Origin: Cryobacterium fucosi
Lineage (GTDB): Bacteria > Actinomycetota > Actinomycetes > Actinomycetales > Microbacteriaceae
Direction: 5' to 3'
Assembly: GCF_004403515.1 (NCBI RefSeq)
Contig: NZ_SOHH01000061.1
Span: forward strand, 62,001 to 126,000
Length of the DNA: 64,000 bases
Part shown: positions 1 through 64,000 of the stretch, one piece after another
How positions within the stretch are numbered: the first letter of the stretch is position 1
How the letters are laid out: each line of letters begins with the position of its first letter
Notes under the pieces: generated by a model
What the model was told of the DNA's origin: nothing
Database searches by the model: none
What the model saw: only the letters and a program-made list of their open reading frames with translations
Translations under genes and position numbers: made by a program

Positions 1-2
1 TC

Positions 3-32
3 GACCAGCTCGCCAAGCTCCTGCTCGGCTGA
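3..32 (+). CDS. 3' end of a gene cut by the window edge
   Basis: The frame opening at base 3 reads nine residues (DQLAKLLLG) and a TGA at 30-32. It is probably the C-terminus of a gene that begins outside the window. Nothing can be said about its function. The 60 bases after it hold the ribosome-binding region (GAAGGGA) of the methyltransferase that follows. Confidence 0.35.
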   Translation, partial: DQLAKLLLG

Positions 33-93
33 CCCGACCGCCGCACGACGATTCTCCGCGTCGGGACCGGGACGGCTTCGAAGGGACCTCTCA

Positions 94-714
94 ATGGACG
101 TAGACGAGTGGGACATCCGCTACCGGCAGGCACGCGAGGGCCACTACACCCGCCTCTGGTCGGCCCTGCCTGCGCAGCTCGTGCAGGACACCGTGGCACC
201 CTGGACGCCGGGGCGCGCGCTCGACCTGGCCACCGGCGACGGCCGCAACGCGATCTGGCTGGCCGCCCGGAGCTGGAGCGTCACCGGGCTCGACTTCTCC
301 GCGGAGGCGATCGCCCAGGCCGGGGAGCACGCGCGGGCCGCCGGCGTCGACGTGGACTGGCTGGTGGCGGATGCCACGACCTGGCAACCCCCGGAACGCT
401 TCGACCTGGTCACCGTGATGTACCTCCACCTGCCGGAGGTGCAGTTCCGCTCCCTGCTGGCCAGGGCGCTGGGCTGGCTCGCCCCCGGCGGGCACCTGCT
501 CGTGCTGGGCCACGACCGGGCCAACATCGCGGCGGGCGGTCCCGGCCCCGGCAACCCCGACATCCTCTACACGCCCGAGCTGTTGTCGTCGATCGTCGGG
601 CCAGAGCGAGTGGTGCGCTGCGAAACCGTCAGCCGGGACCTCGCCACCGACCCTGAGTCCCCTGCGGACATCCGCGGAGCGGCCCTCGACACCATCCTGG
701 TCGCCACGGCTTGA
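94..714 (+). CDS. class I SAM-dependent methyltransferase
   Basis: A soluble 206-residue protein with the Rossmann fold of class I methyltransferases. SAM-binding motif I is LDLATGDGRN (residues 43-52), followed by an acidic strand-2 end (LDFS, about 66-69) and the motif VTVMYLHLPE typical of the small Methyltransf_25/TehB-like family. The ATG at 94 is preceded by GAAGGGA at a good distance. The substrate cannot be read; tellurite or small-thiol methylation are known roles in related proteins, but that is only a family hint. It ends 13 bases before the CsoR-like palindrome that precedes the next gene. Confidence 0.8.
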   Translation: MDVDEWDIRYRQAREGHYTRLWSALPAQLVQDTVAPWTPGRALDLATGDGRNAIWLAARSWSVTGLDFSAEAIAQAGEHARAAGVDVDWLVADATTWQPPERFDLVTVMYLHLPEVQFRSLLARALGWLAPGGHLLVLGHDRANIAAGGPGPGNPDILYTPELLSSIVGPERVVRCETVSRDLATDPESPADIRGAALDTILVATA

Positions 715-728
715 GGCCTCGCGAGGAT

Positions 729-742
729 TACCCCATGGGGTA
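729..742. promoter_or_regulatory. candidate CsoR/CstR-type operator overlapping a promoter
   Basis: A perfect 14-base palindrome TACCCCATGGGGTA sits just upstream of a TATATT (-10 like, 741-746) and 29 bases before the ATG at 771. The TACCCC...GGGGTA layout is the known operator form of the CsoR/CstR copper- and persulfide-sensing repressors. No csoR gene lies in this window, so the regulator would act in trans. The assignment is by resemblance only. Confidence 0.55.
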
Positions 743-770
743 TATTGGGAGGTACAGAACAAAGGAGCAC

Positions 771-998
771 ATGATGTCCATTCTTCAGTTCCTCGGGTCG
801 ACTTCGGGCCGCTGGGCGCGGATCATCGCCGGCATCGTCCTCGTCGTCCTGGCCGTGGTCCTCGGCGGCTGGTGGTGGATTCTGGCGGTGCTCGGCACCG
901 TCTTCATCGCCGCCGGATCGTTCGACTTCTGCCTCCTCGCCCCGCTCTTCGGCAAGCCGCTCCAGGGGCCCGCCTTCCGGAAGACCTTCACATCCTGA
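771..998 (+). CDS. DUF2892-type small membrane protein
   Basis: A 75-residue protein with two closely spaced hydrophobic segments: ARIIAGIVLVVLAVVLGGWW (residues 15-34) and an ILAVLGTVFIAAGS segment (36-49), followed by FDFCLLAPLFGKPLQG. This is the layout of the DUF2892 (YgaP transmembrane) family, whose members often sit with rhodaneses and CsoR-family repressors and are linked to sulfane-sulfur or copper stress. The start at 771 has AAAGGAG 5-10 bases upstream; a longer frame beginning at 711 is unlikely because it would run through the promoter palindrome. The conserved CPL/CP cysteine site appears here as the single Cys in FCLLAP. Confidence 0.75.
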   Translation: MMSILQFLGSTSGRWARIIAGIVLVVLAVVLGGWWWILAVLGTVFIAAGSFDFCLLAPLFGKPLQGPAFRKTFTS

Positions 999-1084
999 AC
1001 CCGGATCTGCCCACGGCCGTTCCCACTCCCGCCACGCCGCCGAGCACGCCGGACCACAGTCCGGTTCAGCGCTCGGTTGTCCGG

Positions 1085-2272
1085 GTGCTGGTCGTCGGTC
1101 AGATCCTCGGCGGCATCGGCATGGGCGCAACCCTGTCCCTCGGCGCCCTGCTGGCGGCCCAGCTTTCCGGCTCCAGCGCCTGGTCCGGCATGGCCGCCAC
1201 CATGAGCACGCTCGGCGCGGCCCTCGTCGCGGTTCCGCTGGCCAGGCTCGCCCAGGCCCGCGGCCGGCGACGCTCGCTGGCGACCGGATCACTCATCGCC
1301 GGAGCCGGGGCCGTGCTGGCCATCACTTCGGTGGCCGTCGACGCGTTCCCGCTGCTGCTGCTGGCCCTCATCCTCCTGGGTGCGGGGTCGGCCACCAACC
1401 TCCAGGCCAGGTTCGCCGCAACCGACCTGGCCAGCGTGCGGTTCCGCGCCCGCGACCTCTCGATCGTCGTCTGGTCCACCACCATCGGCGCGGTGCTCGG
1501 CCCGAACCTGTTCGGCCCGGGCGAGACCGTCGGCGCCGCCCTCGGCCTCCCGCCCCTGACCGGGGCGTTCGCGTTCTCCCTGCTGGCCACGGTGGGTGCG
1601 GCCGTCGTGTACACGGTCGGACTCCGGCCCGATCCATTGCTCACCGCGCTGGCCGCACGCACGAGCGGCTCCGCGGGCGGGCGTCGGATCGGCGGACTGG
1701 CCATCATCCGATCCAACCCGGGCGCCCGCTTCGCCGTGGGAGTGATCGCCCTCAGCCACGCCACAATGGTGGCCCTGATGTCCATGGCCCCCGTGCACCT
1801 GCGCGACCACGGCGCCACGCTCACCGTGGTCGGGCTCACAATCAGCCTGCATGTGGCCGGGATGTACGCCCTCTCCCCCGTCTTCGGCGCCCTCGCCGAC
1901 CGGATCGGGCGGATGCCGGTGATCCTGACCGGCCAGGCCCTGCTGTTGGCCGCGCTGACGCTGTTCTGGCTGAACGGCGACTCCCCGGTCGCGATGACCG
2001 CCGGGCTGATCCTGCTCGGGCTCGGCTGGTCGGCATCCGTCGTCGCCGGTTCCGCCTTGATCGCCGAGGCCGTCGGGGTGCACGACCGCGCCCCTCTGCA
2101 GGGCTTCTCCGACCTCTCGATGAACGCGGCAGGAGCGCTCGGCGGCGCCCTGGCCGGCCCGATCCTCTCGGCGGCCGGCTATTCGGGGCTGGGCCTGGTC
2201 ACCATGCTCCTCGTGGCCGTAATCGTGGGCTGGTCGGCGCGGCGGCTGGCGGCGGCGAAGCGTGCCGGATAG
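1085..2272 (+). CDS. major facilitator superfamily transporter
   Basis: An inner-membrane transporter of about 12 hydrophobic segments, beginning with VLVVGQILGGIGMGATLS and ending with YSGLGLVTMLLVAVIVGW and a basic tail. The loop ALADRIGRMPVI (about residue 270) is the MFS motif between helices. The start is uncertain. The reading frame continues upstream, without ATG/GTG/TTG between 872 and 1085, through a Pro/Thr-rich segment that looks like a normal cytosolic N-terminus. A CTG at 995 overlaps the stop of the DUF2892 gene (CTGA) and would give that N-terminus. The GTG at 1085 is the first standard start but would begin inside helix 1. The substrate is unknown. Confidence 0.7.
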   Translation: MLVVGQILGGIGMGATLSLGALLAAQLSGSSAWSGMAATMSTLGAALVAVPLARLAQARGRRRSLATGSLIAGAGAVLAITSVAVDAFPLLLLALILLGAGSATNLQARFAATDLASVRFRARDLSIVVWSTTIGAVLGPNLFGPGETVGAALGLPPLTGAFAFSLLATVGAAVVYTVGLRPDPLLTALAARTSGSAGGRRIGGLAIIRSNPGARFAVGVIALSHATMVALMSMAPVHLRDHGATLTVVGLTISLHVAGMYALSPVFGALADRIGRMPVILTGQALLLAALTLFWLNGDSPVAMTAGLILLGLGWSASVVAGSALIAEAVGVHDRAPLQGFSDLSMNAAGALGGALAGPILSAAGYSGLGLVTMLLVAVIVGWSARRLAAAKRAG

Positions 2273-2376
2273 CCTCACGCGCTGGTGCACTCAGCGCACC
2301 TGAGCGCGACACTTTTGCGGGCGGTGTATTCCGGGTGCCTGTTGCCAGACCGGTGCGGGTGTGTGAATTATGAACC

Positions 2377-2997
2377 ATGAGATCAAGTCACCCGATGCCC
2401 GGCAATCCGTGGCCGCACGATATGACAATCACGATCGAAGATTCCCCGACGTTCCTCAGCGAGTTGTTGTTTGTGCGCAGCGCGTGGGGCCTTGAACCGG
2501 CTGGTGTTCCGCCTCTTGATCGGGAACCGGATCCGGGAATCTCTGCCCGGCCACGCCGGCCTGCAGTCAACGAGTTGGAGCGACTCTGGCTGATCGACTG
2601 GCAACGTGCCTGGACCCAATTTGAGGACGACCCCAGGGAAGGGCGAATTCCAGACGAGAACGAATTGCGCCGTATCGCCGAGTCCACGGATGAGGAGCTT
2701 CAAGAGGCCTACTCCGCGCGACCCTCAGCGATCTGGTACACCGGCATGGACAGTGAGGCAGCGAAAAATCAGTGGCGGACATCACTGGTCGACAACCAGC
2801 GAACACCGCTAGCTGAGACTCCAGAGCGGCTGGCGCTGCCGGCCCTCATCCACGCCTGGCACCACGGCATAGACACCATCATTCAGCTGCCCTTCCGGGG
2901 GCACTACGCCCGTCGACTCAGCCGTCGACACCTGCTGGTCTCGCGGGAGACCAGACACAACCGAGATCTCTATACCGAAACGCTGGCCAACGTCTGA
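2377..2997 (+). CDS. hypothetical protein
   Basis: A 206-residue soluble protein that I do not recognise. It is mixed in charge, with an acidic middle (about residues 82-112, with ELRRIAESTDEELQEAY) and a basic C-terminus (RGHYARRLSRRHLLVSR). There is no signal peptide, membrane segment or obvious motif. Internal ATGs at codons 7 and 16 are alternative starts; none has a strong ribosome-binding site. Codon use is less strictly G/C at third positions than in its neighbours (for example ttggag, gaattgcgc), which may point to a different origin. Confidence 0.5.
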   Translation: MRSSHPMPGNPWPHDMTITIEDSPTFLSELLFVRSAWGLEPAGVPPLDREPDPGISARPRRPAVNELERLWLIDWQRAWTQFEDDPREGRIPDENELRRIAESTDEELQEAYSARPSAIWYTGMDSEAAKNQWRTSLVDNQRTPLAETPERLALPALIHAWHHGIDTIIQLPFRGHYARRLSRRHLLVSRETRHNRDLYTETLANV

Positions 2998-3037
2998 GTG
3001 AGCTCATCGTCCTCGGACCGGTCCCCCGGCGTCGAGC

Positions 3038-3136
3038 TCATCGTTCAGGCGGGCAGATATCGATGCCGAGTTCGTAGCCGGATCCGCTTTTGGTAAGCGC
3101 GATTTGTTTGATCTCACCGACGTATGCAACTTTCAC
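3038..3136 (-). CDS. possible 32-residue ORF or gene remnant
   Basis: A short frame from a GTG at 3136 to a TGA at 3038 reads KVAYVGEIKQIALTKSGSGY and continues ELGIDICPPER. The composition looks protein-like rather than like a random GC-rich frame, but it has no clear ribosome-binding site and no family I recognise. It may be the C-terminal scrap of a lost gene. The rest of 2998-3317 shows nothing I can identify; GAGCTCATCGT occurs twice (3000 and 3034 region). Confidence 0.2.
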   Translation of the reverse strand: MKVAYVGEIKQIALTKSGSGYELGIDICPPER

Positions 3137-3317
3137 TAGCGTGACCCTCGGGGAGTGCGGCTGACCAGGCGCCGGGGTCGGACCCGATACTTCGGTCTTG
3201 AGCGGCCACGCAGTCAGCCTGGAACCCCCTACGGGACGCCAAAGGCAGCATGCTCGCGCTGGGCCGCGTTCCGCGTGGTGCGTCCGAGCTGGCTGGGCCG
3301 GTTGGGCTTGTACTAGG

Positions 3318-4730
3318 TCAGAGATTTGCGGTCAGGGCCCGTCCGATAATGCGGGCTCCGTCGGCGAATGCGCCGGGGTTGGGGCCGGAGTAGTTGAGTC
3401 TGATGAAAGGACCGGTGGGTTCGGCCGGGAACCAGCCGGAGCCTGTGGCGATTATGACTCCGGCGGCCTCGCAGTCTGCGACAAGGCGGTCGAGGTTGGT
3501 TGCGTCGGGGAGGCGGGCCCAGAGATTGAGGCCGCCGGCGGGGACGGTGGCGATGTGTGCGTCTGGTGCGTGTACGCGCAGGCTGTTGAGTAGGAGGTCG
3601 CGTCGTGCCCGCAGCTGGGGGCGGAGGAGGTTGCGGAGGTGGGTCTGCCAGCCGGGTTGGGTGAGGACGTCGAGTGCTGCGGCTTGGAGGATCCCGCTGA
3701 CGTACATCGATTCGGCCCCGCGGTCGGCGAGGATGCGTTCGCGGGCGGGCCCTCGGGCGATGACGGCCGCGATACGAATGGAGGGCGAAACGCTCTTGGT
3801 GAGCGATCGCACGTAGACGACGTGTCCGGCGTCATCGCGAGCGGCGACCGGGCGCGGGTCGGTGTCGATTCCGAAGTCATGGGCCCAGTCGTCCTCGACG
3901 AGGAACGCGCCATGCGCGCGCACGACGTCCAGGATCTGCGTCGTGGCGGCATCCGACCACTGTGAGCCGGTCGGGTTGGCATAGGTGGGTTGTGCGTAGA
4001 AGGTGCGGGAGCCGGTTTCCTGGAATGCGCGGGCGAGTTCGTCCGGATCGGGGCCATCGGGCCCCGTCGGAATCGGGATTACTTCGACGCCGGCTTGAGC
4101 TGCAGCCTGGATCGCACCCCAGTAGGTGGGCGATTCCATCAGCAGTGGTTGGCCCGCGGTGACGAGGGCGCGAAAGATCGTGGCCAAGCCGCTCTGGCTT
4201 CCGGGGAGCACAATGACATCGCTCGGCAGGGGCGGGGTCACGCCGACCGGTGTCGCTGCACCGAGCTCGTGGGCAAACCAGGACTGCAGCTCCGGAAGTC
4301 CCGCCACTGCTGAACGGGTCAGCGCTGCATCGCTCCGGGCCGCGCGGGCCAGCGCGGACCGGATCAACCGCTCCGGCAACAGCTCCCGGTCAGGGTAGCC
4401 GGCGTGCAGGGCGATCGCGCCCTGCGGAGCTTCACGAAGTGCGGGACTCAGCGCGGAGAGACGGCTGTGCGGGGAACGCATCGCCGCCGTCTGCCAGCTG
4501 TAATCGAGCGGGCGCGCTGTGCGCACCGCGCGAACAAACGTTCCCGCGCCGGGGCGCGTTTCGATAAGGCCTTGAGCCACGAGGGTGCGGAGAGCTTTCT
4601 GAACCGTCACTGGGCTCGCCCCGTATTCCGCCACTAGCGTGCGGCTGGTCGGCAGGCGCGCGCCGGGGACGCTGCCCGCGATCCATTCGCGAAGTGCGGC
4701 CACGATCCGGCAACTGCTATCGTTATTCAT
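3318..4730 (-). CDS. MocR-family regulator (GntR HTH fused to aminotransferase-like domain)
   Basis: A 470-residue protein with an N-terminal winged helix of the GntR type (residues about 1-75: LPTSRTLVAEYGASPVTVQK, then GAGTFV) followed by a fold-type I aminotransferase domain. The PLP-domain signatures are visible: QPTYANPTGSQW, FLVEDDWAHDFG and the lysine in RSLTKSVSPS that would bind PLP. Such regulators usually control the neighbouring gene in response to PLP or an amino compound. It is divergent from the EamA exporter, and its ATG (4730-4728) overlaps the exporter's ATG (4729-4731), so the exporter is the likely target. Longer upstream frames were rejected because they would cover the exporter. 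Confidence 0.85.
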   Translation of the reverse strand: MNNDSSCRIVAALREWIAGSVPGARLPTSRTLVAEYGASPVTVQKALRTLVAQGLIETRPGAGTFVRAVRTARPLDYSWQTAAMRSPHSRLSALSPALREAPQGAIALHAGYPDRELLPERLIRSALARAARSDAALTRSAVAGLPELQSWFAHELGAATPVGVTPPLPSDVIVLPGSQSGLATIFRALVTAGQPLLMESPTYWGAIQAAAQAGVEVIPIPTGPDGPDPDELARAFQETGSRTFYAQPTYANPTGSQWSDAATTQILDVVRAHGAFLVEDDWAHDFGIDTDPRPVAARDDAGHVVYVRSLTKSVSPSIRIAAVIARGPARERILADRGAESMYVSGILQAAALDVLTQPGWQTHLRNLLRPQLRARRDLLLNSLRVHAPDAHIATVPAGGLNLWARLPDATNLDRLVADCEAAGVIIATGSGWFPAEPTGPFIRLNYSGPNPGAFADGARIIGRALTANL

Positions 4731-4775
4731 GTCAGACCATAGTAGCGCTATCAAAAAAACGCCCGCACCGCTATC
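4716..4775. promoter_or_regulatory. shared divergent control region with three GCTATC repeats
   Basis: The two start codons share CATG at 4728-4731. The hexamer GCTATC occurs at 4716-4721, 4747-4752 and 4770-4775, and TAGCGCTA (4743-4750) is a perfect palindrome. On the minus strand TACTAT lies 8 bases before the regulator's ATG, the spacing expected of a -10 box for a leaderless transcript. MocR proteins are known to bind spaced direct repeats, so the GCTATC copies are candidate sites. Confidence 0.45.
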
Positions 4776-5724
4776 ACCATCGCGGGCCGGCCTGGCCTGG
4801 GGACTGCTCGGGGTTGCCGCGTTCTCCTTCACGGTTCCCCTCACCCGAGTCGCCGTCGAGGGCATGTCTCCGCTATTCATCGGATCCGGACGCGCCGTCA
4901 TCGCTGCCTTGCTCGCCGCGGCCGCACTGGCCCTCACCCGACAGAGCCTTCCTCGCGGCAGCCAGTGGTCTCGCCTGGCCGTGGTGGCGGGCGGCGTCGT
5001 CGTCGGCTTCCCCCTCCTGACATCATTTGCCCTCACTACTGCCTCGGCGAGTCACGGTGCCGTCGTGATCGCCCTGCTCCCAGCCGCAACAGCGGTGATG
5101 GCCGTCATTCGAAGTAAGGAGCGACCCCCGCTGCCGTTCTGGATCATGGCCGCCATCGGCGCTCTTGTGGCCGTGGCTTTCGCGTCCGTGCAAGGCGGCG
5201 GGATTATTCGATTCCACTGGTCGGACCTGCTCCTTTTTGGCGCCGTTGCGGCCGCCGCCATCGGATACGCCGAAGGAGGCCTGCTCGCGCGAGAGATCGG
5301 GTCGTGGCAGACCGTGTCCTGGGCGCTGATACTAGCCGCGCCCCTGATGATCACACTGGCCACGATCGCCATCCTCGAACAGCCCCCGACCGGTACGCCG
5401 ACCCAGTGGGCGGCCTTCGCCTACCTCGGAGTGGTGAGCATGTTCCTGGGCTTCTTCGCCTGGTACCGCGGACTGGCTATTGGGCCCATGACCCAAGTAA
5501 GCCAGGTGCAACTCACGCAACCCGTACTGAGCATCCTCTGGGCCGCTCTGATCCTTCGCGAACAGTTGACGTGGCAAACAATCATCGGCGGTATCGCCGT
5601 GATCCTCTGCGCCGGCATCGCCGTACGAACACGCCTCAACCGCACCCGACCCCCGCGCCCCCTTCAGCACTCCGAAAACGAACCAGTACAGGTAGTGGTA
5701 CCTCCGAGCACAGCTCGACCGTAA
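4729..5724 (+). CDS. EamA/DMT family exporter
   Basis: A 331-residue membrane protein with about ten hydrophobic segments in two EamA repeats, the first beginning AGLAWGLLGVAAFSFTVPLT and the second including WAAFAYLGVVSMFLGFFAWY. The loop ILREQLTWQTIIGGIAVILC is the usual last-helix pair of the family. These proteins export amino acids or related metabolites. The ATG at 4729 gives a cytosolic N-terminus of about 18 residues before helix 1. The gene has no separate 5' leader: everything upstream is regulator coding sequence, so translation may be leaderless. Confidence 0.85.
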   Translation: MSDHSSAIKKTPAPLSPSRAGLAWGLLGVAAFSFTVPLTRVAVEGMSPLFIGSGRAVIAALLAAAALALTRQSLPRGSQWSRLAVVAGGVVVGFPLLTSFALTTASASHGAVVIALLPAATAVMAVIRSKERPPLPFWIMAAIGALVAVAFASVQGGGIIRFHWSDLLLFGAVAAAAIGYAEGGLLAREIGSWQTVSWALILAAPLMITLATIAILEQPPTGTPTQWAAFAYLGVVSMFLGFFAWYRGLAIGPMTQVSQVQLTQPVLSILWAALILREQLTWQTIIGGIAVILCAGIAVRTRLNRTRPPRPLQHSENEPVQVVVPPSTARP

Positions 5725-5793
5725 GCGGGACCCGAACCGGCGCAAGCGCCACCCAAAATTTCCGGATCACGATCGCCGCGTTTCCGCAGCCCC

Positions 5794-6123
5794 CGCGTAT
5801 CCACCAACGACCAAGACCTCACCGCCCAGAAAAACACCCTGGTCGCTCTTGGTCTGACGCTGGATAAGGCGTTCACCGACCCAGGGCTGACCGGCGCCAA
5901 CCGGGCACGACCGAGACTCCGGGAAGCACTGGCCGCCTGCCGGGCCGGGGACACCCTGGTCGTGACCAAACTCGACCGACTGGCCCGATCCCTGCGCGAT
6001 GCAAAGGACATTGTCGACGAACTCACCCGCCGCGAAGTCAAGCTCAGCATCGGAGGCTCCATCCACGACCGCACTGATCCCGTCGGACGGCTCCTCTTTA
6101 ACGTCCTGGCCATGGTCGCGGAA
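5794..6123 (+). pseudogene. serine recombinase (resolvase) catalytic-domain remnant
   Basis: The frame reads RVSTNDQDLTAQKNTLVALG, then ...GLTGANRARPRL..., TKLDRLARSLRDAKDIV and DPVGRLLFNVLAMVAE. These are the landmarks of the resolvase/invertase catalytic domain: RVST nucleophile strand, the GxxG loop and the KLDRLARS arginine motif. The usual N-terminal GYARVS is broken just before 5794, and after MVAE at 6123 the sequence turns abruptly into unrelated residues, so the E-helix and DNA-binding domain are missing. It is a dead fragment of a transposon or integrative element. Confidence 0.75.
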
Positions 6124-6607
6124 CGATTCGTGATCCCCGCGGACGTCCCTTACAAGTCACCACGGAATTTGCACGAATTTTCGCGGATTCCTGACGCCGG
6201 CCCAGAAAGAAACACCATGATCAGTCGCTTTCATCGCGAAGAGGGCAAGCGGTGGCCGATGATCACCCGTGCCCAGTGAAGAAGTGTCAAAATCTCCGAT
6301 CGCGTCTCCGACATTCATGCTGGCGGCAAGAATGAGATCGTCCGTCAGGACCCCGGCTTTCCGTGACCGCATCTTCTACCCTTCCGTGAAAGATCGACGC
6401 TCTGCAGCAACGCCCGTGTGTCGGGACCATCAATTTGCCTCCGGTTGAGCCCGCAAAGGTTCGTCTATGGCCACGGTAGAACCTGGGTGTTCGAGGCTGG
6501 ACGTTACGCGCAATGACTGCGACACTCGAGGCATGTTCCTTCACTAAGCGCGCCAATCCACGTCGACAAATCGACCTAGCCACTTTTCTGAATTGAGGAA
6601 CACCGCC
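6124..6607. other. intergenic stretch after the recombinase scar
   Basis: I see no gene here. Short frames exist on both strands but none has family features. The base composition is lower in G+C than the flanks, in keeping with accessory DNA. The last part holds the ribosome-binding site GAGGA (6595-6599) of the GNAT gene. Confidence 0.4.
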
Positions 6608-7099
6608 ATGACATTACATATCCGCGATGCCGCAACTGAGGACATCGATTTTCTCGCTGTGATGCTGCTGGAAGCAATCAACTGGCGCCAAGACCGGCAG
6701 ACTGCGACTCTGCAATCGATCATGAATAGCCCCGGCCTATGGCACTACCTCTCCGATTGGAAACGAGGCTCAGATTTCGGTTTCGTGGCACACGAGGCAG
6801 AGGACAAGCCGCTCGGTGCGGCGTGGGCGAGGTTCATGACCGCCGAAGATCCCGGATATGGATTCGTTGACGAGGGTATCCCCGAACTGGGCATGGGCGT
6901 AGTGAGCTCTCATCGAGGCCAGGGCGTAGGCCGCGTTCTTCTGGAGCAGACCATACGGGCCTCAGCGGATCGTGGCCTCCAGGGACTGAGCTTGAGCGTC
7001 GAAGACGACAACGAACGAGCCCGCGCTCTGTACTTGAGCAACGGCTTCGTCGTCGCGGGACGGGTCGGCAATTCGGACACGATGGTTCTAAGGTTTTGA
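6608..7099 (+). CDS. GNAT family N-acetyltransferase
   Basis: A 163-residue protein with the GNAT fold. It begins MTLHIRDAATEDIDFLAVML, and the acetyl-CoA motif A is VVSSHRGQGVGRVLLEQTI (about residues 97-115), followed by GLSLSVEDDNERARALYLSN and GFVVAGR, the usual motif B end. The ATG at 6608 is chosen because GAGGA lies 8 bases upstream; a TTG at 6593 is less likely. The substrate is unknown. It stands alone between accessory scars. Confidence 0.85.
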   Translation: MTLHIRDAATEDIDFLAVMLLEAINWRQDRQTATLQSIMNSPGLWHYLSDWKRGSDFGFVAHEAEDKPLGAAWARFMTAEDPGYGFVDEGIPELGMGVVSSHRGQGVGRVLLEQTIRASADRGLQGLSLSVEDDNERARALYLSNGFVVAGRVGNSDTMVLRF

Positions 7100-7181
7100 C
7101 CCGCTGAAGGTTCCCCTTCCGGGTGCCTCTGCTGGTATTCCCCTCGATCCCGTTGACGATTTGTTTTGGCCAACGCTGGAC

Positions 7182-7607
7182 CTACTGGTCCTTGATGCGG
7201 ATGTTCTCGCCTGCTTTGCTCCAGCCCTCTCGATTGGGCATGCCATCCTGCACAATCATGACTTCAAAGCCTGCCGACTTCATTGTCGTCATGTTCGAGC
7301 CGCACGCTCCTTGCCACTCCGCGGCTGCTCTGTAGGCGAGCAGGCAGACAGGCAAGTCGCGCCCGCGTGCCAAGTACAGCCGCGTGTCGTCAACGACACC
7401 CACAAATCGCACGCTGTCAGTGTCGAAACCGTCCAATGCATAGTCCGGAAGGCCACTCGGGATGGCGTCCTCTGCCCTGGGCGCTCTCTGCAAGTCGGAG
7501 AAGCCATCGGCAGGTGAACAGCCCGTCATGGTGAGTACCGTCACCGACGCTGCGACCAACCACACAAAAGTCCACTTGTCGGCCACTTCTCTCCCTGATT
7601 CAGGCAA
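7182..7607 (-). CDS. putative lipoprotein, function unknown
   Basis: A 141-residue protein (134 if the GTG at 7586 is used, which has GGGAGAGA just upstream). The N-terminus is a lipoprotein signal: basic start, hydrophobic stretch WLVAASVTVLTM and a lipobox ending TMTGC. The mature part is small, includes two Cys (VCLLAY and GACGSN) that could form a disulfide, and ends RIKDQ. I do not recognise a family. It is followed on the same strand, upstream, by another lipoprotein gene, so the two may be paired surface proteins. Confidence 0.6.
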   Translation of the reverse strand: MPESGREVADKWTFVWLVAASVTVLTMTGCSPADGFSDLQRAPRAEDAIPSGLPDYALDGFDTDSVRFVGVVDDTRLYLARGRDLPVCLLAYRAAAEWQGACGSNMTTMKSAGFEVMIVQDGMPNREGWSKAGENIRIKDQ

Positions 7608-7654
7608 ACATATCGTTCTACGAAATCGGTCCGCAAGGGTTCGGCTGGCGGCGT

Positions 7655-8458
7655 TCAGTCGGACGTGGTTGCGTCTGGCCGTGTCAATCCCTCATATGGT
7701 TCGATCCGTTTGAGGAAGGCGTCTCGGTCCCCGATACCCACAGTCGTGGCTCCATACGAGATGTTGATCGAACGGGCGTTCCACCCAGTCTCGACGCCGA
7801 TCTCGCCTGCCGCTTTGCCGGATTCGTCCCGGTCGATATTGATCAGGGACACTGCCACCCACTGCGAATCTCCGTTGGCGGTGCCAAACCACTGCCATTG
7901 CTCGTCCGGGTTCTCCGAACCTGACCGCTCAGCGTTCTCAGCGGCGCGTTCGGAATCGAGACTGTCAAGCTTCAACGATCCCAGGCCGTGCGCTTGGGTC
8001 ACGTCGGTGATGATCTCGACGATGCGATTCCAGTCTTCTGCGCGCGAGGGGATGCTCAAGCTTTCGCGTGCGGCCGAGTTGAACGTGACGTACAGCGATC
8101 TACCGCCGTACCCGTTGCCCTCCTGAGGGTAGAACTCGCCCTCGCCAACATGCCCGTCAGTTGGGCCGTCTTCCCAGGCGAGCGCGAATTCATCGCTGAG
8201 GCGAGCCTCGATCTCCCCCAGAATCCTCGCCGACACCGCCCTGGTTTCTTCGGCAGGGGGAGCTCGAAGGACATCGCCCGCATCCATGCCGGCGTGCCCC
8301 GGATAGGCCGCCCAGTCGACAGTGACCGCTTCCCCACTGTCGGCCCGGTACGTTGTCTTCGGCGAGGAGGCGCAGGAAGTCAGCATGATTGCGATGGACA
8401 GCGCCCCGATCATCGCGGCGCCTGCACGCGCTTTCAAGGCTTGTCGATCCACGGTCAC
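7655..8458 (-). CDS. putative lipoprotein, function unknown
   Basis: A 267-residue secreted lipoprotein. The signal runs from a basic start (VDRQALKARAG) through MIGALSIAIM to the lipobox LTSC. The mature protein is acidic and contains WAAYPGHAGMDAGDVLRAPP and a region SLYVTFNSAARESLSIPSR. I know no family for it, though it resembles small actinobacterial lipoproteins of the LppA type. The GTG at 8458 (or a second at 8452) gives a normal signal n-region; the frame continues far upstream but that part shows no coding features and overlaps other sequence. Confidence 0.6.
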   Translation of the reverse strand: MTVDRQALKARAGAAMIGALSIAIMLTSCASSPKTTYRADSGEAVTVDWAAYPGHAGMDAGDVLRAPPAEETRAVSARILGEIEARLSDEFALAWEDGPTDGHVGEGEFYPQEGNGYGGRSLYVTFNSAARESLSIPSRAEDWNRIVEIITDVTQAHGLGSLKLDSLDSERAAENAERSGSENPDEQWQWFGTANGDSQWVAVSLINIDRDESGKAAGEIGVETGWNARSINISYGATTVGIGDRDAFLKRIEPYEGLTRPDATTSD

Positions 8459-8690
8459 AATGTAGCGCGCGGACCGAGGTGGCCCCGGGCACGGCGCGTT
8501 CCCGAGAACAAGCGACAGCCGGAACCGGCCGGAGACCACCCAGCACGTCGCACATCCGTCCCGGAAGACGTTGGGTTGCGGGATCTTCAATGCGGCCGAA
8601 ATCGATGTATAGTCGCTCGGACCGACCGGCACGAGGAGACTTCGGTCACCTACTGCGGCAGAGCAAGCCTGCAGAAGGAGGGAGAGCCCG

Positions 8691-9150
8691 ATGTCAACTT
8701 CGACGGTGAATCTCATCGCGTTCATGGTCCGTCGCTCCGGTGAGACGATGCGGGTCTGGGAAACCGATCCGTCTTTGCGCGACACCGAGCCCGGGGCCGC
8801 GTTCGCCAACGTCTGGTCCGCTCTCCCGAAGATCGTCTTCAGCCGTACACTCGACAGGGTCAGGGCAACGCTCGGCTCGCCGAGGTGTCGGTGGCCGAGG
8901 AGGTCGCCGCCACGCTCGGAGCCACCGGCAAGGACATCTCGATGGCGGTGCCTGCTTGGCCGCCGAAGCGATCGAGCTCGATCTCGTCGACGAACTGCAT
9001 ATGTTCCGCTATCCGGTCGTCGTCGGAGGGGGCACGCCCTTCTTCCCACCGGTCACCCGAGACATTTCGCTTGATCTGGTCGGGACGCGTACATTCGGCT
9101 CGCGGGTAATCTACGAGCGCGATCGGCGCGCCCGCCCGCAACCGGACTGA
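8691..9150 (+). pseudogene. RibD/dihydrofolate reductase-like gene with two frameshifts
   Basis: Three successive frames together make the RibD C-terminal family. Frame one reads WETDPSLRDTEPGAAFANVW and PKIVFSRTLDRV (to about 8865). Frame two reads QGNARLAEVSVAEEVAATLG to about 8945. Frame three reads GGACLAAEAIELDLVDELHM, PVVVGGGTPFF and GTRTFGSRVIYERD to the stop at 9148-9150. The N-terminal NADPH-binding part (usual start and GYIA motif) is replaced by unrelated sequence. The frame changes look like single-base indels, so the gene is inactive. Confidence 0.75.
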
Positions 9151-9288
9151 AACCGCCGTCCGCGAGGGCCAGACCTACGAGCGCCAACGGCAACAAGCAT
9201 GGAATGCACGGGCACGGATTGGGTTCCCGCTGCGGGACCGGGCAACGGACGCTACGAGCCGAATGGAATGACCAGGGCACGCATCATG

Positions 9289-9316
9289 ATGTACATTCAG
9301 CGCACTCAGATGTACA
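9289..9316. promoter_or_regulatory. toxin-antitoxin autoregulatory operator (two TGTACA sites)
   Basis: TGTACA occurs at 9290-9295 (inside the palindrome ATGTACAT) and again at 9311-9316, each preceded by GA and followed by A/T and TTCA. The centres are 21 bases apart, two helical turns, and the second site ends 8 bases before the antitoxin ATG. This fits cooperative binding of the antitoxin to its own promoter. Confidence 0.55.
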
Positions 9317-9324
9317 ATTCATTC

Positions 9325-9573
9325 ATGGCTATCGTCAGCGTTGCAGACGCGCGCAATCACCTTTCCACCGTCATCGCTCGCGCGAAGAGCGAAGCCGTAT
9401 TCATCGAGCGTCGCGGTCAGCGCGCCGCCGTGGTCGTCAGCCCCGAGCAGTATGAGCGGATGCTAGAGGCGCTCGAAGACGCCGAAGACGTCGCCGCGTT
9501 CGACGAGGCGATGGCAGAGGAAGGCCCCAACATCCCCTGGGCTCAGGTAAAGGCCGATCTGGGCTGGACGTGA
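9325..9573 (+). CDS. type II antitoxin, Phd/YefM family
   Basis: An 82-residue antitoxin. The N-terminus MAIVSVADARNHLSTVIARA is the DNA-binding Phd/YefM fold, followed by VFIERRGQRAAVVVSPEQYE, the family's signature strand pair. The acidic C-terminus (ALEDAEDVAAFDEAMAEE) would wrap the toxin. The ATG at 9325 is chosen over an upstream frame at 9199 because the conserved domain starts there and the operator lies directly before it. Its stop overlaps the toxin start in GTGA. Confidence 0.9.
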   Translation: MAIVSVADARNHLSTVIARAKSEAVFIERRGQRAAVVVSPEQYERMLEALEDAEDVAAFDEAMAEEGPNIPWAQVKADLGWT

Positions 9574-9827
9574 CCTACAAGATCGAGTTGCGACCTGCCG
9601 CAGTTCGTGCGTTGAGGCGAATTGATCACCAGGATCGCGACCGCATTCGCGGGGCGATCGCGCTCCTTGGGGAGGATCCACGGCCACCAGGCGCCAAAGC
9701 GCTCCAGGGGCGCTCTGGCCTCCGAGTTCGCATCGGGCACTACCGCATCATCTACACCGTCGACGACGATGTCCTCGTCGTCGCAGTGATCACACTCGGT
9801 CACCGCCGCGACGTCTACGACCGCTGA
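9570..9827 (+). CDS. type II toxin, RelE/ParE family
   Basis: An 85-residue RelE-like toxin that would cut mRNA on the ribosome. It shows the family pattern YKIELRPAAVRALRRIDHQD, LQGRSGLRVRIGHYRIIYTV and ITLGHRRDVYDR, with the arginines and terminal tyrosine common in active RelE proteins. It starts at a GTG (9570) overlapping the antitoxin stop by four bases, the translational coupling typical of these modules. Confidence 0.9.
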   Translation: MTYKIELRPAAVRALRRIDHQDRDRIRGAIALLGEDPRPPGAKALQGRSGLRVRIGHYRIIYTVDDDVLVVAVITLGHRRDVYDR

Positions 9828-9854
9828 AGGCCTCGCGCATTAGCGGGTGGTCCA

Positions 9855-10290
9855 ATGGGTGACAAGGCGATCTATGTAGAGATCGAGGTCAGAGCCGACG
9901 TTGACCGAGTATGGCAACTCACGCAAGACCCGGCTCAGCATCCGCGCTGGGATCTGCGTTTCAGCACCATTACCCCCTTCGCCGATCTTCCGACCGGCGG
10001 CAACCGTTTCGTCTACCAGCGCCGAATGCTCCTCCACACGATCACGGGAACAGGCACCTCTCTGGGAGAGCGACAGCGACCCGACGGAACGAGCACCTCG
10101 GCGCTTCGGTTCACGACGGGCGACAGGCTGGTCATGCGCCGTTTGATTGGTTGGATGACGGCGTGGAGCTTTGACCGTCTGCGAATCTGGGCTGAAACGT
10201 GCACGCCACCGGAGGGGTGGCCACTGGCATCCGTGCTTGCGCTCTGGCGACCGAACCGACCCCAAGCCTCGGGATACCGAGTTCGGTCAA
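9855..10290 (+). pseudogene. SRPBCC-family gene with internal deletion
   Basis: The frame starts MGDKAIYVEIEVRADVDRVW and follows a START-like SRPBCC domain (LTQDPAQHPRWDLRFSTITP, then GTGTSLGERQRPDG). After TTGDRL (about residue 95) it jumps directly to RLIGWMTAWSFDRLRIWAE, skipping about 40 residues that family members have between these points (the GYWRYVP...TGYDY part). The frame is kept, so a shortened protein could be made, but half of the binding pocket is gone. Similarity ends near 10290; the open frame continues to 10511 into the antisense of the Doc gene with no meaning. Confidence 0.6.
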
Positions 10291-10328
10291 GCACTCAAGT
10301 CGAACCGAAACCGCGCCCCGGCCTCAGG

Positions 10329-10697
10329 TCAGAGTCGCCTCGAGTGCGTCTCAATCCAGTCCACGATGGCTATGCGCTCAACCCGGTGGTCGGCCACGGA
10401 ACGCACAAACGCGTCGCCGTCGGCCGCGCTGCCGGCGGCAAGGTGATGCCCGTTGAGGGCAAGGAAACCTTTTGTGACTATCCAGGCCAGGCGTTTGTTG
10501 CCATCGGATAGCGGATGATCGTTGTTGATGGCGATGAGCAAAGCGGCGGCCTTGTCATGGAGGCCGGGGTAGACCTCCTCGCCGAACACAGGCAGCGGCG
10601 CGGCGAGAGCAGACAGTAGAAGGTTCCGGCCGCGGACATGAAAACCCGCCAACGCGATGAGGTCCTCAACGTCGGCGGGTTCCAGATACTCCGTCAC
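10329..10697 (-). CDS. doc: Doc/Fic family toxin
   Basis: A 122-residue protein of the Doc branch of the Fic family. The active-site loop is HPLSDGNKRLAW, matching the Doc pattern HxFx(D)GNKR; Doc toxins phosphorylate elongation factor Tu and stop translation. The rest (YLEPADVEDLIALAG..., HDKAAALLIAINNDHPLSDG) is of normal length for Doc. The GTG at 10697 overlaps the stop of the antitoxin gene by four bases. Its partner here is a ribbon-helix-helix protein, not the classical Phd. Confidence 0.88.
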   Translation of the reverse strand: MTEYLEPADVEDLIALAGFHVRGRNLLLSALAAPLPVFGEEVYPGLHDKAAALLIAINNDHPLSDGNKRLAWIVTKGFLALNGHHLAAGSAADGDAFVRSVADHRVERIAIVDWIETHSRRL

Positions 10698-10897
10698 TTG
10701 GAGAGGGCATCGAGCAGCTCAGCGTCCTCCTGCATGATGCGCTCAAAGATCGCACGGGTACGGGCGCTCTTGTCCGCCTTGGCCGCGCGCTCTTCAATTG
10801 CCATCTTCACGACTTCCGTCTTCGAGCGGCGCTCTTGTGCGGCGAGAGCCTCCAACAACTCGTCGTGCGCAGCATCGAGGCGCAAGTTCATAGCCAT
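10694..10897 (-). CDS. ribbon-helix-helix antitoxin paired with Doc
   Basis: A 67-residue protein. MNLRLDAAHDELLEALAAQE is the beta-strand plus first helix and RRSKTEVVKMAIEERA the second helix of a CopG/Arc-type DNA-binding domain. The C-terminus IFERIMQEDAELLDALSK is acidic and amphipathic, as expected of a toxin-neutralising tail. GGAGG lies 8 bases upstream of the ATG at 10897; a longer frame is unlikely. The gene is translationally coupled to doc. Confidence 0.8.
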   Translation of the reverse strand: MAMNLRLDAAHDELLEALAAQERRSKTEVVKMAIEERAAKADKSARTRAIFERIMQEDAELLDALSK

Positions 10898-10933
10898 CTG
10901 GGCCCTCCGTATTTTCGGTTCAACTTTGGATGT

Positions 10934-10953
10934 ACCAAACGGTACCACTTGGT
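10934..10953. promoter_or_regulatory. palindromic operator of the RHH-Doc module
   Basis: The 20-base sequence ACCAAACGGTACCACTTGGT has arms ACCAA/TTGGT around a central GGTACC palindrome (16 of 20 positions symmetric). It lies 37 bases upstream of the antitoxin ATG on the minus strand, where RHH antitoxins usually bind their own promoter. Confidence 0.5.
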
Positions 10954-11872
10954 GCCATGCTTTACAGCGGGTGTAGAGGTGAATTTGGCATATGCCGGCA
11001 CCGCTGAGGGTTCCGCTGGCGGGCCCGCCCCCGAACACGCACTGTGATGTGGTCAACTCAGAGAGCCCGGCCGATGCTTGCGGCGTCGAGCGCGGGAAGT
11101 TATTTGGGAATCGCCACTGCAAGTGACTGACTAGCGCGTCCAGGAGATCATTCCCACACTCTGGCGACCGCCTCCGGCCTAGCCAATGCTCACCTTCCGG
11201 ATCAGGCCCAGGTCACCCGAAGGCTGCGGTCCGGAGCGCAGCGACGGTCCCCGACCCAGACAACGACCTGCCACAGCCGACCTTCTACTTGGTTGGATTT
11301 GCACACCGGTTCACACGCCACGGAGCAGCCAGTCGTTGTCAGGGTTCCTGCCACCCTCAGGATCCGGTTCATCCGAAACCGGCAGGGACGTGTGCTGCTC
11401 CTCCACTCGTACCCGAGCCGGCAAGGCTCGCCAGCGGTCCAGCGGGTCCGCGACAACGGGACCAGGTTCGTCCTCCTGAACGCTTTCGTCGGCGTCCCCG
11501 ATCATGTTGCCTACCTTCCGCTTGTCAACCTGCAGCGTCCAACTGCGCAATCCATCCGGCCGACTGCAAAGCTCTCCGCCCGAACAACCACCGCCCCCAG
11601 GGTGGCGGGCCGCCCGGCCGACCAGGGAACGGCACCGTTCAGCCCTGCCGCTGAGTGTACGCCCGCTGCGCTGTGCAGCAGGCCTGCGTGCTCACAAAAT
11701 GGTTCGGTTTGCGAGCCAGTACCCAAAACGGCCACAGGACCCAAGCTCTGGTGCGGGATGCCGGCATCGGACAGACGAGGGCAGGCTCCATCTCTGCGCG
11801 ATCAGCACGTGTGCTCGAACCGGATCGTAGGGCATTCGATTGGTAGCCGGGTGACCGCCGCCCTGCGAGCGC
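10954..11872. other. long gene-poor stretch
   Basis: Nothing with coding features is visible apart from the ANTAR gene tail at 11311-11373. Frames on both strands are open by chance in GC-rich DNA, and their translations are low-complexity (Arg/Pro/Ala-rich). The stretch lies between the toxin-antitoxin module and the fatty-acid genes and is probably decayed accessory DNA. Confidence 0.4.
11311..11373 (-). pseudogene. C-terminal tail of a lost ANTAR-domain gene
   Basis: The minus-strand frame ends DEPDPEGGRNPDNDWLLRGV with a TGA at 11311-11313. The intact GAF-ANTAR gene at 53511 ends with GGRNSDDGWLLRGV and its own stop. The DNA of both tails is also similar, including CCTGCCACC and CGGAG just outside. 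This is therefore the last 15-20 codons of a second ANTAR gene whose body has been lost. Confidence 0.55.
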
Positions 11873-13210
11873 TCAGGGCGTCCACCACGGCCGCAGCGGC
11901 AGGTCGCCGACGCCGCCAGCGTCATCGGGCTTGACCGCCAGCACCTGGTGCAACTGGATTCCACCGGTCTCGAAAGCAAGCCGCGACCCGGCCATGTACA
12001 GGCCCCACACCTTCGCGGTGTGCAACCCCACCTCGGCGACCGCCTCATCCCAGTGCTCGACGAGGTTGGCCCCCCAGTCGCGCAGTGTCATCGCGTAGTG
12101 CTGGCGCAGGTTCTCCTCGTGCAGCACCTCCAGTCCGACATCCTGTGCCGCGGTGATGATGCGCCCCGAGCCGGTGAGCTCCCCGTCGGGGAAAACATAG
12201 CGGTCGATGAATCCACGGGTGGACGCTTCGGATCGGTTGTCCGGCCGGGTGATGCAGTGGTTGAGCAGCAGGCCGGCGGGGCGCAAACGGGATTGCAGGA
12301 AGCCGAAGTACGACGGATAGTTGCGCACTCCGATGTGCTCGAGAAGCCCGATCGACGACACGGCGTCGAAGCCGGTCTCTGCGATGTCGCGGTAGTCGCC
12401 GTAGCGAACCTGGGCCAGATCGGTCAGGCCCTCCTCCGCGATTGCCCGCTGTGCCCACGCGGCCTGCTGTTCCGACAGTGTCACGCCGGTGGCTGTGACG
12501 CCGCGGCGGGCGGCGTAGCGCACCATGCCGCCCCAGCCGCACCCGACGTCGAGCAGCCGGTCGCCCGGCTTCAGCCGCAGCTTCTCGAACACCAGCCGGT
12601 ACTTGTTCTCCTGCGCTTCGTCCAGGGATGCGTCGGGGCGCGGGTAGCACGCGCAGGTGTAGGCCATCGACGGCCCGAGCACCCACTCGTAGAAGGTATT
12701 CGATACGTCGTAGTGGTGGCGGATCGCTTCGGCGTCTCGGGTCTTGCTGTGCCGGAGTCCCCCTGCGACGCGGCGCCAGCGCGGCGGCGCCTCCTCCGGC
12801 GGCGGCGCGATCGGGCGCAGGTGCACGGCGCCGATGGAGCGGATGATATTGGCCGTCACCCGCGGCGGCGGCAGTTTGAAGACCAGCTCGCCCGCGAGCG
12901 CCGTGAGGAGCTCGTAGGGGTCACCGGGGTGCACCCCATGGACCTCAAGGTCACCGGCGATGTAGGCGCGGGCCAGGCCCAGGTCGCCGCGGCCGGTGGC
13001 CAGATAGGTCGTGCCCCGCGGCGTCTTCAGCTCCAGCCCGAGCGGCGCGTCGGGCGGACCGGCCGCACTCCCGTCGTAAGCGGTGAATCTCAGCGGGAGC
13101 CGCCCGCCGGCGAGGATCTCCAGGATCTCGGCGAGGGCGAGCTTCCCCTCTGCGCTCGGCTTCCCTGCCGTTTCCGCCTTCACCGGCGATCGTTCCTCGA
13201 ACGTGGTCAT
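11873..13210 (-). CDS. tmsB: CFA-type fatty acid methyltransferase (10-methyl fatty acid synthesis, TmsB-like)
   Basis: A 445-residue enzyme of the cyclopropane fatty acid synthase family. The C-terminal half carries the SAM site LLDVGCGWGGMVRYAARRGV, the SIGLLEHIG motif and HYDVSNTFYEWVLGPSMAYT, all typical of CFA synthases; the N-terminal about 150 residues are the lipid-binding extension. Paired with an FAD oxidoreductase, such enzymes methylate the double bond of oleoyl phospholipid to 10-methylene-stearate (known for tmsB/bfaB). Its ATG overlaps the stop of the FAD gene by four bases (ATGA), so the two are co-translated. It is likely under the divergent TetR regulator. Confidence 0.82.
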   Translation of the reverse strand: MTTFEERSPVKAETAGKPSAEGKLALAEILEILAGGRLPLRFTAYDGSAAGPPDAPLGLELKTPRGTTYLATGRGDLGLARAYIAGDLEVHGVHPGDPYELLTALAGELVFKLPPPRVTANIIRSIGAVHLRPIAPPPEEAPPRWRRVAGGLRHSKTRDAEAIRHHYDVSNTFYEWVLGPSMAYTCACYPRPDASLDEAQENKYRLVFEKLRLKPGDRLLDVGCGWGGMVRYAARRGVTATGVTLSEQQAAWAQRAIAEEGLTDLAQVRYGDYRDIAETGFDAVSSIGLLEHIGVRNYPSYFGFLQSRLRPAGLLLNHCITRPDNRSEASTRGFIDRYVFPDGELTGSGRIITAAQDVGLEVLHEENLRQHYAMTLRDWGANLVEHWDEAVAEVGLHTAKVWGLYMAGSRLAFETGGIQLHQVLAVKPDDAGGVGDLPLRPWWTP

Positions 13211-14583
13211 CGTCGTTGCACCGCCTTCGCATAGAGGTCGAGGAGACGTGAATCGGGGTCGTAGCGCCTCTTCACGGTCCGATACGTTTGTCCGCCGTAC
13301 AGATCGCCGAACTCCTCCGGGGAATAGTAGGAGTCGGAATACAGCGATTTGTGCCCGCGCAGCTCACTGACCTTGCGTTCGATCAGACGGTTCGTCTGCC
13401 CCTCGGTCGACCCCACCGGAACCGTCGACCAGAAGCCTACGTTGACGTAGGTCCGCTCCGGCCGGATCGGGTAGAGCGGCCAGCCGTCGCCCTGCAACCG
13501 CAGCGGGCACAGCCAGATCGGCTCGATCGGCACGGTGGCCAGGAACCAGTCCAGGAACTCCGCACACCGCTCGATCGGCACCTCCACGTCCTGCACGACG
13601 CGTTCGCGTGGCGGGCGGCCGCCCAGTCGCTCGATGCGATCGCCGATCCGGAATCGCTGCTCGTAGCGCATCAGCTTCGAGTAGAAGCCGCTGCGCCGGA
13701 AGCGCCCTGGCCAGAGCCGGCGGATCCACGGGCGCTGTGCGCCGAACGCCTCAGAGCACCAGAACCAGTCCGTGTCCCACCGCCACAGGTAGTCGTGAAT
13801 CGTGAGCCGGTCGTGCGTGATGCCGTCATCGTGCTGGATGGAGCGGTAGTAGATCTGCTGGCCGGTGTAGTCGCTCACCGGGCCGGGTTCCGCGGTCTGC
13901 GTGCCCACACAGAGGTAGCTCTCGTCGGCGCTGAACACCACGCCGTCGAGGTAGTCCACCTGAACACCGTCCGTCGCGACGGTCGCGATGATGCGGTCCA
14001 TCGCCGCGACCAGGTCGGTGAGCGAGTGGAACCGCAGATGCCGGAGCGCGACGAAAGGTTCGACCGGCTCCAGTCGGATGCGCAGGCGAACGGCGTAGCC
14101 GAGCGTGCCGTACGAGTTGGGGAAGGCGCGGTAGAGGTCTTCATTCTCGACCGGCGAGGCGGTGACCACCTCGCCCGCGCCGGTGAGGATGTCCATTTCC
14201 AGCACCGACTCGTGCGGCAGGCCATTGCGGAAGGACGTCGATTCGATGCCGAGGCCGGTGACCGCACCGCCCAGGGTGATCGTCTTCAGTTGCGGCACCA
14301 CCAGCGGCGCCAACCCGTGGGGCAGCGTCGCGGCGACCAGATCGTCGTAGGTGCACATGCCGCCCACGTCGGCCGTGCGAGCTTCCGGGTCGACCGCGAT
14401 GACGCCCCTCAATCCCGACGTATCGAGGCCCCTGACCGTCGGCTTCGCGCGTGACCGGAACAGGTTCGAGGTGGGCTTGTATAGCCGAACGGATGCCGTC
14501 GGCGGCACCGCCCGATAGCTCTCGACGAGGCGCTCCACGCCGGCGGCGTGAGCGGTCCGTGCGTCGATCGCGGAAGGGTACAC
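13207..14583 (-). CDS. tmsA: FAD-binding oxidoreductase (10-methylene reductase, TmsA-like)
   Basis: A 458-residue protein with a PCMH-type FAD-binding domain: VRGLDTSGLRGVIAVDPEAR, VGGMCTYDDLVAATLPHGLA, VPQLKTITLGGAVTGLGIES. The C-terminal cap ends PDSRLLDLYAKAVQRR, as in the DHCR24/alditol-oxidase-like proteins. In the 10-methyl-stearate pathway the partner oxidoreductase reduces the methylene group formed by TmsB. It is the first gene of the two-gene operon; the start at 14583 is 77 bases from the TetR-type palindrome at 14660-14678. Confidence 0.82.
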   Translation of the reverse strand: MYPSAIDARTAHAAGVERLVESYRAVPPTASVRLYKPTSNLFRSRAKPTVRGLDTSGLRGVIAVDPEARTADVGGMCTYDDLVAATLPHGLAPLVVPQLKTITLGGAVTGLGIESTSFRNGLPHESVLEMDILTGAGEVVTASPVENEDLYRAFPNSYGTLGYAVRLRIRLEPVEPFVALRHLRFHSLTDLVAAMDRIIATVATDGVQVDYLDGVVFSADESYLCVGTQTAEPGPVSDYTGQQIYYRSIQHDDGITHDRLTIHDYLWRWDTDWFWCSEAFGAQRPWIRRLWPGRFRRSGFYSKLMRYEQRFRIGDRIERLGGRPPRERVVQDVEVPIERCAEFLDWFLATVPIEPIWLCPLRLQGDGWPLYPIRPERTYVNVGFWSTVPVGSTEGQTNRLIERKVSELRGHKSLYSDSYYSPEEFGDLYGGQTYRTVKRRYDPDSRLLDLYAKAVQRR

Positions 14584-14659
14584 GCCTCCAAGCTAGTCCT
14601 CGGTCGCCGCGACCGCGCCGGCCGGCCGGCCGCGACTGTCCGGAGCGCCACGCTCGAAG

Positions 14660-14678
14660 TGCCTAATATAATTAGGCA
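14660..14678. promoter_or_regulatory. TetR-type operator between tmsAB and its regulator
   Basis: TGCCTAATATAATTAGGCA is a perfect inverted repeat with 8-base arms and a 3-base centre, the only A/T-rich spot in the intergenic space. It lies between divergent genes and overlaps the promoter region of both, so the TetR protein probably represses tmsAB and itself. Confidence 0.7.
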
Positions 14679-14717
14679 AAAGACTTGCTATCGTAGGCAG
14701 CACGGAAAGGAGACGGT

Positions 14718-15287
14718 ATGGCACGCGCAGGATTGACCACGGAACGGGTGACCCTCGCCGCGGCCGACCTGGCCGACGAAGTCGGTTTCGAGGGGGTGGC
14801 GGTGTCGGCGGTCGCGCGCATCTTCGGCGTCAAGGACGCGAGCCTGTATTCCCACATCAAGGGCGTGCAGGATCTTCGGGCGAGGGTGGCCGTGCTGGCT
14901 TTGGCGGAACTCGCCGACCAGGTCGCCGCGGCGCTGGCCGGGCGCGCGGGCAAGGACGCGCTGGTGGCATTTGCGAATGCCTACAGGGCCTACGCGAAGG
15001 AACATCCTGGGCGCTACACCGCGACGCAGATGCAGCTTGAACCGGAGGTGGCTGCCGCCAGCGCGGCGGGTCGGCACGCGGCGATGACACGGGCCATGCT
15101 CCGGGGCTACGACCTGGCCGAGCCGGACCAGACCGATGCGGTGCGACTGCTGCACAGTGCGTTCCACGGATACGTACTCCTGGAAAGGACCGGCGGCTTC
15201 CAACACACCCCGCGGACAGCGGATGCCTCATGGGCCAGAACCCTGGACGCCCTCGACGCAGTTCTGAACAACTGGCCGCCCGTTTGA
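14718..15287 (+). CDS. TetR family regulator with WHG-type C-terminal domain
   Basis: A 189-residue regulator. The N-terminal HTH is VTLAAADLADEVGFEGVAVS with recognition helix IFGVKDASLYSHIKG. The C-terminal domain includes YRAYAKEHPGRYTATQM and LLHSAFHGYVLLERTGGF, typical of the TetR_C_33 (WHG) group. GGAAAGGAG lies just before the ATG. It is divergent from tmsAB with a perfect palindrome between them, so it is the likely sensor of fatty acid or acyl-CoA for that operon. Confidence 0.88.
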   Translation: MARAGLTTERVTLAAADLADEVGFEGVAVSAVARIFGVKDASLYSHIKGVQDLRARVAVLALAELADQVAAALAGRAGKDALVAFANAYRAYAKEHPGRYTATQMQLEPEVAAASAAGRHAAMTRAMLRGYDLAEPDQTDAVRLLHSAFHGYVLLERTGGFQHTPRTADASWARTLDALDAVLNNWPPV

Positions 15288-15295
15288 CGGGCGGC
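15275..15295 (+). terminator. hairpin overlapping the TetR gene stop codon
   Basis: GCCGCCCGT (15275-15283) and ACGGGCGGC (15287-15295) form a 9-bp stem with a 3-base loop; the TGA stop lies inside. The downstream run is gccccctctt, a weak U-tract. It is probably the end of the TetR transcript. Confidence 0.45.
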
Positions 15296-15361
15296 GCCCC
15301 CTCTTAAACACCCTCGCCTCCCGCACTGAAGCGAGGCAGACAGACAAGGCATCAACACCTC

Positions 15362-15853
15362 ATGCTCCCACTTCTTGAGAAGAACATAAGGGCTTCGCTC
15401 ATCAACGCTTCGCTGAGCGAGCGAAAAGCCCTCACCCTCCCCCCGAACGTCAGCACTCTCGTGTGGGACAACCTCGACTATCTCGGCTGGCGGGACCCCA
15501 AGATCCGTGGCATCGGCTACGTCATCGTCGAGCTGGAGGACGGTCCGGTCGGGATACTTGTCCGCCAGGCCAAGGGAGCGATCAGGACACGGCCGCAGTG
15601 CTCGTGGTGCGACGACGTGCGCCTGCCAAACGACGTGGTGTTCTTCAGCACCAAGCGCGCCGGCCAGGCGGGACGGAACGGGAACACCATCGCCACACTC
15701 GCGTGCGCCAACTTCGAATGCTCAGCGAACGTCCGCAAACTCCCCCCTGTCGCATACCTCGGCTTCGACGTCCAGGCCGCACGCCTGCAACGTATCGACG
15801 CGCTGAGGGAACACGTTCGGAATTTCGTGCGAGAGGTCAGGGATGGGAGCTAA
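15362..15853 (+). CDS. FBP-domain protein (elongation factor G-binding type)
   Basis: A 163-residue protein that begins MLPLLEKNIRASLINASLSE and contains a treble-clef zinc finger: CSWC near residue 80 and CANFEC near residue 119, with SAxVRKLPP after it. This is the layout of the FBP C-terminal domain found in FusB/FBP proteins, which bind EF-G and free stalled ribosomes. In actinobacteria the family is common but its natural role is unclear. No good ribosome-binding site is visible before the ATG. The 3' end overlaps the arsA gene on the other strand by 17 bases. Confidence 0.75.
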   Translation: MLPLLEKNIRASLINASLSERKALTLPPNVSTLVWDNLDYLGWRDPKIRGIGYVIVELEDGPVGILVRQAKGAIRTRPQCSWCDDVRLPNDVVFFSTKRAGQAGRNGNTIATLACANFECSANVRKLPPVAYLGFDVQAARLQRIDALREHVRNFVREVRDGS

Positions 15854-17618
15854 CGGGAACGCCGTCGCCGAGCGCCAGCAGCGCCTGGATGCCGACCGGT
15901 TCCGCGGCGAGCAGCGGCACGACCGCCAGGCGGAGGGCCTTCAGCTCCCGCACCTGCGCGATCTCCGGCAGTTCGCCCTCGGCCCGAAGCCGTAACAGCG
16001 GGGCGCTCGGCGCCGCCGCGGCGATCGAATTGTTGACGATCCAGGCCCAGGGGGTGATTCCGGCGCGGAGCAGGTCGTCCTGCAGTTCTGCGGCCTCGAG
16101 CACCGGTGTCGTTTCGGCGAGGGTGACCAGGATCACCTTGGTCTGCTCAGTATCCTGCAGCTTCATCATCGGTGTGGTGAAGTGCATGCCAGGGCCCATC
16201 TGACGCTGGATTTCGCGGTGGTAGGAACCGGTCGCGTCGAGCAGCAGCAGGGTGTGGCCGGTGGGCGCGGTGTCCATGATGACGAAGGCGTTCTTCGCCT
16301 CGCGGGTCACCCGGGAGAAGGCCTGGAAGACGGCGATCTCCCCGGTGCACGGCGAGCGGAGGTCTTCCCTGAGCATCGCCTTGCCCTGTTCGTCGAGGTG
16401 CGCCCCCTTGGTGCGCATGACCCGGTCGGTGTAGTGCGCGATCTCGGCGGCCGGGTCGATCCGGGACACCTCGAGCCCGGGGAGTCCGCCGGCCAGGGTG
16501 TCGACCAGGTGCGCGGCCGGATCCGTCGTCGTCAGGTGGACCTGATGTCCGCGTTCGGCGAGTTGCACGGCGATCGCGGCCGCCATGGTGGTCTTGCCCA
16601 CACCGCCCTTGCCCATCAGCATCACGAGGCCGTGACCGCGGGCCGCGATTTCGTCGATGAGCGCCGACAGTGGGGCCGGGGCGATGTCGGCCGCCGGGCC
16701 GGGCTGTTCCGGGAGGTCTTCCGGCTCGAGCAGGCTCCGCACGGCGAGCAGCCCCACCATGTTGGTGCTTTTCAGCGCCACCCGGTCGGTCGTCGCGCTG
16801 AGCAATGCCTCGGGCATGTCGGCGAGCGCCCGCTGTTCTCTGGCGCGGATGGCGGCGGCGAGGGGGTCGGTCGAAGTGCCGGCGGGCTGCTCCGGCAGGA
16901 TGCCGTTGACCACCAGGTATTGCCGGGTCATCCCGATTGCGGCCAGTTCGGCCTGGGTGCGGGCGGCCTCGGCGAGGGTCGAGCGCTGCGCCCTGGCCAC
17001 CAGCACCAGTCGGGTGCGGTCGGGGTCCGACAACGCCGCAACGGCCTCCGCGTAGACGGCGCGCTGCTTCTCCAACCCCGACAGCGGCCCGAGGCAGGAG
17101 GCGTCGCCGGTCCCCTCGGTGAGGAAATCCGTCCACGAGCCGGGCAACTGGAGCAGACGGATGGTGTGCCCGGTGGGGGCCGTGTCGAAAACGATGTGGT
17201 CGTAGGCGGCGGTCCAGGCGGCATCCGTGAGCAGTTCGGTGAACTCGTTGAACGAGGCGATCTCGGTGGTGCACGCGCCCGACAACTGCTCCTCGATCGA
17301 GGCCACCTGGGCGGCCGGCAGGCGGCCGCGCACCGGGCCGACGATCCGCTCGCGGTACTGCTCGGCGGCCTGCTCCGGGTCGATCTCCAGGGCGGACAGC
17401 CCGGGGACCGCTCCGATCGGGGTGACCGTGTTGCCGATGACCACGCCGAAGACCTGGCCGACGTTCGAGGCAGGGTCGGTGCTGACGAGCAGCACGGATG
17501 CCCCGCCATCGGCCAGGCGCACGGCGGTCGCGCAGGCGATCGACGTCTTCCCCACCCCGCCCTTGCCGGTGAAGAAGAGGAAGCGCGGGGCGTCGTCGAG
17601 AAACCGGGGGCTTGTCAT
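15837..17618 (-). CDS. arsA: arsenite-translocating ATPase, two-domain ArsA
   Basis: A 593-residue cytosolic ATPase made of two homologous halves, each with GKGGVGKT (residues 18-25 and 336-343) and a DTAPTGHT switch motif. The three cysteines that bind As(III)/Sb(III) in the E. coli enzyme have counterparts at Cys116, Cys175 and Cys424 in the contexts GACTTEI, ASCLGP and SPCTGEI. ArsA energises an ArsB or similar pump using arsenite handed over by ArsD. arsD lies 13 bases upstream on the same strand. No arsB, acr3 or arsR gene is present in the window. Confidence 0.93.
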   Translation of the reverse strand: MTSPRFLDDAPRFLFFTGKGGVGKTSIACATAVRLADGGASVLLVSTDPASNVGQVFGVVIGNTVTPIGAVPGLSALEIDPEQAAEQYRERIVGPVRGRLPAAQVASIEEQLSGACTTEIASFNEFTELLTDAAWTAAYDHIVFDTAPTGHTIRLLQLPGSWTDFLTEGTGDASCLGPLSGLEKQRAVYAEAVAALSDPDRTRLVLVARAQRSTLAEAARTQAELAAIGMTRQYLVVNGILPEQPAGTSTDPLAAAIRAREQRALADMPEALLSATTDRVALKSTNMVGLLAVRSLLEPEDLPEQPGPAADIAPAPLSALIDEIAARGHGLVMLMGKGGVGKTTMAAAIAVQLAERGHQVHLTTTDPAAHLVDTLAGGLPGLEVSRIDPAAEIAHYTDRVMRTKGAHLDEQGKAMLREDLRSPCTGEIAVFQAFSRVTREAKNAFVIMDTAPTGHTLLLLDATGSYHREIQRQMGPGMHFTTPMMKLQDTEQTKVILVTLAETTPVLEAAELQDDLLRAGITPWAWIVNNSIAAAAPSAPLLRLRAEGELPEIAQVRELKALRLAVVPLLAAEPVGIQALLALGDGVPVSSHP

Positions 17619-17631
17619 CGCGCGCCGCGGC

Positions 17632-18054
17632 CTAGCAGCAGCCGCCGGTGCCGCCGCCGCAACAACCCGACTCGGCGTCGGGTGCGCCGCCCGGGGCGGC
17701 CATGGTGAGCAGTCGGGGCGAGCCCTCCGGCTGCACCGCAGACTGATCGGCGGGGAGACCGGCCCACTTCCCCAATTCCGCCCGGGACGGATACCGCCCG
17801 GTCAGCACCGTGGCGCCGTCGACGACGGTGAGCGGGAGGCCCTCTTCGCCGGCCGTGAGCAGGAAGGCATGGGCGACCTCGTCCTCGACGAAGGCCAGGG
17901 GCTCCTGGGCCAGGTTGAACCTGGTGACCTGTCCGCCCTGCGACCGGGTCCAGTCGAGGTCTGCCGACACGGTGACCAGGGCCTGGTCGACGTCCACGCC
18001 GCAGATTCCCGTGCCGCAGCACAGGCCTGGTTCGAAGATCCGGATGTTTGCCAC
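17632..18054 (-). CDS. arsD: arsenite metallochaperone ArsD
   Basis: A 140-residue protein with a thioredoxin-like fold. The metal-binding cysteines Cys12, Cys13 and Cys18 appear in FEPGLCCGTGICG, and the C-terminus has two vicinal pairs (SGCCGGGTGGCC). PLTVVDGATVLTGRYPSRAE is the conserved core. ArsD passes As(III) to ArsA, encoded directly downstream. Its promoter region contains a 20-base palindrome (18119-18138) that may bind an ArsR-type repressor encoded elsewhere. Confidence 0.93.
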   Translation of the reverse strand: MANIRIFEPGLCCGTGICGVDVDQALVTVSADLDWTRSQGGQVTRFNLAQEPLAFVEDEVAHAFLLTAGEEGLPLTVVDGATVLTGRYPSRAELGKWAGLPADQSAVQPEGSPRLLTMAAPGGAPDAESGCCGGGTGGCC

Positions 18055-18118
18055 TGCGCACCAACTCCTGGTCCGGCATCCGTGGGGACGACCTGTCCGC
18101 GGTGTCGGTCATTTCAGT

Positions 18119-18138
18119 ATATCGATGATCATCAATAT
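18119..18138. promoter_or_regulatory. candidate ArsR-type operator upstream of arsDA
   Basis: ATATCGATGATCATCAATAT is an inverted repeat, symmetric at 18 of 20 positions, with a perfect GATGATCATC core. It is strikingly A/T-rich for this genome and lies 65 bases upstream of arsD. It could serve arsDA, the divergent usp gene, or both. Confidence 0.5.
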
Positions 18139-18231
18139 TTGTGGTGATCGACGGTGATTGCTCGCAATGCCCGGCGGTCGGTGGCACGATCGGACTGGTC
18201 GGCATCCAACCGCGCCGAAAGGGAGCACACC

Positions 18232-18741
18232 ATGACTGCTAGCCACCCGGCGCGCGTGATCGTGGGTGTCGCCCCGGGCCAACGGGATGCCGTCGTGCTG
18301 CAGGCGGTTGGATTCGCCTCCCATTTCGCGGCGGAACTGGTCTGCGCCTGGGTCGATGCCGGCCGCTACATGGTCTCCGAGCACCCCGACGGGAGCATGT
18401 CCACCCTGTCGTTCGACCCGGACAACACGGACCTGGCCGACGAGGGATTCCACCCGGGGCTGCGCGCCCACCTGGAGAGCCTGCTCGAGGGGCGTGGCGT
18501 GGCGTGGAGCACACGGGCCCTGGCCGGCGACCCTGCCCTGGCCCTCGGTCGCCTCGCCGAGACTCTGGGGGCGTCGATGATCATCGTCGGCACGCGGGAA
18601 TCCAGCATCCGTGGCGGCCTCCAGGCGTTCTTCACCGGGTCGATTGCCGTACGCCTGGCCCACCGCCAGCACCGCCCGGTGGTGATGATTCCGCTCGCCC
18701 CCGTGCCATTCGATGAACGGCTCCCCTGGGAGTTTGGCTGA
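18232..18741 (+). CDS. universal stress protein, UspA family
   Basis: A 169-residue single Usp domain. It begins ARVIVGVAPGQRDAVVLQAV and ends with the ATP-binding signature GTRESSIRGGLQAFFTGSIA followed by HRPVVMIP, matching G-2x-G-9x-G(S/T). The ATG at 18232 has GGGAG 8 bases upstream; the frame is open further but without coding features. Divergent from arsDA across the palindrome at 18119, it may share its stress regulation. Confidence 0.85.
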   Translation: MTASHPARVIVGVAPGQRDAVVLQAVGFASHFAAELVCAWVDAGRYMVSEHPDGSMSTLSFDPDNTDLADEGFHPGLRAHLESLLEGRGVAWSTRALAGDPALALGRLAETLGASMIIVGTRESSIRGGLQAFFTGSIAVRLAHRQHRPVVMIPLAPVPFDERLPWEFG

Positions 18742-18770
18742 CTGTCAGTGGTTACTGGGACCCTGCCGCC

Positions 18771-19271
18771 ATGAATATGACTCAGCCCCACATCGACGAA
18801 ATCCTCCGGGTGTTCTTCGAGCACGAGCTCGAGGCGCGCACCGGTCCTGTCACGCGCCAGCGCATCACGCGCGTTCACCAGCGACTGCTGGACTGCCTGG
18901 AAACCGAATCGGAAGTCATCCTGGTCGGGGATGACCGCGTGCTGCTCGCCGCCGAACGTGAGATCCAGCCCCTCGGAGCGATGGCCCGCACCATGCACGC
19001 CGAGGACTTGCTCTTCGGCCTCGACCTGTTCCTGCGCGAGCCATGGCTCGATCCGGGCAGCCAGGAACGTCAGGACCAGCGGGTTCAACTACGACTGACG
19101 TCCGCACTGATCGGCATGCTCGTGACGAGCCGGCTCATCGACCGCAGCCGATGCGCGTGCCCGTTGATTGACCTGCAGGCCCGCATCCGTTCCGCCTCGC
19201 GAGGGCTCTATCCACGACGGATGCCCGAGTCGGCGATCCCGGGAGCGGAAGGGTGGCGCTGGCGGACCTGA
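18771..19271 (+). CDS. hypothetical protein
   Basis: A 166-residue soluble protein I do not recognise. The N-terminal half looks helical (HIDEILRVFFEHELEARTGP, RVHQRLLDCLE) and is followed by LVGDDRVLLAAEREIQP. Two nearby cysteines occur in SRCACPLIDL. It begins 29 bases after usp on the same strand and may be co-transcribed. The ATG at 18777 is an alternative start. Confidence 0.5.
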   Translation: MNMTQPHIDEILRVFFEHELEARTGPVTRQRITRVHQRLLDCLETESEVILVGDDRVLLAAEREIQPLGAMARTMHAEDLLFGLDLFLREPWLDPGSQERQDQRVQLRLTSALIGMLVTSRLIDRSRCACPLIDLQARIRSASRGLYPRRMPESAIPGAEGWRWRT

Positions 19272-19309
19272 CGCTCGCCTTCGCGCTCGTACAGTTCGCG
19301 GCGCCGCTT

Positions 19310-19513
19310 TCAGCTCGAGGCGAGACTGCGCAATCGGTCCTTCGCCGCGTGCTCGATCAGCACGGGAACGTAGTCGCGCACCGGGTTTCCCGCCAGCGCC
19401 TCCTGCTGCTCGTGCACTGCCTGTTCGATCCGCACTCGCGGCGATTCCGGGAACTTCTCGGCCAACCGGTCGATGACCTTGGCGACGGCACGGTCTTCCT
19501 CTTGGGGATTCAC
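19310..19513 (-). CDS. small three-helix bundle protein
   Basis: A 67-residue acidic, wholly helical protein: EDRAVAKVIDRLAEKFPESP, VRIEQAVHEQQEALAGNPVR, DYVPVLIEHAAKDRLRSL. This is the pattern of the short actinobacterial three-helix bundle (dimerisation) family, with the conserved RDYVPVL turn. The GTG at 19513 is preceded by GGAGAG, very close. Role unknown. It is convergent with the gene ending at 19271. Confidence 0.6.
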   Translation of the reverse strand: MNPQEEDRAVAKVIDRLAEKFPESPRVRIEQAVHEQQEALAGNPVRDYVPVLIEHAAKDRLRSLASS

Positions 19514-19652
19514 CTCTCCAGTTTCTGCCCCAGCCACCGTTTGGTCAACTTGCAGGCGGCGTCTGGCAGGTTCGCCCCGGCGTCGATGCCCCGACCGCGT
19601 GGAAGACTGGGGCTCCGGGCGCACTCCGACGCGCTCGCGCGAAAGGCGGACC

Positions 19653-20135
19653 ATGACGGATGCATCGGAGGCGGCAGACCTCCTCATCACCCTGCTCGAC
19701 CAGGAACGCACCATCCAATTCGACTCCTTCGACTTCGGCGACGCCTGGGCGGTGGGCTCCCGGCTGGTGGAGCTCGGCTCGCTGCGCGGGCATCCGATCA
19801 CCGTGTCGATGACGTTCGGCGACCAGCGCGTCTTCCATGCGGCGCTGCCCGGTTCGAGCGCCGACAATGACGCCTGGCTCGAGAACAAGTTCCGGGTGGT
19901 GCGCCGGTTCGCGAACTCCTCGTTCGCGGTGGGTACGCGCTTCCGCTCGCTCGGCCGTGACTTCCGCACCGCCTCGAACCTCGACCCGGCCACCCACGCC
20001 GCGCACGGGGGCGCCTTCCCCCTGCGTGTGCGCGGCTCGTTGATCGGGGTGGTCGGCGTCTCCGGCCTGGCCCAGCGCGACGACCACGACTTCGTGGTCG
20101 AGGTGCTCGCGGAGCACCGCCTGGTCCAGGGCTGA
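19653..20135 (+). CDS. UPF0303 / heme-degrading domain protein
   Basis: A 160-residue protein of the HbpS/GlcG-like family, UPF0303 branch: LGSLRGHPITVSMTFGDQRV, AALPGSSADNDAWLENKFR, FRSLGRDFRTASNLDPATHA, AHGGAFPLRVRGSLIGVVGV. Related proteins bind heme or cobalamin, but most members are uncharacterised. GAAAGGCGG precedes the ATG at 19653. It is divergent from the small three-helix protein. Confidence 0.8.
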   Translation: MTDASEAADLLITLLDQERTIQFDSFDFGDAWAVGSRLVELGSLRGHPITVSMTFGDQRVFHAALPGSSADNDAWLENKFRVVRRFANSSFAVGTRFRSLGRDFRTASNLDPATHAAHGGAFPLRVRGSLIGVVGVSGLAQRDDHDFVVEVLAEHRLVQG

Positions 20136-20162
20136 GCCTGATCCACCCCGGCGCCTGCTTAG

Positions 20163-20300
20163 GCCAAAGACCTGACCGGGTACAGCATCGTCGAGGCCGC
20201 CGGTCTCGAGGAGGCCAAGGCCCTCGCCGAGGGTCATCCCTGCCTCAGCGAAGGCAAGGGCCGGTTCAGCCTGCAGATGTTCGAGCTCGGACAGATGTAA
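20163..20300 (+). pseudogene. C-terminal fragment of a YciI-like protein
   Basis: The frame reads TGYSIVEAAGLEEAKALAEG, HPCLSEGKGRFSLQMFELGQ and M before TAA at 20298-20300. This is the last half of a YCII-related domain (GGYxIVEAxxLeeAlaLAkghP... xxxEVFEL). There is no start and no N-terminal half, so only 46 codons remain. Confidence 0.6.
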
Positions 20301-20456
20301 CCTCGGATCACGATCCGGCCGGCCGGGGCCCGCGCCGCCGGCCTGCTGCGCGCTTCTCCGGGCCTCGATCCGGCTGCAGGCCTGACCTTTTTCCGATAGG
20401 CGGCCAGGCGTGCGATTCTGGAAGCCAGCCCCCGACCTGGCTCCCTTGGAGTTCCC

Positions 20457-21470
20457 GTGACCACACCGACGACGCCGACACCGGATGCCGACGACAGCAC
20501 CCGGGGCGCGGAGCCCGCCGACCGCATCACCCTGCGTTTCATGGCCGTGCCCCAGGACGTGGCAGCCTCTGGCGCAACGGTCGCCGCCGGCAGCGTGCTG
20601 GAGTGGATCGACAAGGCGGCCTACGCCTGCGCGGTCGGCTGGAGCGCCTCGGACACGGTGACGGCATACGTCGGCAATGTCCACTTCACCCGCCCGATCA
20701 AGCCGGGCAACCTCGTCGAGGTACACGCCCGGATCATCCATACCGGACGCACGAGCATGCACGTGCTCGTCGCCGTCGAGACAACGGATGTGCGCGCCCG
20801 GGATTACAGCCCGGCGACCCACTGCATCCTCGTCTTCGTCGCCGTCGACGAGACCGGCAAGCCCAGGGAGGTGCCAACCTGGACCCCGCGTTCGGACGTG
20901 GACCGCTCCCTCCAACAGAACGCCCGGGCCCGGCTCGAACCGCGCAAGCGCATCCAGTCGGTCATGCGCGCAGCGGAATATACGGATGACGGTACGACGC
21001 CACGCACCGTCTTCCGCTTCCTCGCGGCCCCGGCCGACGCGAACTGGGGCGGCAACGCCCACGGCGGCACGGTCATGCGCTGGATCGACGAGGCGGCGTT
21101 CGCCACCGCCGCGGGCTGGAGCTCGGAGACTGCCGTCGCGGTCTACTCGGGCGGCATACATTTCTACCGGCCCATCCACATCGGGCACATCGTCGAGGTG
21201 GATGCCCGGCTCATCCACACCGGTCATCGCAGCATGCACATCAGTGTCCGGGTTCGCTCGGGCAGCCCGCGCAACCCGCACGACCTCCAGCTCACCACCG
21301 CGTGCATGAGCATCTTCGTCGCGATCGGGCCCGACGGGTACGCCGAACCGGTCACCCCGCTCACCCTGATCACCGCGGAGGACGAGGCCCTCGACGAGCA
21401 GGCCAGGGCGCTCATCGCCCTGCGCGCGCCGCTCGCGATGATGCCCGTGGAGCTCTTCCGCCGACCCTAG
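20457..21470 (+). CDS. acyl-CoA thioesterase with two hotdog domains
   Basis: A 337-residue protein made of two hotdog domains in tandem. Each has the same series: SGATVAAGSVLEWIDKAAYA / WGGNAHGGTVMRWIDEAAFA, then YVGNVHFTRPIKPGNLVEV / YSGGIHFYRPIHIGHIVEV, then RIIHTGRTSMHV / RLIHTGHRSMHI. The second copy has the fuller NAHGG active-site motif; the first has ATVAAG instead and may be structural. It would hydrolyse acyl-CoA in the cytosol. The GTG at 20457 has GGAG 6 bases upstream. Confidence 0.88.
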   Translation: MTTPTTPTPDADDSTRGAEPADRITLRFMAVPQDVAASGATVAAGSVLEWIDKAAYACAVGWSASDTVTAYVGNVHFTRPIKPGNLVEVHARIIHTGRTSMHVLVAVETTDVRARDYSPATHCILVFVAVDETGKPREVPTWTPRSDVDRSLQQNARARLEPRKRIQSVMRAAEYTDDGTTPRTVFRFLAAPADANWGGNAHGGTVMRWIDEAAFATAAGWSSETAVAVYSGGIHFYRPIHIGHIVEVDARLIHTGHRSMHISVRVRSGSPRNPHDLQLTTACMSIFVAIGPDGYAEPVTPLTLITAEDEALDEQARALIALRAPLAMMPVELFRRP

Positions 21471-21648
21471 GCTGCCGGGTCTCCTCCACCCCGTCGGGAT
21501 CGAGCACCGTCGTCACGTCGTGGCTGAACACCGCGACCGTGCCGAAGAGTTGCAGGCGCCGGCTCGCCGAGGTGCAGCCCAGCACGCGGAACCCGTTGGT
21601 CTTCTCCCAGTCTCGCCACAGCGCTTCGTAGGCGGCGCGCGTTTCGAG
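21469..21648 (-). pseudogene. fragment of an NTF2/SnoaL-like gene
   Basis: On the minus strand a stretch reads AAYEALWRDWEKTNGFRVLG, then CTSASRRLQLFGTVAVFSHD and VTTVLDPDGVEETRQ. It looks like the central part of an NTF2-like (SnoaL) protein. Nothing upstream or downstream continues the domain: upstream it abuts a cyclase fragment in the other orientation, and downstream the thioesterase gene. It is a leftover joined by deletion. Confidence 0.45.
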
Positions 21649-21661
21649 CCGCTCCTGCGGC

Positions 21662-21886
21662 ACCGACCGGTCCATCAACATCGACGAGACCCCCGACGAG
21701 ACGCACCCCGGCGAGGGCTTTCCCGTACACCACCTCATCGCCGACGTCGGTGGCGTGATCAGCGAGAACCTCACCAATATCGCCTCGATCGATTTCGCCG
21801 GTCCGGTCATTTCGCTGGTACCGATAGCCTTTGAAGCAGCCGACGGCGCCCCGGTCCGCGCGGTGGCGCTGCACCTCGAATTGTAG
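21662..21886 (+). pseudogene. C-terminal fragment of a cyclase (kynurenine formamidase-like) gene
   Basis: The plus frame reads SINIDETPDETHPGEGFPVH, HLIADVGGVISENLTNIASI, DFAGPVISLVPIAFEAADGA and PVRAVALHLEL to TAG at 21884-21886. ENLTN...PI...DGAPVRAVA is the C-terminus of the putative cyclase family. There is no N-terminal metal-binding part. The next gene (XRE-cupin regulator) starts 9 bases later and was probably in an operon with the intact cyclase. Confidence 0.6.
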
Positions 21887-21894
21887 GGATCCCC

Positions 21895-22443
21895 ATGGCA
21901 CGACAGGTTCCGATCGGCTCGCGACTGCGCGCGGCGCGGCTGGGCAAGGGGCTCACCCTCGAGGCCGTCGCCACCAGCGTCGGGATCAGCCAGGGATTCG
22001 TCAGCCGGCTGGAGCGCGACCAGGTCTCGCCGTCCGTTGCCACCCTGGTGGCCATCTGCGACGCCGTCGGATTGCGGGTCGGCGAGCTGTTCGAGGCTCC
22101 CCCGACCCAGATCGTGCGCGCGGGGCACGGCTCGCCGATCAATTTCGGTGGCCGGGGCGCGACCGAGAGCCTGCTGACGCCCGGCACCCAGAACCAGGTC
22201 GAGGTGATCCGGTCCGTGATCGACCCCGGCGGCTCGGCCGGCCAGGACCTGTACGTGCTCGACACCGAGATCGAGTTCGCCTACGTGCTGCGCGGCACCC
22301 TGGCCATCGTCATCGGTGAGGAGACGTTCACCCTCGGCGCGGGCGACGCGATGACCTTCCGGGGCCGCGACCCGCACACCTGGCAAAACGCGTCCGACTC
22401 CGAGGAGTGCGAAGTGCTGTGGATGCTGGCACCCGCCCCGTAA
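21895..22443 (+). CDS. XRE-family regulator with cupin sensor domain
   Basis: A 182-residue regulator. Residues 1-65 form an XRE helix-turn-helix (LRAARLGKGLTLEAVATSVG, ISQGFVSRLERDQVSPSVAT). Residues 105-180 form a cupin (IEFAYVLRGTLAIVIGEETF, LGAGDAMTFRGRDPHTWQNA). Such proteins repress neighbouring catabolic or transport genes and sense a small ligand in the cupin. The neighbouring target, a cyclase gene, is reduced to a fragment, so this regulator may be an orphan. Confidence 0.88.
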   Translation: MARQVPIGSRLRAARLGKGLTLEAVATSVGISQGFVSRLERDQVSPSVATLVAICDAVGLRVGELFEAPPTQIVRAGHGSPINFGGRGATESLLTPGTQNQVEVIRSVIDPGGSAGQDLYVLDTEIEFAYVLRGTLAIVIGEETFTLGAGDAMTFRGRDPHTWQNASDSEECEVLWMLAPAP

Positions 22444-22543
22444 AAAAACCACGCTGAGTTGCGGACAAAGCACCCTCGTCACACACCCTCGTCGAGCGCG
22501 CGAGCGTGACATTCCCGCACCTCAGCCGCGCGGGACGGGCAAG

Positions 22544-22678
22544 TCAGCTCTCCGAGGCGATCGGGTCAGGGTCGGCCGCGTTTTCCGCGCCCGCCGTCGA
22601 CCCGACGTGGTCCTTGCCCTGGCGCGCCACATAGGCGCGCTTGAGTTCCGCCCAGCGCGGCAGTGACACCTGGTTCAC
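22544..22678 (-). CDS. putative 44-residue small protein, paralogue of its neighbour
   Basis: From a GTG at 22678 the frame reads NQVSLPRWAELKRAYVARQG, KDHVGSTAGAENAADPDPIA and SES, then TGA. The core VSxxRWAxLKRxxVxRQ is repeated in a second short frame at 22729-22872 on the same strand. The two differ mostly at third codon positions within the shared core, which suggests real coding. No strong ribosome-binding site is seen and no known family comes to mind. Confidence 0.35.
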   Translation of the reverse strand: MNQVSLPRWAELKRAYVARQGKDHVGSTAGAENAADPDPIASES

Positions 22679-22728
22679 CGGCGACGGTTGCGTCGCTTCG
22701 GTTGCGGACGGGTCAGCCACTGTCGCTC

Positions 22729-22872
22729 TCAGTCCCGACCCTGGTCCCGGCTGCGGCCGGCGGCCACCTGGCGAGAGACGAACTCCCGCTTGAGCGCGGC
22801 CCACCGAAGCGCCGAGACGTACTGGATCGTTGAAATGTTCGTGGAATCGGCCAATGGGTCTCTCAGTCTCAC
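22729..22872 (-). CDS. putative 47-residue small protein, paralogue of its neighbour
   Basis: From a GTG at 22872 the frame reads RLRDPLADSTNISTIQYVSA, LRWAALKREFVSRQVAAGRS, RDQGRD and a TGA. It shares the RWAxLKRxxVxRQ core with the frame at 22544-22678, 50 bases downstream. The start is uncertain (TTG within PLAD is an alternative). The remaining sequence of 22444-23059 shows no other gene. Confidence 0.35.
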   Translation of the reverse strand: MRLRDPLADSTNISTIQYVSALRWAALKREFVSRQVAAGRSRDQGRD

Positions 22873-23059
22873 ACGTGAAGTGAACGGCACGCCGCTGAGC
22901 CTTGTTCAATGAATGGACGATCGAGATTGTCACGGTTTGGCATCGGACTGCACGAGAGATGTCCCACCGACCCACCACCATCAGTGGACGGGATCGCAAC
23001 CCCTATGATACCTCCGCCGGAACGGGTATCGGCCAGCCGCGCCCACTAGAGTCGTCCTG

Positions 23060-25681
23060 ATGCAAACGCAGCCCCGCGCCTCACGCTCCACCGAACCGAC
23101 CCTCGACCCGCGCACCGGCTTCGTGCGCGTGCGCGGTGCGAGGGAGAACAACCTGCGGGACGTCGACGTCGACGTCCCGCGCGATGCGATCGTCGCCTTC
23201 ACCGGGGTCTCCGGCTCCGGCAAGTCCTCCCTGGCGTTCGGCACCATTTTCGCCGAGGCCCAGCGGCGGTTCCTCGAATCGGTCGCCCCCTACGCCCGCC
23301 GGCTGATCCAGCAGGGGCACAGCCCCCGGGTCGACGAGATCACCGGGCTGCCGCCGGCGGTCGCGCTGCAGCAGAGACGCGGAACCCCCAGCTCCCGATC
23401 ATCGGTCGGCACGCTCACCACCCTCTCCAATTCGCTCCGGATGTTGTATTCCCGCGCAGGCACATATCCCGCCGGCGCCGTGCGCCTGGAGTCAGACTCG
23501 TTCTCACCGAACACCGCCGCGGGAGCGTGCCCGCAGTGCCACGGGCTGGGCATCGCACACACCGTCACGGCCGGCTCCCTCGTGCCCGACCCGACCCTGA
23601 GCATCCGCGACGGGGCGATCGCGGCCTGGCCGGGAGCCTGGCAGGGCAAGAACCTGCGCGACATCCTGATCGTGCTCGGCTACGACGTCGACACCGCCTG
23701 GCGGGACCTTCCCCCCGCCGCACGCGACTGGATCCTGTTCACCGAGGAACAGCCTGTGGTGGAGGTCGTGCCGCAGCGCGACCGGATCGCCAAGCCCTAC
23801 CAGGGCCGGTTCTGGAGCGCGCGCAGCTATGTCATGCACACCCTGGCCGATTCGAAGAGCCAGAGCCAGCGCGAGCGGGCGCTGCGTTTCGTGGAGTCGG
23901 GGCCGTGTCCCCTCTGCGGCGGCACCGGGCTGACCCCCGCCGCCCTCACGGTCACCTTCGCCGGCCGGTCGATCGCCGAGTTGGCCGCGCTGCCGCTGAC
24001 CGGCCTCGCCGAGGTCATCCGGCCCACGGCGGCGCTCACCGAGGCCGGGGCGGCCCGGCCGGATGCGGCATCCGGCGAGGTCACCGAGGTCGCCGTCACG
24101 CTGACCCGCGACCTGCTCTCCCGGCTCGAGGTGCTGCTCGAACTCGGCCTCGGCTACCTGAGCCTGGCCAGGGCCACCCCCACCCTCTCGCCCGGCGAGA
24201 TGCAGCGCCTGCGGATCGCCACCCAGCTCCGCTCCGGGCTGTTCGGCGTGATCTATGTGCTCGATGAGCCCTCTGCCGGATTGCATCCGGCCGACGCCGA
24301 ACCGCTCCTCGTGGTGCTCGAGCAACTCAAGGAATCCGGCAACTCCGTCTTCGTCGTGGAGCACAACATGGCCGTCGTCCGCAGCGCCGACTGGGTCGTC
24401 GACGTCGGGCCGCGGGCCGGCACCGAGGGGGGCGCCGTGCTCTACAGCGGGCCGATCGCCGGCCTGGCCGACGTGCCGGAGTCGATCACCCGTCGCTTTC
24501 TCTTCGCCGGGACCGGCACCGAGAACGGATCCGGGAACGCCGACGGCTCCGCGGTCCGGTCCCCCGCCCCGGCCGGGCCGGACCGCCGGGCGCCCGCCGA
24601 GTGGCTCGGCCTGCACGGCATCAGCCGCCACAACCTCCGTGCCCTCGACGCCCGCTTCCCGCTGGGCGTGCTCACGGCGGTCACCGGGGTCTCCGGGTCC
24701 GGCAAGTCCACCCTCGTCAGCCAGGTGCTCGCCGACGCCGTGCGGCACGAGCTGCATCCTGACGACACGGACACCGACACCAGGGATGCCGACACCACCG
24801 GCGACGAGGACATCTCCCGCCCCGGCGCCCCCGCCCCGCTCCCCGCCCGAGCGACCGTCGACCGCCTCACCGGGCTGGCCGCCGTCGACCGCCTCGTGCG
24901 GGTGGACCAGAAGCCGATCGGCCGCACCCCGCGGTCCAACCTGGCCACCTACACCGGGCTCTTCGACGCGGTGCGCTCGGCGTTCGCCGGCACGGACGAG
25001 GCCCGCGCGCGCGGCTACGGCGCCGGTCGCTTCTCCTTCAACGTGGCTGGCGGCCGTTGCGAGACCTGCCTCGGCGAGGGGTCGGTGGCCGTCGAACTGC
25101 TCTTCCTGCCGGGCAGCTACGCACCCTGCCCGGCCTGCGGCGGCTCCCGCTACAACCCCGAGACGTTGGAGATCGTCTACAACGGGCTCAGCATCGCCGA
25201 GGTGCTCGGCCTCACCGTCGACGCCGCCGCGGAGTTCCTCGTCGGCGTCCCGGCCGCCGCGCGCAGCCTGGGCACCCTTCGCGAGGTCGGCCTCGGCTAC
25301 CTCCGGCTCGGCCAGCCGGCCACCGAGCTCTCCGGCGGCGAGGCGCAGCGGATCAAGCTCGCAAGCGAGCTGCAGCGCGCCCGCCGCGGCCACACCCTCT
25401 ACCTCCTCGACGAGCCGACCACCGGCCTGCACCCCGCCGACGTGCAACTGCTCCTGACCCAGCTGAATCGGCTCGTCGACGCCGGCAACACGGTGATCGT
25501 GGTCGAGCACGACCTCGACGTGGTCGCCGCGGCCGACTGGGTGATCGACCTCGGGCCGGCCGGCGGCGACGCGGGCGGCCGCATCCTGGTCTCCGGGCCG
25601 CCTGAGACCGTGGCCGCGCACGCCGGGAGCCGCACCGCCCCCTACCTGGCCCGGCGCCTGGCCGACGCCAACGCACTCTGA
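23060..25681 (+). CDS. UvrA-like ABC ATPase (UvrA2/drug-resistance class)
   Basis: An 873-residue protein with two ABC modules. Walker A sites are [15 protein letters not shown] (about residue 54) and [15 protein letters not shown] (about 549). Signature motifs are [12 protein letters not shown] and [12 protein letters not shown]; Walker B sites are [12 protein letters not shown] and [12 protein letters not shown]. Zinc-finger cysteine pairs CPQCHG, CPLCGG, CETC and CPACGG are present. The first signature LSPGE differs from the LSGGE of true UvrA, and the protein is shorter than the about 950 of UvrA, which fits the UvrA2/short class linked to drug tolerance rather than excision repair. It stands alone; the start ATG at 23060 has no strong ribosome-binding site. 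Confidence 0.88.
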
Positions 25682-25893
25682 CCGGCCGCGCCGAGAGCGC
25701 CGCCAGGCTCGTTCGGACGGAGAATTTTCGGACCCGCCGTGTCGCGCGCCCGATCAACGCGGCGTGTCCCACAAACTCCATCCCCGGCGTCCGCGACGGC
25801 GACGCGGCACGCGGCGACGACGGATGCCGGTGGGCGCGACCGCCGCCCGGTGACCTAGATTTGTCACACACCTCATGGCGCGAAGGAGCCTCA

Positions 25894-27180
25894 ATGACCG
25901 GTTGGCGTATTCGGGACTTCCATGCCGACGATCTCGACGGCATCCTGCAGCTCTGGCAGGAGATCACGGCGGCCAAGACCGAGCCGGTGTACGGGCTCTC
26001 CGAGGTGATGGCATCCTGCCAGATGGACCACGCCGTCGTCGCTTTGCACGGCGACGAGGTGGTGGGCGCGGCTGTCGGCCGGGCCGCTCACGCCCAGGGC
26101 TGGATCGTCTTCCTCGCCACCCGGCAGTCCTGGCAGAGCCAGGGCATCGGTACCGCCATGCTCGCGGCCCTCGAGGCGAGGATGGCGCCGCACGGGATAA
26201 CGAAGCTGTCCGCCCTGATGCCGGAGACCGCCAGCCGGGTCGACGCATTCCTCAACCGCGGCTTCGAGGTGAAGAAGCAGCTGCGCTACTTCGAGCGCCA
26301 CATCCCGGTGCAACGGGAGGGCCTGCGCGCCCTCAGCGAGCTGGGCGGCCGCATCCTCCCCCGGGACCTGTGGGCCGGGGTCGGCGGCATGCGCAAGGAG
26401 AAGGAGCTGCTCGAACGGCGACTCGTCATGCCGCTCTCCAAGCCGGAGATGGCCGACCGGTACGGCGTCGTGCCGCCGAAGGCCGTTGTGCTCTTCGGGC
26501 CGCCGGGCACCGGCAAGACGACCTTCGCCAAGGCCATCGCCTCCCGGCTCGAATGGCCGTTCGTCGAGGTGTTCCCGTCGAGGCTGGCCGGGGATCCCCA
26601 GGGTCTGGCCGGCGCACTCCGGGAGACGTTCCTCAAGATCTCCGAGCTCGAGCACGCGGTCGTCTTCATCGACGAGGTCGAGGAGATCGCCGCGCAGCGG
26701 GGCGGTGAACCGCCCTCGCCCCTGCAGGGCGTGACCAACGAGCTGCTCAAGATCATTCCCGCCTTCCGGGAACAGCCCGGCCGGCTGCTCGTCTGCGCGA
26801 CCAACTTCATCCGCGCCCTCGACTCGGCGCTGCTGCGGCACGGCCGGTTCGACTATGTCATCCCGATCGGCCTGCCCGACGTCGCCGCCCGCCAGGCCAT
26901 CTGGGAGGGCTACATCCCCAAACCGTTCGCCGACTCCGTTGACCTGGCCACCCTGGTGGAGGCAAGCGGCGGCTTCTCCCCGGCCGACATCGAGTACGCC
27001 GCCCGGCGCGCCTCACAGCAGGCGCTGGAGCGGGCTCTCTTCGAGGACCAAAACGACGCCGACCCGAGCGGCCCCGGCACCGACGACTACCTGGCGGCGA
27101 TCCGGTCGACCCGCACCACGGTGTCTGCCCAGGTGGCGGCCGAGTTCCTGGAGGACATCGAGCGGCTCGCCCGGCTCTGA
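25894..27180 (+). CDS. GNAT acetyltransferase fused to an AAA+ ATPase
   Basis: A 428-residue fusion. Residues 1-150 form a GNAT domain (WRIRDFHADDLDGILQLWQE, VFLATRQSWQSQGIGTAMLA, FLNRGFEVKKQL). Residues 170-428 form an AAA+ module of the proteasome/VCP type: Walker A FGPPGTGKTTFAKAIASRL, Walker B AVVFIDEVEEIAAQRGG, sensor 1 LLVCATNF and the arginine finger LRHGRFDYVIPIGLP. The ATG at 25894 follows GAAGGAG. The link suggests ATP-driven handling of an acetylated or acetylatable partner. I know no characterised example. Confidence 0.88.
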   Translation: MTGWRIRDFHADDLDGILQLWQEITAAKTEPVYGLSEVMASCQMDHAVVALHGDEVVGAAVGRAAHAQGWIVFLATRQSWQSQGIGTAMLAALEARMAPHGITKLSALMPETASRVDAFLNRGFEVKKQLRYFERHIPVQREGLRALSELGGRILPRDLWAGVGGMRKEKELLERRLVMPLSKPEMADRYGVVPPKAVVLFGPPGTGKTTFAKAIASRLEWPFVEVFPSRLAGDPQGLAGALRETFLKISELEHAVVFIDEVEEIAAQRGGEPPSPLQGVTNELLKIIPAFREQPGRLLVCATNFIRALDSALLRHGRFDYVIPIGLPDVAARQAIWEGYIPKPFADSVDLATLVEASGGFSPADIEYAARRASQQALERALFEDQNDADPSGPGTDDYLAAIRSTRTTVSAQVAAEFLEDIERLARL

Positions 27181-27242
27181 TCATGCGGCACTGAACGGAT
27201 GCCGGGGCGTCAGGTCGAGGGGCCCGGCCGGATGCCGGGGCG

Positions 27243-27992
27243 TCAGACCACCGGCCGGCTCGCGGCGTCGCCCGCCTCCTGCATGAACTCGGCCAGAGTG
27301 GCCTCGATCGTCGCGTACGACCAGCGGTAGGCTGCGTCGGCGTCACGCCCGGCGAGCGCAACGGCGAGCTGGTTGTGCCGGTGCGCGGAGGGCGGGGTGT
27401 ACTCGGTGATGGTGAACCTCTTCTCCTCCTCCCTGGTGCGCAGCAGGGCGGCGACCGTGCCGGCGAAGTGCCCCATCACGCTGTTGCCCGAGCCGGTCAG
27501 GATCAGGGAGTGGAAGGCGATGTCCGACTCCAGGAACCGGCGGCCGTCGCCGGCGAGATCGGCGGCGACCATCGCCGCGGCGGCCTCGGCGACGGCGGTG
27601 AGCTGGGCATCCGTCATCAGGCGGGCGCTCAGCCGGGCGGCGACCGGCTCGATCCCGAGCCGCAGCTCGAGCATCTCGCGCATCTGGGTGAAGTACTCCG
27701 GCCCCCGGCCGCGCCAGATGATGATCTGCGGGTTCATCAGGTCCCAGGCCTCGCGCGGGAGCACCTGCGTTCCGACCCGCTGGCGCGGCTCGACCAGGCC
27801 GAGCGACTGCAGCACCCGCAGGGCCTCGCGCAGCACCGAGCGGGACACGGCGAAGGCCGCGGCGATCTCGTCCAGGTTCAGGATGTCCCCCGGCGCGTAC
27901 CGTCCGTCGACGATCTCCTGGCCGAGAGAGTTCAGCACCCGGGCGTGCAGCCCTCGTTCGCGCCACGATCCGGGGCCAGCTCCAGTGATCAT
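27243..27992 (-). CDS. GntR/FadR family repressor of gluconate use
   Basis: A 249-residue regulator. The winged helix is LNLDEIAAAFAVSRSVLREA and LRVLQSLGLVEPRQRVGTQV, and the C-terminal FCD ligand domain includes LELRLGIEPVAARLSA, FLESDIAFHSLILTGSGNSV and HRHNQLAVALAGRDADAA with the metal-binding Asp/His pattern. It is divergent from gntP-gntK with a clear palindrome between, so it is likely the gluconate-responsive repressor. An 18-base direct repeat (CGGATGCCGGGGCGTCAG at 27196 and 27229) overlaps its stop codon. Confidence 0.88.
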   Translation of the reverse strand: MITGAGPGSWRERGLHARVLNSLGQEIVDGRYAPGDILNLDEIAAAFAVSRSVLREALRVLQSLGLVEPRQRVGTQVLPREAWDLMNPQIIIWRGRGPEYFTQMREMLELRLGIEPVAARLSARLMTDAQLTAVAEAAAAMVAADLAGDGRRFLESDIAFHSLILTGSGNSVMGHFAGTVAALLRTREEEKRFTITEYTPPSAHRHNQLAVALAGRDADAAYRWSYATIEATLAEFMQEAGDAASRPVV

Positions 27993-28153
27993 CAGTGCTT
28001 CCTTCTTTGGGCCGCTCGCGGCGCTCGCTCTCGGCGCTCGCTCTCGGCGACCGCGGTGCGGTGACCGGTATCAGCGATCGCTGTCCCGCGATCGTATCGG
28101 TGGATTGCGTGATCGCTCTTCCCAAAACCACGTGAGGTATGCAACACTCAATT

Positions 28154-28169
28154 ATCTGATTTATCAGAT
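28154..28169. promoter_or_regulatory. GntR-type operator of the gluconate genes
   Basis: ATCTGATTTATCAGAT is a perfect inverted repeat with 7-base arms and a TT centre, in a local A/T-rich island between the divergent regulator and gntP. FadR-subfamily proteins bind sites of this size. Confidence 0.65.
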
Positions 28170-28241
28170 TTATTACCGCACGGTGTCTCCTCCCACTATG
28201 CCGGACTCGCAGCCGGCCGGACGACTCCCCGTGCGCCACTT

Positions 28242-29693
28242 ATGACGATGGGGTCGCAGGGACGCGGCCTCGGAATGGACATCCAGATGTATCTCTCCCT
28301 TGCGACCGCGGCGCCCGCGCCGGTTGTGCCGATCACCCCGGCCGGAAGCGACGCCCAGCTAATCATCGCCGCGATCGTCGGCATCGCCGTCATCATCGTG
28401 CTGATCACCTGGCTCAAGGTCCACCCGTTCCTCGCCCTCGCGATCGGCGCCGTCGGCGTCGGCGCCGGCGCAGGGCTCGCACCGGGCGCCGCCGTCACCA
28501 GCTTCAGCACCGGCTTCGGCGGCACCATGGCGGGCGTGGGCATCCTCGTCGGCTTCGGCGCCATGTTCGGCAAGCTGCTCGCCGACTCCGGAGGAGCCGA
28601 CCGCATCGTCGACTCGCTGGTCACCCGCTCCAGCGTTCGCACGCTGCCGTGGACGATGGCACTGATCGGCGGCCTGATCGGCCTGCCGATGTTCTTCGAG
28701 GTCGGCCTCGTGCTCCTCATCCCGGTGATCATCCTGGTCGCACGCCGCAGCGGGATGTCCCTCATCCGGATCGCCATCCCCGCCCTCGCCGGACTATCCG
28801 TCATGCACGGCCTCGTGCCGCCCCACCCGGGCCCCCTGGTCGCCGTCACGGCCCTCGGCGCCAACCTCGGCCTCACCCTCGCGATCGGCGTGCTCGTCGC
28901 CATCCCCACGGTGATCATCTCCGGCCCGATTTTCAGCAAGTTCGCCAGCCGCTGGGTCTCCGTGCCGGTGCCCGCCCTCTTCATCACCACCGAGGACCTG
29001 GCTGCCGGCGAGACGCTGACCAAACGCCCGAGCTTCCTGATCACCCTCTCCGGCATCCTGCTCCCCGTGGTGCTCATGCTGGGCAAGTCGGTCGCCAACG
29101 CCCTGGCCCCCGGCTCCACGGCTCCGCTGAACGCCACGCTCGACTTCCTCGGCACGCCGATGATCGCCCTGGGTCTGGCCGTCATCTACGCGATGATCGT
29201 CTTCGGTCGCGGCGGCGGCATGGATCGCGCCGCGGTTTCAAAGTCGCTCGCCGACTCGTTGCCCCCGATCGCGGGAATCCTCCTCATCGTCGGCGCCGGC
29301 GGCGGGTTCAAGCAGGTGCTGATCGACACCGGGATCGGAACCGTGATCGCGGATGCCGTCGCCGGCAGCAGCGTCTCGGTGCTGGTCCTGGCCTGGTTCG
29401 TCGCCGCGCTCGTGCGCGTCGCCACCGGTTCGGCGACGGTCGCGACCGTCACCGCCGCCGGCATCCTCGCCCCCGTTGCCGCCGGCCTGGGCGGCACGGA
29501 GCTCTCGCTGATGGTGCTCGCGATCGGCGCCGGTTCCCTGTTCCTCTCGCACGTCAACGATGCGGGCTTCTGGCTCGTCAAGGAATACCTCGGCACCACC
29601 GTCGGGCAGACCCTGAAGACCTGGACCATCATGGAGTGCCTCATCTCCGTCACCGGCCTGGCCGGCGTGCTCCTCCTGAACATCGTGATCTAG
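28242..29693 (+). CDS. gntP: gluconate permease, GntP family
   Basis: A 483-residue membrane transporter of the gluconate:H+ symporter family with about 12-14 hydrophobic segments. Family marks include AGVGILVGFGAMFGKLLADS, GLPMFFEVGLVLLIPVI, LVPPHPGPLVAVTALGAN and FLSHVNDAGFWLVKEYLG. The start is uncertain: ATG at 28242 is used, but ATGs at 28248 or 28275 would also give a normal N-terminus. The gluconokinase gene starts one base after its stop. Confidence 0.92.
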   Translation: MTMGSQGRGLGMDIQMYLSLATAAPAPVVPITPAGSDAQLIIAAIVGIAVIIVLITWLKVHPFLALAIGAVGVGAGAGLAPGAAVTSFSTGFGGTMAGVGILVGFGAMFGKLLADSGGADRIVDSLVTRSSVRTLPWTMALIGGLIGLPMFFEVGLVLLIPVIILVARRSGMSLIRIAIPALAGLSVMHGLVPPHPGPLVAVTALGANLGLTLAIGVLVAIPTVIISGPIFSKFASRWVSVPVPALFITTEDLAAGETLTKRPSFLITLSGILLPVVLMLGKSVANALAPGSTAPLNATLDFLGTPMIALGLAVIYAMIVFGRGGGMDRAAVSKSLADSLPPIAGILLIVGAGGGFKQVLIDTGIGTVIADAVAGSSVSVLVLAWFVAALVRVATGSATVATVTAAGILAPVAAGLGGTELSLMVLAIGAGSLFLSHVNDAGFWLVKEYLGTTVGQTLKTWTIMECLISVTGLAGVLLLNIVI

Positions 29694-29694
29694 C

Positions 29695-30285
29695 GTGTTC
29701 GAGAACCAACAGCCCGTACTCGTCATCATGGGCATCTCCGGCTCCGGAAAGTCGACGGTGGCCGGCATCCTCGCCGGCCAGCTCGGCTGGGACCTGGAAG
29801 AGGGTGACGACCTGCACCCGCAGGAGAACATCGACAAGATGTCCGCCGGCCACGCCCTGAACGACGAGGACCGCGCCCCGTGGCTCGACACCATCTCGTC
29901 GTGGATCATCGAGCACACCATGGCGGGCGTGCCCGGGATCATCACCTGCTCCGCGCTCAAGCGCCGTTACCGCGACGTGCTGCGGGAGCACAATGTGATC
30001 TTCGTGCACCTGGCCGGTTCGAAGGACCTGATCGGCCGGCGGCTCGCCACCCGGCACGACCACTACATGCCGACCTCCCTGCTCGACTCGCAGGTGGCGA
30101 CCCTCGAGGCGCCGGATGCCGACGAGCGGGCGATCACCATCGACGCCGGCCGCGCGCCGGCCGAAGAGGCCGCCGAGATCGTTCGACGCCTCGCCCTCGC
30201 GCCGCGCCCGGGCTCCTCGAGCCTGGGCGCCCCGGAGCCCGGGAAGTCCTCGGTCGGCCGCGGCGTCCCGGCCCAGGGAGCCTGA
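29695..30285 (+). CDS. gntK: gluconokinase
   Basis: A 196-residue kinase that converts gluconate to 6-phosphogluconate for the pentose phosphate pathway. The P-loop is IMGISGSGKSTVAGILA (residues 10-26), followed by GWDLEEGDDLHPQENIDKMS, the GntK substrate motif, and ITCSALKRRYRDVLRE. After VRRLALAPRP the C-terminus extends about 25 residues rich in Gly/Ser/Pro. The GTG at 29695 follows the gntP stop immediately, so the two are coupled. Confidence 0.93.
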   Translation: MFENQQPVLVIMGISGSGKSTVAGILAGQLGWDLEEGDDLHPQENIDKMSAGHALNDEDRAPWLDTISSWIIEHTMAGVPGIITCSALKRRYRDVLREHNVIFVHLAGSKDLIGRRLATRHDHYMPTSLLDSQVATLEAPDADERAITIDAGRAPAEEAAEIVRRLALAPRPGSSSLGAPEPGKSSVGRGVPAQGA

Positions 30286-30302
30286 CCCCCACCGATCGAC
30301 CG

Positions 30303-30334
30303 ACGAGCGGCCCCGGTTTCGCGGGGCCGCTCGT
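30303..30334 (+). terminator. hairpin after gntK
   Basis: ACGAGCGGCCCC (30303-30314) and GGGGCCGCTCGT (30323-30334) form a perfect 12-bp stem with an 8-base loop. It is followed by gcgcaat without a T-run, as is usual for actinobacterial terminators. Confidence 0.6.
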
Positions 30335-30450
30335 GCGCAATGGCGGCTCACAGGGTTTCCCCGCCGAGTTCGGCTACTCTGATCGGGTACCTGCCGGTGT
30401 GTCCGGCCGGTGTCCGGGCCGCACATCCGTGCCGGACGAGCGGAGGTGAG

Positions 30451-30990
30451 ATGAGCCCGATCGTCTCCTTCGCGCTACCAGCCGGCCACGCGTTTGTCGC
30501 ACACGGTTCCCGTCTTCGCGCCGCGCTCCTCTCCCTGCTGACCCTGGCCGCGACGTTCCTCGCCCTGGTCGCGCTCCTCTCCCTGATCGCGCACCCCTCC
30601 ACCGGCGCGGGGCATTCCATGGCCGATACAGGGACGACCGGCACGGCCACGCATCAGATGGCCAGCGCGACCCTGGTGACGGATATGCTCCCGGTCACGT
30701 CCACGAGGCCGACGACGCATGCGACGCGCACCGGTCCGACGATGACCCTGGCCGCGCCCGCGAAGCAGCCGGCGCTGTGCTCACAGCACAATTCCCTCGG
30801 CGGCGGCGATTCGGCGTCGATGTTGTGCTCCGCCGTGCTCATGGTCAACTCCAACGCCGTTCTCGCGCGGATGCCGTCGGACCCGGGGCTGGTCTTCGCC
30901 TCCGGCGGCTTCGTCAATGACACCTTCCGGGCCATCCCGCTGCACCTGCACCGCCCCAGCCTCACCCTTCTCTCCATCAGTCGCGTTTAG
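30451..30990 (+). CDS. DUF6153-type small membrane-anchored protein
   Basis: A 179-residue protein. The N-terminal part has one membrane helix (LRAALLSLLTLAATFLALVA). The rest is Ser/Thr-rich and carries His/Met pairs (GHSMAD, HQMASAT) before a LCSQHNSLGGGD region and a second Cys (SMLCSAV). This resembles the actinobacterial DUF6153 family, often found with DUF305 proteins and copper genes. GGAGG precedes the ATG at 30451. It is the first gene of the copper/redox cluster. Confidence 0.65.
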   Translation: MSPIVSFALPAGHAFVAHGSRLRAALLSLLTLAATFLALVALLSLIAHPSTGAGHSMADTGTTGTATHQMASATLVTDMLPVTSTRPTTHATRTGPTMTLAAPAKQPALCSQHNSLGGGDSASMLCSAVLMVNSNAVLARMPSDPGLVFASGGFVNDTFRAIPLHLHRPSLTLLSISRV

Positions 30991-31084
30991 ACCGAACCCG
31001 CCCGCGCGCCCACTCCGGCAGCGTGGATTCGCCGTGTCAACGGCCACCGGTTTCACTCACTTCCCCGACGAATGGACGACCAAA

Positions 31085-31696
31085 ATGCAGCTTTCCTCGC
31101 GCACCTCGCGCATTTCCCTCCTCACCCTGGCCGCGATCGCGACCGCCCTCACCCTGAGCGCCTGCTCGGGGGCAACGACCGGCACCGGCTCCGGCGAATC
31201 CGCCGGCCCGTCCAGCACGGCGGACGCCTCAGCGGCCGACGCCTCCACCGCCGACATCGAATTCGCCCAGATGATGATCCCCCACCACGAACAAGCCGTG
31301 CAGATGAGCGAGGGCATGCTCGCCAAGGCCAACGTCGACCCGCGGGTGACCGCGCTCGCGACGACGATCAAGGCCGCCCAGGCTCCGGAGATAACTCGAA
31401 TGAAGGCCTGGCTGAAGGCCTGGGGGGCGCCCACGGATTCGATGGCGGAGATGGACCACGGCACCGACGGCATGATGAGCGACGCGGACATGATGACGCT
31501 CGACAACGCCACCGGGCCGGATGCGGACCGGATCTACCTCACCCAGATGGTCGCCCACCACAAGGGCGCCATCGCCATGGCCAAGACCGAACTGGCCGAC
31601 GGCAAGGACGCGGACGCCCTCGCCCTGGCCGAAGCGATCGTCGCCTCGCAGACCGAGGAGATCGCCGTCATGACCGACCTCCTCGCTACGCTCTAG
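31085..31696 (+). CDS. DUF305 lipoprotein (copper/metal-binding)
   Basis: A 203-residue lipoprotein with lipobox LSAC after the signal SLLTLAAIATALT. The mature protein has the DUF305 pattern twice: DIEFAQMMIPHHEQAVQMSE near the start and DRIYLTQMVAHHKGAIAMAK near the end, each with HH and nearby Met residues. These ferritin-like four-helix proteins are linked to copper and other metals outside the cell. The ATG at 31085 is chosen because it gives a standard signal peptide. Confidence 0.88.
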   Translation: MQLSSRTSRISLLTLAAIATALTLSACSGATTGTGSGESAGPSSTADASAADASTADIEFAQMMIPHHEQAVQMSEGMLAKANVDPRVTALATTIKAAQAPEITRMKAWLKAWGAPTDSMAEMDHGTDGMMSDADMMTLDNATGPDADRIYLTQMVAHHKGAIAMAKTELADGKDADALALAEAIVASQTEEIAVMTDLLATL

Positions 31697-31710
31697 ACCC
31701 GGGGAACACG

Positions 31711-32673
31711 ATGATCTCCTCTCCCAGAACCAGGCACCTCGGCGGTGCCGCCGCCCTCACGACCGGCCTCGCGATCATCCTGGCCGGGTGTGCGCCGAGC
31801 CCGGATGCCGGCCCGGCGGCCCGGTCGGCCGCAGCCGAAGGCTTCGAACACATTCACGGCCTCGGCACGGACACCGCGGCCGGAAAGACCTTTGTGGCCA
31901 CTCATCAGGGGGTGTGGCTGATCCCCACCGACGCCCTTCCGGCCAGCTACCCGGCCAGGTCCTCGGCGGGCGACATCTCGAAGCCGGCGAAAATCGCCGG
32001 CCGCGTGCTGGACGTCATGGGCTTCACGGTGGCCGCACCCGGCCTGCTGCTGGCCTCCGGGCATCCTGATCCCGACGCGCCGTCGGACCTCGCCCTGCCC
32101 AACCTGGGCCTGATCTCCAGCACGGATGCCGCGGAAACCTGGACTCAGCTGTCGCTCCAGGGCGAGACCGACTTCCACGACCTCGACGCGGTGCCTCTGT
32201 CCGGCGACGATCTGCGGGTGTACGGCTACAACTCGGGCACGGGCACCCTGGCTATCAGCGACGACTCGGGCGCGACCTGGTCACCGGGCGAAACCGTGCC
32301 GTTGCGAGACCTCGCGGCCGACCCGGCGAACCCGGACCAGGTCTTCGCGACCACGGCCGACGGACTCGTCGGCAGCAGCGATGCCGGCCGCAGCTTCAGC
32401 CTGCAGCCCGACGCACCGACACTGTTCCTGATCGACGTCGGCGATGCACTGACCGGCGGAGGACTCGTCGGCATCGACCCGGAGGGCGTGGTCTGGCATC
32501 AGAAATCCGCGGCCGGTCCCTGGACCAAGGGCGGTCGCACCGAGGGCGCCCCCGTCGCCCTCAGCTATGTCGGCGGCAGCGTGCCGTGGATCCTCGCCGC
32601 AGACGACCGCGGCGTCGTGGCGAGCGACGACTTCGGGGCGAGCTGGACGGTTCTCGTCCCGGCAGAGGCCTGA
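31711..32673 (+). CDS. beta-propeller (BNR-repeat) lipoprotein
   Basis: A 320-residue lipoprotein (lipobox ILAGC). The mature part is a BNR/sialidase-like beta-propeller with repeating Asp-box sequences: SSTDAAETWTQLSL, ISDDSGATWSPGET, GSSDAGRSFSLQP, ASDDFGASWTVLVP. It begins FEHIHGLGTDTAAGKTFVAT, the opening of the F510_1955-like family found beside copper genes in actinobacteria. It follows the DUF305 gene by 14 bases and is probably in its operon. The true ligand is unknown; sialidase activity is unlikely. Confidence 0.8.
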   Translation: MISSPRTRHLGGAAALTTGLAIILAGCAPSPDAGPAARSAAAEGFEHIHGLGTDTAAGKTFVATHQGVWLIPTDALPASYPARSSAGDISKPAKIAGRVLDVMGFTVAAPGLLLASGHPDPDAPSDLALPNLGLISSTDAAETWTQLSLQGETDFHDLDAVPLSGDDLRVYGYNSGTGTLAISDDSGATWSPGETVPLRDLAADPANPDQVFATTADGLVGSSDAGRSFSLQPDAPTLFLIDVGDALTGGGLVGIDPEGVVWHQKSAAGPWTKGGRTEGAPVALSYVGGSVPWILAADDRGVVASDDFGASWTVLVPAEA

Positions 32674-32714
32674 GTCATGGACCAGCCGCAGACCGCGGGC
32701 TCGGCGCCCGAAAT

Positions 32715-32730
32715 TACCCCCGGGGGCATA
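32715..32730. promoter_or_regulatory. candidate CsoR-type operator before the SHOCT-multicopper oxidase operon
   Basis: TTACCCCCGGGGGCATA contains the perfect palindrome CCCCCGGGGG (32717-32726) flanked by TA on both sides. TACACT about 6 bases further is a good -10 box. It resembles the TACCCC...GGGGTA site at 729 and copper-responsive CsoR operators. No CsoR gene is seen here. Confidence 0.5.
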
Positions 32731-32774
32731 CTTACACTGACGGAGACACCGTCGCACACGAAGGGAGACAGATC

Positions 32775-33065
32775 ATGATGTGGGGCTATGGAGGAGGAAT
32801 GGGCTGGGGCTGGGTGTTCGGCCTGCTGGCACTGGTCGGCATCGCCTTGCTGGTCGTGCTCCTGGTGCGGCTGTTCAGCGGCGGCATCGACCGCACCGGG
32901 ATCGACCGACGGGACGCACCGGGACTGCAGCCGCCCGCAGCCCAGCCGCCGCTCGCCCAGGGTCGCAGCCGCGCCCGCCAGATTCTCGACGAGCGTTTCG
33001 CACAGGGCGAGCTCACGTCCGAGCAGTACCGCGAACAGATCCAGGTTCTCGGCGAGGAAGCCTAG
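32775..33065 (+). CDS. small membrane protein with SHOCT domain
   Basis: A 96-residue protein: a Gly/Trp/Met-rich start (MMWGYGGGMGWGW), one membrane helix (VFGLLALVGIALLVVLLVRL), a Pro/Gln linker, and a C-terminal SHOCT motif (SRARQILDERFAQGELTSEQ). SHOCT tails are short helical modules often found in small membrane proteins. AAGGGAGA precedes the ATG. Its stop overlaps the GTG of the multicopper oxidase by one base. A second SHOCT protein is encoded at 41727. Confidence 0.8.
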   Translation: MMWGYGGGMGWGWVFGLLALVGIALLVVLLVRLFSGGIDRTGIDRRDAPGLQPPAAQPPLAQGRSRARQILDERFAQGELTSEQYREQIQVLGEEA

Positions 33066-34576
33066 TGGAGCCGATCAGCCGCCGGACCGCCGTCACCCTC
33101 GGCGGCCTGGGGCTGGCCGGCACCGCGATCGGCGGCGCCGGCCTGCTCTGGACCGCTCAGCCCGGCTTCACCCCGTTCGGCGAGCCGGTCGCCCGGTCGG
33201 CCTTCAGGGCGAAATCCGGCGAGCCGCTGCGCCAGCCGACCGAGCAGAGGAGTCGTGACGGCGTGCTCGAGGTGACATTGGATGCCTCCCCCGGCCGAAT
33301 GCGGATCGGCGGCCGGAACGCCACGACCCTCGGCTACAACGGCGGCCTCCCCGGCCCGACGCTGCGGGTGCGGGCCGGGGACCGGCTCGCGGTGACCCTG
33401 CGCAACGGTCTCACCGACCCCACCAACCTTCACACCCACGGGCTGCACGTCTCTCCAGAGGGCAACAGTGACAACCCGTTCGTTGTGGTCGAACCGGGCG
33501 ACTCGTTCGACTACGAGTTCCGGCTGCCGGCCGACCACCCGCCCGGTCTCTACTGGTACCACCCGCACCACCACGGAGTCGCGGCCGGCCAGGTCTTCGG
33601 CGGGCTGTACGGCGCGATCGTCGTCGACGACCCTCTGCCGATCCCGGTCACCCGCGAACGCGTACTGGTGATCTCCGACCTCACCCTGGACTCCGCCGGC
33701 AATCTGACCCGGTCGACCGTGGCCGAACGGATGCACGGCCGAGAGGGTGAGCTGGTGCTGGTGAATGGCCAGCTGAAGCCGTCGGTGGACATCCGTTCGG
33801 GCGAACGCGAACGCTGGCGAATAGTGAACGCCTGCGCCTCGCGCTACCTGCGACTCCGCCTCGACGGGCAGGAGTTGCACCTTCTCGGTCTGGACTCCGG
33901 CCGGTTCGCCAAACCGGAGAAGGTGGACGAGGTGATGCTGGCACCCGGCAATCGAGCCGATCTGCTCGTCACCGCGAGTGAGGGCAGCACTGCCCTGCGC
34001 GCCGTTCCCTACGATCGCGGCAGCGACGGCATGATGGGCGGGGGTCGCGGATCCTCCCTCGCCGAGGTCACCCTCGCCACGGTGACTGTCGAGGGTGCGG
34101 ATGCCGGTGCCGGCGACACGGCCGACTCGCTGCCGGCAATCCCCCGCCAGGCCACACCAGTGGACCTCCGCGGTGCCACCGTCACGGCGCGCCGCGAATT
34201 CGTCTTCGAGATGGGCATGGGCGGCATGATGGGCGGCGGGGGCATGGGCTTCACCATCAACGGCCGCGAATTCGACGGCGGCCGGGTCGACACCACCGTG
34301 CAGGGCGGCAGCGTCGAGGAATGGACCCTGACCAACGCCAGCCAGATGGACCACCCCGTGCACCTGCACGTGTGGCCGATGCAGGTCGTCGAACGGGTAG
34401 GCCGGGCCGTGGACTCCGTGCTCTGGCAGGACGTCGTCAACGTGCCGGCCCGCTCGGCCGTGCGGGTGCGGGTCGCCTTCACCGGGTTCACCGGCAAGAC
34501 CGTGTACCACTGCCACATCCTCGACCACGAAGACAACGGCATGATGGGCGTCATCGACGCCCGCGCCGCAAACTGA
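33065..34576 (+). CDS. multicopper oxidase, Tat-exported
   Basis: A 503-residue secreted oxidase. The N-terminus has a twin-arginine signal (ISRRTAVTLGGLGLAGTA). Copper-binding motifs are in order: LHTHGLHV, WYHPHHHG, HPVHLHVWPM and HCHILDHEDNGMMG, giving type 1, 2 and 3 sites. A Met/Gly-rich loop (GMGGMMGGGGMGF) near residue 385 and another (GMMGGGRG) near 325 may bind extra Cu(I). Enzymes like this oxidise Cu(I) or phenols in the cell envelope. It is coupled to the SHOCT gene by overlap of TAG/GTG. Confidence 0.93.
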   Translation: MEPISRRTAVTLGGLGLAGTAIGGAGLLWTAQPGFTPFGEPVARSAFRAKSGEPLRQPTEQRSRDGVLEVTLDASPGRMRIGGRNATTLGYNGGLPGPTLRVRAGDRLAVTLRNGLTDPTNLHTHGLHVSPEGNSDNPFVVVEPGDSFDYEFRLPADHPPGLYWYHPHHHGVAAGQVFGGLYGAIVVDDPLPIPVTRERVLVISDLTLDSAGNLTRSTVAERMHGREGELVLVNGQLKPSVDIRSGERERWRIVNACASRYLRLRLDGQELHLLGLDSGRFAKPEKVDEVMLAPGNRADLLVTASEGSTALRAVPYDRGSDGMMGGGRGSSLAEVTLATVTVEGADAGAGDTADSLPAIPRQATPVDLRGATVTARREFVFEMGMGGMMGGGGMGFTINGREFDGGRVDTTVQGGSVEEWTLTNASQMDHPVHLHVWPMQVVERVGRAVDSVLWQDVVNVPARSAVRVRVAFTGFTGKTVYHCHILDHEDNGMMGVIDARAAN

Positions 34577-34611
34577 CCACTCCCCTGGAGTGGACCGGAA
34601 AGAATCAGGAC

Positions 34612-35841
34612 ATGAAACACAGCGGGCTTTTCCGGCGGACCACGCCGGAGGCGGTCGAGACCACTCGTCTGGCCGACTTCTCCTACCTCGACCCCGGGGT
34701 GGTCTACCTCGACTCCGCCTGCCAGAGCCTGCGCCCCCAGCCGGTGCTGGATGCGCTGACGGAGTATTACACCAGCTACAACGCGTGCGGCGGCCGGGTG
34801 AAATACGCCTGGGGCAGGCGCGTCGATGACGAGGTGGCGGCCGCACGCCAGGGCGTTCTGGGCCTGCTCGGCCTGTCGGGCCGCCATTACGCGGTGTCCT
34901 TCACCCTGAACACGACCTTCGGCCTGAACCTGCTGCTGCAGCAGCTGCCGCTGGGCCGTTACGCCCGGGTCGTCACCAGCCACGTCGAGCACAACTCGGT
35001 GTTCCTGCCCACCATGACGGCCGCGAAACGACTCGGCGTCCCCCGGCTCGTGCTCGGCCGGGCCGAAGACGGCGCCCTGCTCTACGAACCGGCCCAGCTC
35101 GAACGCGCGGTCGTGGTCGTCAATGCCGCCTCGAACATCGACGGCCGGCTCCTGACGAACCTGGCCGACCTCGTGCGCGACACCCATGCCAAGGGCGGGA
35201 TCGTCATCCTCGACGCCGCGCAGTCGATGGCGCACGAACGCGCCCTGCTGCAGAAGACCGACGCGGATGCGATCTGCTTCTCCGCGCACAAGATGTACGG
35301 CGCGAGCCTGGGCGTGATCGTCGCCCGGCGCGAGCTGCTGTCCTCGCTCGAGCTCTCCTTCGTCGGCGGCGGCATGGTCGCGGATGTCCGTGAAGACTCC
35401 TACGACCTGCTGCCGAACGACCCGGGCGCCCTGCTCGAACCCGGGCTGCAGGCCTGGGCCGAGATTATCGCCCTCCGCCACGCGACCGACTGGCTCGGCC
35501 AGGTGCGCCCCGGCGGCCGGCCCCCCGCCGAACACGTCTCGGCCCTGTCGGAGCGGCTCTTCGACTCGCTCTCCGACATCCCCGGCCTGACCATGGTCAA
35601 CACCGCGGCCAGCCCGGTGATCAGCGTCTACGCGCCGAAGCAGGATTCCCACCGGCTCGCGGTCTTCCTCTCCCAGTCGGGCATCGCCGCGCGCAGCGGC
35701 TACTTCTGCGCCCACCACTACCTCAAGGAACGCCTCGGCCTGCCCCCGCTGCTGCGTTTCTCGCTCGGACTGCATTCGACCACGGCGGACGTCGACCGGG
35801 CGCAGGACGCCCTCGCGCGCCTCATGAAAGGCCTCTCCTAA
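34612..35841 (+). CDS. SufS-like cysteine desulfurase / class V aminotransferase
   Basis: A 409-residue PLP enzyme of the class V family. The PLP lysine is Lys227 in FSAHKMYGASLG, with GIVILDAAQSMAHER before it. The Cys366 in RSGYFCAHHYLKE lies where SufS-type desulfurases have their catalytic cysteine. The N-terminus (VVYLDSACQSLRPQPVLDAL) matches the family. It may release sulfur from cysteine or act on a related amino acid. It is followed without a gap by the CxxC membrane protein, and both follow the multicopper oxidase, an unusual combination. Confidence 0.8.
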   Translation: MKHSGLFRRTTPEAVETTRLADFSYLDPGVVYLDSACQSLRPQPVLDALTEYYTSYNACGGRVKYAWGRRVDDEVAAARQGVLGLLGLSGRHYAVSFTLNTTFGLNLLLQQLPLGRYARVVTSHVEHNSVFLPTMTAAKRLGVPRLVLGRAEDGALLYEPAQLERAVVVVNAASNIDGRLLTNLADLVRDTHAKGGIVILDAAQSMAHERALLQKTDADAICFSAHKMYGASLGVIVARRELLSSLELSFVGGGMVADVREDSYDLLPNDPGALLEPGLQAWAEIIALRHATDWLGQVRPGGRPPAEHVSALSERLFDSLSDIPGLTMVNTAASPVISVYAPKQDSHRLAVFLSQSGIAARSGYFCAHHYLKERLGLPPLLRFSLGLHSTTADVDRAQDALARLMKGLS

Positions 35842-36903
35842 GTGTTCTGCATTGCCGCCTTCATCGTTCTCCTGTTCATGGCCGCCATCTCGGCGCGCTA
35901 CCGGCGCTACCTCGCGAAAGCGGCGAGCTGCACCCTTCGCCGGATGACGTTCCGCCCGTGCGACACGACCTTCAAGCAAGACCTGAAGGACCACATGCTC
36001 GCGCCGCTCGCGGCGCGCCGCCCCGGACTCGTCGGCCCCGCCAGTGTCGCCCTCGAGGTGGTGGCGTTCCTCGTCGTGCTCACGACGCTCTGGAGCGGCT
36101 ACGTCGTCGTCGGAAGCGCGGCGAACCTCTACGTCTACGGCACCTGCAACAAGCAGGACTCGGCCTCCTGCAGCCTGGGCGCCGAGGCTTGCTCGATCCC
36201 CGACCAGACCCCGACCGTCGGCGAATCCATCGCGGCCTGGGACATCGTCGGTGCCTTCGGCAACGACTTCGTGCGGCTCGGCGAGACGTTCTCCGCGATC
36301 CCCTCGCGGATGCAGAACTGGGACGCGTTGGAGTACCTGCCGGCGAACGCGACCTACCTGAACGGCCTGGACGCGAAGAAGGAGACGGCTCTCGAGGTCA
36401 TCGACCCCGGCTGCACCTACTGCCTGCAGCTGTTCCAGAACATCGAGGAGGCCGGCTTCGCCGACCGCCAGAACCTCAGCTACATCGCCTTCCCGATCCA
36501 GTCGGCGACGGGCTACAAATTCCCGAACTCGCTGCTGGTCACCCAGTACCTCGAGGCCCTGCGCCTGAACCCGCTCGCCGACGCGAAAACCCCGGTCGAC
36601 TGGCAGATCCTCAAGCGGATCTACACCGAGGAGAACGACGAGGGCGTGTCGTGGCAGAGCGCCATCAACAGCGCGGACCCGGCGGAGACCACCACCTTGC
36701 TGCAGGAGTGGGCGCGTGAATTCGGGTTGAGCCAGGCGCAGGTCGACACCGTCGCATCCGTCGCCGGTTCGGCGAAGGTCGCCCAGGTGATCGCCGACAA
36801 CAAGACCCTGGTCGAGGAGCGGATCCACACCGTGAAGATCCCGACCCTCATCTTCGACGGACGCCGCCACGACGGGCTGGTTTCGGTCGGCGACCTGGAC
36901 TGA
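35842..36903 (+). CDS. membrane-anchored thioredoxin-like CxxC protein
   Basis: A 353-residue protein. It starts at a GTG directly after the aminotransferase stop. The N-terminus has one hydrophobic stretch (FIVLLFMAAI), a cytosolic RYRRYLAKAASC / CTLRRMTFRPC segment, a second helix near residue 70-90 (ASVALEVVAFLVVLTTLW), then an extracytoplasmic part with Cys pairs (GTCNKQDSASC, GAEAC). The thioredoxin-like domain has the CxxC centre DPGCTYC (Cys191, Cys194) and ends VKIPTLIFDGRRHDGL. It looks like a DsbA/thioredoxin partner of the desulfurase. Its 3' end overlaps the convergent EamA gene by 56 bases. Confidence 0.7.
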   Translation: MFCIAAFIVLLFMAAISARYRRYLAKAASCTLRRMTFRPCDTTFKQDLKDHMLAPLAARRPGLVGPASVALEVVAFLVVLTTLWSGYVVVGSAANLYVYGTCNKQDSASCSLGAEACSIPDQTPTVGESIAAWDIVGAFGNDFVRLGETFSAIPSRMQNWDALEYLPANATYLNGLDAKKETALEVIDPGCTYCLQLFQNIEEAGFADRQNLSYIAFPIQSATGYKFPNSLLVTQYLEALRLNPLADAKTPVDWQILKRIYTEENDEGVSWQSAINSADPAETTTLLQEWAREFGLSQAQVDTVASVAGSAKVAQVIADNKTLVEERIHTVKIPTLIFDGRRHDGLVSVGDLD

Positions 36904-37747
36904 CCGCGTTCGTGGCCACCACGGCCGCGAGCACGATGGCCGCTCCGAGCAGCTGGCCGAGGCTGAGCGGCTGCCGCAGCAGCACCCAGCCGCAGGTGAC
37001 GGCGACGATCGGGCTGAGCAGCCCGAGGAAGGCGACGGAGGCCACCGGCAGGTTCTCGATCCCCCGGAACCAGAGCGTGTAGGCGAGCGCTGTGCCGAGC
37101 ACGGCGAGATAGGCGTAGCCGGCGAGGTTGACCGGAGTGAGGGGCTCCGTCGGGAGCCCCTCCACGACCAGCAGGAGCGGGAGCAGCACCAGCCCGCCGG
37201 CCACGAGCTGCCAGGAGGTGCTGACGAGCGGATGCGCCGGCCGGCCCCAGCGCTTGGCGAGCACCGTGCCGACGGCCATCACCACGGCGCCGCCGAGTGC
37301 GGCGAGCACACCAACCAGATCGAGCCGGGCCGTGGCCTGCAACACCAGAAGCGCCACGCCGAAGATCCCGGCGACCCCCGCCACAACCCTCAGCCCGGTG
37401 ACCCGGTCGCCGAGGAACCGGGCGGCCAGCACCGTGACGAGAAGCGGCTGCACCGCACCCATCGTGGCGGCCACCCCGCCGGGCAGCCGATAGGCGGCCA
37501 GGAACAGCAGGGCGAAGAACGCGCCGATGTTCAGCGTGCCGAGCACAAGCGACTTCCACCACCAGGCACCGCGGGGCAGCCTCCGGGTCAACAGCACGAT
37601 CAGAAGGCCGGCCGGCAGGGCGCGCAGGGTTGCGGCCAACAACGGGCGGTCGGCCGGCAGGAACTGGGTCGTGACCAGGTAGGTGGTCCCCCAGAGGATC
37701 GGGGCCACCATGGTGGCCGGCACCATCCAGAGTCGATTACTAAGCAC
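36848..37747 (-). CDS. EamA/DMT family exporter
   Basis: A 299-residue membrane protein with ten hydrophobic segments in two EamA halves. Marks include VPATMVAPILWGTTYLVTTQ, RLPGGVAATMGAVQPLLVTV and ENLPVASVAFLGLLSPIVAV. The basic tail (RRPKPARRGGVRRR) is cytosolic. Divergent from a MarR regulator with two palindromes between, it is likely a repressed metabolite or drug exporter. The ATG at 37747 lies within the operator region. Confidence 0.88.
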   Translation of the reverse strand: MLSNRLWMVPATMVAPILWGTTYLVTTQFLPADRPLLAATLRALPAGLLIVLLTRRLPRGAWWWKSLVLGTLNIGAFFALLFLAAYRLPGGVAATMGAVQPLLVTVLAARFLGDRVTGLRVVAGVAGIFGVALLVLQATARLDLVGVLAALGGAVVMAVGTVLAKRWGRPAHPLVSTSWQLVAGGLVLLPLLLVVEGLPTEPLTPVNLAGYAYLAVLGTALAYTLWFRGIENLPVASVAFLGLLSPIVAVTCGWVLLRQPLSLGQLLGAAIVLAAVVATNAVSPGRRPKPARRGGVRRR

Positions 37748-37772
37748 TTAGCGATATTAGCTAAGTACTTAG
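37740..37772. promoter_or_regulatory. tandem MarR operators
   Basis: CTAAGCACTTAG (37740-37751) and CTAAGTACTTAG (37761-37772) are two palindromic sites 21 bases apart, exactly two helical turns. The first overlaps the EamA start codon on the minus strand and the second ends 20 bases before the marR ATG. The layout fits a MarR protein that represses both genes. Confidence 0.75.
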
Positions 37773-37792
37773 GAAAAAGCTAGATTGAATGC

Positions 37793-38299
37793 ATGACAGA
37801 CCACGTTGACGGTATCCTCGCCCAATGGGCGGCCGAGCGCCCCGACCTCGACGTGTCTCCGATGGCCGTGCTCGGCCGGCTCGCCCGCACCTCCCGGCTG
37901 GCCGACGCGAGCCTCGGCGCCACGTTCGCCCGGCACGGCCTCGACGCGGCATCCTTCGACGTGCTCGCCACCCTCCGGCGCAGCGGAACGCCGTTTCGGC
38001 TGACACCGACCGAGATCGGCCTGAGCGCCATGGTCACCTCCAGCGCCATCGCCCAGCGGCTGAACCGGCTTGAGCGGGAGGGCCTCGTGCGCCGCAGCCC
38101 GAATGCGGCCGACGGCCGCGGCACCGACGTCAGCCTCACCCCGGAGGGTCTGGCGGTGATCGACCGGGCGCTACCTGACCACGTCGCCACCGAGCAACGG
38201 ATGCTCGCGGGCCTGAACGAGGAGCAGCGGTCCGCCCTCGCGACCCTGCTCCAGGCGCTGGCCGACTCGCTGACGCGCTCCGCGGACGAATCAGTCTGA
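37793..38299 (+). CDS. MarR family transcriptional regulator
   Basis: A 168-residue winged-helix regulator: FDVLATLRRSGTPFRLTPTE, IGLSAMVTSSAIAQRLNRLE, REGLVRRSPNAADGRGTDVS. The DGRGTDVSLT wing is the MarR signature. It is divergent from an EamA exporter, with two operators in the 45-base space. It probably senses a small aromatic or oxidant and controls the exporter. Confidence 0.9.
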   Translation: MTDHVDGILAQWAAERPDLDVSPMAVLGRLARTSRLADASLGATFARHGLDAASFDVLATLRRSGTPFRLTPTEIGLSAMVTSSAIAQRLNRLEREGLVRRSPNAADGRGTDVSLTPEGLAVIDRALPDHVATEQRMLAGLNEEQRSALATLLQALADSLTRSADESV

Positions 38300-38301
38300 G
38301 G

Positions 38302-38485
38302 CTACGGCTTCCAGACCAAGAGCACTACGACGATCACGAGCAGGAACGACGAGATCCCCGACCCCATCGCGATGCGCGAGTAGCCGGCGTCCCTGGCATC
38401 CGGAGCTGCGGCAAGCCGGCTTAGCCAGCGAGGTGACCTATCCGGCCTCCCCGGCCCGGATCGAACGCCTGGCCGTATCGGCGCG
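38302..38485 (-). pseudogene. deleted second copy of the small membrane protein gene at 42095
   Basis: Minus-strand translation ends DAGYSRIAMGSGISSFLLVI, VVVLLVWKP and stop at 38302-38304, nearly the same as VAGYSRVAMGSGISSLLLVI...VLKP of the gene at 42095. Further upstream the segment RSIRAGEAGQVTSLAK matches RSIRTGEAGQVSSLAK of that gene. The stretch between them (about 80 codons, the central helices) is missing. So this is an internally deleted paralogue. The remaining 38300-38607 holds an A/T-rich patch near 38505-38545 that may be the promoter of the next gene. Confidence 0.7.
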
Positions 38486-38607
38486 AAGGCGACTCTCAGC
38501 TCAGACTAATTAAAAGGAATAGCATTGTAACTAATAGTGCTGGTTCATCGGTTCGTTCAATGGCTCCCGTGAACCGCAGCGAAATGACCGACGAGCGAAG
38601 GAAAGCA

Positions 38608-39705
38608 ATGAACAGAAAACGCGCGGTGGCCATCGGTGCGATCCCGGTCGTCGTCTTTGCCCTCGCGGCGGCGGTCCTGGTGGCCACCGCCGATGACACG
38701 AAGTCACAGGCCTCCCCGCATGAGGACCTCGTGACCGGCACTGTTTGGGTCGCCAACGAAGACGGTGGCAGCCTCACGGCCATCGACGCGGCGTCGAACA
38801 CGGTAGCAACCACCCTGACCGGCATCGAGAGCCCGCACAATGTGCAAGCGTCAGCCGATGGACGCTCGGTATGGGCGGTGAGCGGAACGACGTCCATGGC
38901 GGTCAAGATCGACTCATCGTCGCTGGCCGTGACCGGCACGGTCGCCACGGGCGCCATGCCGACTCATGTTGTCGTCACACCGGACCTGAAGACAAGCTAC
39001 GTCAGCAACAACGCCGACAACACCGTGACGGCGATCAACACCACGACGATGGAGTCCACCGCCACGATCGCGGTCGGAACCGGCCCGCACGGTCTCAGGC
39101 CGAGTCCTGACGGAGAATGGATCTACGTTGCCAACATCGGCGGTACGACGCTGAGCGTGATCGACACTGCAACCAACTCACAGGTCGCTGAAGTCGAGGT
39201 CGGGACGACGCCCGCTCAAGTGGCTTTCTCGCCGGACGGACGCTTCGTCTACACCTCGCTCAGCGGGGAGGGCGCCGTGGCGAAAGTCGACGTGGCAACC
39301 CGGAAACTCGTCGCAAAGACAGCGGTCGGCCCCGGACCGATCCAGACGTTTGTGAGCCCGGACAACAAGTTTCTTCTCGTCGCCAACCAGGGCACCAAGG
39401 AGAAACCCGGCACGACAGTCTCCGTTCTTGACACCGAAACGTTCACGGTCCTGCAAACCGTGAAGACTGGCAAGGGCGCCCACGGCGTCGTCGTCGACCC
39501 GTCCAGCCGTCACGCATACATCACCAATATGTTTGAAGACAGCGTCGCCGTCCTCGACCTCAAGTCGCTCAAGGTCGTCTCCCGAATTCCGGTCGGATCC
39601 ACGCCGAACGGAATCAGCTTCTCAACTCAGGTCGTCAAACGCTCCCCGGCGACGGGACTCGATCTCCGGATGGATTCAAACGGCGCGCCTTCGATGGGTC
39701 ACTAG
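38608..39705 (+). CDS. YVTN-type beta-propeller surface protein
   Basis: A 365-residue exported protein. After a signal anchor (AIGAIPVVVFALAAAVLVAT) come about seven YVTN/YncE propeller repeats: GTVWVANEDGGSLTAIDAAS, SVWAVSGTTSMAVKIDS, TSYVSNNADNTVTAINT, WIYVANIGGTTLSVIDTATN, FVYTSLSGEGAVAKVDV, LLVANQGTKEKPGTTVSVLD, HAYITNMFEDSVAVLDLKS. The ATG at 38608 follows GAAGGAAAG. The function of this family is mostly structural or binding, sometimes with metals or cofactors. The codon use is less extreme than in the neighbours. Confidence 0.82.
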   Translation: MNRKRAVAIGAIPVVVFALAAAVLVATADDTKSQASPHEDLVTGTVWVANEDGGSLTAIDAASNTVATTLTGIESPHNVQASADGRSVWAVSGTTSMAVKIDSSSLAVTGTVATGAMPTHVVVTPDLKTSYVSNNADNTVTAINTTTMESTATIAVGTGPHGLRPSPDGEWIYVANIGGTTLSVIDTATNSQVAEVEVGTTPAQVAFSPDGRFVYTSLSGEGAVAKVDVATRKLVAKTAVGPGPIQTFVSPDNKFLLVANQGTKEKPGTTVSVLDTETFTVLQTVKTGKGAHGVVVDPSSRHAYITNMFEDSVAVLDLKSLKVVSRIPVGSTPNGISFSTQVVKRSPATGLDLRMDSNGAPSMGH

Positions 39706-39952
39706 GGCCGAGAGGCCTGCACGTCCGGGTGATCGGCGGGCCCGTGGTGCTGGGCAGACTCTCTCAGGCCAGAAAATCCTGGCGCACGCCGAGGACCTCA
39801 TCGGTGAGGGCGATCGATTCGCCCCCGTGCGGGATAGGGGGGGCGCAGAGCCCTGAAACTGGCTGGCCACATGGCCTTTTCACGCCCAGTGTCATCCTGC
39901 GCGATTCGGTGATATCGTGCGCTGCGTCATCCACGGAGGGTCAGAAGGCGGA

Positions 39953-40243
39953 GTGGTCGTCGACGAGGGATACGTCAAGGTTCAACAGGCGTTGAGCTTC
40001 CTGGTCACGGATACCACCCCCGCCGGCATTGCCCAGGCCTAGGCAATGATCAACGACGCACTGGCCTCTGAAGACCAGGATGGCGTCTCGGTCGCGGAGG
40101 TCAGACAGGCCAGGACCATCCTTGAGGCCGGCAGGACGGGCGAAGCACGGGTTCGGCTGGCCGTACTCTGCGTCGAGGGCAGCTCACCCGCCGGATCGCC
40201 GTCGCCGACCCTACCGCCGGCTGTCCCGCCGAGTCCCCCGTAG
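39953..40243 (+). pseudogene. secreted-protein-like gene with an in-frame stop
   Basis: One frame reads VVVDEGYVKVQQALSFLVTD, TTPAGIAQA, then TAG (40037-40039), then AMINDALASEDQDGVSVAEV, RQARTILEAGRTGEARVRLA. The protein-like, helical text on both sides of the stop suggests one gene broken by a nonsense mutation. I do not know the family. The region 39706-39952 before it contains only scraps and an inverted repeat CGCCCCC/GGGGGCG near 39819-39846. The last bases overlap the convergent MFS gene. Confidence 0.45.
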
Positions 40244-41698
40244 CATCACGACGGCCAGGATCGCCGCGAAGACTGCTATACCGGCGTTCACGGCGAGCGC
40301 CGTCGAGAATCCCTGAACGAAGGCCAGGTGGTGGCTCTCGTCGAATTCTCGATCGAACGCCGCATTCGGTCCGAATGTGGAGAGGATTGCGCTCATCAGG
40401 GCAATCCCGAGGGCAAGGCCGGTGGCCTGAAACGTGTTGAACACTCCGGCGGCGACGCCATAGTTGGAGCCATCGGCGGCTCCGAGGGCGACCGTTGTCG
40501 TGGGGGCCCGGGCCAGGGCGATGCCGACACCGGTCACGGTCAACCACACCATGAGGACACCGACACTGGTGTCGGCGGTCAGCCCGGATAACCCCGCCAG
40601 TCCGGTCGCGAGCAGCAACATGCCCCCGACGATCAGAGTGCGCGGATTGAATTTGTCTGAGAGACGACCCGCGAGTGGAGTGATGCTGATGATCGTCAGG
40701 GTCAGCGGCAGCAGGCTGGCACCCGAGGCGAGAGCCGAGAAACCGCGCACGGTCTGGAAGTAGAGCGCCAGGAAAAAGAAAAGGCTGCACATGACCGCGG
40801 TAGCGAGCAAGGTGACCGTATTCGCTCCGGTGAAGGACCTGTTCCTGAACAGGGCCAGGTCGACCAGGGGATCCTGAGTGCGGCCTTCGTGCACCACGAA
40901 AAATACGAAAAAGAGTACCGACGACGCGAAAAGCGAGAGGACGAGTGGTGACGCCCATCCGAATTCGGTCGTCTGGTTGAGGCCGAGCAGGAGGGTGAGC
41001 AGAGCAGCCGCGGACAGTGCCGCGCCGCCGAGGTCCAGGCGCTGGGTCGTTTCTGGCGCGCGAGATTTCGCCAGGAGGAATCGCGCCACCAGCCAGGCGA
41101 GCGCACCCAGGGGAATGTTCAGCAGGAAGATCCAGTTCCAGCCCAGCGAATCAGTGATGAGTGCACCGATCAGTGGACCGATTCCGAGCGCGGTCGCCGA
41201 CACTCCCGCCCACACTCCCAACGCCGTACCCCGAAGGTGTCGCGGGAATGCTCCCGCGATGAGCGCGAGGGATGCGGGAGCGACCAGCGCTGCCCCCAGC
41301 CCCTGCACGGAGCGGGCGCCGATCAGCAAGCCGGCGTTCGGAGCGAGCCCTGCAATGAGCGAGCCGATGATGAAGACGAGGAGACCGAACAGGAAGATGT
41401 GCCGGGCACCGTTGCGGTCAGCGAGACGACCTCCGACCAGCGTGAATGCGGCGATGGCGAGCGTGTAGGCATTGACCACCCACTCCAGCCCGCCGAACTC
41501 CAGTCCAATTTGCCTTTGAATCGAGGGAAGCGCCACCGAGATCGCCGTGTCATCCAGCAGTAGCAGGAACGTGACCAGGGTCAGCGCCGCCAGGACGCTC
41601 CACCGGGAGCGCCGCGGATCGGTTCCCTGCGCCTCTGACTGGTTGTTCTCACCCGCGGTCTGACGCAGCGGTCGCGGATTGCCCTCGTCGAGACTCAC
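40211..41698 (-). CDS. DHA2-type (EmrB/QacA) multidrug MFS transporter
   Basis: A 495-residue transporter with 14 hydrophobic segments. The first reads LAALTLVTFLLLLDDTAISV, with the DHA2 motif LDDTAISVALPSIQR (motif D1). GRLADRNGARHIFL is motif A and GWNWIFLLNIPLGALAWLVA marks the helix-6 region. The GTG at 41698 has AGGG 8 bases upstream; a TTG at 41704 is the alternative. It follows a SHOCT-domain gene by 28 bases on the same strand and is probably in its operon. It would export drugs using the proton gradient. Confidence 0.9.
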   Translation of the reverse strand: MSLDEGNPRPLRQTAGENNQSEAQGTDPRRSRWSVLAALTLVTFLLLLDDTAISVALPSIQRQIGLEFGGLEWVVNAYTLAIAAFTLVGGRLADRNGARHIFLFGLLVFIIGSLIAGLAPNAGLLIGARSVQGLGAALVAPASLALIAGAFPRHLRGTALGVWAGVSATALGIGPLIGALITDSLGWNWIFLLNIPLGALAWLVARFLLAKSRAPETTQRLDLGGAALSAAALLTLLLGLNQTTEFGWASPLVLSLFASSVLFFVFFVVHEGRTQDPLVDLALFRNRSFTGANTVTLLATAVMCSLFFFLALYFQTVRGFSALASGASLLPLTLTIISITPLAGRLSDKFNPRTLIVGGMLLLATGLAGLSGLTADTSVGVLMVWLTVTGVGIALARAPTTTVALGAADGSNYGVAAGVFNTFQATGLALGIALMSAILSTFGPNAAFDREFDESHHLAFVQGFSTALAVNAGIAVFAAILAVVMLRGTRRDSRR

Positions 41699-41726
41699 CC
41701 GCAATGCCCTGGGCGCTGTCGTCCAA

Positions 41727-41996
41727 TCACGGACGTGTGGTGGTGTCTTTCCCCCGAAGCACCGCGACCCGGCCGGTGTACTCGGATTCATCGATTTCAC
41801 CGCGTGCGAAGCGCTCGGCGAGGATGCTTTCGGCCGATGATGTCCCTGACTGATCGATCCGCCGCTCGGAACTCGGTCCGAAGGACCGAACCAGAAGAAC
41901 GATCCCGGTCACGACGGCGCCCCAGAAGAGCACCATGCTGACGATCATGAGTACGTAGCCCCAGACGCCGATGTCAGTGCCGCCCCAATACATCAT
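41727..41996 (-). CDS. small membrane protein with SHOCT domain
   Basis: An 89-residue protein: MMYWGGTDIGVWGYVLMIVS start, one membrane helix (YVLMIVSMVLFWGAVVTGIV), then SSAESILAERFARGEIDESE, the SHOCT motif. It has the same plan as the SHOCT protein at 32775 (Trp/Gly start, helix, linker, LxERFAxGE). AAGGAG lies 7 bases before the first ATG. It leads the operon with the drug transporter. Confidence 0.78.
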   Translation of the reverse strand: MMYWGGTDIGVWGYVLMIVSMVLFWGAVVTGIVLLVRSFGPSSERRIDQSGTSSAESILAERFARGEIDESEYTGRVAVLRGKDTTTRP

Positions 41997-42094
41997 GCTG
42001 AGTCTCCTTGTTGGTGCCTGTGCCGGGGATCCCGGCACGTTCCGACTCTACTCTTCGGTGGCGTGTCGAGGGACACTGACGCCGACCTCGCGGG

Positions 42095-42541
42095 CTACGG
42101 CTTCAAGACCATGAGCACGCCGACGATGACCAGCAGGAGCGAGGAGATCCCGGATCCCATGGCGACCCGGGAGTATCCGGCGACCTTCATGTCGGGAGCT
42201 GCAGCGACCCCCGCTCCGGCCGTGATGGCCTCCGCCGCCTGGCGCAAGGCCGGCACCACCACGAACAGGTTGATCGCCAGCGCGATCGCATAGGCGACGA
42301 TCGAGAGCAGCACCCAGGTCGAGGTGAAGGAATAGCCGCTCCCCATCGCGAGCGCGCCGAACCCGAAGACGGCGACGACAATCGACAGGAGCGTGAACAG
42401 GTTCACCGACTTCGCCAGCGAGCTGACCTGTCCGGCCTCCCCCGTACGGATGGAACGCATGGCGGTCATCGGCAGGACGGCCATCGGGCCGACGATGAAG
42501 ACCGCGGCGACGATGTGCAGGGTGGTGAACAGAGTATCCAT
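42095..42541 (-). CDS. small integral membrane protein (DUF2269-like)
   Basis: A 148-residue protein with four hydrophobic segments: LHIVAAVFIVGPMAVLPMTA, LFTLLSIVVAVFGFGALAMG, WVLLSIVAYAIALAINLFVV, and SGISSLLLVIVGVLMVLKP. The helix pattern with His in HIVAAV recalls the DUF2269 family, but I am not certain. A deleted second copy lies at 38302. The frame is open up to 42622, but the ATG at 42541 is the natural start. Confidence 0.7.
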   Translation of the reverse strand: MDTLFTTLHIVAAVFIVGPMAVLPMTAMRSIRTGEAGQVSSLAKSVNLFTLLSIVVAVFGFGALAMGSGYSFTSTWVLLSIVAYAIALAINLFVVVPALRQAAEAITAGAGVAAAPDMKVAGYSRVAMGSGISSLLLVIVGVLMVLKP

Positions 42542-42643
42542 GGCTTCAGCGTAGAGCGTCGCCCGGACGGGATCCGCCCGCCTCGCCCGGGTGGTCGCTA
42601 CTCGTCGGCGAGGTGAGGGCAAGCGACGGAGTCAAGGAGGCCG

Positions 42644-43285
42644 TCAGGCACCTGCCCCGGCAACCCGGTGGTGGTCGTCGGGGAGGCCGTGGCGCTTAGC
42701 CGCCGCCAGCAGTGCCAGGTTCTTCTTCTCCCAGTCGCGCACGGCCTGCCGCTGCGGGTCGAGCGCACGCCCCTCGGCGCAGGCCGTGACGGGCCGCCCG
42801 CAGACGCAGGAGCCGGGGTGTGCCAGGTCGTCGTGGTGCAGCATCCCGAGCCGCCAGATCACGGCCATCGCCCAGTCCAGCTGACGCAGTGCCAGCATGC
42901 CGCGGCGTTCGGCGCGCCTGACCAGGTCATTTTCGAGCAGGCCACGGATGTCCCCGCTCACCGTTCGATCGAAACGCCCGGCGACCAGCCCGCGGAGCTC
43001 GTCGAGTTGCCCGGTCAGGGTCAGGATCGTCGCGGCGGCCTCTGCGGCATCCAGGTTCGCCTTCTCGACGCCTCTCCGGTGCACCTCCTGCAGGTCGGCG
43101 TACTGCGCCAGCCAGAGTTGCACGTGTTCGGCGTCCCGGCGCTCCGCCTTGTCGTCGCCGAGGTGGTGCAGGCACATCGCGCAGACAACCTGGTCGGTCG
43201 CGGAGGTGAACGTGAAGGATTGCAGCGCCTGGCAGCAGAAGCACTGGGCCCGGATGGCCTGATAGAGCGGATACGAATGCGTCAC
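42644..43285 (-). CDS. hypothetical protein with zinc-binding cysteine pairs
   Basis: A 213-residue soluble protein. Near the N-terminus CFCC and CAMCLHH form two CxxC pairs about 20 residues apart (AQCFCCQALQSFTF...VVCAMC), a likely zinc ribbon. Near the C-terminus CVCGRPVTAC gives another possible site. The middle is helical (DLQEVHRRGVEKANLDAAEA, TGQLDELRGLVAGRFD). The GTG at 43285 follows GGGAGAAACC. I do not recognise the family. It is followed by the 19-base tandem repeat. Confidence 0.6.
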   Translation of the reverse strand: MTHSYPLYQAIRAQCFCCQALQSFTFTSATDQVVCAMCLHHLGDDKAERRDAEHVQLWLAQYADLQEVHRRGVEKANLDAAEAAATILTLTGQLDELRGLVAGRFDRTVSGDIRGLLENDLVRRAERRGMLALRQLDWAMAVIWRLGMLHHDDLAHPGSCVCGRPVTACAEGRALDPQRQAVRDWEKKNLALLAAAKRHGLPDDHHRVAGAGA

Positions 43286-43320
43286 GGTTTCTCCCTGGCT
43301 CTCCTGCCTTCGAGCGTAGC

Positions 43321-43470
43321 CGGTGGTCGAGCCCGTCACCGGTGGTCGAGCCCGTCACCGGTGGTCGAGCCCGTCACCGGTGGTCGAGCCCGTCACCCGT
43401 GGTCGAGCCCGTCACCGGTGGTCGAGCCCGTCACCCGTGGTCGAGCCCGTCACCGGTGGTCGAGCCCGTC
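43321..43470. repeat. tandem array of a 19-base unit, eight copies
   Basis: CGGTGGTCGAGCCCGTCAC is repeated head to tail seven times (43321-43453) and an eighth copy ends in GTCGAG. Copies five and seven differ by one base (CCGTGG). The unit is one arm of the palindromic intergenic repeat seen at 62619. The last copy pairs with GTCTCGACAAGCTCGACCAC at 43490-43509 to make a hairpin. Confidence 0.9.
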
Positions 43471-43500
43471 GAGACCCCGGCGCGATCTGGTCTCGACAAG

Positions 43501-43564
43501 CTCGACCACCGAGTCGCTCGACCACCGAGTCGCTCGACCACCGAGTCGCTCGACCACCGGGCGG
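43501..43564. repeat. tandem array of a 16-base unit, four copies
   Basis: CTCGACCACCGAGTCG is present three times (43501-43548), and a fourth copy ends GGGCGG. It is the opposite arm of the same palindromic element. Both arrays together fill the gap between a hypothetical gene and the ABC permease, whose stop lies directly after. Confidence 0.85.
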
Positions 43565-43565
43565 C

Positions 43566-44483
43566 TCAGGACAGGATGTCCTTGGTGACGAACCGGCCGT
43601 AGGCCAGCGCCCCGAAGACGAGCAGGTAGCCGCCCTGCAGCAGCGCATTGTTCCCGAACGACGTCCACTCGAGCGGCTGACGCAACAGGTCGGCGAAGTC
43701 GAGCCAGTAGTGACTGAACAGCCACGGATGCAGCCAGTCCAGCTGCGGGAGCGCGTCGAGCACCTGCGCCACCACCGAGACCACGATCGTGGCCGCCATC
43801 GCCCCCACCGGCACCTCGGTCAGGGTGGAGATGAACAGGCCGATCGCCGAGAGCCCGAGCATTGAGACGGTGACGTACCCGGCGATGAGCAGGGAACGCA
43901 GAACGGACTCGCCCACCCCGATGGTGTCGCCGGAGAGCAGCGTGACCGGGCCGATCGGGAACAGGGCGGCGCCGATGGCCGCGCCGGAGACGGCGACGGT
44001 GAGGGTGGCGGCCAGGCAGAACACGGCGGCACCCGCGTACTTGACGATGAGCAGGCGCACCCGCCCGGCCGGGGCCACCAGCAGGTAGCGCAGCGTGCCG
44101 AGGCCGGCCTCGCCGGCGATGGTGTCGCCGGCGACGACGCCGATCGTCAGCGGCAGGAACAGCGGGATGCAGACCACCATCGCGGTGATCGCCACGAACA
44201 GGCCGTTCTGGGCGACCCGGTCGAGGAAGGGCGGGCCGCGCCCCGGCGCCACGGGCGAACTGGCCAGCCGCACGGCGACGGCGATCAGCACCGGGACGGC
44301 GGCGAGCGCGAGCAGCATCGCCCACGTGCGGCGACGCCGGAACAGCACGGTGAGCTCGGACACCATCAGCGCCCAGCCGGAGGAGGGCCGCGGCCGGTCA
44401 GCCGCCTGGGCGCCGGTCATCTGCGGCCCGGTCACCGGCGTGACGGATGCCGCGGCATCCGTGGGCCGGGTGTCACTGGACAA
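43566..44483 (-). CDS. ABC transporter permease
   Basis: A 305-residue membrane protein with six hydrophobic segments, of the ABC-2 (CcmB/NatB-like) type: WAMLLALAAVPVLIAVAVRL, NGLFVAITAMVVCIPLFLPL, AGAAVFCLAATLTVAVSGAA, TVSMLGLSAIGLFISTLTEV. It starts at a TTG (44483) that overlaps the end of the ATPase gene by 11 bases; an ATG 21 codons further in is the alternative. With the ATPase and the LolA-like protein it forms an export system. Confidence 0.85.
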   Translation of the reverse strand: MSSDTRPTDAAASVTPVTGPQMTGAQAADRPRPSSGWALMVSELTVLFRRRRTWAMLLALAAVPVLIAVAVRLASSPVAPGRGPPFLDRVAQNGLFVAITAMVVCIPLFLPLTIGVVAGDTIAGEAGLGTLRYLLVAPAGRVRLLIVKYAGAAVFCLAATLTVAVSGAAIGAALFPIGPVTLLSGDTIGVGESVLRSLLIAGYVTVSMLGLSAIGLFISTLTEVPVGAMAATIVVSVVAQVLDALPQLDWLHPWLFSHYWLDFADLLRQPLEWTSFGNNALLQGGYLLVFGALAYGRFVTKDILS

Positions 44484-45495
44484 CGTCGAACCCCTCGCCG
44501 GTCAGCGCCACGAACCGTTCCTCGAGGCTGGCGCCCACCACCGAGAACCCGCGCACGCGCACCCCGTCGGCGACGAGGGCCGCGACGATCGTTTCGGGGG
44601 CCGCTGCGCCGTCGGCCAGGGGCGCGCTGAGCAGGCCGTCGGCGTTCCGGTCGCCCGGTACCCCGAACCGGTCCGCGTCGGTCCGGCCGGCACCGACCCG
44701 GCCGGCATCGACGCTGTCGGCCACGAGCCCGAGCCCGGCGAGCACCCGGCGTGCGTCGGCGACATCGGGGGTGCGCACCCGCACATGCGCCTCGCCCACC
44801 CGGCGCAGTTCGTCGAGCGTGCCCTGCGCCACCAGGCTGCCGGCGCTCATCACGGCCGCGTGCGTGCACATCTGCTCAACCTCGGCCAGCAGGTGGCTGG
44901 AGACGAAAACCGTGGTGCCTTCGGCGGCGAGCGAACGCACCAGGCTGCGCACCTCGCGGGTGCCCTGCGGGTCCAGACCGTTCGTCGGCTCGTCGAGCAC
45001 GAGCAGCTCGCGCGGCACCAGCAGGGCGTTCGCGATGCCGAGACGCTGCTTCATGCCGAGCGAGTAGGCGCGCACCTTCTTACCGGCCGCGTGGGTGAGG
45101 CCGACCCGCTCGAGGGCCAGGTGCACGCGGGCGGAACGGGTGGCCGAGGACGCGCCGGGGTCGGCGGTGTCGAGCCGGCGCAGGTTGGCCGCGCCGGAGA
45201 GGAACGGGTAGAAGGCCGGCCCCTCGACCAGGGCGCCGACCCGCGGCAGCACGTCGCGGAGCCGGCCGGGCATCTCCTGGCCGAGCACCGCGATGTCGCC
45301 GCTGGTGGCGGTGGCGAGCCCGAGCAGCATCCGGATCGAGGTGGTCTTGCCTGACCCGTTGGGGCCGAGGAAGCCGAAGACCGCGCCGCGGGGTACCGCG
45401 AGGTCGACGCCGTCGACGGCCGTCTGATGGCCGAACCGCTTGGTCAGCCCCCGGGTCTCGATCGCCAGTTCGACGGACGGGGTCGCGGCGGTCAA
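44473..45495 (-). CDS. ABC transporter ATP-binding protein
   Basis: A 340-residue ATPase of the ABC-2 exporter class. Walker A is LGPNGSGKTTSIRMLLGLAT (about residue 44), the signature YSLGMKQRLGIANALL, Walker B ELLVLDEPTNGLDPQGTREV. An insert rich in Asp/Gly/Ala follows GLGLVADSVDAGRVGAG near residue 260, and the C-terminus is an extra domain as in many bacitracin/antibiotic exporters. The TTG at 45495 overlaps the stop of the upstream lipoprotein-like gene (TTGA). Confidence 0.9.
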   Translation of the reverse strand: MTAATPSVELAIETRGLTKRFGHQTAVDGVDLAVPRGAVFGFLGPNGSGKTTSIRMLLGLATATSGDIAVLGQEMPGRLRDVLPRVGALVEGPAFYPFLSGAANLRRLDTADPGASSATRSARVHLALERVGLTHAAGKKVRAYSLGMKQRLGIANALLVPRELLVLDEPTNGLDPQGTREVRSLVRSLAAEGTTVFVSSHLLAEVEQMCTHAAVMSAGSLVAQGTLDELRRVGEAHVRVRTPDVADARRVLAGLGLVADSVDAGRVGAGRTDADRFGVPGDRNADGLLSAPLADGAAAPETIVAALVADGVRVRGFSVVGASLEERFVALTGEGFDVVQ

Positions 45496-46649
45496 CCCCC
45501 GACGGCCGCGGTCTGCAGCCGCGCCGCCGGAACCGACCCGGCGAACACCCGGCCGTCGTCGGTGACCAGCACGTTGACCAGGGCGGTCGACAGCAGCCGG
45601 CCTCCGTCAACGCTCTCGGTCACCTGCGCGAGCAGCGGGTCGGCGAGGACGTCGGCCGGCACCGTGCCGGCCGGCAACTCGACGACGGATGCCCAGCCGG
45701 TCCCGTCGACGCTCACGCCGGGGAGCATGCCCCCGCCGTTCTTCAACTTCTCGTCCTTAAGCTGTTCCACGAGCTTCGTCGCTTCGTCTTCGGTGGCGGG
45801 CATCTTCCCGCCGGTCAGCGACATGTCGTGCATGGCCTTGTCGTGCATGGCGGATGCATCCGGCAATGACTTTTCTTCGACCTTCGCGCCGGCCGGCGGG
45901 GTGAAGTCGAACAGGTCGGCATTCGGCGCCTCGAGGGAGAGCTTGGAGAAGGCGAGCGAGAAGGCCGGGGCGGACTGGCCACGGGCCTGCACCTCGACCC
46001 GGAGCGGCATCCCGGTCTCGGAGTCGACCGCGATCGACACCTCGCCGACCAGGGTTTCGTCGGTGCGGGGCGTGAGCCGCAGCTCGTAGGCCGTGCGGCC
46101 GGCCACCCGGGTGTCCTTCCCGACCGTGACGGCGGTGCTCGGGTCGATCGCCGCGAGCATCCGTTCGGCAAGTTGCGCGGGCGTCTGCTGGGAGCCGTCG
46201 GCCTCCGGGCGCGGCATGCCGGTCGTGTCCGGAAGGGTGACGTGCAGGGCGGTGTTGTCCTTGGAGTTGTACATCCAGACGTCGGAGGCGTTGCGCACGA
46301 GGTCGCGTTCCGCGAGCCGGTCCATGACCTGCACACGGATGTTGTCGGGTCCGTTGAGATAGACCCGCGCCGTGTGCGAACCGGTGAGCAGTTCGAGGGC
46401 GGAGGAGGCGGAGGCGTCCGCACCGGACCCGGTGCTGGGCAGCGCGGGGAGGCCGAGTTCGGAGGTCTGTTCGATCGTGCCGGAGAGCGCCTTCACGTTG
46501 CTGTCGCCGATCAGGGCGAGCACCTGAGCCGGGGTCTTGTCGGGCAGATCCACGGCGGCGCCGGCCTGGAGCGGCACCGTCAGCACGCCGACGATGACGA
46601 CGGCGGGGACGACCGCCACGGGGAGCCAGCTGCGCAAACGGAGGGTCAT
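45492..46649 (-). CDS. LolA-like/DUF2092 secreted protein of an ABC operon
   Basis: A 385-residue exported protein. The signal is SWLPVAVVPAVVIVGVLTVP. The mature part follows the LolA/DUF2092 fold: IGDSNVKALSGTIEQTSELG, DVWMYNSKDNTALHVTLPDT, YELRLTPRTDETLVGEVSIA, SETGMPLRVEVQARG, LFDFTPPAGAKVEE. It would bind a lipid or hydrophobic ligand. AAGGAGG precedes the ATG at 46649. It leads the three-gene operon with the ATPase and permease. Confidence 0.82.
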   Translation of the reverse strand: MTLRLRSWLPVAVVPAVVIVGVLTVPLQAGAAVDLPDKTPAQVLALIGDSNVKALSGTIEQTSELGLPALPSTGSGADASASSALELLTGSHTARVYLNGPDNIRVQVMDRLAERDLVRNASDVWMYNSKDNTALHVTLPDTTGMPRPEADGSQQTPAQLAERMLAAIDPSTAVTVGKDTRVAGRTAYELRLTPRTDETLVGEVSIAVDSETGMPLRVEVQARGQSAPAFSLAFSKLSLEAPNADLFDFTPPAGAKVEEKSLPDASAMHDKAMHDMSLTGGKMPATEDEATKLVEQLKDEKLKNGGGMLPGVSVDGTGWASVVELPAGTVPADVLADPLLAQVTESVDGGRLLSTALVNVLVTDDGRVFAGSVPAARLQTAAVGG

Positions 46650-46914
46650 GACAGCCTCCTTCGACTGACGCGATTCATACTGCGATCCTACGTCCGGCAT
46701 CCGTGAACCACACCCCTCCCGGGGACCGGATGCAGGCTAACTCGGCGAACTCCCAGCGCCCGGTGCCCGCCGTGCCCGCCGTGCCCGCGCGCTGCGCAAG
46801 CCAGCGACGAGCGCGCCACCTGCGCCGCTTCGCTCCTGGTGCGCCTGTAGCGCAGCGGCGCAGCAGGCGCGGTCGGCGTCGCGCGGGCACGCCATCGGCG
46901 CTTGGGCGACCAGG

Positions 46915-48003
46915 TCAGTCCGGCCGCCGGGCCGCGGCCTTCTCGCAGCATCCGGCCTGGCAGGCGTCACGCCAGGGACCGAGCGTGGTCAACGCCTTTC
47001 TCACTGGATCCGGGTCGGCTGGCAGGCGCTCCATCAGCAGGTCGACGAGACCGGCCACGAACGCCGGGTGGAGACTCGGCGTGGAAACCCGGAGGAAGGC
47101 CAGGCCGAGAGCGGCGGCCGTGGCGGCGGCCTCGGTGTCGAGGTCCCAGATCACCTCCATGTGGTCGGAGATGAAGCCGAGCGGCACGACCACGACGGCT
47201 GACCTGCCCGCGGCGGCGAGGTCGGCGATGGCGTCGTTGACGTCCGGCTCCAGCCAGGGCATGCCAGGCGGGCCGGAGCGGGATTGAAAAGCGAGTGACC
47301 AGGCCGGGGAAGCGCCCGGCGCCAGTGCGGCCATGATCACCTCGGCCACGGCACGGTGCTGGGCCACGTAGGCGCCGCCGGGACCCCAGTCGCGGTCCCG
47401 TGGGCCGCTCGCGGCGGCATCCGTCGTCGGGATCGAATGGGTCGTGAAGAGAATGTGCGTGTCGACGGATGCGATCTGCCGCCCGGCGAGGTCGGCGAGG
47501 GCAGCCCGGAGCCCGTCGATGAAGGGCGTGACGAAACCGGGGTGGTCGAAGTAGGGTCGCACCGCGTCGAGGGCCACCCGGCCCGCGAGCCCGGTGTGAT
47601 CGAGGGCCTGGGCCAGGTCTTCGCGGTACTGCCTACAGCTCGAGTAGGAGCTGTAGGCGCTGGTCGTGAGCGCGAGCATCCGAGTGTGCCCGGCCGCTGC
47701 TGCCTCGGTGACGGTGTCGCCGAGGTACGGCGTCCAGTTGCGGTTGCCCCAGTAGACCGGCAAGTCGATGCCGCGACCGGCGAGTTCGGTCTCAAGCGCC
47801 GCTTTCAGGGCCCGGTTCTGCGCGTTGACCGGGCTGATCCCGCCGCGGGCCCGGTAGTGCGTCGCCACGGCCTCGAGCCTGGCCTCCGGGATGCCGCGCC
47901 CGCGGGTGACGTTGCGGAGGAAAGGGATCACGTCGTCCTGGCCCTCCGGCCCGCCGAACCCGAGCAGCAGCACGGCGTCATAGGCCGGCGTGGCGGGCTC
48001 CAC
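46915..48003 (-). CDS. cpfC: coproporphyrin/protoporphyrin ferrochelatase
   Basis: A 362-residue chelatase. The core is YDAVLLLGFGGPEGQDDVIP, GRGIPEARLEAVATHYRARG, SAYSSYSSCRQYREDLAQAL, FTTHSIPTTD (catalytic His) and WLEPDVNDAIADLAAAGRSA. Cysteines at 123, 348, 352 and 353 (SSCRQY, DACQAGCC) match the [2Fe-2S] pattern of actinobacterial enzymes. In actinobacteria this protein inserts iron into coproporphyrin III. The GTG at 48003 lies one base after the stop of the radical SAM gene. A zinc-free spacer of about 265 bases follows (46650-46914) with a GTGCCCGCC triple repeat and no gene. Confidence 0.93.
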   Translation of the reverse strand: MEPATPAYDAVLLLGFGGPEGQDDVIPFLRNVTRGRGIPEARLEAVATHYRARGGISPVNAQNRALKAALETELAGRGIDLPVYWGNRNWTPYLGDTVTEAAAAGHTRMLALTTSAYSSYSSCRQYREDLAQALDHTGLAGRVALDAVRPYFDHPGFVTPFIDGLRAALADLAGRQIASVDTHILFTTHSIPTTDAAASGPRDRDWGPGGAYVAQHRAVAEVIMAALAPGASPAWSLAFQSRSGPPGMPWLEPDVNDAIADLAAAGRSAVVVVPLGFISDHMEVIWDLDTEAAATAAALGLAFLRVSTPSLHPAFVAGLVDLLMERLPADPDPVRKALTTLGPWRDACQAGCCEKAAARRPD

Positions 48004-48004
48004 G

Positions 48005-49207
48005 TCAGGCGCCGGCACCGAGCGCCGCCGGCTGGTACGGGCAGGCCGGGTCCTCGCCGAGCGGGTCGCCGCTGTCGGCGTAGGCCCTGGCCCGGGATCC
48101 GCCGCACAGGTCGGCGTATTCGCAGCTGCCGCAGCGCCCGGTGAACTCGGTGGCCCGGATCTGTTTGAGCAGGGTGTTGTCCCGGTAGATCTCCGCGAGC
48201 GGTGTGGTGAGCACGTTGCCGAGGCCGAGCGGCAGGAACCCGGCCGGGTAGACCTCCCCGTCATAGGCGACGAACACGATTCCCTTGCCGTCGCGGGTGG
48301 AGGCCGTCTGCGCCCTGGGCAGCCCGATCGGCGGCCCCATCAGGGTTTCGAGCCGTTCGGTCAGCGCGAGGTAGCGCGGCGTGGCCGGTGCGGGGTCGCC
48401 GGCCCGGCGGCGGGCGACCACCCGTCGGAAGAACGGCGCCTCGACCGTGCGCACGATGAAGCCGTGCTGGGACGCGTCGAAGAGGAACTGGCAGATCTCC
48501 TCGTGCTCGAGGGCGGAGACGGCCTCGGTGGACACCCCGCGCCCCACCTGCACGAGGAAGAAGACCTCCCAGATCGACGCGCCCGCGCCCGCGATGAGGG
48601 CAGCGACATCCGCCAGCTCGTCGACGTTGGCGCGCATCACGGTGGTGTTCACCTGCACGGTCAGCCCGGCAGCGGAGAGGGCACGGATGGCGCGCACGGT
48701 GTCGTCGAAGTGGCCGGGAATGCCGCGCACGCCCTCGTGGGTGGCTGCGATCGCGCCGTCGAGGCTGATCGAGACGGCCTTGACCCCGCTGGCGACGATC
48801 TTCTCGATCATCTCGGCGGTCAGGGTGGGCGTCACCGACGGGGAGAGCGCGGTCGGCAGGCCGAGTCCGGTGGCGTAGTCGACGAGTTCGAACAGGTCGG
48901 GCCGCATCAGGCAGTCGCCGCCGGTGAGCACGAGGATCGGGTAGGGGCGGCCGAAACCGGCGACCTGGTCGATCAGGTTCTTGCCCTGCTCGGTGGTGAG
49001 TTCACCCGGCAGGGCCTGCATGGTCGCGCTGGCGCGGCAGTGTCGGCAAGCGAGCGCGCAGGCGCGGGTGGTCTCCCAGAAGACGAGCATGGGCCGCTGC
49101 GCGTAGTCCGGGCCCGGCCCGCGTGTCCTGGTCGGCACGCTGGGGAGCACTCCGGCCTGGGCGACGGTGTTCATGACGTCGCCGGGCATGACCTCGCCGA
49201 CGCTCAC
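48005..49207 (-). CDS. radical SAM/SPASM enzyme in the heme operon, AhbD/NirJ-like
   Basis: A 400-residue protein. The radical SAM cluster is CALACRHC (Cys50, 54, 57), with ILVLTGGDCLMRPDL and SISLDGAIAATHEGVRG after it. The C-terminal SPASM region reads CGSCEYADLCGGSRARAYAD and EDPACPY, giving Cys359, 362, 368 and 389; Ser371 stands where AhbD-type enzymes often have Cys. The GGSRARAYA motif places it with the TIGR04053/AhbD group, whose known relatives remove propionate carboxyls from Fe-coproporphyrin. It starts at a GTG overlapping the cgoX stop (GTGA) and ends one base before cpfC. Heme synthesis is the likely role. Confidence 0.82.
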   Translation of the reverse strand: MSVGEVMPGDVMNTVAQAGVLPSVPTRTRGPGPDYAQRPMLVFWETTRACALACRHCRASATMQALPGELTTEQGKNLIDQVAGFGRPYPILVLTGGDCLMRPDLFELVDYATGLGLPTALSPSVTPTLTAEMIEKIVASGVKAVSISLDGAIAATHEGVRGIPGHFDDTVRAIRALSAAGLTVQVNTTVMRANVDELADVAALIAGAGASIWEVFFLVQVGRGVSTEAVSALEHEEICQFLFDASQHGFIVRTVEAPFFRRVVARRRAGDPAPATPRYLALTERLETLMGPPIGLPRAQTASTRDGKGIVFVAYDGEVYPAGFLPLGLGNVLTTPLAEIYRDNTLLKQIRATEFTGRCGSCEYADLCGGSRARAYADSGDPLGEDPACPYQPAALGAGA

Positions 49208-50625
49208 GGTGCCACCTCGGTGAGGGGGCGGTCGCCGGCCAGGAGGGCGGCGAGCGAGTCCGCCGTGCGTTCGGCGTCGACGATGCAGCTGGCCAGGCCG
49301 ACGCCGCGATACGACGACCCGGTGAGCCGGATGCCGGGAAGGGCGAGCAGCGCCACCGTCGCGGCGTCGAGGCGCGCCTGGTGGCCGACCACGTATTGCG
49401 GCATCCCCTGGGGCCAGCGTTCGATGTGCCGTTCGATCGGGCGCTGGGTCAGCCCCATCGCCTCGACCAGCTCGCCGTGGACCAGGTCGACGAGGGTGTC
49501 GTCGTCCAGGTCGAGCCAACGGTTGTCGCCGCGCCGGCCGACCATGCAGCGGATCAGCACGAGCTCATCGTTGGCGAGGTGCGGCCACTTCGCGCTCGAC
49601 CAGGTGCAGCCGACCACGAGCTTGTCCTCGACCGGCGGCACCAGGAATCCGGTCCCGTCCAGTTCGGCGGGGGCCGAGGAGCGCGGGTAGGCGAGGCAGA
49701 CGGTGGCGACGTCCACGTAGGGCACGTCGGCCAGTGCTGCTGCCAGGTCGGGCGACTCCGCACCGAGGAGATCGGCGGCCACGCCGGCCGACGTGGCGAG
49801 CACGACGGCATCCGCCTCGATGCTCGTGCCGTCGGCGAGGGCGACCGTGTAGCCGGCGCCGGCGCGGGTGATCAGCGAGGCCGGGCTCCCGAGGCGGATG
49901 TCGTCGCCCCCCAGCCGGGCCGCGAGGGCGTCGATCAGCGTGCCCAGTCCTCCTCGAAGGGTGACCAGGGCGGCGGCGGTCTTCGGCGGGGCTGCGCGGC
50001 GGCGTGCGCCGAGGGCGAGGTACAGGCTGCGGTTGGTGCGGGCGAGGCCCTCGATGTCGGGGGCTGTGCTGTGGGCGCTGAGTTCGTCGGCGCGGCCGGC
50101 GTGCACTCCGCCGAGCAGCGGGTCCACCAGCCGGTCGAACACCTCCGCACCCATCCGCGGGCGCACCAGCTCGGCGATGGTGGGGTCGGGCGGCTGCGAG
50201 CCTCGGCGGCGGGGCAGCACGATGTCCAGGGCCGCCCTGGCCACCCCGGCGGGGGAAAGGAGCCCGCTCCAGAGCAGGGGCAGCAACCGGTCGGGAATGC
50301 CGAACAGGGTGCCGGCCGGGAGCCGGCGCAGCTTCCCGCGCGACCAGATCCGTGCGCCGCCCGCGTTGGGTGCGACCACGAGGTCGCCGAGGCCGAGGTC
50401 GCCGATGAGTGTCGCGACGACGGGGGAACGCACCATCAGGGCGTCCGGTCCGACATCGACGGCGTGCCCGCCGAACGGCACCGTGGCGATCTTCCCGCCG
50501 AGTCGCGGAGCGCCTTCGACAAGGGTGACCTGCACCCCGTCCCCGAGTCGGCGATGCAGATAGTGTGCACTTGTCAATCCGCTGATTCCGCCGCCGACGA
50601 TGACAATCCGTGGTCGAGAGTGCAC
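49204..50625 (-). CDS. cgoX: coproporphyrinogen/protoporphyrinogen oxidase
   Basis: A 473-residue FAD enzyme. The Rossmann motif is IVIVGGGISGLTSAHYLHRR (about residue 8), followed by VTLVEGAPRLGGKIATVPFG, VDVGPDALMVR and, near the end, SSYRGVGLASCIVDAERTAD, all typical of HemY/CgoX. It oxidises coproporphyrinogen III to coproporphyrin III in gram-positive bacteria. The GTG at 50625 has GGAGG 11 bases upstream. It is the first gene of the heme operon, coupled to the radical SAM gene. Confidence 0.93.
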   Translation of the reverse strand: MHSRPRIVIVGGGISGLTSAHYLHRRLGDGVQVTLVEGAPRLGGKIATVPFGGHAVDVGPDALMVRSPVVATLIGDLGLGDLVVAPNAGGARIWSRGKLRRLPAGTLFGIPDRLLPLLWSGLLSPAGVARAALDIVLPRRRGSQPPDPTIAELVRPRMGAEVFDRLVDPLLGGVHAGRADELSAHSTAPDIEGLARTNRSLYLALGARRRAAPPKTAAALVTLRGGLGTLIDALAARLGGDDIRLGSPASLITRAGAGYTVALADGTSIEADAVVLATSAGVAADLLGAESPDLAAALADVPYVDVATVCLAYPRSSAPAELDGTGFLVPPVEDKLVVGCTWSSAKWPHLANDELVLIRCMVGRRGDNRWLDLDDDTLVDLVHGELVEAMGLTQRPIERHIERWPQGMPQYVVGHQARLDAATVALLALPGIRLTGSSYRGVGLASCIVDAERTADSLAALLAGDRPLTEVAP

Positions 50626-50773
50626 TGTATCTTCCTCCAATTGCCCGGAACCGGCGCAGCCGACACCCTGTGGCAATCCTTGTTATCTCAGATCCTACGG
50701 CGGTCGATGCCCCGGAAATCGCGGCAGACGGGCGGCGGCACGACGGAAAACGTCGGTTTGCACGTCTGTGCAT

Positions 50774-50804
50774 GCCGGGAGCCGGGGCTTCGGCGGCTCC
50801 CGGC
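50774..50804 (-). terminator. hairpin after the alpha/beta hydrolase gene
   Basis: GCCGGGAGCC (50774-50783) pairs with GGCTCCCGGC (50795-50804), a 10-bp stem just beyond the hydrolase stop on the minus strand and upstream of cgoX. No T-run follows. It probably separates the two transcripts. Confidence 0.55.
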
Positions 50805-50812
50805 GTGGCGTC

Positions 50813-51723
<911 letters not shown>

Positions 51724-51739
51724 GCGCAAGTGAGGTTGT

Positions 51740-52312
51740 GTGAATCCGATGGACGAACAACGTGACGCCCAGGGGGCCGCGATCGACGCGGCCGACCGGC
51801 TGTTCTACGCCCGCGGCATCCAGGCGGTCACCATGGACCAGCTGCGCTCGGAGACCGGGATCTCCCTGAAGAAGCTCTACTCACTCTTCGACTCGAAGGA
51901 GGCGATCCTGCTCGCGGTGCTGGACCGCCGTCACGAGCTGTGGACCTCCGGCATCGCGCGCGCCGCCGACGCGGTGTCCACCCCGAGGGACAAGCTGCTC
52001 TCCATCTACGACTTCCTCCACGACTGGTTCACCGACGGCAACTACCGAGGTTGTGGTTTCATCAACGCCTTCGGCGAACTCGGCGCCACGGTTCCCGCCG
52101 TCGCCCTGGCCGCGCGGGAGCAGAAGCGGTCCTTCCAGCGCTACGTCGGCGGCCTGGTCGAACGGGCAGGGGCCCCGGCGAGCCTGGCTCCGCAACTGGC
52201 CATCCTGGCCGAGGGCGCACAGACCACCGCGGCGATCTCGGGCAGCGCGGATGCCGCCCGCTCGGCCAGGGACGCCGCGGAGATCCTCATCGACGTGGCC
52301 CTGCCGCACTGA
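51740..52312 (+). CDS. TetR family transcriptional regulator
   Basis: A 190-residue regulator: IDAADRLFYARGIQAVTMDQ, LRSETGISLKKLYSLFDSKE form the HTH. The ligand domain includes GCGFINAFGELGATVPAVAL and LAEGAQTTAAISGSADAARS, as in the TetR_C_36-like group. The GTG at 51740 (GAGG 4 bases upstream) or ATG at 51749 may be the start. It probably represses the divergent hydrolase and itself through the twin palindromes. Confidence 0.88.
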   Translation: MNPMDEQRDAQGAAIDAADRLFYARGIQAVTMDQLRSETGISLKKLYSLFDSKEAILLAVLDRRHELWTSGIARAADAVSTPRDKLLSIYDFLHDWFTDGNYRGCGFINAFGELGATVPAVALAAREQKRSFQRYVGGLVERAGAPASLAPQLAILAEGAQTTAAISGSADAARSARDAAEILIDVALPH

Positions 52313-52445
52313 GGTCGGCCTCGGTTGCCTCGACCGGCGCCAGACGCTGGACACGCTCGCGAGCTCTCCGTGAAGCAGGCCGGGGCCCTGGTCCCGGGGA
52401 TGCCGGAAAGGCTCGTAGCATGGCGGAGAGGATAAGGAGCATCAG

Positions 52446-53303
52446 ATGAGAATCGTGGTCACCGGCGGAAGCGGCAAACTCGGCAGGACCGTCGTACGGA
52501 GGCTCACCGAGGAGGGGCACGAGGTGCTCAACCTCGACCGGGCCGGGGAGAAGAGCCACGGCCTCGTTCTGATCGACCTGACCGACTACGGCCAGGTCAT
52601 CGACGCGGTCCTCGGCGTCGACGACCGGCACTCCGGGTTCGACGCGGTCGTGCACCTCGGCGCCATCCCGGCTCCGGGCCTGGTTCCCGACGTCGCCACG
52701 TTCCACAACAACATCCTCTCCACCTACAACGTGTTCCAGGCGGCCCGGCGGGCGGGCATCCGCCGGCTGGTCTACGCGTCGAGCGAGACGGTGCTCGGAC
52801 TGCCGTTCGAGATCGATCCGCCCTATCTCCCGGTGGACGAGGAATACCCGGCCCGTCCGGAGAGCACCTACTCGCTGGTCAAGCACCTGGAAGAGCAGAT
52901 GGCGATCCAGCTCACCCGCTGGGACACGGCGCTCAGCATCACCGCCCTGCGGTTCTCCAATGTGATGGACCCAGAGGACTACGCCGCCTTCCCCGCCTTC
53001 GACAGCGACGCCACCCTGCGCAAGTGGAACCTCTGGGGGTACATCGACGGCCGCGACGGCGCGCAGGCCGTGTTGCGCGCGCTGGAGAACGCCCGGCCCG
53101 GCTTCGAGGCCTTCATCATCGCGGCCGCCGACACCGTGATGAGCCGGCCTGACACGGAACTCGCCGCCGAGGTGTTCCCCGGCGTCGAATTCCGCAGGCC
53201 GGTCGGCGCCAACGAGACCCTGCTCTCCATCGACAAGGCCAGGCGGATGCTCGGCTACGCCCCGGAGCACAGCTGGCGGGACCACGCCGAACCGCGGCCC
53301 TGA
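52446..53303 (+). CDS. NAD-dependent epimerase/dehydratase (extended SDR)
   Basis: A 285-residue SDR. The cofactor site is VTGGSGKLGRTVVRRLTEEG (residues 5-24), with DAVVHLGAIPAPGLVPD, SSETVLG and the catalytic YSLVK (Tyr/Lys). The mid part RWDTALSITALRFSNVMDP is the usual substrate side. It uses NAD(P) to modify a sugar or a similar ligand, not known which. GAGAGGATAAGGAG precedes the ATG. A terminator follows at 53424. Confidence 0.88.
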   Translation: MRIVVTGGSGKLGRTVVRRLTEEGHEVLNLDRAGEKSHGLVLIDLTDYGQVIDAVLGVDDRHSGFDAVVHLGAIPAPGLVPDVATFHNNILSTYNVFQAARRAGIRRLVYASSETVLGLPFEIDPPYLPVDEEYPARPESTYSLVKHLEEQMAIQLTRWDTALSITALRFSNVMDPEDYAAFPAFDSDATLRKWNLWGYIDGRDGAQAVLRALENARPGFEAFIIAAADTVMSRPDTELAAEVFPGVEFRRPVGANETLLSIDKARRMLGYAPEHSWRDHAEPRP

Positions 53304-53423
53304 ACCTGTCAGTTCCCTCATCCGGTCCTGGGCTCGCCCAGCCGGCATTCAGCCGATCCCCCGTACCGTGGTTGACGGAGTCCCCCCACTCCAGCGGATT
53401 GGCCCCGGCAGATTGCTCGCCTC

Positions 53424-53452
53424 CCCCGGCGCAGTAGAGCCGGGGCTTTTTC
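53424..53452 (+). terminator. Rho-independent terminator
   Basis: CCCCGGC (53424-53430) and GCCGGGG (53439-53445) form a stem with an 8-base loop, followed by CTTTTTC. It ends the SDR transcript 120 bases after its stop. Confidence 0.8.
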
Positions 53453-53510
53453 GTGTATCGGGCACCGGGAACGCCACGACAGTCGGCGTGAACCGGGTTC
53501 GCCGGCCGAT

Positions 53511-54254
53511 TCACACTCCCCGGAGAAGCCAGCCATCGTCGGAATTCCTGCCACCTTCGTCGACAAGTCCTTGGGCGACCTGCGACAACATCAAACGGTT
53601 ACTGCGAGCGTAATTTCTGAGTAGGACGAATGCTTCCTCCATCGAGACGCCGCGGGACTGCGCTATGACGCCTTTGGCTTGCTCGATCAAGACCCGGGAG
53701 TTCAACGCATTCGTCAGTTGCTCCCGCACCGTATTGCTTTCTCGAAGCGTGCGCTCCTGGAGAATTCCGATGGTAGCCACGTCGGCCAGCGCCTGGGCAG
53801 CCCGGACATCTTGTTGGCGCAGGGCGCCGGGGACACTGGACAACAGGTTGAGGGCACCGATTGTTGTCTCGCGCAGTCGCAATGGAACCGCATAGACGGC
53901 AGCGAAACCCTGCTCACGCGCGCTATCCCGAAAACGCTGCCACCCGGGTGGGCTGTCCTCAACATTCGGCAGCGACACCACAGTTCCGGTGGTGAAACAC
54001 TCCACGCACGGACCCGCCCGAGCGCTCAGTTGCATGACCTCAACAAGGCGGCTTGCCTCGCTCGTCGAGGCGACAACTTCAAGCTGACCGTCAACATCGA
54101 GCAGGAGGACACCTGCCGCCGTAATGTCAAAGAGGCTTGCACAACTCTCGACCAACGTCTGCAAGAGTTCCACCACGTCGTAACCGGCGACCAGAGTGTC
54201 AGCGAGGGTCGCGAACGTATCGATCAAGCGGTCTTCTCTCGTACCGTCAATCAT
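53511..54254 (-). CDS. GAF-ANTAR antitermination regulator
   Basis: A 247-residue protein. Residues 1-165 form a GAF sensor domain (DVVELLQTLVESCASLFDIT, AGVLLLDVDGQLEVVAST, GPCVECFTTGTVVSLPNVED, AVYAVPLRLRETTIGALNLL). The C-terminal ANTAR domain reads LNSRVLIEQAKGVIAQSRGV, SMEEAFVLLRNYARSNRLML. ANTAR proteins bind paired RNA hairpins and prevent termination. The ATG at 54254 overlaps the end of a second ANTAR gene by 8 bases, so the two are coupled. The C-terminal 14 codons recur at 11311. Confidence 0.9.
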   Translation of the reverse strand: MIDGTREDRLIDTFATLADTLVAGYDVVELLQTLVESCASLFDITAAGVLLLDVDGQLEVVASTSEASRLVEVMQLSARAGPCVECFTTGTVVSLPNVEDSPPGWQRFRDSAREQGFAAVYAVPLRLRETTIGALNLLSSVPGALRQQDVRAAQALADVATIGILQERTLRESNTVREQLTNALNSRVLIEQAKGVIAQSRGVSMEEAFVLLRNYARSNRLMLSQVAQGLVDEGGRNSDDGWLLRGV

Positions 54255-54978
54255 GGGATCCTTCGATCTGGTTCTCACTCACAGCGAAACTCAATCGCCG
54301 ATCGATGATCTGCTCCGCGATTTCTTGCATTGATCGGCCGACGGCGAAGGCGTGTCCCTGGATGACGAGTCGGGCATCCCGGGCGGGGATCCTGAGTTGG
54401 GCCAGCACCATGCCGGTGGCTTGATGCACTTCACGACGGGAGAACTGATTACGAGCGTCGGGATCGGCGTTGGTACCGCTCACCATGTCGCTGTCGGTCA
54501 GCCTGATCGCTCGAGAGAGAACGAGACGACTGACAACTGTCGCGAGACCTGAGACCTGCCGGATATCCAGCTCGCTGAGGTAAGTCGGTCGAGTCGTATA
54601 GATGTCGATCGCCCCGATGCGTAAGGGCCCCAAGACCAACGGAAAAGCGAAAAGCGCGCCCAGGTCATCGGCGACGATTGCCTTCGAGAAGGCCGGCCAC
54701 ACGCGGTTCGGCCGTTCCCGAATATTCGGCTCGATGACGGGCGCCGAAGTCGCCAGTGCATCCCAACACGGGCCCTCGCCGAGATCGAATTGTAGCTCGT
54801 CCAGTCGGAACGACTGTGCGTCGCTCGCCGAGATGGTTTCCGCGGCGAGAAAGTCGCCGAACGTCGAGATGGACAGTCCGTCCGCTGGAAGCAGGGCAAG
54901 GAGAGGCTCGTACAGACGTGACTCTTGACCTGCACAGGCGGCCAACGCTTCTTCGGCTACCGCAAACCGATCAGGCAT
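54247..54978 (-). CDS. GAF-ANTAR antitermination regulator
   Basis: A 243-residue protein of the same plan: a GAF-like domain (GLSISTFGDFLAAETISASD, LGEGPCWDALATSAPVIEPN, FPLVLGPLRIGAIDIYT) and an ANTAR domain (FSRREVHQATGMVLAQLRIP, ARDARLVIQGHAFAVGRSMQ). GGGAGGGAG precedes the ATG at 54978. It is the first of an overlapping pair, suggesting a hetero-oligomeric sensor. The trigger is unknown. Confidence 0.88.
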   Translation of the reverse strand: MPDRFAVAEEALAACAGQESRLYEPLLALLPADGLSISTFGDFLAAETISASDAQSFRLDELQFDLGEGPCWDALATSAPVIEPNIRERPNRVWPAFSKAIVADDLGALFAFPLVLGPLRIGAIDIYTTRPTYLSELDIRQVSGLATVVSRLVLSRAIRLTDSDMVSGTNADPDARNQFSRREVHQATGMVLAQLRIPARDARLVIQGHAFAVGRSMQEIAEQIIDRRLSFAVSENQIEGSHD

Positions 54979-55455
54979 CGCACTCCCTCCCGCGTTTACT
55001 GCTGTATCTCCGGCCCGGGCCTGGCCAGTGCACACTCTAACGTACTCTTCCACGTCCGAAATGGAATGGCAGGCTCCACCGACGCGCACCCTCGTCGGTT
55101 TGAGTGAGGAAACCCGGAGGTGGAAAAAGCCCGCCCGGGGCATAGAATCAATGCTGTAATATCGACGCGTGCATTTCCCGGACCTGGTCCGCATTGTCGT
55201 CAATCGCAATCTTTGCCGCCGTTGGCTGAGATACCTTCACCTACCGGCCGCCTCTCGATCAATCCAATCAAGCCACACCCACGGTGCTCCGCCTGAAGCC
55301 GAGCCCCGGTGGCTGGAAGGGCTCTTACTCACGCGATGACATTCCCCCGCGACAACGCAGTGGCAGAACCTCCACCTCGGCCCGCCTCCTGATTCACCGT
55401 CAATCGACAAGCTGAACCCCACATCCAGGCCGAGACCGAGCAGGGCGCCACACAC
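54979..55455. other. gene-free spacer upstream of the ANTAR pair and pgmB
   Basis: This divergent spacer should hold the promoters of the ANTAR operon and the phosphorylase operon. A stretch near 55110-55170 has local A/T-rich spots (GTAATATCGACG) and a GCCCGCCCGGGGC palindrome. I see no clear operator and no gene. Confidence 0.35.
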
Positions 55456-56265
55456 ATGACTACTCCGCAGAACCCCCTTTCCCACGCCGAAACGCTCGAC
55501 CGGCTGCACAGCCTCCGCGGCGTGCTTTTCGATCTCGACGGCGTGCTCACGCCGACCGCCGACGTGCACATGCACGCCTGGTCGCGCCTGTTCACCCCGT
55601 TCCTCGAGGAGCAGGGCGTCTCTCCCGCCTACGGCGATGCCGACTACTTCGAGTACATCGACGGCAAGCCCCGCTACGACGGAGTGCGCTGCCTGCTGGC
55701 CTCCCGCGGCATCACCCTCCCCGACGGGCTGCCGACGGATGCCCCGGACCAGGAGACCGTCTGCGGCCTCGGCAATCGCAAGAACGAGGCCTTCAACGAG
55801 ACCCTGGCCGAGGAGGGCGTGACGCCCTACCCCGGCTCGCTGGAGTTCCTCGACTTCGTCACGAGGGCCGGACTGCTCGTTGCCGTCGTCACCAGTTCAC
55901 GCAACGGCGAGCTGACCCTCGCCGCCGCGGGCATCCGCGACCGGTTCGAGGTCGTCGTCGACGGCCTCCTCTCCGCCTCGCGCGGACTCGCCGGCAAGCC
56001 GGCTCCTGCCACCTACGAGCTGGGCGCTGAGCTGCTCGGCCTCACCCCCTCGGAGTGCGTCGTCGTGGAGGACGCCCAGTCGGGCATCCAGGCCGGCCGC
56101 GCCGGCAACTTCGGCCTCGTGCTCGGCGTCGACCGCGGAGTGGGCAGGAAGACCCTGCTCGACGCGGGCGCCGACATCGTGGTCTCCGACCTCGACGAGC
56201 TCGTGCCGGCATCCGCCACCCTCACCCCGAACACCACCTCAGCCACCACGGAGGCGAACGCATGA
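55456..56265 (+). CDS. pgmB: beta-phosphoglucomutase, HAD family
   Basis: A 269-residue HAD phosphatase-fold enzyme. The catalytic motif is FDLDGVLTPT (Asp26, Asp28), with VTSSRNGELTLAAAGI, GKPAPATYELGAELLG (Lys motif) and VVVEDAQSGIQAGRAGN as motif IV. It converts beta-glucose-1-phosphate to glucose-6-phosphate. It overlaps the GH65 gene by four bases (ATGA), and GH65 phosphorylases release exactly that sugar phosphate. Confidence 0.9.
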   Translation: MTTPQNPLSHAETLDRLHSLRGVLFDLDGVLTPTADVHMHAWSRLFTPFLEEQGVSPAYGDADYFEYIDGKPRYDGVRCLLASRGITLPDGLPTDAPDQETVCGLGNRKNEAFNETLAEEGVTPYPGSLEFLDFVTRAGLLVAVVTSSRNGELTLAAAGIRDRFEVVVDGLLSASRGLAGKPAPATYELGAELLGLTPSECVVVEDAQSGIQAGRAGNFGLVLGVDRGVGRKTLLDAGADIVVSDLDELVPASATLTPNTTSATTEANA

Positions 56266-58760
56266 ACCTGAACCCCTCGGATCCCCTCGATCGCAACCGG
56301 TTCCCCGTCGACGAGTGGGCACTCGTCGAGAACGCCTTCTCCGGCGAGGACATGGGCCGCACGGAGACCCTGTTCGCGGTCGGCAACGGCTACCTCGGCC
56401 TGCGCGGCAACGTCGACGAGGGTCGCGACGGCCACGTGCAGGGCACCTACATCAACGGCTTCCACGAGACGTGGCCGATCCGGCACGCTGAAGAGGCCTT
56501 CGGCTTCGCGCGCGTCGGCCAGACCATCGTCAACGCCCCGGATGCCAAGGTCATCCGCATCTACGTCGACGACGAGCCCCTCGTGCTGACCCTGGCCGAC
56601 CTGCTCAGCTACGAGCGTCGCCTGGACTTCGCCGACGGCGTCCTGTCACGCTCCCTCATCTGGCGCACGCCGTCGGGCAAGCGGGTCCTGATCCGGTCCC
56701 GCCGGATGGTCTCCTTCACCGAACGCCACCTGGCGGTGCTGCAGTACGAGGTGACCATGCTCGACGCGGACGCCTCCGTCGTCATCTCCAGCCAGATCCT
56801 CAACCGGCAGGACGGCATGGGCGAGTACGACGCCCCGAAGGCCGGGGGCGGCAAGGACTTCGACCCGCGCAAGGCGGAGTCGTTCACCGACCGGGTGCTG
56901 CAGCCGCGGTTCAAACGCGCCTCCGACGGCCGGTACATCCTCGGTTTTCGCTGCACCAACTCGGGCATGACGATCGCCTGCGGTGCCGACCACTCGATCG
57001 ACACCGCCAACGAGTTCGAGGAGTCGTCGCAGCTCGACGACGACATCGCCAAGCATGTCTACAAGATCAAGGCCACGCAGGGCAACGTCATCCGCGTCAC
57101 CAAGACGTTGAGCTACCACACCTCGACCGGCGTGCCCACCCACGAGCTCGCCGACCGCTGCGACCGCACCCTCGACCGGGCGCGCACGGAAGGCCTCGAG
57201 GCCATCCTCACGGCGCAGCGCGACTGGCTCAGCGCCTTCTGGGCCCGAACGGATGTCCAACTCGCCGGCCAGCCCTCGCTGCAGCAGGCCACCCGGTGGA
57301 ACCTGTTCCAGCTCGCCCAGGCCTCGATGCGCGCCGACGGCCAGGGCGTGTCCGCGAAGGGGGTCTCCGGCTCCGGCTATGGCGGCCACTACTTCTGGGA
57401 CACCGAGATCTACGTGCTGCCGTTCCTCACCTACACGTCCCCGAACGCCGCGCGGAACGCCCTGCGCTTCCGGCATGCGATGCTCGACCACGCAAGGATG
57501 CGCGCCCGCGAGCTGAACCAGCTCGGCGCCCTCTTCCCGTGGCGCACCATCAGCGGCCTCGAATCCTCGGCCTACTACGCCGCGGGAACCGCGCAGTACC
57601 ACATCGACGCCGACGTCGCCTATGCGCTCGGCCAGTACGTGGCGGCGACCGGCGACGAGGACTTCCTCTCCCGCGAGGCGATCGACATCCTCGTCGAGAC
57701 CGCCCGGATGTGGGCGGACCTCGGTTTCTGGCGCGGCAACGGAAACGACGTGTTCCACATCCACGGCGTCACCGGGCCGGACGAGTACACGACCGTCGTC
57801 AACGACAACATGTACACGAACATCATGGCCAGGGCCAACCTCCGCTCCGCCGTCACCGCCGTGCGGCGGCTGCGCTACATCGACATCGACTCCTACAACG
57901 CCATGGTCGCCCGCCTCGGCCTGGACCAGACCGAGGTCGTGGAGTGGGCCTTCGCCGCGGAGGCGATGCACATACCGTTCGACGAGACCCTGGGCATCCA
58001 CCCGCAGGATGCCCAGTTCCTCGAGAAGGAGCGCTGGGACCTGTCGGCGACGCCCGCGGCCAACCGGCCGCTGCTTCTGCACTACCACCCCCTCGTGATC
58101 TACCGCTTCCAGGTGCTCAAGCAGGCGGATGTCGTGCTCGCCCTCCTCCTGCAAGGAGACCAGTTCACGGCCGAGCAGAAACGCGCCGACTTCGACTACT
58201 ACGACCCGATCACGACCGGCGACTCCACCCTGTCCGACGTGGTCCAGTCCATCATCGCGGCCGAGGTCGGCTACCACGAGCTCGCCCTCAAACACTTCAC
58301 CTCCGGCCTCTTCGTCGACCTCGCCGATCTCCACCACAACGCGGCGGACGGCGTGCACGTGGCCTCGGCCGGCGGCGTCTGGAGCGCGCTCGTCTACGGC
58401 TTCGGCGGGCTGCGCGACCACAACGGGCGAATCACCCTAGACCCGCGACTGCCGGTCGGCTGGGAGGAGCTCACCTTCCGGATCACCCTCAAGGGTTCCC
58501 GAGTGCGGGTCGACCTGCGTCAGGAGGAGATCGTGCTCACCATCGAAGAGGGCGACGCGGCCAGGCTCGCCGTGCGCGGGGTTGCCTTCGACCTCGTGGC
58601 CGGCCACCCGGTGACGGTCCCGCTGTCCCACCAGGGCCTGCGCGAACCCGGCGCCCCCTCGCCGTCGACGATCGAGGGCGGCCGCCGTGCGGACGGCACC
58701 GTCATCACGTCGTCGATCCCGACGATCGCGCACGTGTTCGACTACGAGGTCAGCGACTGA
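56262..58760 (+). CDS. GH65 disaccharide phosphorylase
   Basis: An 832-residue enzyme of glycoside hydrolase family 65, which splits maltose, trehalose or kojibiose with phosphate to beta-glucose-1-phosphate. Family marks are ETLFAVGNGYLGLRGN near the start, GHYFWDTEIYVLPFLTYTSP, the catalytic Glu508 in HGVTGPDEYTTVVNDNMYTN, and QADVVLALLLQGDQFT. The ATG overlaps the pgmB stop. The exact sugar cannot be read. The neighbouring sugar ABC importer is convergent, on the far side of a broken GntR gene. Confidence 0.92.
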   Translation: MNLNPSDPLDRNRFPVDEWALVENAFSGEDMGRTETLFAVGNGYLGLRGNVDEGRDGHVQGTYINGFHETWPIRHAEEAFGFARVGQTIVNAPDAKVIRIYVDDEPLVLTLADLLSYERRLDFADGVLSRSLIWRTPSGKRVLIRSRRMVSFTERHLAVLQYEVTMLDADASVVISSQILNRQDGMGEYDAPKAGGGKDFDPRKAESFTDRVLQPRFKRASDGRYILGFRCTNSGMTIACGADHSIDTANEFEESSQLDDDIAKHVYKIKATQGNVIRVTKTLSYHTSTGVPTHELADRCDRTLDRARTEGLEAILTAQRDWLSAFWARTDVQLAGQPSLQQATRWNLFQLAQASMRADGQGVSAKGVSGSGYGGHYFWDTEIYVLPFLTYTSPNAARNALRFRHAMLDHARMRARELNQLGALFPWRTISGLESSAYYAAGTAQYHIDADVAYALGQYVAATGDEDFLSREAIDILVETARMWADLGFWRGNGNDVFHIHGVTGPDEYTTVVNDNMYTNIMARANLRSAVTAVRRLRYIDIDSYNAMVARLGLDQTEVVEWAFAAEAMHIPFDETLGIHPQDAQFLEKERWDLSATPAANRPLLLHYHPLVIYRFQVLKQADVVLALLLQGDQFTAEQKRADFDYYDPITTGDSTLSDVVQSIIAAEVGYHELALKHFTSGLFVDLADLHHNAADGVHVASAGGVWSALVYGFGGLRDHNGRITLDPRLPVGWEELTFRITLKGSRVRVDLRQEEIVLTIEEGDAARLAVRGVAFDLVAGHPVTVPLSHQGLREPGAPSPSTIEGGRRADGTVITSSIPTIAHVFDYEVSD

Positions 58761-58773
58761 GCAGCGGGAATGA

Positions 58774-58799
58774 GAGGCCCCCACTCCGGTGGGGGCCTC
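58774..58799 (+). terminator. hairpin after the GH65 gene
   Basis: GAGGCCCCCAC and GTGGGGGCCTC form an 11-bp perfect stem with a TCCG loop, 13 bases after the stop. A short pyrimidine run (ccctcccc) follows. Confidence 0.7.
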
Positions 58800-58818
58800 C
58801 CTCCCCGCCGGACTCTTC

Positions 58819-58956
58819 ATGGACCTCGAGCGTTCCGGCCCGATTCCGGTCTACTTCCAAGTCTCCCAGCGTCTGGAGCGGGCCATCCTCGGTGGCGACC
58901 TGCCAGCCGGCTCGCGCCTCGAGAACGAGGTTGCCCTGGCCGAACGCCTCGGGTTG
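58819..58956 (+). pseudogene. truncated GntR-family regulator (HTH only)
   Basis: The frame reads MDLERSGPIPVYFQVSQRLE, RAILGGDLPAGSRLENEVAL, AERLGL: the first 46 residues of a GntR winged helix (about half the DNA-binding domain). After LGL, where SRPTVRRAIQ would be expected, the sequence becomes RTPQVGDDSV and runs into the antisense of the ABC ATPase gene. The rest of the regulator was lost. It probably once controlled the phosphorylase or the sugar importer. Confidence 0.65.
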
Positions 58957-59022
58957 AGGACGCCGCAGGTCGGCGACGATTCCGTCCCCTTCCCTGAAGG
59001 CCGGGCACGAGGTCGGCGTGAC

Positions 59023-59826
59023 CTACTTACCGGTCGAACGCTCCAGTTCGTGGGCGAGCGCCTCGAGTTCCGCTCCTCCCGCCATGAGCCGGGTCATCTC
59101 TTCAATCGTGATTTCGCTCTTGGTGAAATCGCCGAGGATCGTCCCCCGCTTGAGCAACAGGAAGCGGTCGCCGACAGGATAGGCGTGATGCGGGTTGTGG
59201 GTGATGAACACCACACCGAGCCCGCGGTCGCGCGCGTGCGCGATGTACTTGAGCACGACACCTGCTTGCTTGACGCCGAGCGCAGACGTCGGCTCGTCAA
59301 GGATGACGATCTTTGCCCCGAAATACACGGCCCGCGCGACGGCGACCGACTGGCGTTCGCCCCCGGAGAGCGTGCCGATGGGCTGATCGACGTCCCGCAG
59401 ATCGATCCCCATCTTGGCGAGTTCTTCCATGGTGATCGTGCGCATGGCCTTCACATCGAGCCGGCGAAACGGCCCGACCCCGCGGGTCATCTCCGACCCG
59501 AGGAAGAAGTTGCGCCAGACCGGCATCAGCGGAACCACGGCAAGGTCCTGGTACACCGTGGCGATTCCGACGTCCAGAGCCTCCCGCGGACTCGAGAACC
59601 TGCGCTCCTTGCCATAGACGAGGAGCGTGCCCCCCGAGTGCTGGTGCGCTCCGGCCAGGATCTTGATGAAGGTCGACTTGCCTGCGCCGTTGTCGCCGAG
59701 AACGCAGAGCACCTCGCCCTCTCCCACCGACGCGCTCACGCCCTGCAGTGCGATGATCGAACCGTAGGTTTTGCCGATGTCCCGCATTTCGAGGATGGGG
59801 GTGACAGATGAGATCTTCCCGGTCAT
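59023..59826 (-). CDS. sugar ABC transporter ATPase, single domain
   Basis: A 267-residue ATPase of the sugar importer class: Walker [22 protein letters not shown]-loop [20 protein letters not shown], signature [15 protein letters not shown], Walker [17 protein letters not shown] and H-loop [16 protein letters not shown]. It has one ABC domain, like FrcA, instead of the two in RbsA or XylG. It overlaps the permease gene end to start. Together with the permease and binding protein it imports a sugar or polyol. Confidence 0.9.
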
Positions 59827-60866
59827 CAGCGGACTCCTGCCTGCCTGCGTACGTAGAGGTTGACGAGAACGGCGAGCAGGAGCATCCCTCCGAGGAACGC
59901 CTTCAGCCAATTGTTGTCCCATTGGGCGAAGACGATGCCCTGTAAGGTCATCCCGTAGATGAGCGCACCGAGGGCCGCACCGAAAGCGGAACCGTAGCCG
60001 CCCGTGAGCAGGCAGCCGCCGACCACAGCGCAGATGATGTAGATGAACTCCTGGCCGATGCCGGTCGTCGCCTGGACGGTGGATACGTCGAAGAGCTGCA
60101 GCATTCCGACGAGCCAGCCGGCGCCGGCCGTGGTCATGAACAGGCCGACCTTGGTCTTCATCACGGGAACGCCGGTTTGGCGAGAACTCGTGACCTCCCC
60201 TCCGACTGCGAAGATCCAGTTGCCTGCCCTCGTGCGGAGTAGGACCCAGCTGGCCAGGGCGACCAGGATGACCCACCAGACGACGGAGATCTTCAGGTCC
60301 ATCCCGAGGAACGGGAAGGACGACCCGAAGAAGATCTTGACCGCGTCGAAGCCGGGGACCACACTCATGCCCTGAATCGCGACGGTGCCGGTGATCAACT
60401 TCGTCACCGCCAGGTTCAGTCCCTGGAGGATGAAGAAGGTAGCCAGTGTCACGATGAAGCTGGGCAGGCCCGTCTTCATCACGACGTAGCCGTTTCCGGC
60501 GCCGATTGCGAGCGCAGCCAGGAGAGCGATGACCATCGCGAGCCAGATGTTCACTCCCCACTCGGTGGTGATCACGCCCACGATCAGCCCCGTGGTGCCG
60601 GTCATGGCTCCCGCCGAGAGGTCGAATTCGCCGCCGATCATGAGGAGGGCAACGGCGACGGCCATGATCCCGAACAGGGAGGATGAATACAGCCAGGTGG
60701 AGACGCCCGCGGGAGTCAGGAAGGTCTGGGTCGAGAGGGAGAAGAAGACGAAGATCGCCAGGGCCGCGACCGCCGCTCCGACCTCGGGTCGGCGCAGCAT
60801 CTTGATCAGGGGGCTGGCCTTCGGTATCCGCTCATCCGCCCCGGAAATAATGGCCGTAGTGGTCAT
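59826..60866 (-). CDS. sugar ABC transporter permease
   Basis: A 346-residue membrane protein of the RbsC/FrcC type with about ten hydrophobic segments: [100 protein letters not shown]. The GGEFDLSAG motif is the family's coupling-region mark. It lies between the binding protein and ATPase genes with small overlaps at both ends. Confidence 0.92.
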
Positions 60867-61834
60867 CGCGTGCCGTTCTTCGCGAACTTCGCGACCTGCG
60901 CCGCGTTCTCCTTGGTCACGAAGCCCGGGCCGGAATAGACGGGCTGCCCGCCACCGACGACGTCACCGTTGCGCTTCTGCAGCACGAGGAACACGACCGG
61001 GAGGTAGCCCTGCGAGTAGGGCTGCTGGTCCACCGCGAACAGGATCTTTCCGTCCTCGATGAGCTTGGTGACGTCCGCGGAAACGTCGAATGTCGCAAGA
61101 ACTGACTTGCTCTTGGCCTCGGTCACGGCCTGGCTTGCGGCCACGGCAATCGAGGGGTTGAGCGTGAGCACGCCATCGATGGACGGATCAGCGAGGAGCT
61201 TGCTCTTGATGGTGTTCTGGGCGTCCGCGACGTTGGCCACGTCGACCTGGACGTTGCTAACCGTGCCACCGAGCGTGTCAGCAGCGCCCTTGCAGCGATC
61301 CTCAAGACCCGAGTTTCCGGCCTCGTGGATGACACAGATCACATTCGTGGCGCCGCTCGCAGCCAGCTTCTCACCTGCGCCCTGTCCCGCAATGAACTCG
61401 CTCTGTCCGACGTGGGTCTGCGCACCGAACTCCTTCGATTTCTCAAGGCCCGAGTTGATGGTGATGACCGCAATCCCTGCGGCGACGGCTTTCTCGACCG
61501 TATCCTTGACGCCGTCCGGGTTCGCCATGGACACGATCAGTCCGTCCGGCTTCGAGGCGATCGCCGCGTCGATGAGCTGACTCTGCTTGACCGGGTCTCC
61601 GTCGCCCTGATACGTGATGGTCGCGCCGAGGTCTTTGCCGGCCTGTTCGGCTCCGCTCTTGACAACATCCCAGAAGGCATCGCCCGCGCTGCCGTGCGTG
61701 ACAACGGCGATGGTGGCCTTCTCACCGGACGCAAGGCCGGCCGTGGTGTCGGTCTTGTCGCCCGTGGCGGTGCAACCGGTGAGTGCGAGCGGGATGACGA
61801 CCAGGGCCGCCAGCCAGCGCGTTGAGTGCTTCAT
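60863..61834 (-). CDS. sugar ABC transporter substrate-binding lipoprotein
   Basis: A 323-residue lipoprotein (signal WLAALVVIPLALTGC). The mature protein has the periplasmic-binding fold type I: IAVVTHGSAGDAFWDVVKSG, IDAAIASKPDGLIVSMANPD, VITINSGLEKSKEFGAQTHV, GVLTLNPSIAVAASQAVTEA, KILFAVDQQPYSQGYLPVVF. The organisation resembles FrcB of fructose importers, but the sugar is not known. It is the first gene of a three-gene operon; its stop overlaps the permease start. Confidence 0.9.
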   Translation of the reverse strand: MKHSTRWLAALVVIPLALTGCTATGDKTDTTAGLASGEKATIAVVTHGSAGDAFWDVVKSGAEQAGKDLGATITYQGDGDPVKQSQLIDAAIASKPDGLIVSMANPDGVKDTVEKAVAAGIAVITINSGLEKSKEFGAQTHVGQSEFIAGQGAGEKLAASGATNVICVIHEAGNSGLEDRCKGAADTLGGTVSNVQVDVANVADAQNTIKSKLLADPSIDGVLTLNPSIAVAASQAVTEAKSKSVLATFDVSADVTKLIEDGKILFAVDQQPYSQGYLPVVFLVLQKRNGDVVGGGQPVYSGPGFVTKENAAQVAKFAKNGTR

Positions 61835-62266
61835 GTTGGAGCCTCCAGTGGATTCAGATGAGTGGTGTTCGATTCGGTGCCGTGATGTCTCGTGCCGGCA
61901 TCACGCGTGCGTCGAATTGGTGATGAATTCGAGGCTCTGCCTCACATCGGAACGGGATCCTTCGCCCGGTCTTGGCTCTGACATTCGAACACGTTCTCTC
62001 GATGGGGAGTTGATTCCGGGAGGAACGTCGGCGTCCGACATCGCCGGCCGGGGTTCCGACGCTGGCTCCGGGCCATGTCAGTTGGTCCTTTCGGCGGCGC
62101 CGCGTCAGAGGTACGGCTTCTGGTTCTTCTGGCTGTCGAGATAGTCGATTCGTGCGTCCTGGGTGCTCTGGAGGGTGGACACCTCGGCGATGGGTAGGCG
62201 ACGATGTTGCATTCGACGGATGCCGCATCCACAGGTGCCGATACCCGCCGCGGGGCGTTCCGTCGC
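61835..62266. other. gene-free spacer upstream of the sugar importer
   Basis: I see no gene here. The spacer must hold the promoter for the importer on the minus strand, but no clear operator could be found. Frames on both strands look like chance openings. The inverted repeat and tRNA terminator follow to the right. Confidence 0.4.
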
Positions 62267-62334
62267 CGAGTTCTACCTTTCCGGTCGAAACCGACCCGCA
62301 CGCATATCGGGTTCGACCGGAAAGGTAGAACTCG
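62267..62334. repeat. perfect 23-bp inverted repeat with 22-base loop
   Basis: The arm at 62267-62289 (starting CGAGTTCTACCTTTCCGG) is matched without mismatch by its reverse complement at 62312-62334. The loop is 22 bases. Such long perfect repeats are not usual for terminators. It may be a small palindromic mobile element or a structured RNA. Confidence 0.8.
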
Positions 62335-62351
62335 CCGCTGTTCGGAATGAC

Positions 62352-62381
62352 GAAAGGCCCTCGGTTTCCCGGGGGCCTTTC
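62352..62381. terminator. bidirectional hairpin near the tRNA gene
   Basis: GAAAGGCCC (62352-62360) and GGGCCTTTC (62373-62381) form a 9-bp stem with an inner CCC/GGG pairing. It lies about 55 bases beyond the 3' end of tRNA-Leu on the minus strand and is the likely tRNA terminator. Confidence 0.6.
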
Positions 62382-62435
62382 TTGTCCGACTGGGTTTCGC
62401 AAATAGATTCAACCCATTTGGCAATCAACCCGCTG

Positions 62436-62519
62436 TGCGCGAGGGGGGACTTGAACCCCCACGTCCTTTCGAACACTGGCACCTGAAGCCAGCGCGTCTG
62501 CCAATTCCGCCACTCGCGC
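62436..62519 (-). tRNA. tRNA-Leu (anticodon CAG)
   Basis: The minus strand folds as a class II tRNA of 84 bases. The acceptor stem is GCGCGAG/CTCGCGC, the anticodon arm CTGGC-TTCAGGT-GCCAG with anticodon CAG, a variable arm of leucine type, and a T-arm GGGGGTTCAAGTCCCCC. The discriminator is A and CCA is not encoded. This tRNA next to fhaA is a usual order in actinobacteria. Confidence 0.95.
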
Positions 62520-62618
62520 GAACTTAGGAAGATTAGCACTTTCCGGGGCCCATGCGCCATTCGAGGCGGTGTGGGCCGAATCGAGTCGGGCCGAGCCCTG
62601 CGGATGGCGGCGCGATCC

Positions 62619-62784
62619 GGGTCTCGACAAGCTCGACCACCGCCGGTGATTGAGCCTGTCGAAATCAACCGGGTCTCGACAAGCTCGACCACCGGGGCGA
62701 CAGGCTCGACCACCGGGTCTCGACAAGCTCGACCACCGGGTCTCGACAAGCTCGACCACCGGGCGACAAGCTCGACCACCGGGC
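62619..62784. repeat. cluster of palindromic intergenic repeats (REP-like)
   Basis: The core GTCTCGACAAGCTCGACCAC occurs four times between 62621 and 62760, with shorter or inverted relatives (GATTGAGCCTGTCGAAATC near 62647; GCGACAGGCTCGACCAC; GCGACAAGCTCGACCAC). The same element makes up the arrays at 43321-43564. It can form hairpins. The block lies between tRNA-Leu and fhaA. Confidence 0.85.
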
Positions 62785-62911
62785 GGCGTGAACCCCGAGC
62801 GCAGGCACCCTCCCGTAGGATGACAAACCGTGCCCCCAATTGCCTGGCGGGCGTGTTAACACTTCAGGCAAGTAACATGCAGATAGCCGAAAGGATCGGA
62901 TCGGGAGACCT

Positions 62912-63661
62912 GTGGGCATACTGGACAACTTTGAAAAGGGCTTGGAGCGCGCCGTCAACGGTGCATTCGCCAAGACCTTCAGGTCGGGGCTGCAGCCCGT
63001 GGAGATCACCTCCGCACTGCGCCGCGAGCTCGACACAAAAGCAGCGGTCGTGTCCCGCGATCGCATCCTCGCGCCCAATCGCTTCGTCGTCCGGATGAGC
63101 CACGAGGACTACCAGCGCATGACCAACCTCGGCCCGACCCTCGTCGACGAGCTCACCGAGCTCGTGCAGCAGCACGGTCGCGAACAGCGCTACCAATTCG
63201 CCGGCGGCGTCTCGATCGCCCTGTCCGACGACCGCGGCCTCAGCGAGGGCATGGTGCAGATCGACTCCAGCACCATCAAGGGCAGCGTCACCTGGACCCC
63301 GGTGGTCGACGTCAACGGCAAGCGCTACCCCCTCACCAAGTCCCACACCGTCATCGGCCGCGGCAGCGACGCCGACATCACCGTCGACGACACCGGCACC
63401 TCCCGCCGTCACGTCGAGATCCTCTGGGACGGCTCCCGCGCCCAGGTGCGCGACCTCGGCTCCACCAACGGCTCCCAACTCAACGGTTCGCCGGTCAAGC
63501 AGGCCATCCTGGAACCGGACTCCGTGGTCACCATCGGCCGCACCCGGATCGTCTTCCGCGTCATCGCCCAGGCCGCCGCCGGGGAGCCCGTGGCCGACCG
63601 CCGCCACGAATCGCCCCCCGAACGCCACGACATGGGCGGATTCTGGGGGCCCTCCGCATGA
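62912..63661 (+). CDS. fhaA: FhaA: DUF3662 and FHA domain protein
   Basis: A 249-residue protein. Residues 1-115 form the DUF3662 domain (MGILDNFEKGLERAVNGAFA, VEITSALRRELDTKAAVVSR, ILAPNRFVVRMSHEDYQRM). Residues 155-235 form the FHA domain (YPLTKSHTVIGRGSDADITV, DDTGTSRRHVEILWDGSRAQ, VRDLGSTNGSQLNG), which reads phosphothreonine on PknB-type substrates. In mycobacteria FhaA binds MviN and controls peptidoglycan synthesis. The GTG at 62912 has GGGAG upstream. It overlaps fhaB by four bases. It is shorter than mycobacterial FhaA, lacking the long linker. Confidence 0.93.
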   Translation: MGILDNFEKGLERAVNGAFAKTFRSGLQPVEITSALRRELDTKAAVVSRDRILAPNRFVVRMSHEDYQRMTNLGPTLVDELTELVQQHGREQRYQFAGGVSIALSDDRGLSEGMVQIDSSTIKGSVTWTPVVDVNGKRYPLTKSHTVIGRGSDADITVDDTGTSRRHVEILWDGSRAQVRDLGSTNGSQLNGSPVKQAILEPDSVVTIGRTRIVFRVIAQAAAGEPVADRRHESPPERHDMGGFWGPSA

Positions 63662-64000
63662 GCGTCAGCGAGCTAACGCTGCTTGTGTTGCGCCTCGGCT
63701 TCCTGCTGATGCTGTGGCTGTTCATCTTCGGCATCGTCTACGCGCTGCGCAGCGACCTGTTCGGCCAGCGGGTGCGCAAACAGCAGCAGGATGCCGCGGC
63801 ATCCGCCCCACCCATCGCCTTCGCCGCCGCCGTGCCGACGCCCGTTCCCGCCGCCACCCTGCCGCCGGCCGGCGCCTCTGCCACGGCCCTGACCGAGCAG
63901 CTGACCGGCCGGCCGGCCGCTCCCCCGGCCCGTTCCGGACCGGAACGGGCAACCGCAACCAACGCCACCCGCCTCGTGATCACGTCCGGCCCGAAGTCGG
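63658..64000 (+). CDS. fhaB: FhaB (start of gene, cut by the window edge)
   Basis: The first 114 residues are present. The protein begins MSVSELTLLVLRLGFLLMLW, a membrane helix (LRLGFLLMLWLFIFGIVYAL), then RSDLFGQRV, the conserved FhaB segment, a long Ala/Pro linker, and ends in RLVITSGPKS, where the FHA domain begins. The FHA domain itself lies outside. In actinobacteria it works with PknA/PknB and PstP in cell growth control. It overlaps fhaA by ATGA. Confidence 0.88.
   Translation, partial: MSVSELTLLVLRLGFLLMLWLFIFGIVYALRSDLFGQRVRKQQQDAAASAPPIAFAAAVPTPVPAATLPPAGASATALTEQLTGRPAAPPARSGPERATATNATRLVITSGPKS

Follow-up and report, generated by a model that had tools for sequence, protein, structure and literature searches.

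A probable second coproporphyrin-dependent end-branch in Cryobacterium fucosi with a candidate oxygen-independent coproheme decarboxylase

Here we describe a three-gene operon of Cryobacterium fucosi, a cold-loving soil bacterium, that encodes a radical SAM/SPASM enzyme of family TIGR04053 between an oxidase and a ferrochelatase. The operon is probably (at a rough probability of 0.72) a second coproporphyrin-dependent end-branch of heme synthesis, in which the TIGR04053 enzyme would serve as an oxygen-independent coproheme decarboxylase beside ChdC at low oxygen. Such a radical enzyme, which most likely completes heme with neither oxygen nor peroxide, would help to account for heme synthesis by actinobacteria under anoxia. 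A passage on gram-positive heme synthesis without oxygen refers to a “yet unknown oxygen-independent enzyme” standing in for ChdC (PMC10965808), and work on the actinobacterial terminal heme steps is called for in a passage of PMC6620371. The operon offers named genes for such a ChdC substitute, for these terminal steps, and for enzymes that carry the AuxII cluster only. The general idea is already known: passages of earlier papers state that ahbD is co-localised with hemY/hemH/hemQ (PMC10548856, citing Bali 2011 and Dailey 2015) and name AhbD as an anaerobic alternative to ChdC (PMC12670364, a review). Within the open-licence literature searched, we found neither the name TIGR04053 nor an experimental assignment of an actinobacterial radical SAM enzyme to the coproheme step.

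Results

The window, that is, the whole stretch of 64,000 nucleotides analysed, spans C113:62001-126000 of the source genome (G000), a 3.4-Mb assembly in 122 contigs. Its minus strand carries cgoX2 (49204..50625), a coproporphyrinogen/protoporphyrinogen oxidase paralog, followed by the gene for the 400-aa radical SAM/SPASM protein P0001 (48005..49207), our proposed decarboxylase, and by cpfC2 (46915..48003), a ferrochelatase with a Cys-rich C-terminus that is also present in cpfC1, the second ferrochelatase gene described below. The cgoX2 stop TGA (49206-49204) overlaps the radical SAM start GTG (49207-49205) as GTGA, and one base separates the radical SAM stop (48007-48005) from the cpfC2 GTG at 48003. 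Together with family matches for all three genes, namely TIGR00562 (proto_IX_ox) for cgoX2 (259.9 bits, cut-off 97.85), ferrochelatase NF000689 for cpfC2 (448.2 bits, cut-off 408) and TIGR04053 for P0001, this spacing bears out the tight cgoX, radical SAM/SPASM, cpfC operon read in a preliminary description of the sequence. The longest cgoX2 ORF extends to 50676; the GTG at 50625 was chosen as start, and a GGAGG-type ribosome site precedes it in most aligned species. Alignment of the upstream regions of the window and 11 Cryobacterium loci (L059 yielded no match and L065 was left out) brought out a conserved block at 50671..50700 on the minus strand, GTAGGATC...AACAAGGATTGCC, within which several regions vary and which is probably the promoter and 5′ leader. 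No oxygen-regulator box upstream of cgoX2 was identified in these regions, only the promoter-like block. Beyond the 3′ end of cpfC2, the minus strand also carries a gene for a LolA/RseB-like protein (45492-46700) with weak family matches only.

P0001 shares 95-96% identity with proteins of Cryobacterium sp. HLT2-28 and MP_M3, and the whole operon, with cgoX upstream and cpfC downstream, is present in 13/13 named Cryobacterium loci encoding the radical SAM protein; since these loci were found via that protein, they are uninformative on Cryobacterium without it. In L059, cgoX is truncated near the contig start. In L065 (Cryobacterium breve ERMR7:08), the cgoX2 and cpfC2 matches (6129-7721 and 9298-10442) each fall into two segments, as if split by frameshifts or sequence errors. 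The sole other genome of the genus in our sample, G195, has narG yet no TIGR04053 match at E 1e-120, so the trait is patchy within the genus.

P0001 scores 501 bits against TIGR04053 (cut-off 395) in a full-length match (2-366). AhbD (TIGR04545) is the best other family, at 300 bits against a cut-off of 500, a cut-off that no protein of the source genome exceeds; NirJ2 follows with 220 bits, and the NirJ/AhbC models TIGR04051 and TIGR04546 with 166 bits each (cut-offs 515.45 and 650). In a quick, midpoint-rooted tree of 105 rows (121 frames, 16 of them excluded as near copies or fragment), P0001 falls among the GGSR-bearing rows, which form one clade of 76/76 TIGR04053 members (SH-aLRT 100). 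The neighbouring clade holds 14 GGCR AhbD-like rows (support 98), the branch joining the two has a support of 92, and 14 NirJ/AhbC-like rows group apart (support 99); one further GGCR row, L086 (Calditrichota), lies outside the AhbD-like group. Three GGCR rows checked against the AhbD model gave 571.7, 531.3 and 453.7 bits, the first two over the cut-off of 500. On the TIGR04053 score, the AhbD score below cut-off and the clade beside the GGCR rows, P0001 is classed as a TIGR04053 member that resembles AhbD and is not AhbD by NCBI's model. NirJ/AhbC membership was ruled out by the low scores and the separate tree group. An AlphaFold model of P0001 (pLDDT 86.1) is confident outside residues 1-31 and 395-400 but does not point to a substrate; SkfB, BlsE and PqqE rank first among solved structures in Foldseek, and AhbD is absent among the 50 matches listed, so that the fold ranking says little.

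All residues pointed out beforehand are present in P0001: the radical SAM CX3CX2C (C50, C54, C57), the AuxII cysteines C359, C362, C368 and C389, S371, and GGSRARAYA. The protein thus has both motifs described as common to 39 AhbDs, CX3CX2C and a C-terminal CX2CX5CX20-38C; the full SPASM motif with AuxI is ascribed to a subset of AhbDs only (passages of PMC10452713). That full AuxI motif is missing here, as cysteines of the AhbD at L084, which are spaced like M. barkeri C223, C256, C274, C312, C315, C321 and C324 (PMC10452713, in part), align with E256, T304, A322 and S371 of P0001. The claim that Ser371 replaces an AhbD-type Cys proved right and extends across the family: this position is Ser in 76/76 TIGR04053 tree rows and Cys in 15/15 AhbD-like rows. 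Haloarchaeal members keep the Ser, the AuxII cysteines are kept in 76/76 TIGR04053 rows, and E256 in 65/76. Ser371 marks the loss of the AuxI cluster and is a family-wide trait of TIGR04053. AhbDs of non-methanogenic archaea are said to have Glu and Ser at three AuxI positions, and AuxII-only AhbDs are stated to be biochemically unstudied (both in passages of PMC10452713).

The absence of chdC from the window holds, as the sole PF06778 match of the source genome falls outside it, whereas the title claim of the preliminary description, a coproheme-to-heme step without ChdC, fails. This match (C113:31367-31909; E 1.3e-62) lies about 77 kb from the operon on the same contig and scores 320.2 bits with NF042928 HemQ_actino (cut-off 235); judged by gene content, it is the intact chdC elsewhere in the genome that the same description had named as evidence against its proposal. 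The gene belongs to a locus (L006) with hemL, hemB, hemD, hemC, cpfC1, chdC, cgoX1 and hemE on one strand, in which cpfC1 adjoins chdC and unrelated genes stand between chdC and cgoX1; the gene names are backed by NCBIfam and Pfam, that of cpfC1 by PF00762. With chdC, cgoX1 and cpfC1 on the same contig, the window operon is a second set, a second end-branch beside the chdC cluster. What stands of the earlier proposal is the putative conversion of coproheme to heme by an AhbD-like radical enzyme, a reaction well supported by family, tree, gene context and a published H. volcanii deletion; what falls is its ChdC-less setting in this genome.

The duplicated genes differ in apparent age. cpfC2 looks like a close duplicate of cpfC1, with 66% identity along 354 residues, whereas cgoX2, only 29% identical to cgoX1, represents an old, separate lineage. 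With TIGR00562, cgoX1 is barely over the cut-off of 97.85 (103.6 bits, versus 259.9 for cgoX2), so that in Cryobacterium cgoX1 is the odd copy and cgoX2 the typical one, and either may do the daily work. The cgoX1 gene (L006 13415-14965) is divergent and shares a long branch with the G263 copy. In a careful tree of 35 rows, 21/22 CgoX proteins encoded next to the radical SAM gene fall into one clade (99/97), together with a single chdC-side copy (G201); L040, the one outlier, is part of a cluster shared with chdC and groups outside the clade. Excluded from this tree were near-copy Cryobacterium rows, the fragments L070 and L180, the long-branched L083, and L176, L178 and L194 as near copies or duplicates. 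Wherever both copies of a genome are in the tree, the radical SAM-adjacent one is inside the clade and the chdC-side one outside (8/8: G000, G020, G190, G257, G263, G655, G659, G660). A quick tree gave a 24-row clade (support 98) with 22/23 radical SAM-adjacent rows and 2 chdC-side rows; a cgoX match was found in 14/19 chdC regions fetched. This co-travel of the radical SAM enzyme and CgoX, seen in sequence trees, is the most novel point of the present analysis.

CgoX enzymes are users of O2. A passage of PMC6620371 reports that cgoX of S. coelicolor partly replaces that of S. aureus with air and not without air, so that it would make sense to keep a separate CgoX for anoxic conditions. We hold it tentatively, at somewhat less than even odds, that CgoX2 and TIGR04053 constitute a co-inherited, dedicated oxygen-independent end-branch of actinobacterial coproporphyrin-dependent heme synthesis in which CgoX2, a distinct subfamily of the oxidase, uses a non-O2 acceptor, and that the radical SAM enzyme fully displaced ChdC in some lineages.

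To see P0001 in a wider context, we examined the neighbours of TIGR04053 genes across genomes. In a class sample of 296 genomes, TIGR04053 was found at E 1e-120 in 22 genomes (24 genes). Heme genes (cgoX or hemE) lie beside 11/24 of these genes, narG/narH/nirK-like genes near 9/24 (fetched stretch up to 20 kb), and neither kind near 4/24 (L041, L048, L051, L052). chdC is present in 22/22 of the genomes, which indicates redundancy and no forced role for the radical SAM enzyme. In a phylum sample, 32/396 genomes have TIGR04053 over cut-off; the 27 of these that are new contribute loci with heme genes in 5 cases, an AhbC/NirJ-like gene in 6 and neither in 16, as judged with Cryobacterium queries. 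The 35 named loci comprise the 13 Cryobacterium loci with the whole operon and 22 others, of which 12 adjoin a heme or AhbC-like gene and 10 do not. The most telling loci are those of G302, L079 and L081. In G302, hemE, cpfC, cgoX, chdC and the radical SAM gene stand in a row on one strand. In two Thermoproteota loci (L079 and L081, Pyrodictiaceae), a TIGR04053 gene of the window's subclade is followed by an ahbAB fusion (AhbB half over cut-off, AhbA half below) and an AhbC-like gene (below its cut-offs), and neither PF06778 nor PF00762 matched anything in these genomes; by this context, the TIGR04053 gene would be their AhbD. Two plasmid loci have other surroundings. On a Deinococcus ficus plasmid (L093 7953-16163), TIGR04053 adjoins a cytochrome P450 and a siroheme/sulfite reduction cluster, not heme or nitrate genes, and on a Halobaculum plasmid (L092 5787-9068), a TIGR04347 pseudo-SAM/SPASM gene and a candidate RiPP gene of the radical SAM-partnered kind adjoin the TIGR04053 gene and halocyanin.

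PF06778 occurs in 27/32 phylum genomes with TIGR04053 over cut-off versus 183/364 others (P = 1.2e-4, a value that ignores kinship). It is absent, also at E 0.01, from five TIGR04053 genomes (G304, G420, G440, G363 and G414), all of them incomplete (89-96%). Ferrochelatase is present in G304, G420 and G440 (in G440 only partial, at a contig end) and was not found in G363 and G414; hemN was over cut-off in 0/15 genomes checked. The radical SAM gene of G304 has cgoX on one side and hemE-cpfC on the other, and an ATPase-like frame interrupts the row. The same families, f47 and f55, also include genomes in which chdC is present and TIGR04053 is not listed, a mix suggestive of exchange. Group f90 has an AhbD-type enzyme, which scores 453.7 bits for AhbD in G557 and starts the run rSAM-hemE-cpfC-cgoX in G566, and four f90 genomes checked have no PF06778 match; by its genes, this group would have the hybrid pathway first imagined for the window, except that its enzyme is of the GGCR type. 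Arrangements without ChdC are found outside the source genome, in the incomplete genomes G304, G420 and G440 and in the f90 group.

A link to low oxygen comes from nitrate respiration genes and from archaeal relatives. narG is present in 18/22 class genomes with TIGR04053 versus 85/274 without (Fisher P = 3.6e-6, ignoring kinship), and absent from the remaining 4/22. The source genome has a second TIGR04053 gene over cut-off (C90:37247-38344; L007 9690-10889). Its neighbours are a nitrite-reductase-like multicopper gene (167.9 bits with TIGR02376, under the cut-off of 296.3), a gene for a NorB-type nitric oxide reductase, narH and narG (1587.8 bits, over cut-off). This gene is likely a denitrification-linked copy, and given its neighbours, the anaerobic job might be its own instead of the operon copy's. 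Window positions 33263-33832 weakly match (29%, 65 bits) the L007 nitrite-reductase-like multicopper protein. Two Antarctic Cryobacterium isolates are reported to have given N2O in an acetylene-block test (PMC9339992, in part).

On Thermus plasmids, TIGR04053 occurs in denitrification clusters (nitrite reductase; a cbb3-type subunit read as NorB), and on haloarchaeal plasmids its members likewise lie within denitrification clusters. According to passages of PMC5746218, deletion of H. volcanii ahbD (HVO_2144) slowed growth when cells denitrified or respired DMSO and only then, and heme restored the DMSO growth of the mutant and, only with added DMSO, part of its denitrifying growth. Several observations bear on the family of HVO_2144. 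H. volcanii is over the TIGR04053 cut-off among our control genomes, and AhbD is over its cut-off in 1/3 control genomes that exceed that of TIGR04053, presumably Methanosarcina. The H. larsenii member scores 501.6 bits for TIGR04053 versus 342.9 for AhbD, and its neighbours (halocyanin, a NorB-like gene, a multicopper gene) are those of the H. volcanii ahbD locus as described in part of PMC5746218. On these control counts and this synteny, HVO_2144 very probably belongs to TIGR04053.

Discussion

In the route we propose, CgoX2 would oxidize coproporphyrinogen III to coproporphyrin III, CpfC2 would insert iron, and the TIGR04053 enzyme would decarboxylate the two coproheme propionates of rings A and B, leaving vinyl groups and hence heme b; the reaction would use SAM and neither O2 nor H2O2. 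By analogy with AhbD (passages of PMC11306076), a 5'-deoxyadenosyl radical would abstract a propionate beta hydrogen, CO2 would leave, and the spare electron would pass to the porphyrin iron or a cluster, the cycle being run twice for rings A and B. The enzyme would then relate to ChdC as HemN does to HemF, that is, as a low-oxygen counterpart coexisting with the chdC cluster. Gene content, family, tree position, synteny and the pattern of kept and lost cysteines are observed here; we infer the substrate, the product, a use at low oxygen by Cryobacterium and the way in which CgoX1 and CgoX2 share the work.

Several other readings were weighed. An unlikely one, which survives best, is that the operon makes another iron porphyrin, such as monovinyl heme, or clears coproheme. 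The lost AuxI ligands (E256, A322, S371) fit this product, as does an M. barkeri AhbD variant without AuxI that performed the first decarboxylation and hardly the second (PMC10452713, in part); in subclade A, to which the window's enzyme belongs, the variable position of TxEAP(H/F) is Phe rather than the His of many others. The Ser-bearing haloarchaeal members, however, very probably enable anaerobic growth, a role in which external heme can stand in for them (PMC5746218, in part), and Pyrodictiaceae members of subclade A occupy the AhbD slot. Less probable still is an enzyme acting like HemN on coproporphyrinogen III to give protoporphyrinogen, in which case CgoX2 and CpfC2 would function as PgoX and PpfC: the cgoX and ferrochelatase families alone cannot tell copro- from proto- substrates, but the sequence kin of P0001 is AhbD, not HemN, and the slot in Ahb operons comes after coproheme. 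It is scarcely credible that the enzyme is the organism's only coproheme-to-heme step. The tight operon with cgoX and cpfC and the chdC-free window speak for it, as do G304, G420 and G440 with TIGR04053, ferrochelatase and neither ChdC nor hemN over cut-off, but the chdC gene by cpfC1, near cgoX1 and hemE, rules out ChdC replacement in the source organism on gene content. Finally, a SPASM peptide maturase or other non-tetrapyrrole enzyme that is here by chance, a reading to which the SPASM domain and the nearest solved folds lend themselves, can be set aside as the maturase models score far lower (StsB 131 and mycofactocin 128.6 versus 501) and the heme context recurs.

The favoured reading, a second end-branch with a low-oxygen coproheme decarboxylase, has parallels in known systems. 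P0001 shares with AhbD the CX3CX2C and the AuxII CX2CX5C-X20-C, and its clade neighbours that of AhbD; in L079 and L081, TIGR04053 holds the AhbD slot beside ahbAB and the AhbC-like gene. Unlike AhbD, P0001 stays at 300 of the 500 bits required, has GGS instead of GGC and no AuxI Cys, and its gene is flanked by the coproporphyrin-pathway genes cgoX and cpfC, in a genome that encodes ChdC as well. The H. volcanii AhbD (HVO_2144), very probably a TIGR04053 protein too, likewise coexists with a ChdC (PitA) and sits beside denitrification genes (PMC5746218, in part); it differs in being archaeal and fed from siroheme by the Ahb route, and passages of the same paper report no PgoX (HemY) or CpfC gene for H. 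volcanii, whereas the window operon has cgoX2 and cpfC2. ChdC/HemQ (PF06778) would perform the same overall reaction as proposed for P0001, coproheme to heme b, but has an unrelated fold, is peroxide-dependent and is encoded separately in the source genome. CgoN/YtpQ, the DUF1444 oxygen-independent coproporphyrinogen oxidase of Bacillaceae, is a proposed answer to the anaerobic gap of the same pathway one step earlier (PMC10965808, in part), where the operon studied here has CgoX2 of the HemY type.
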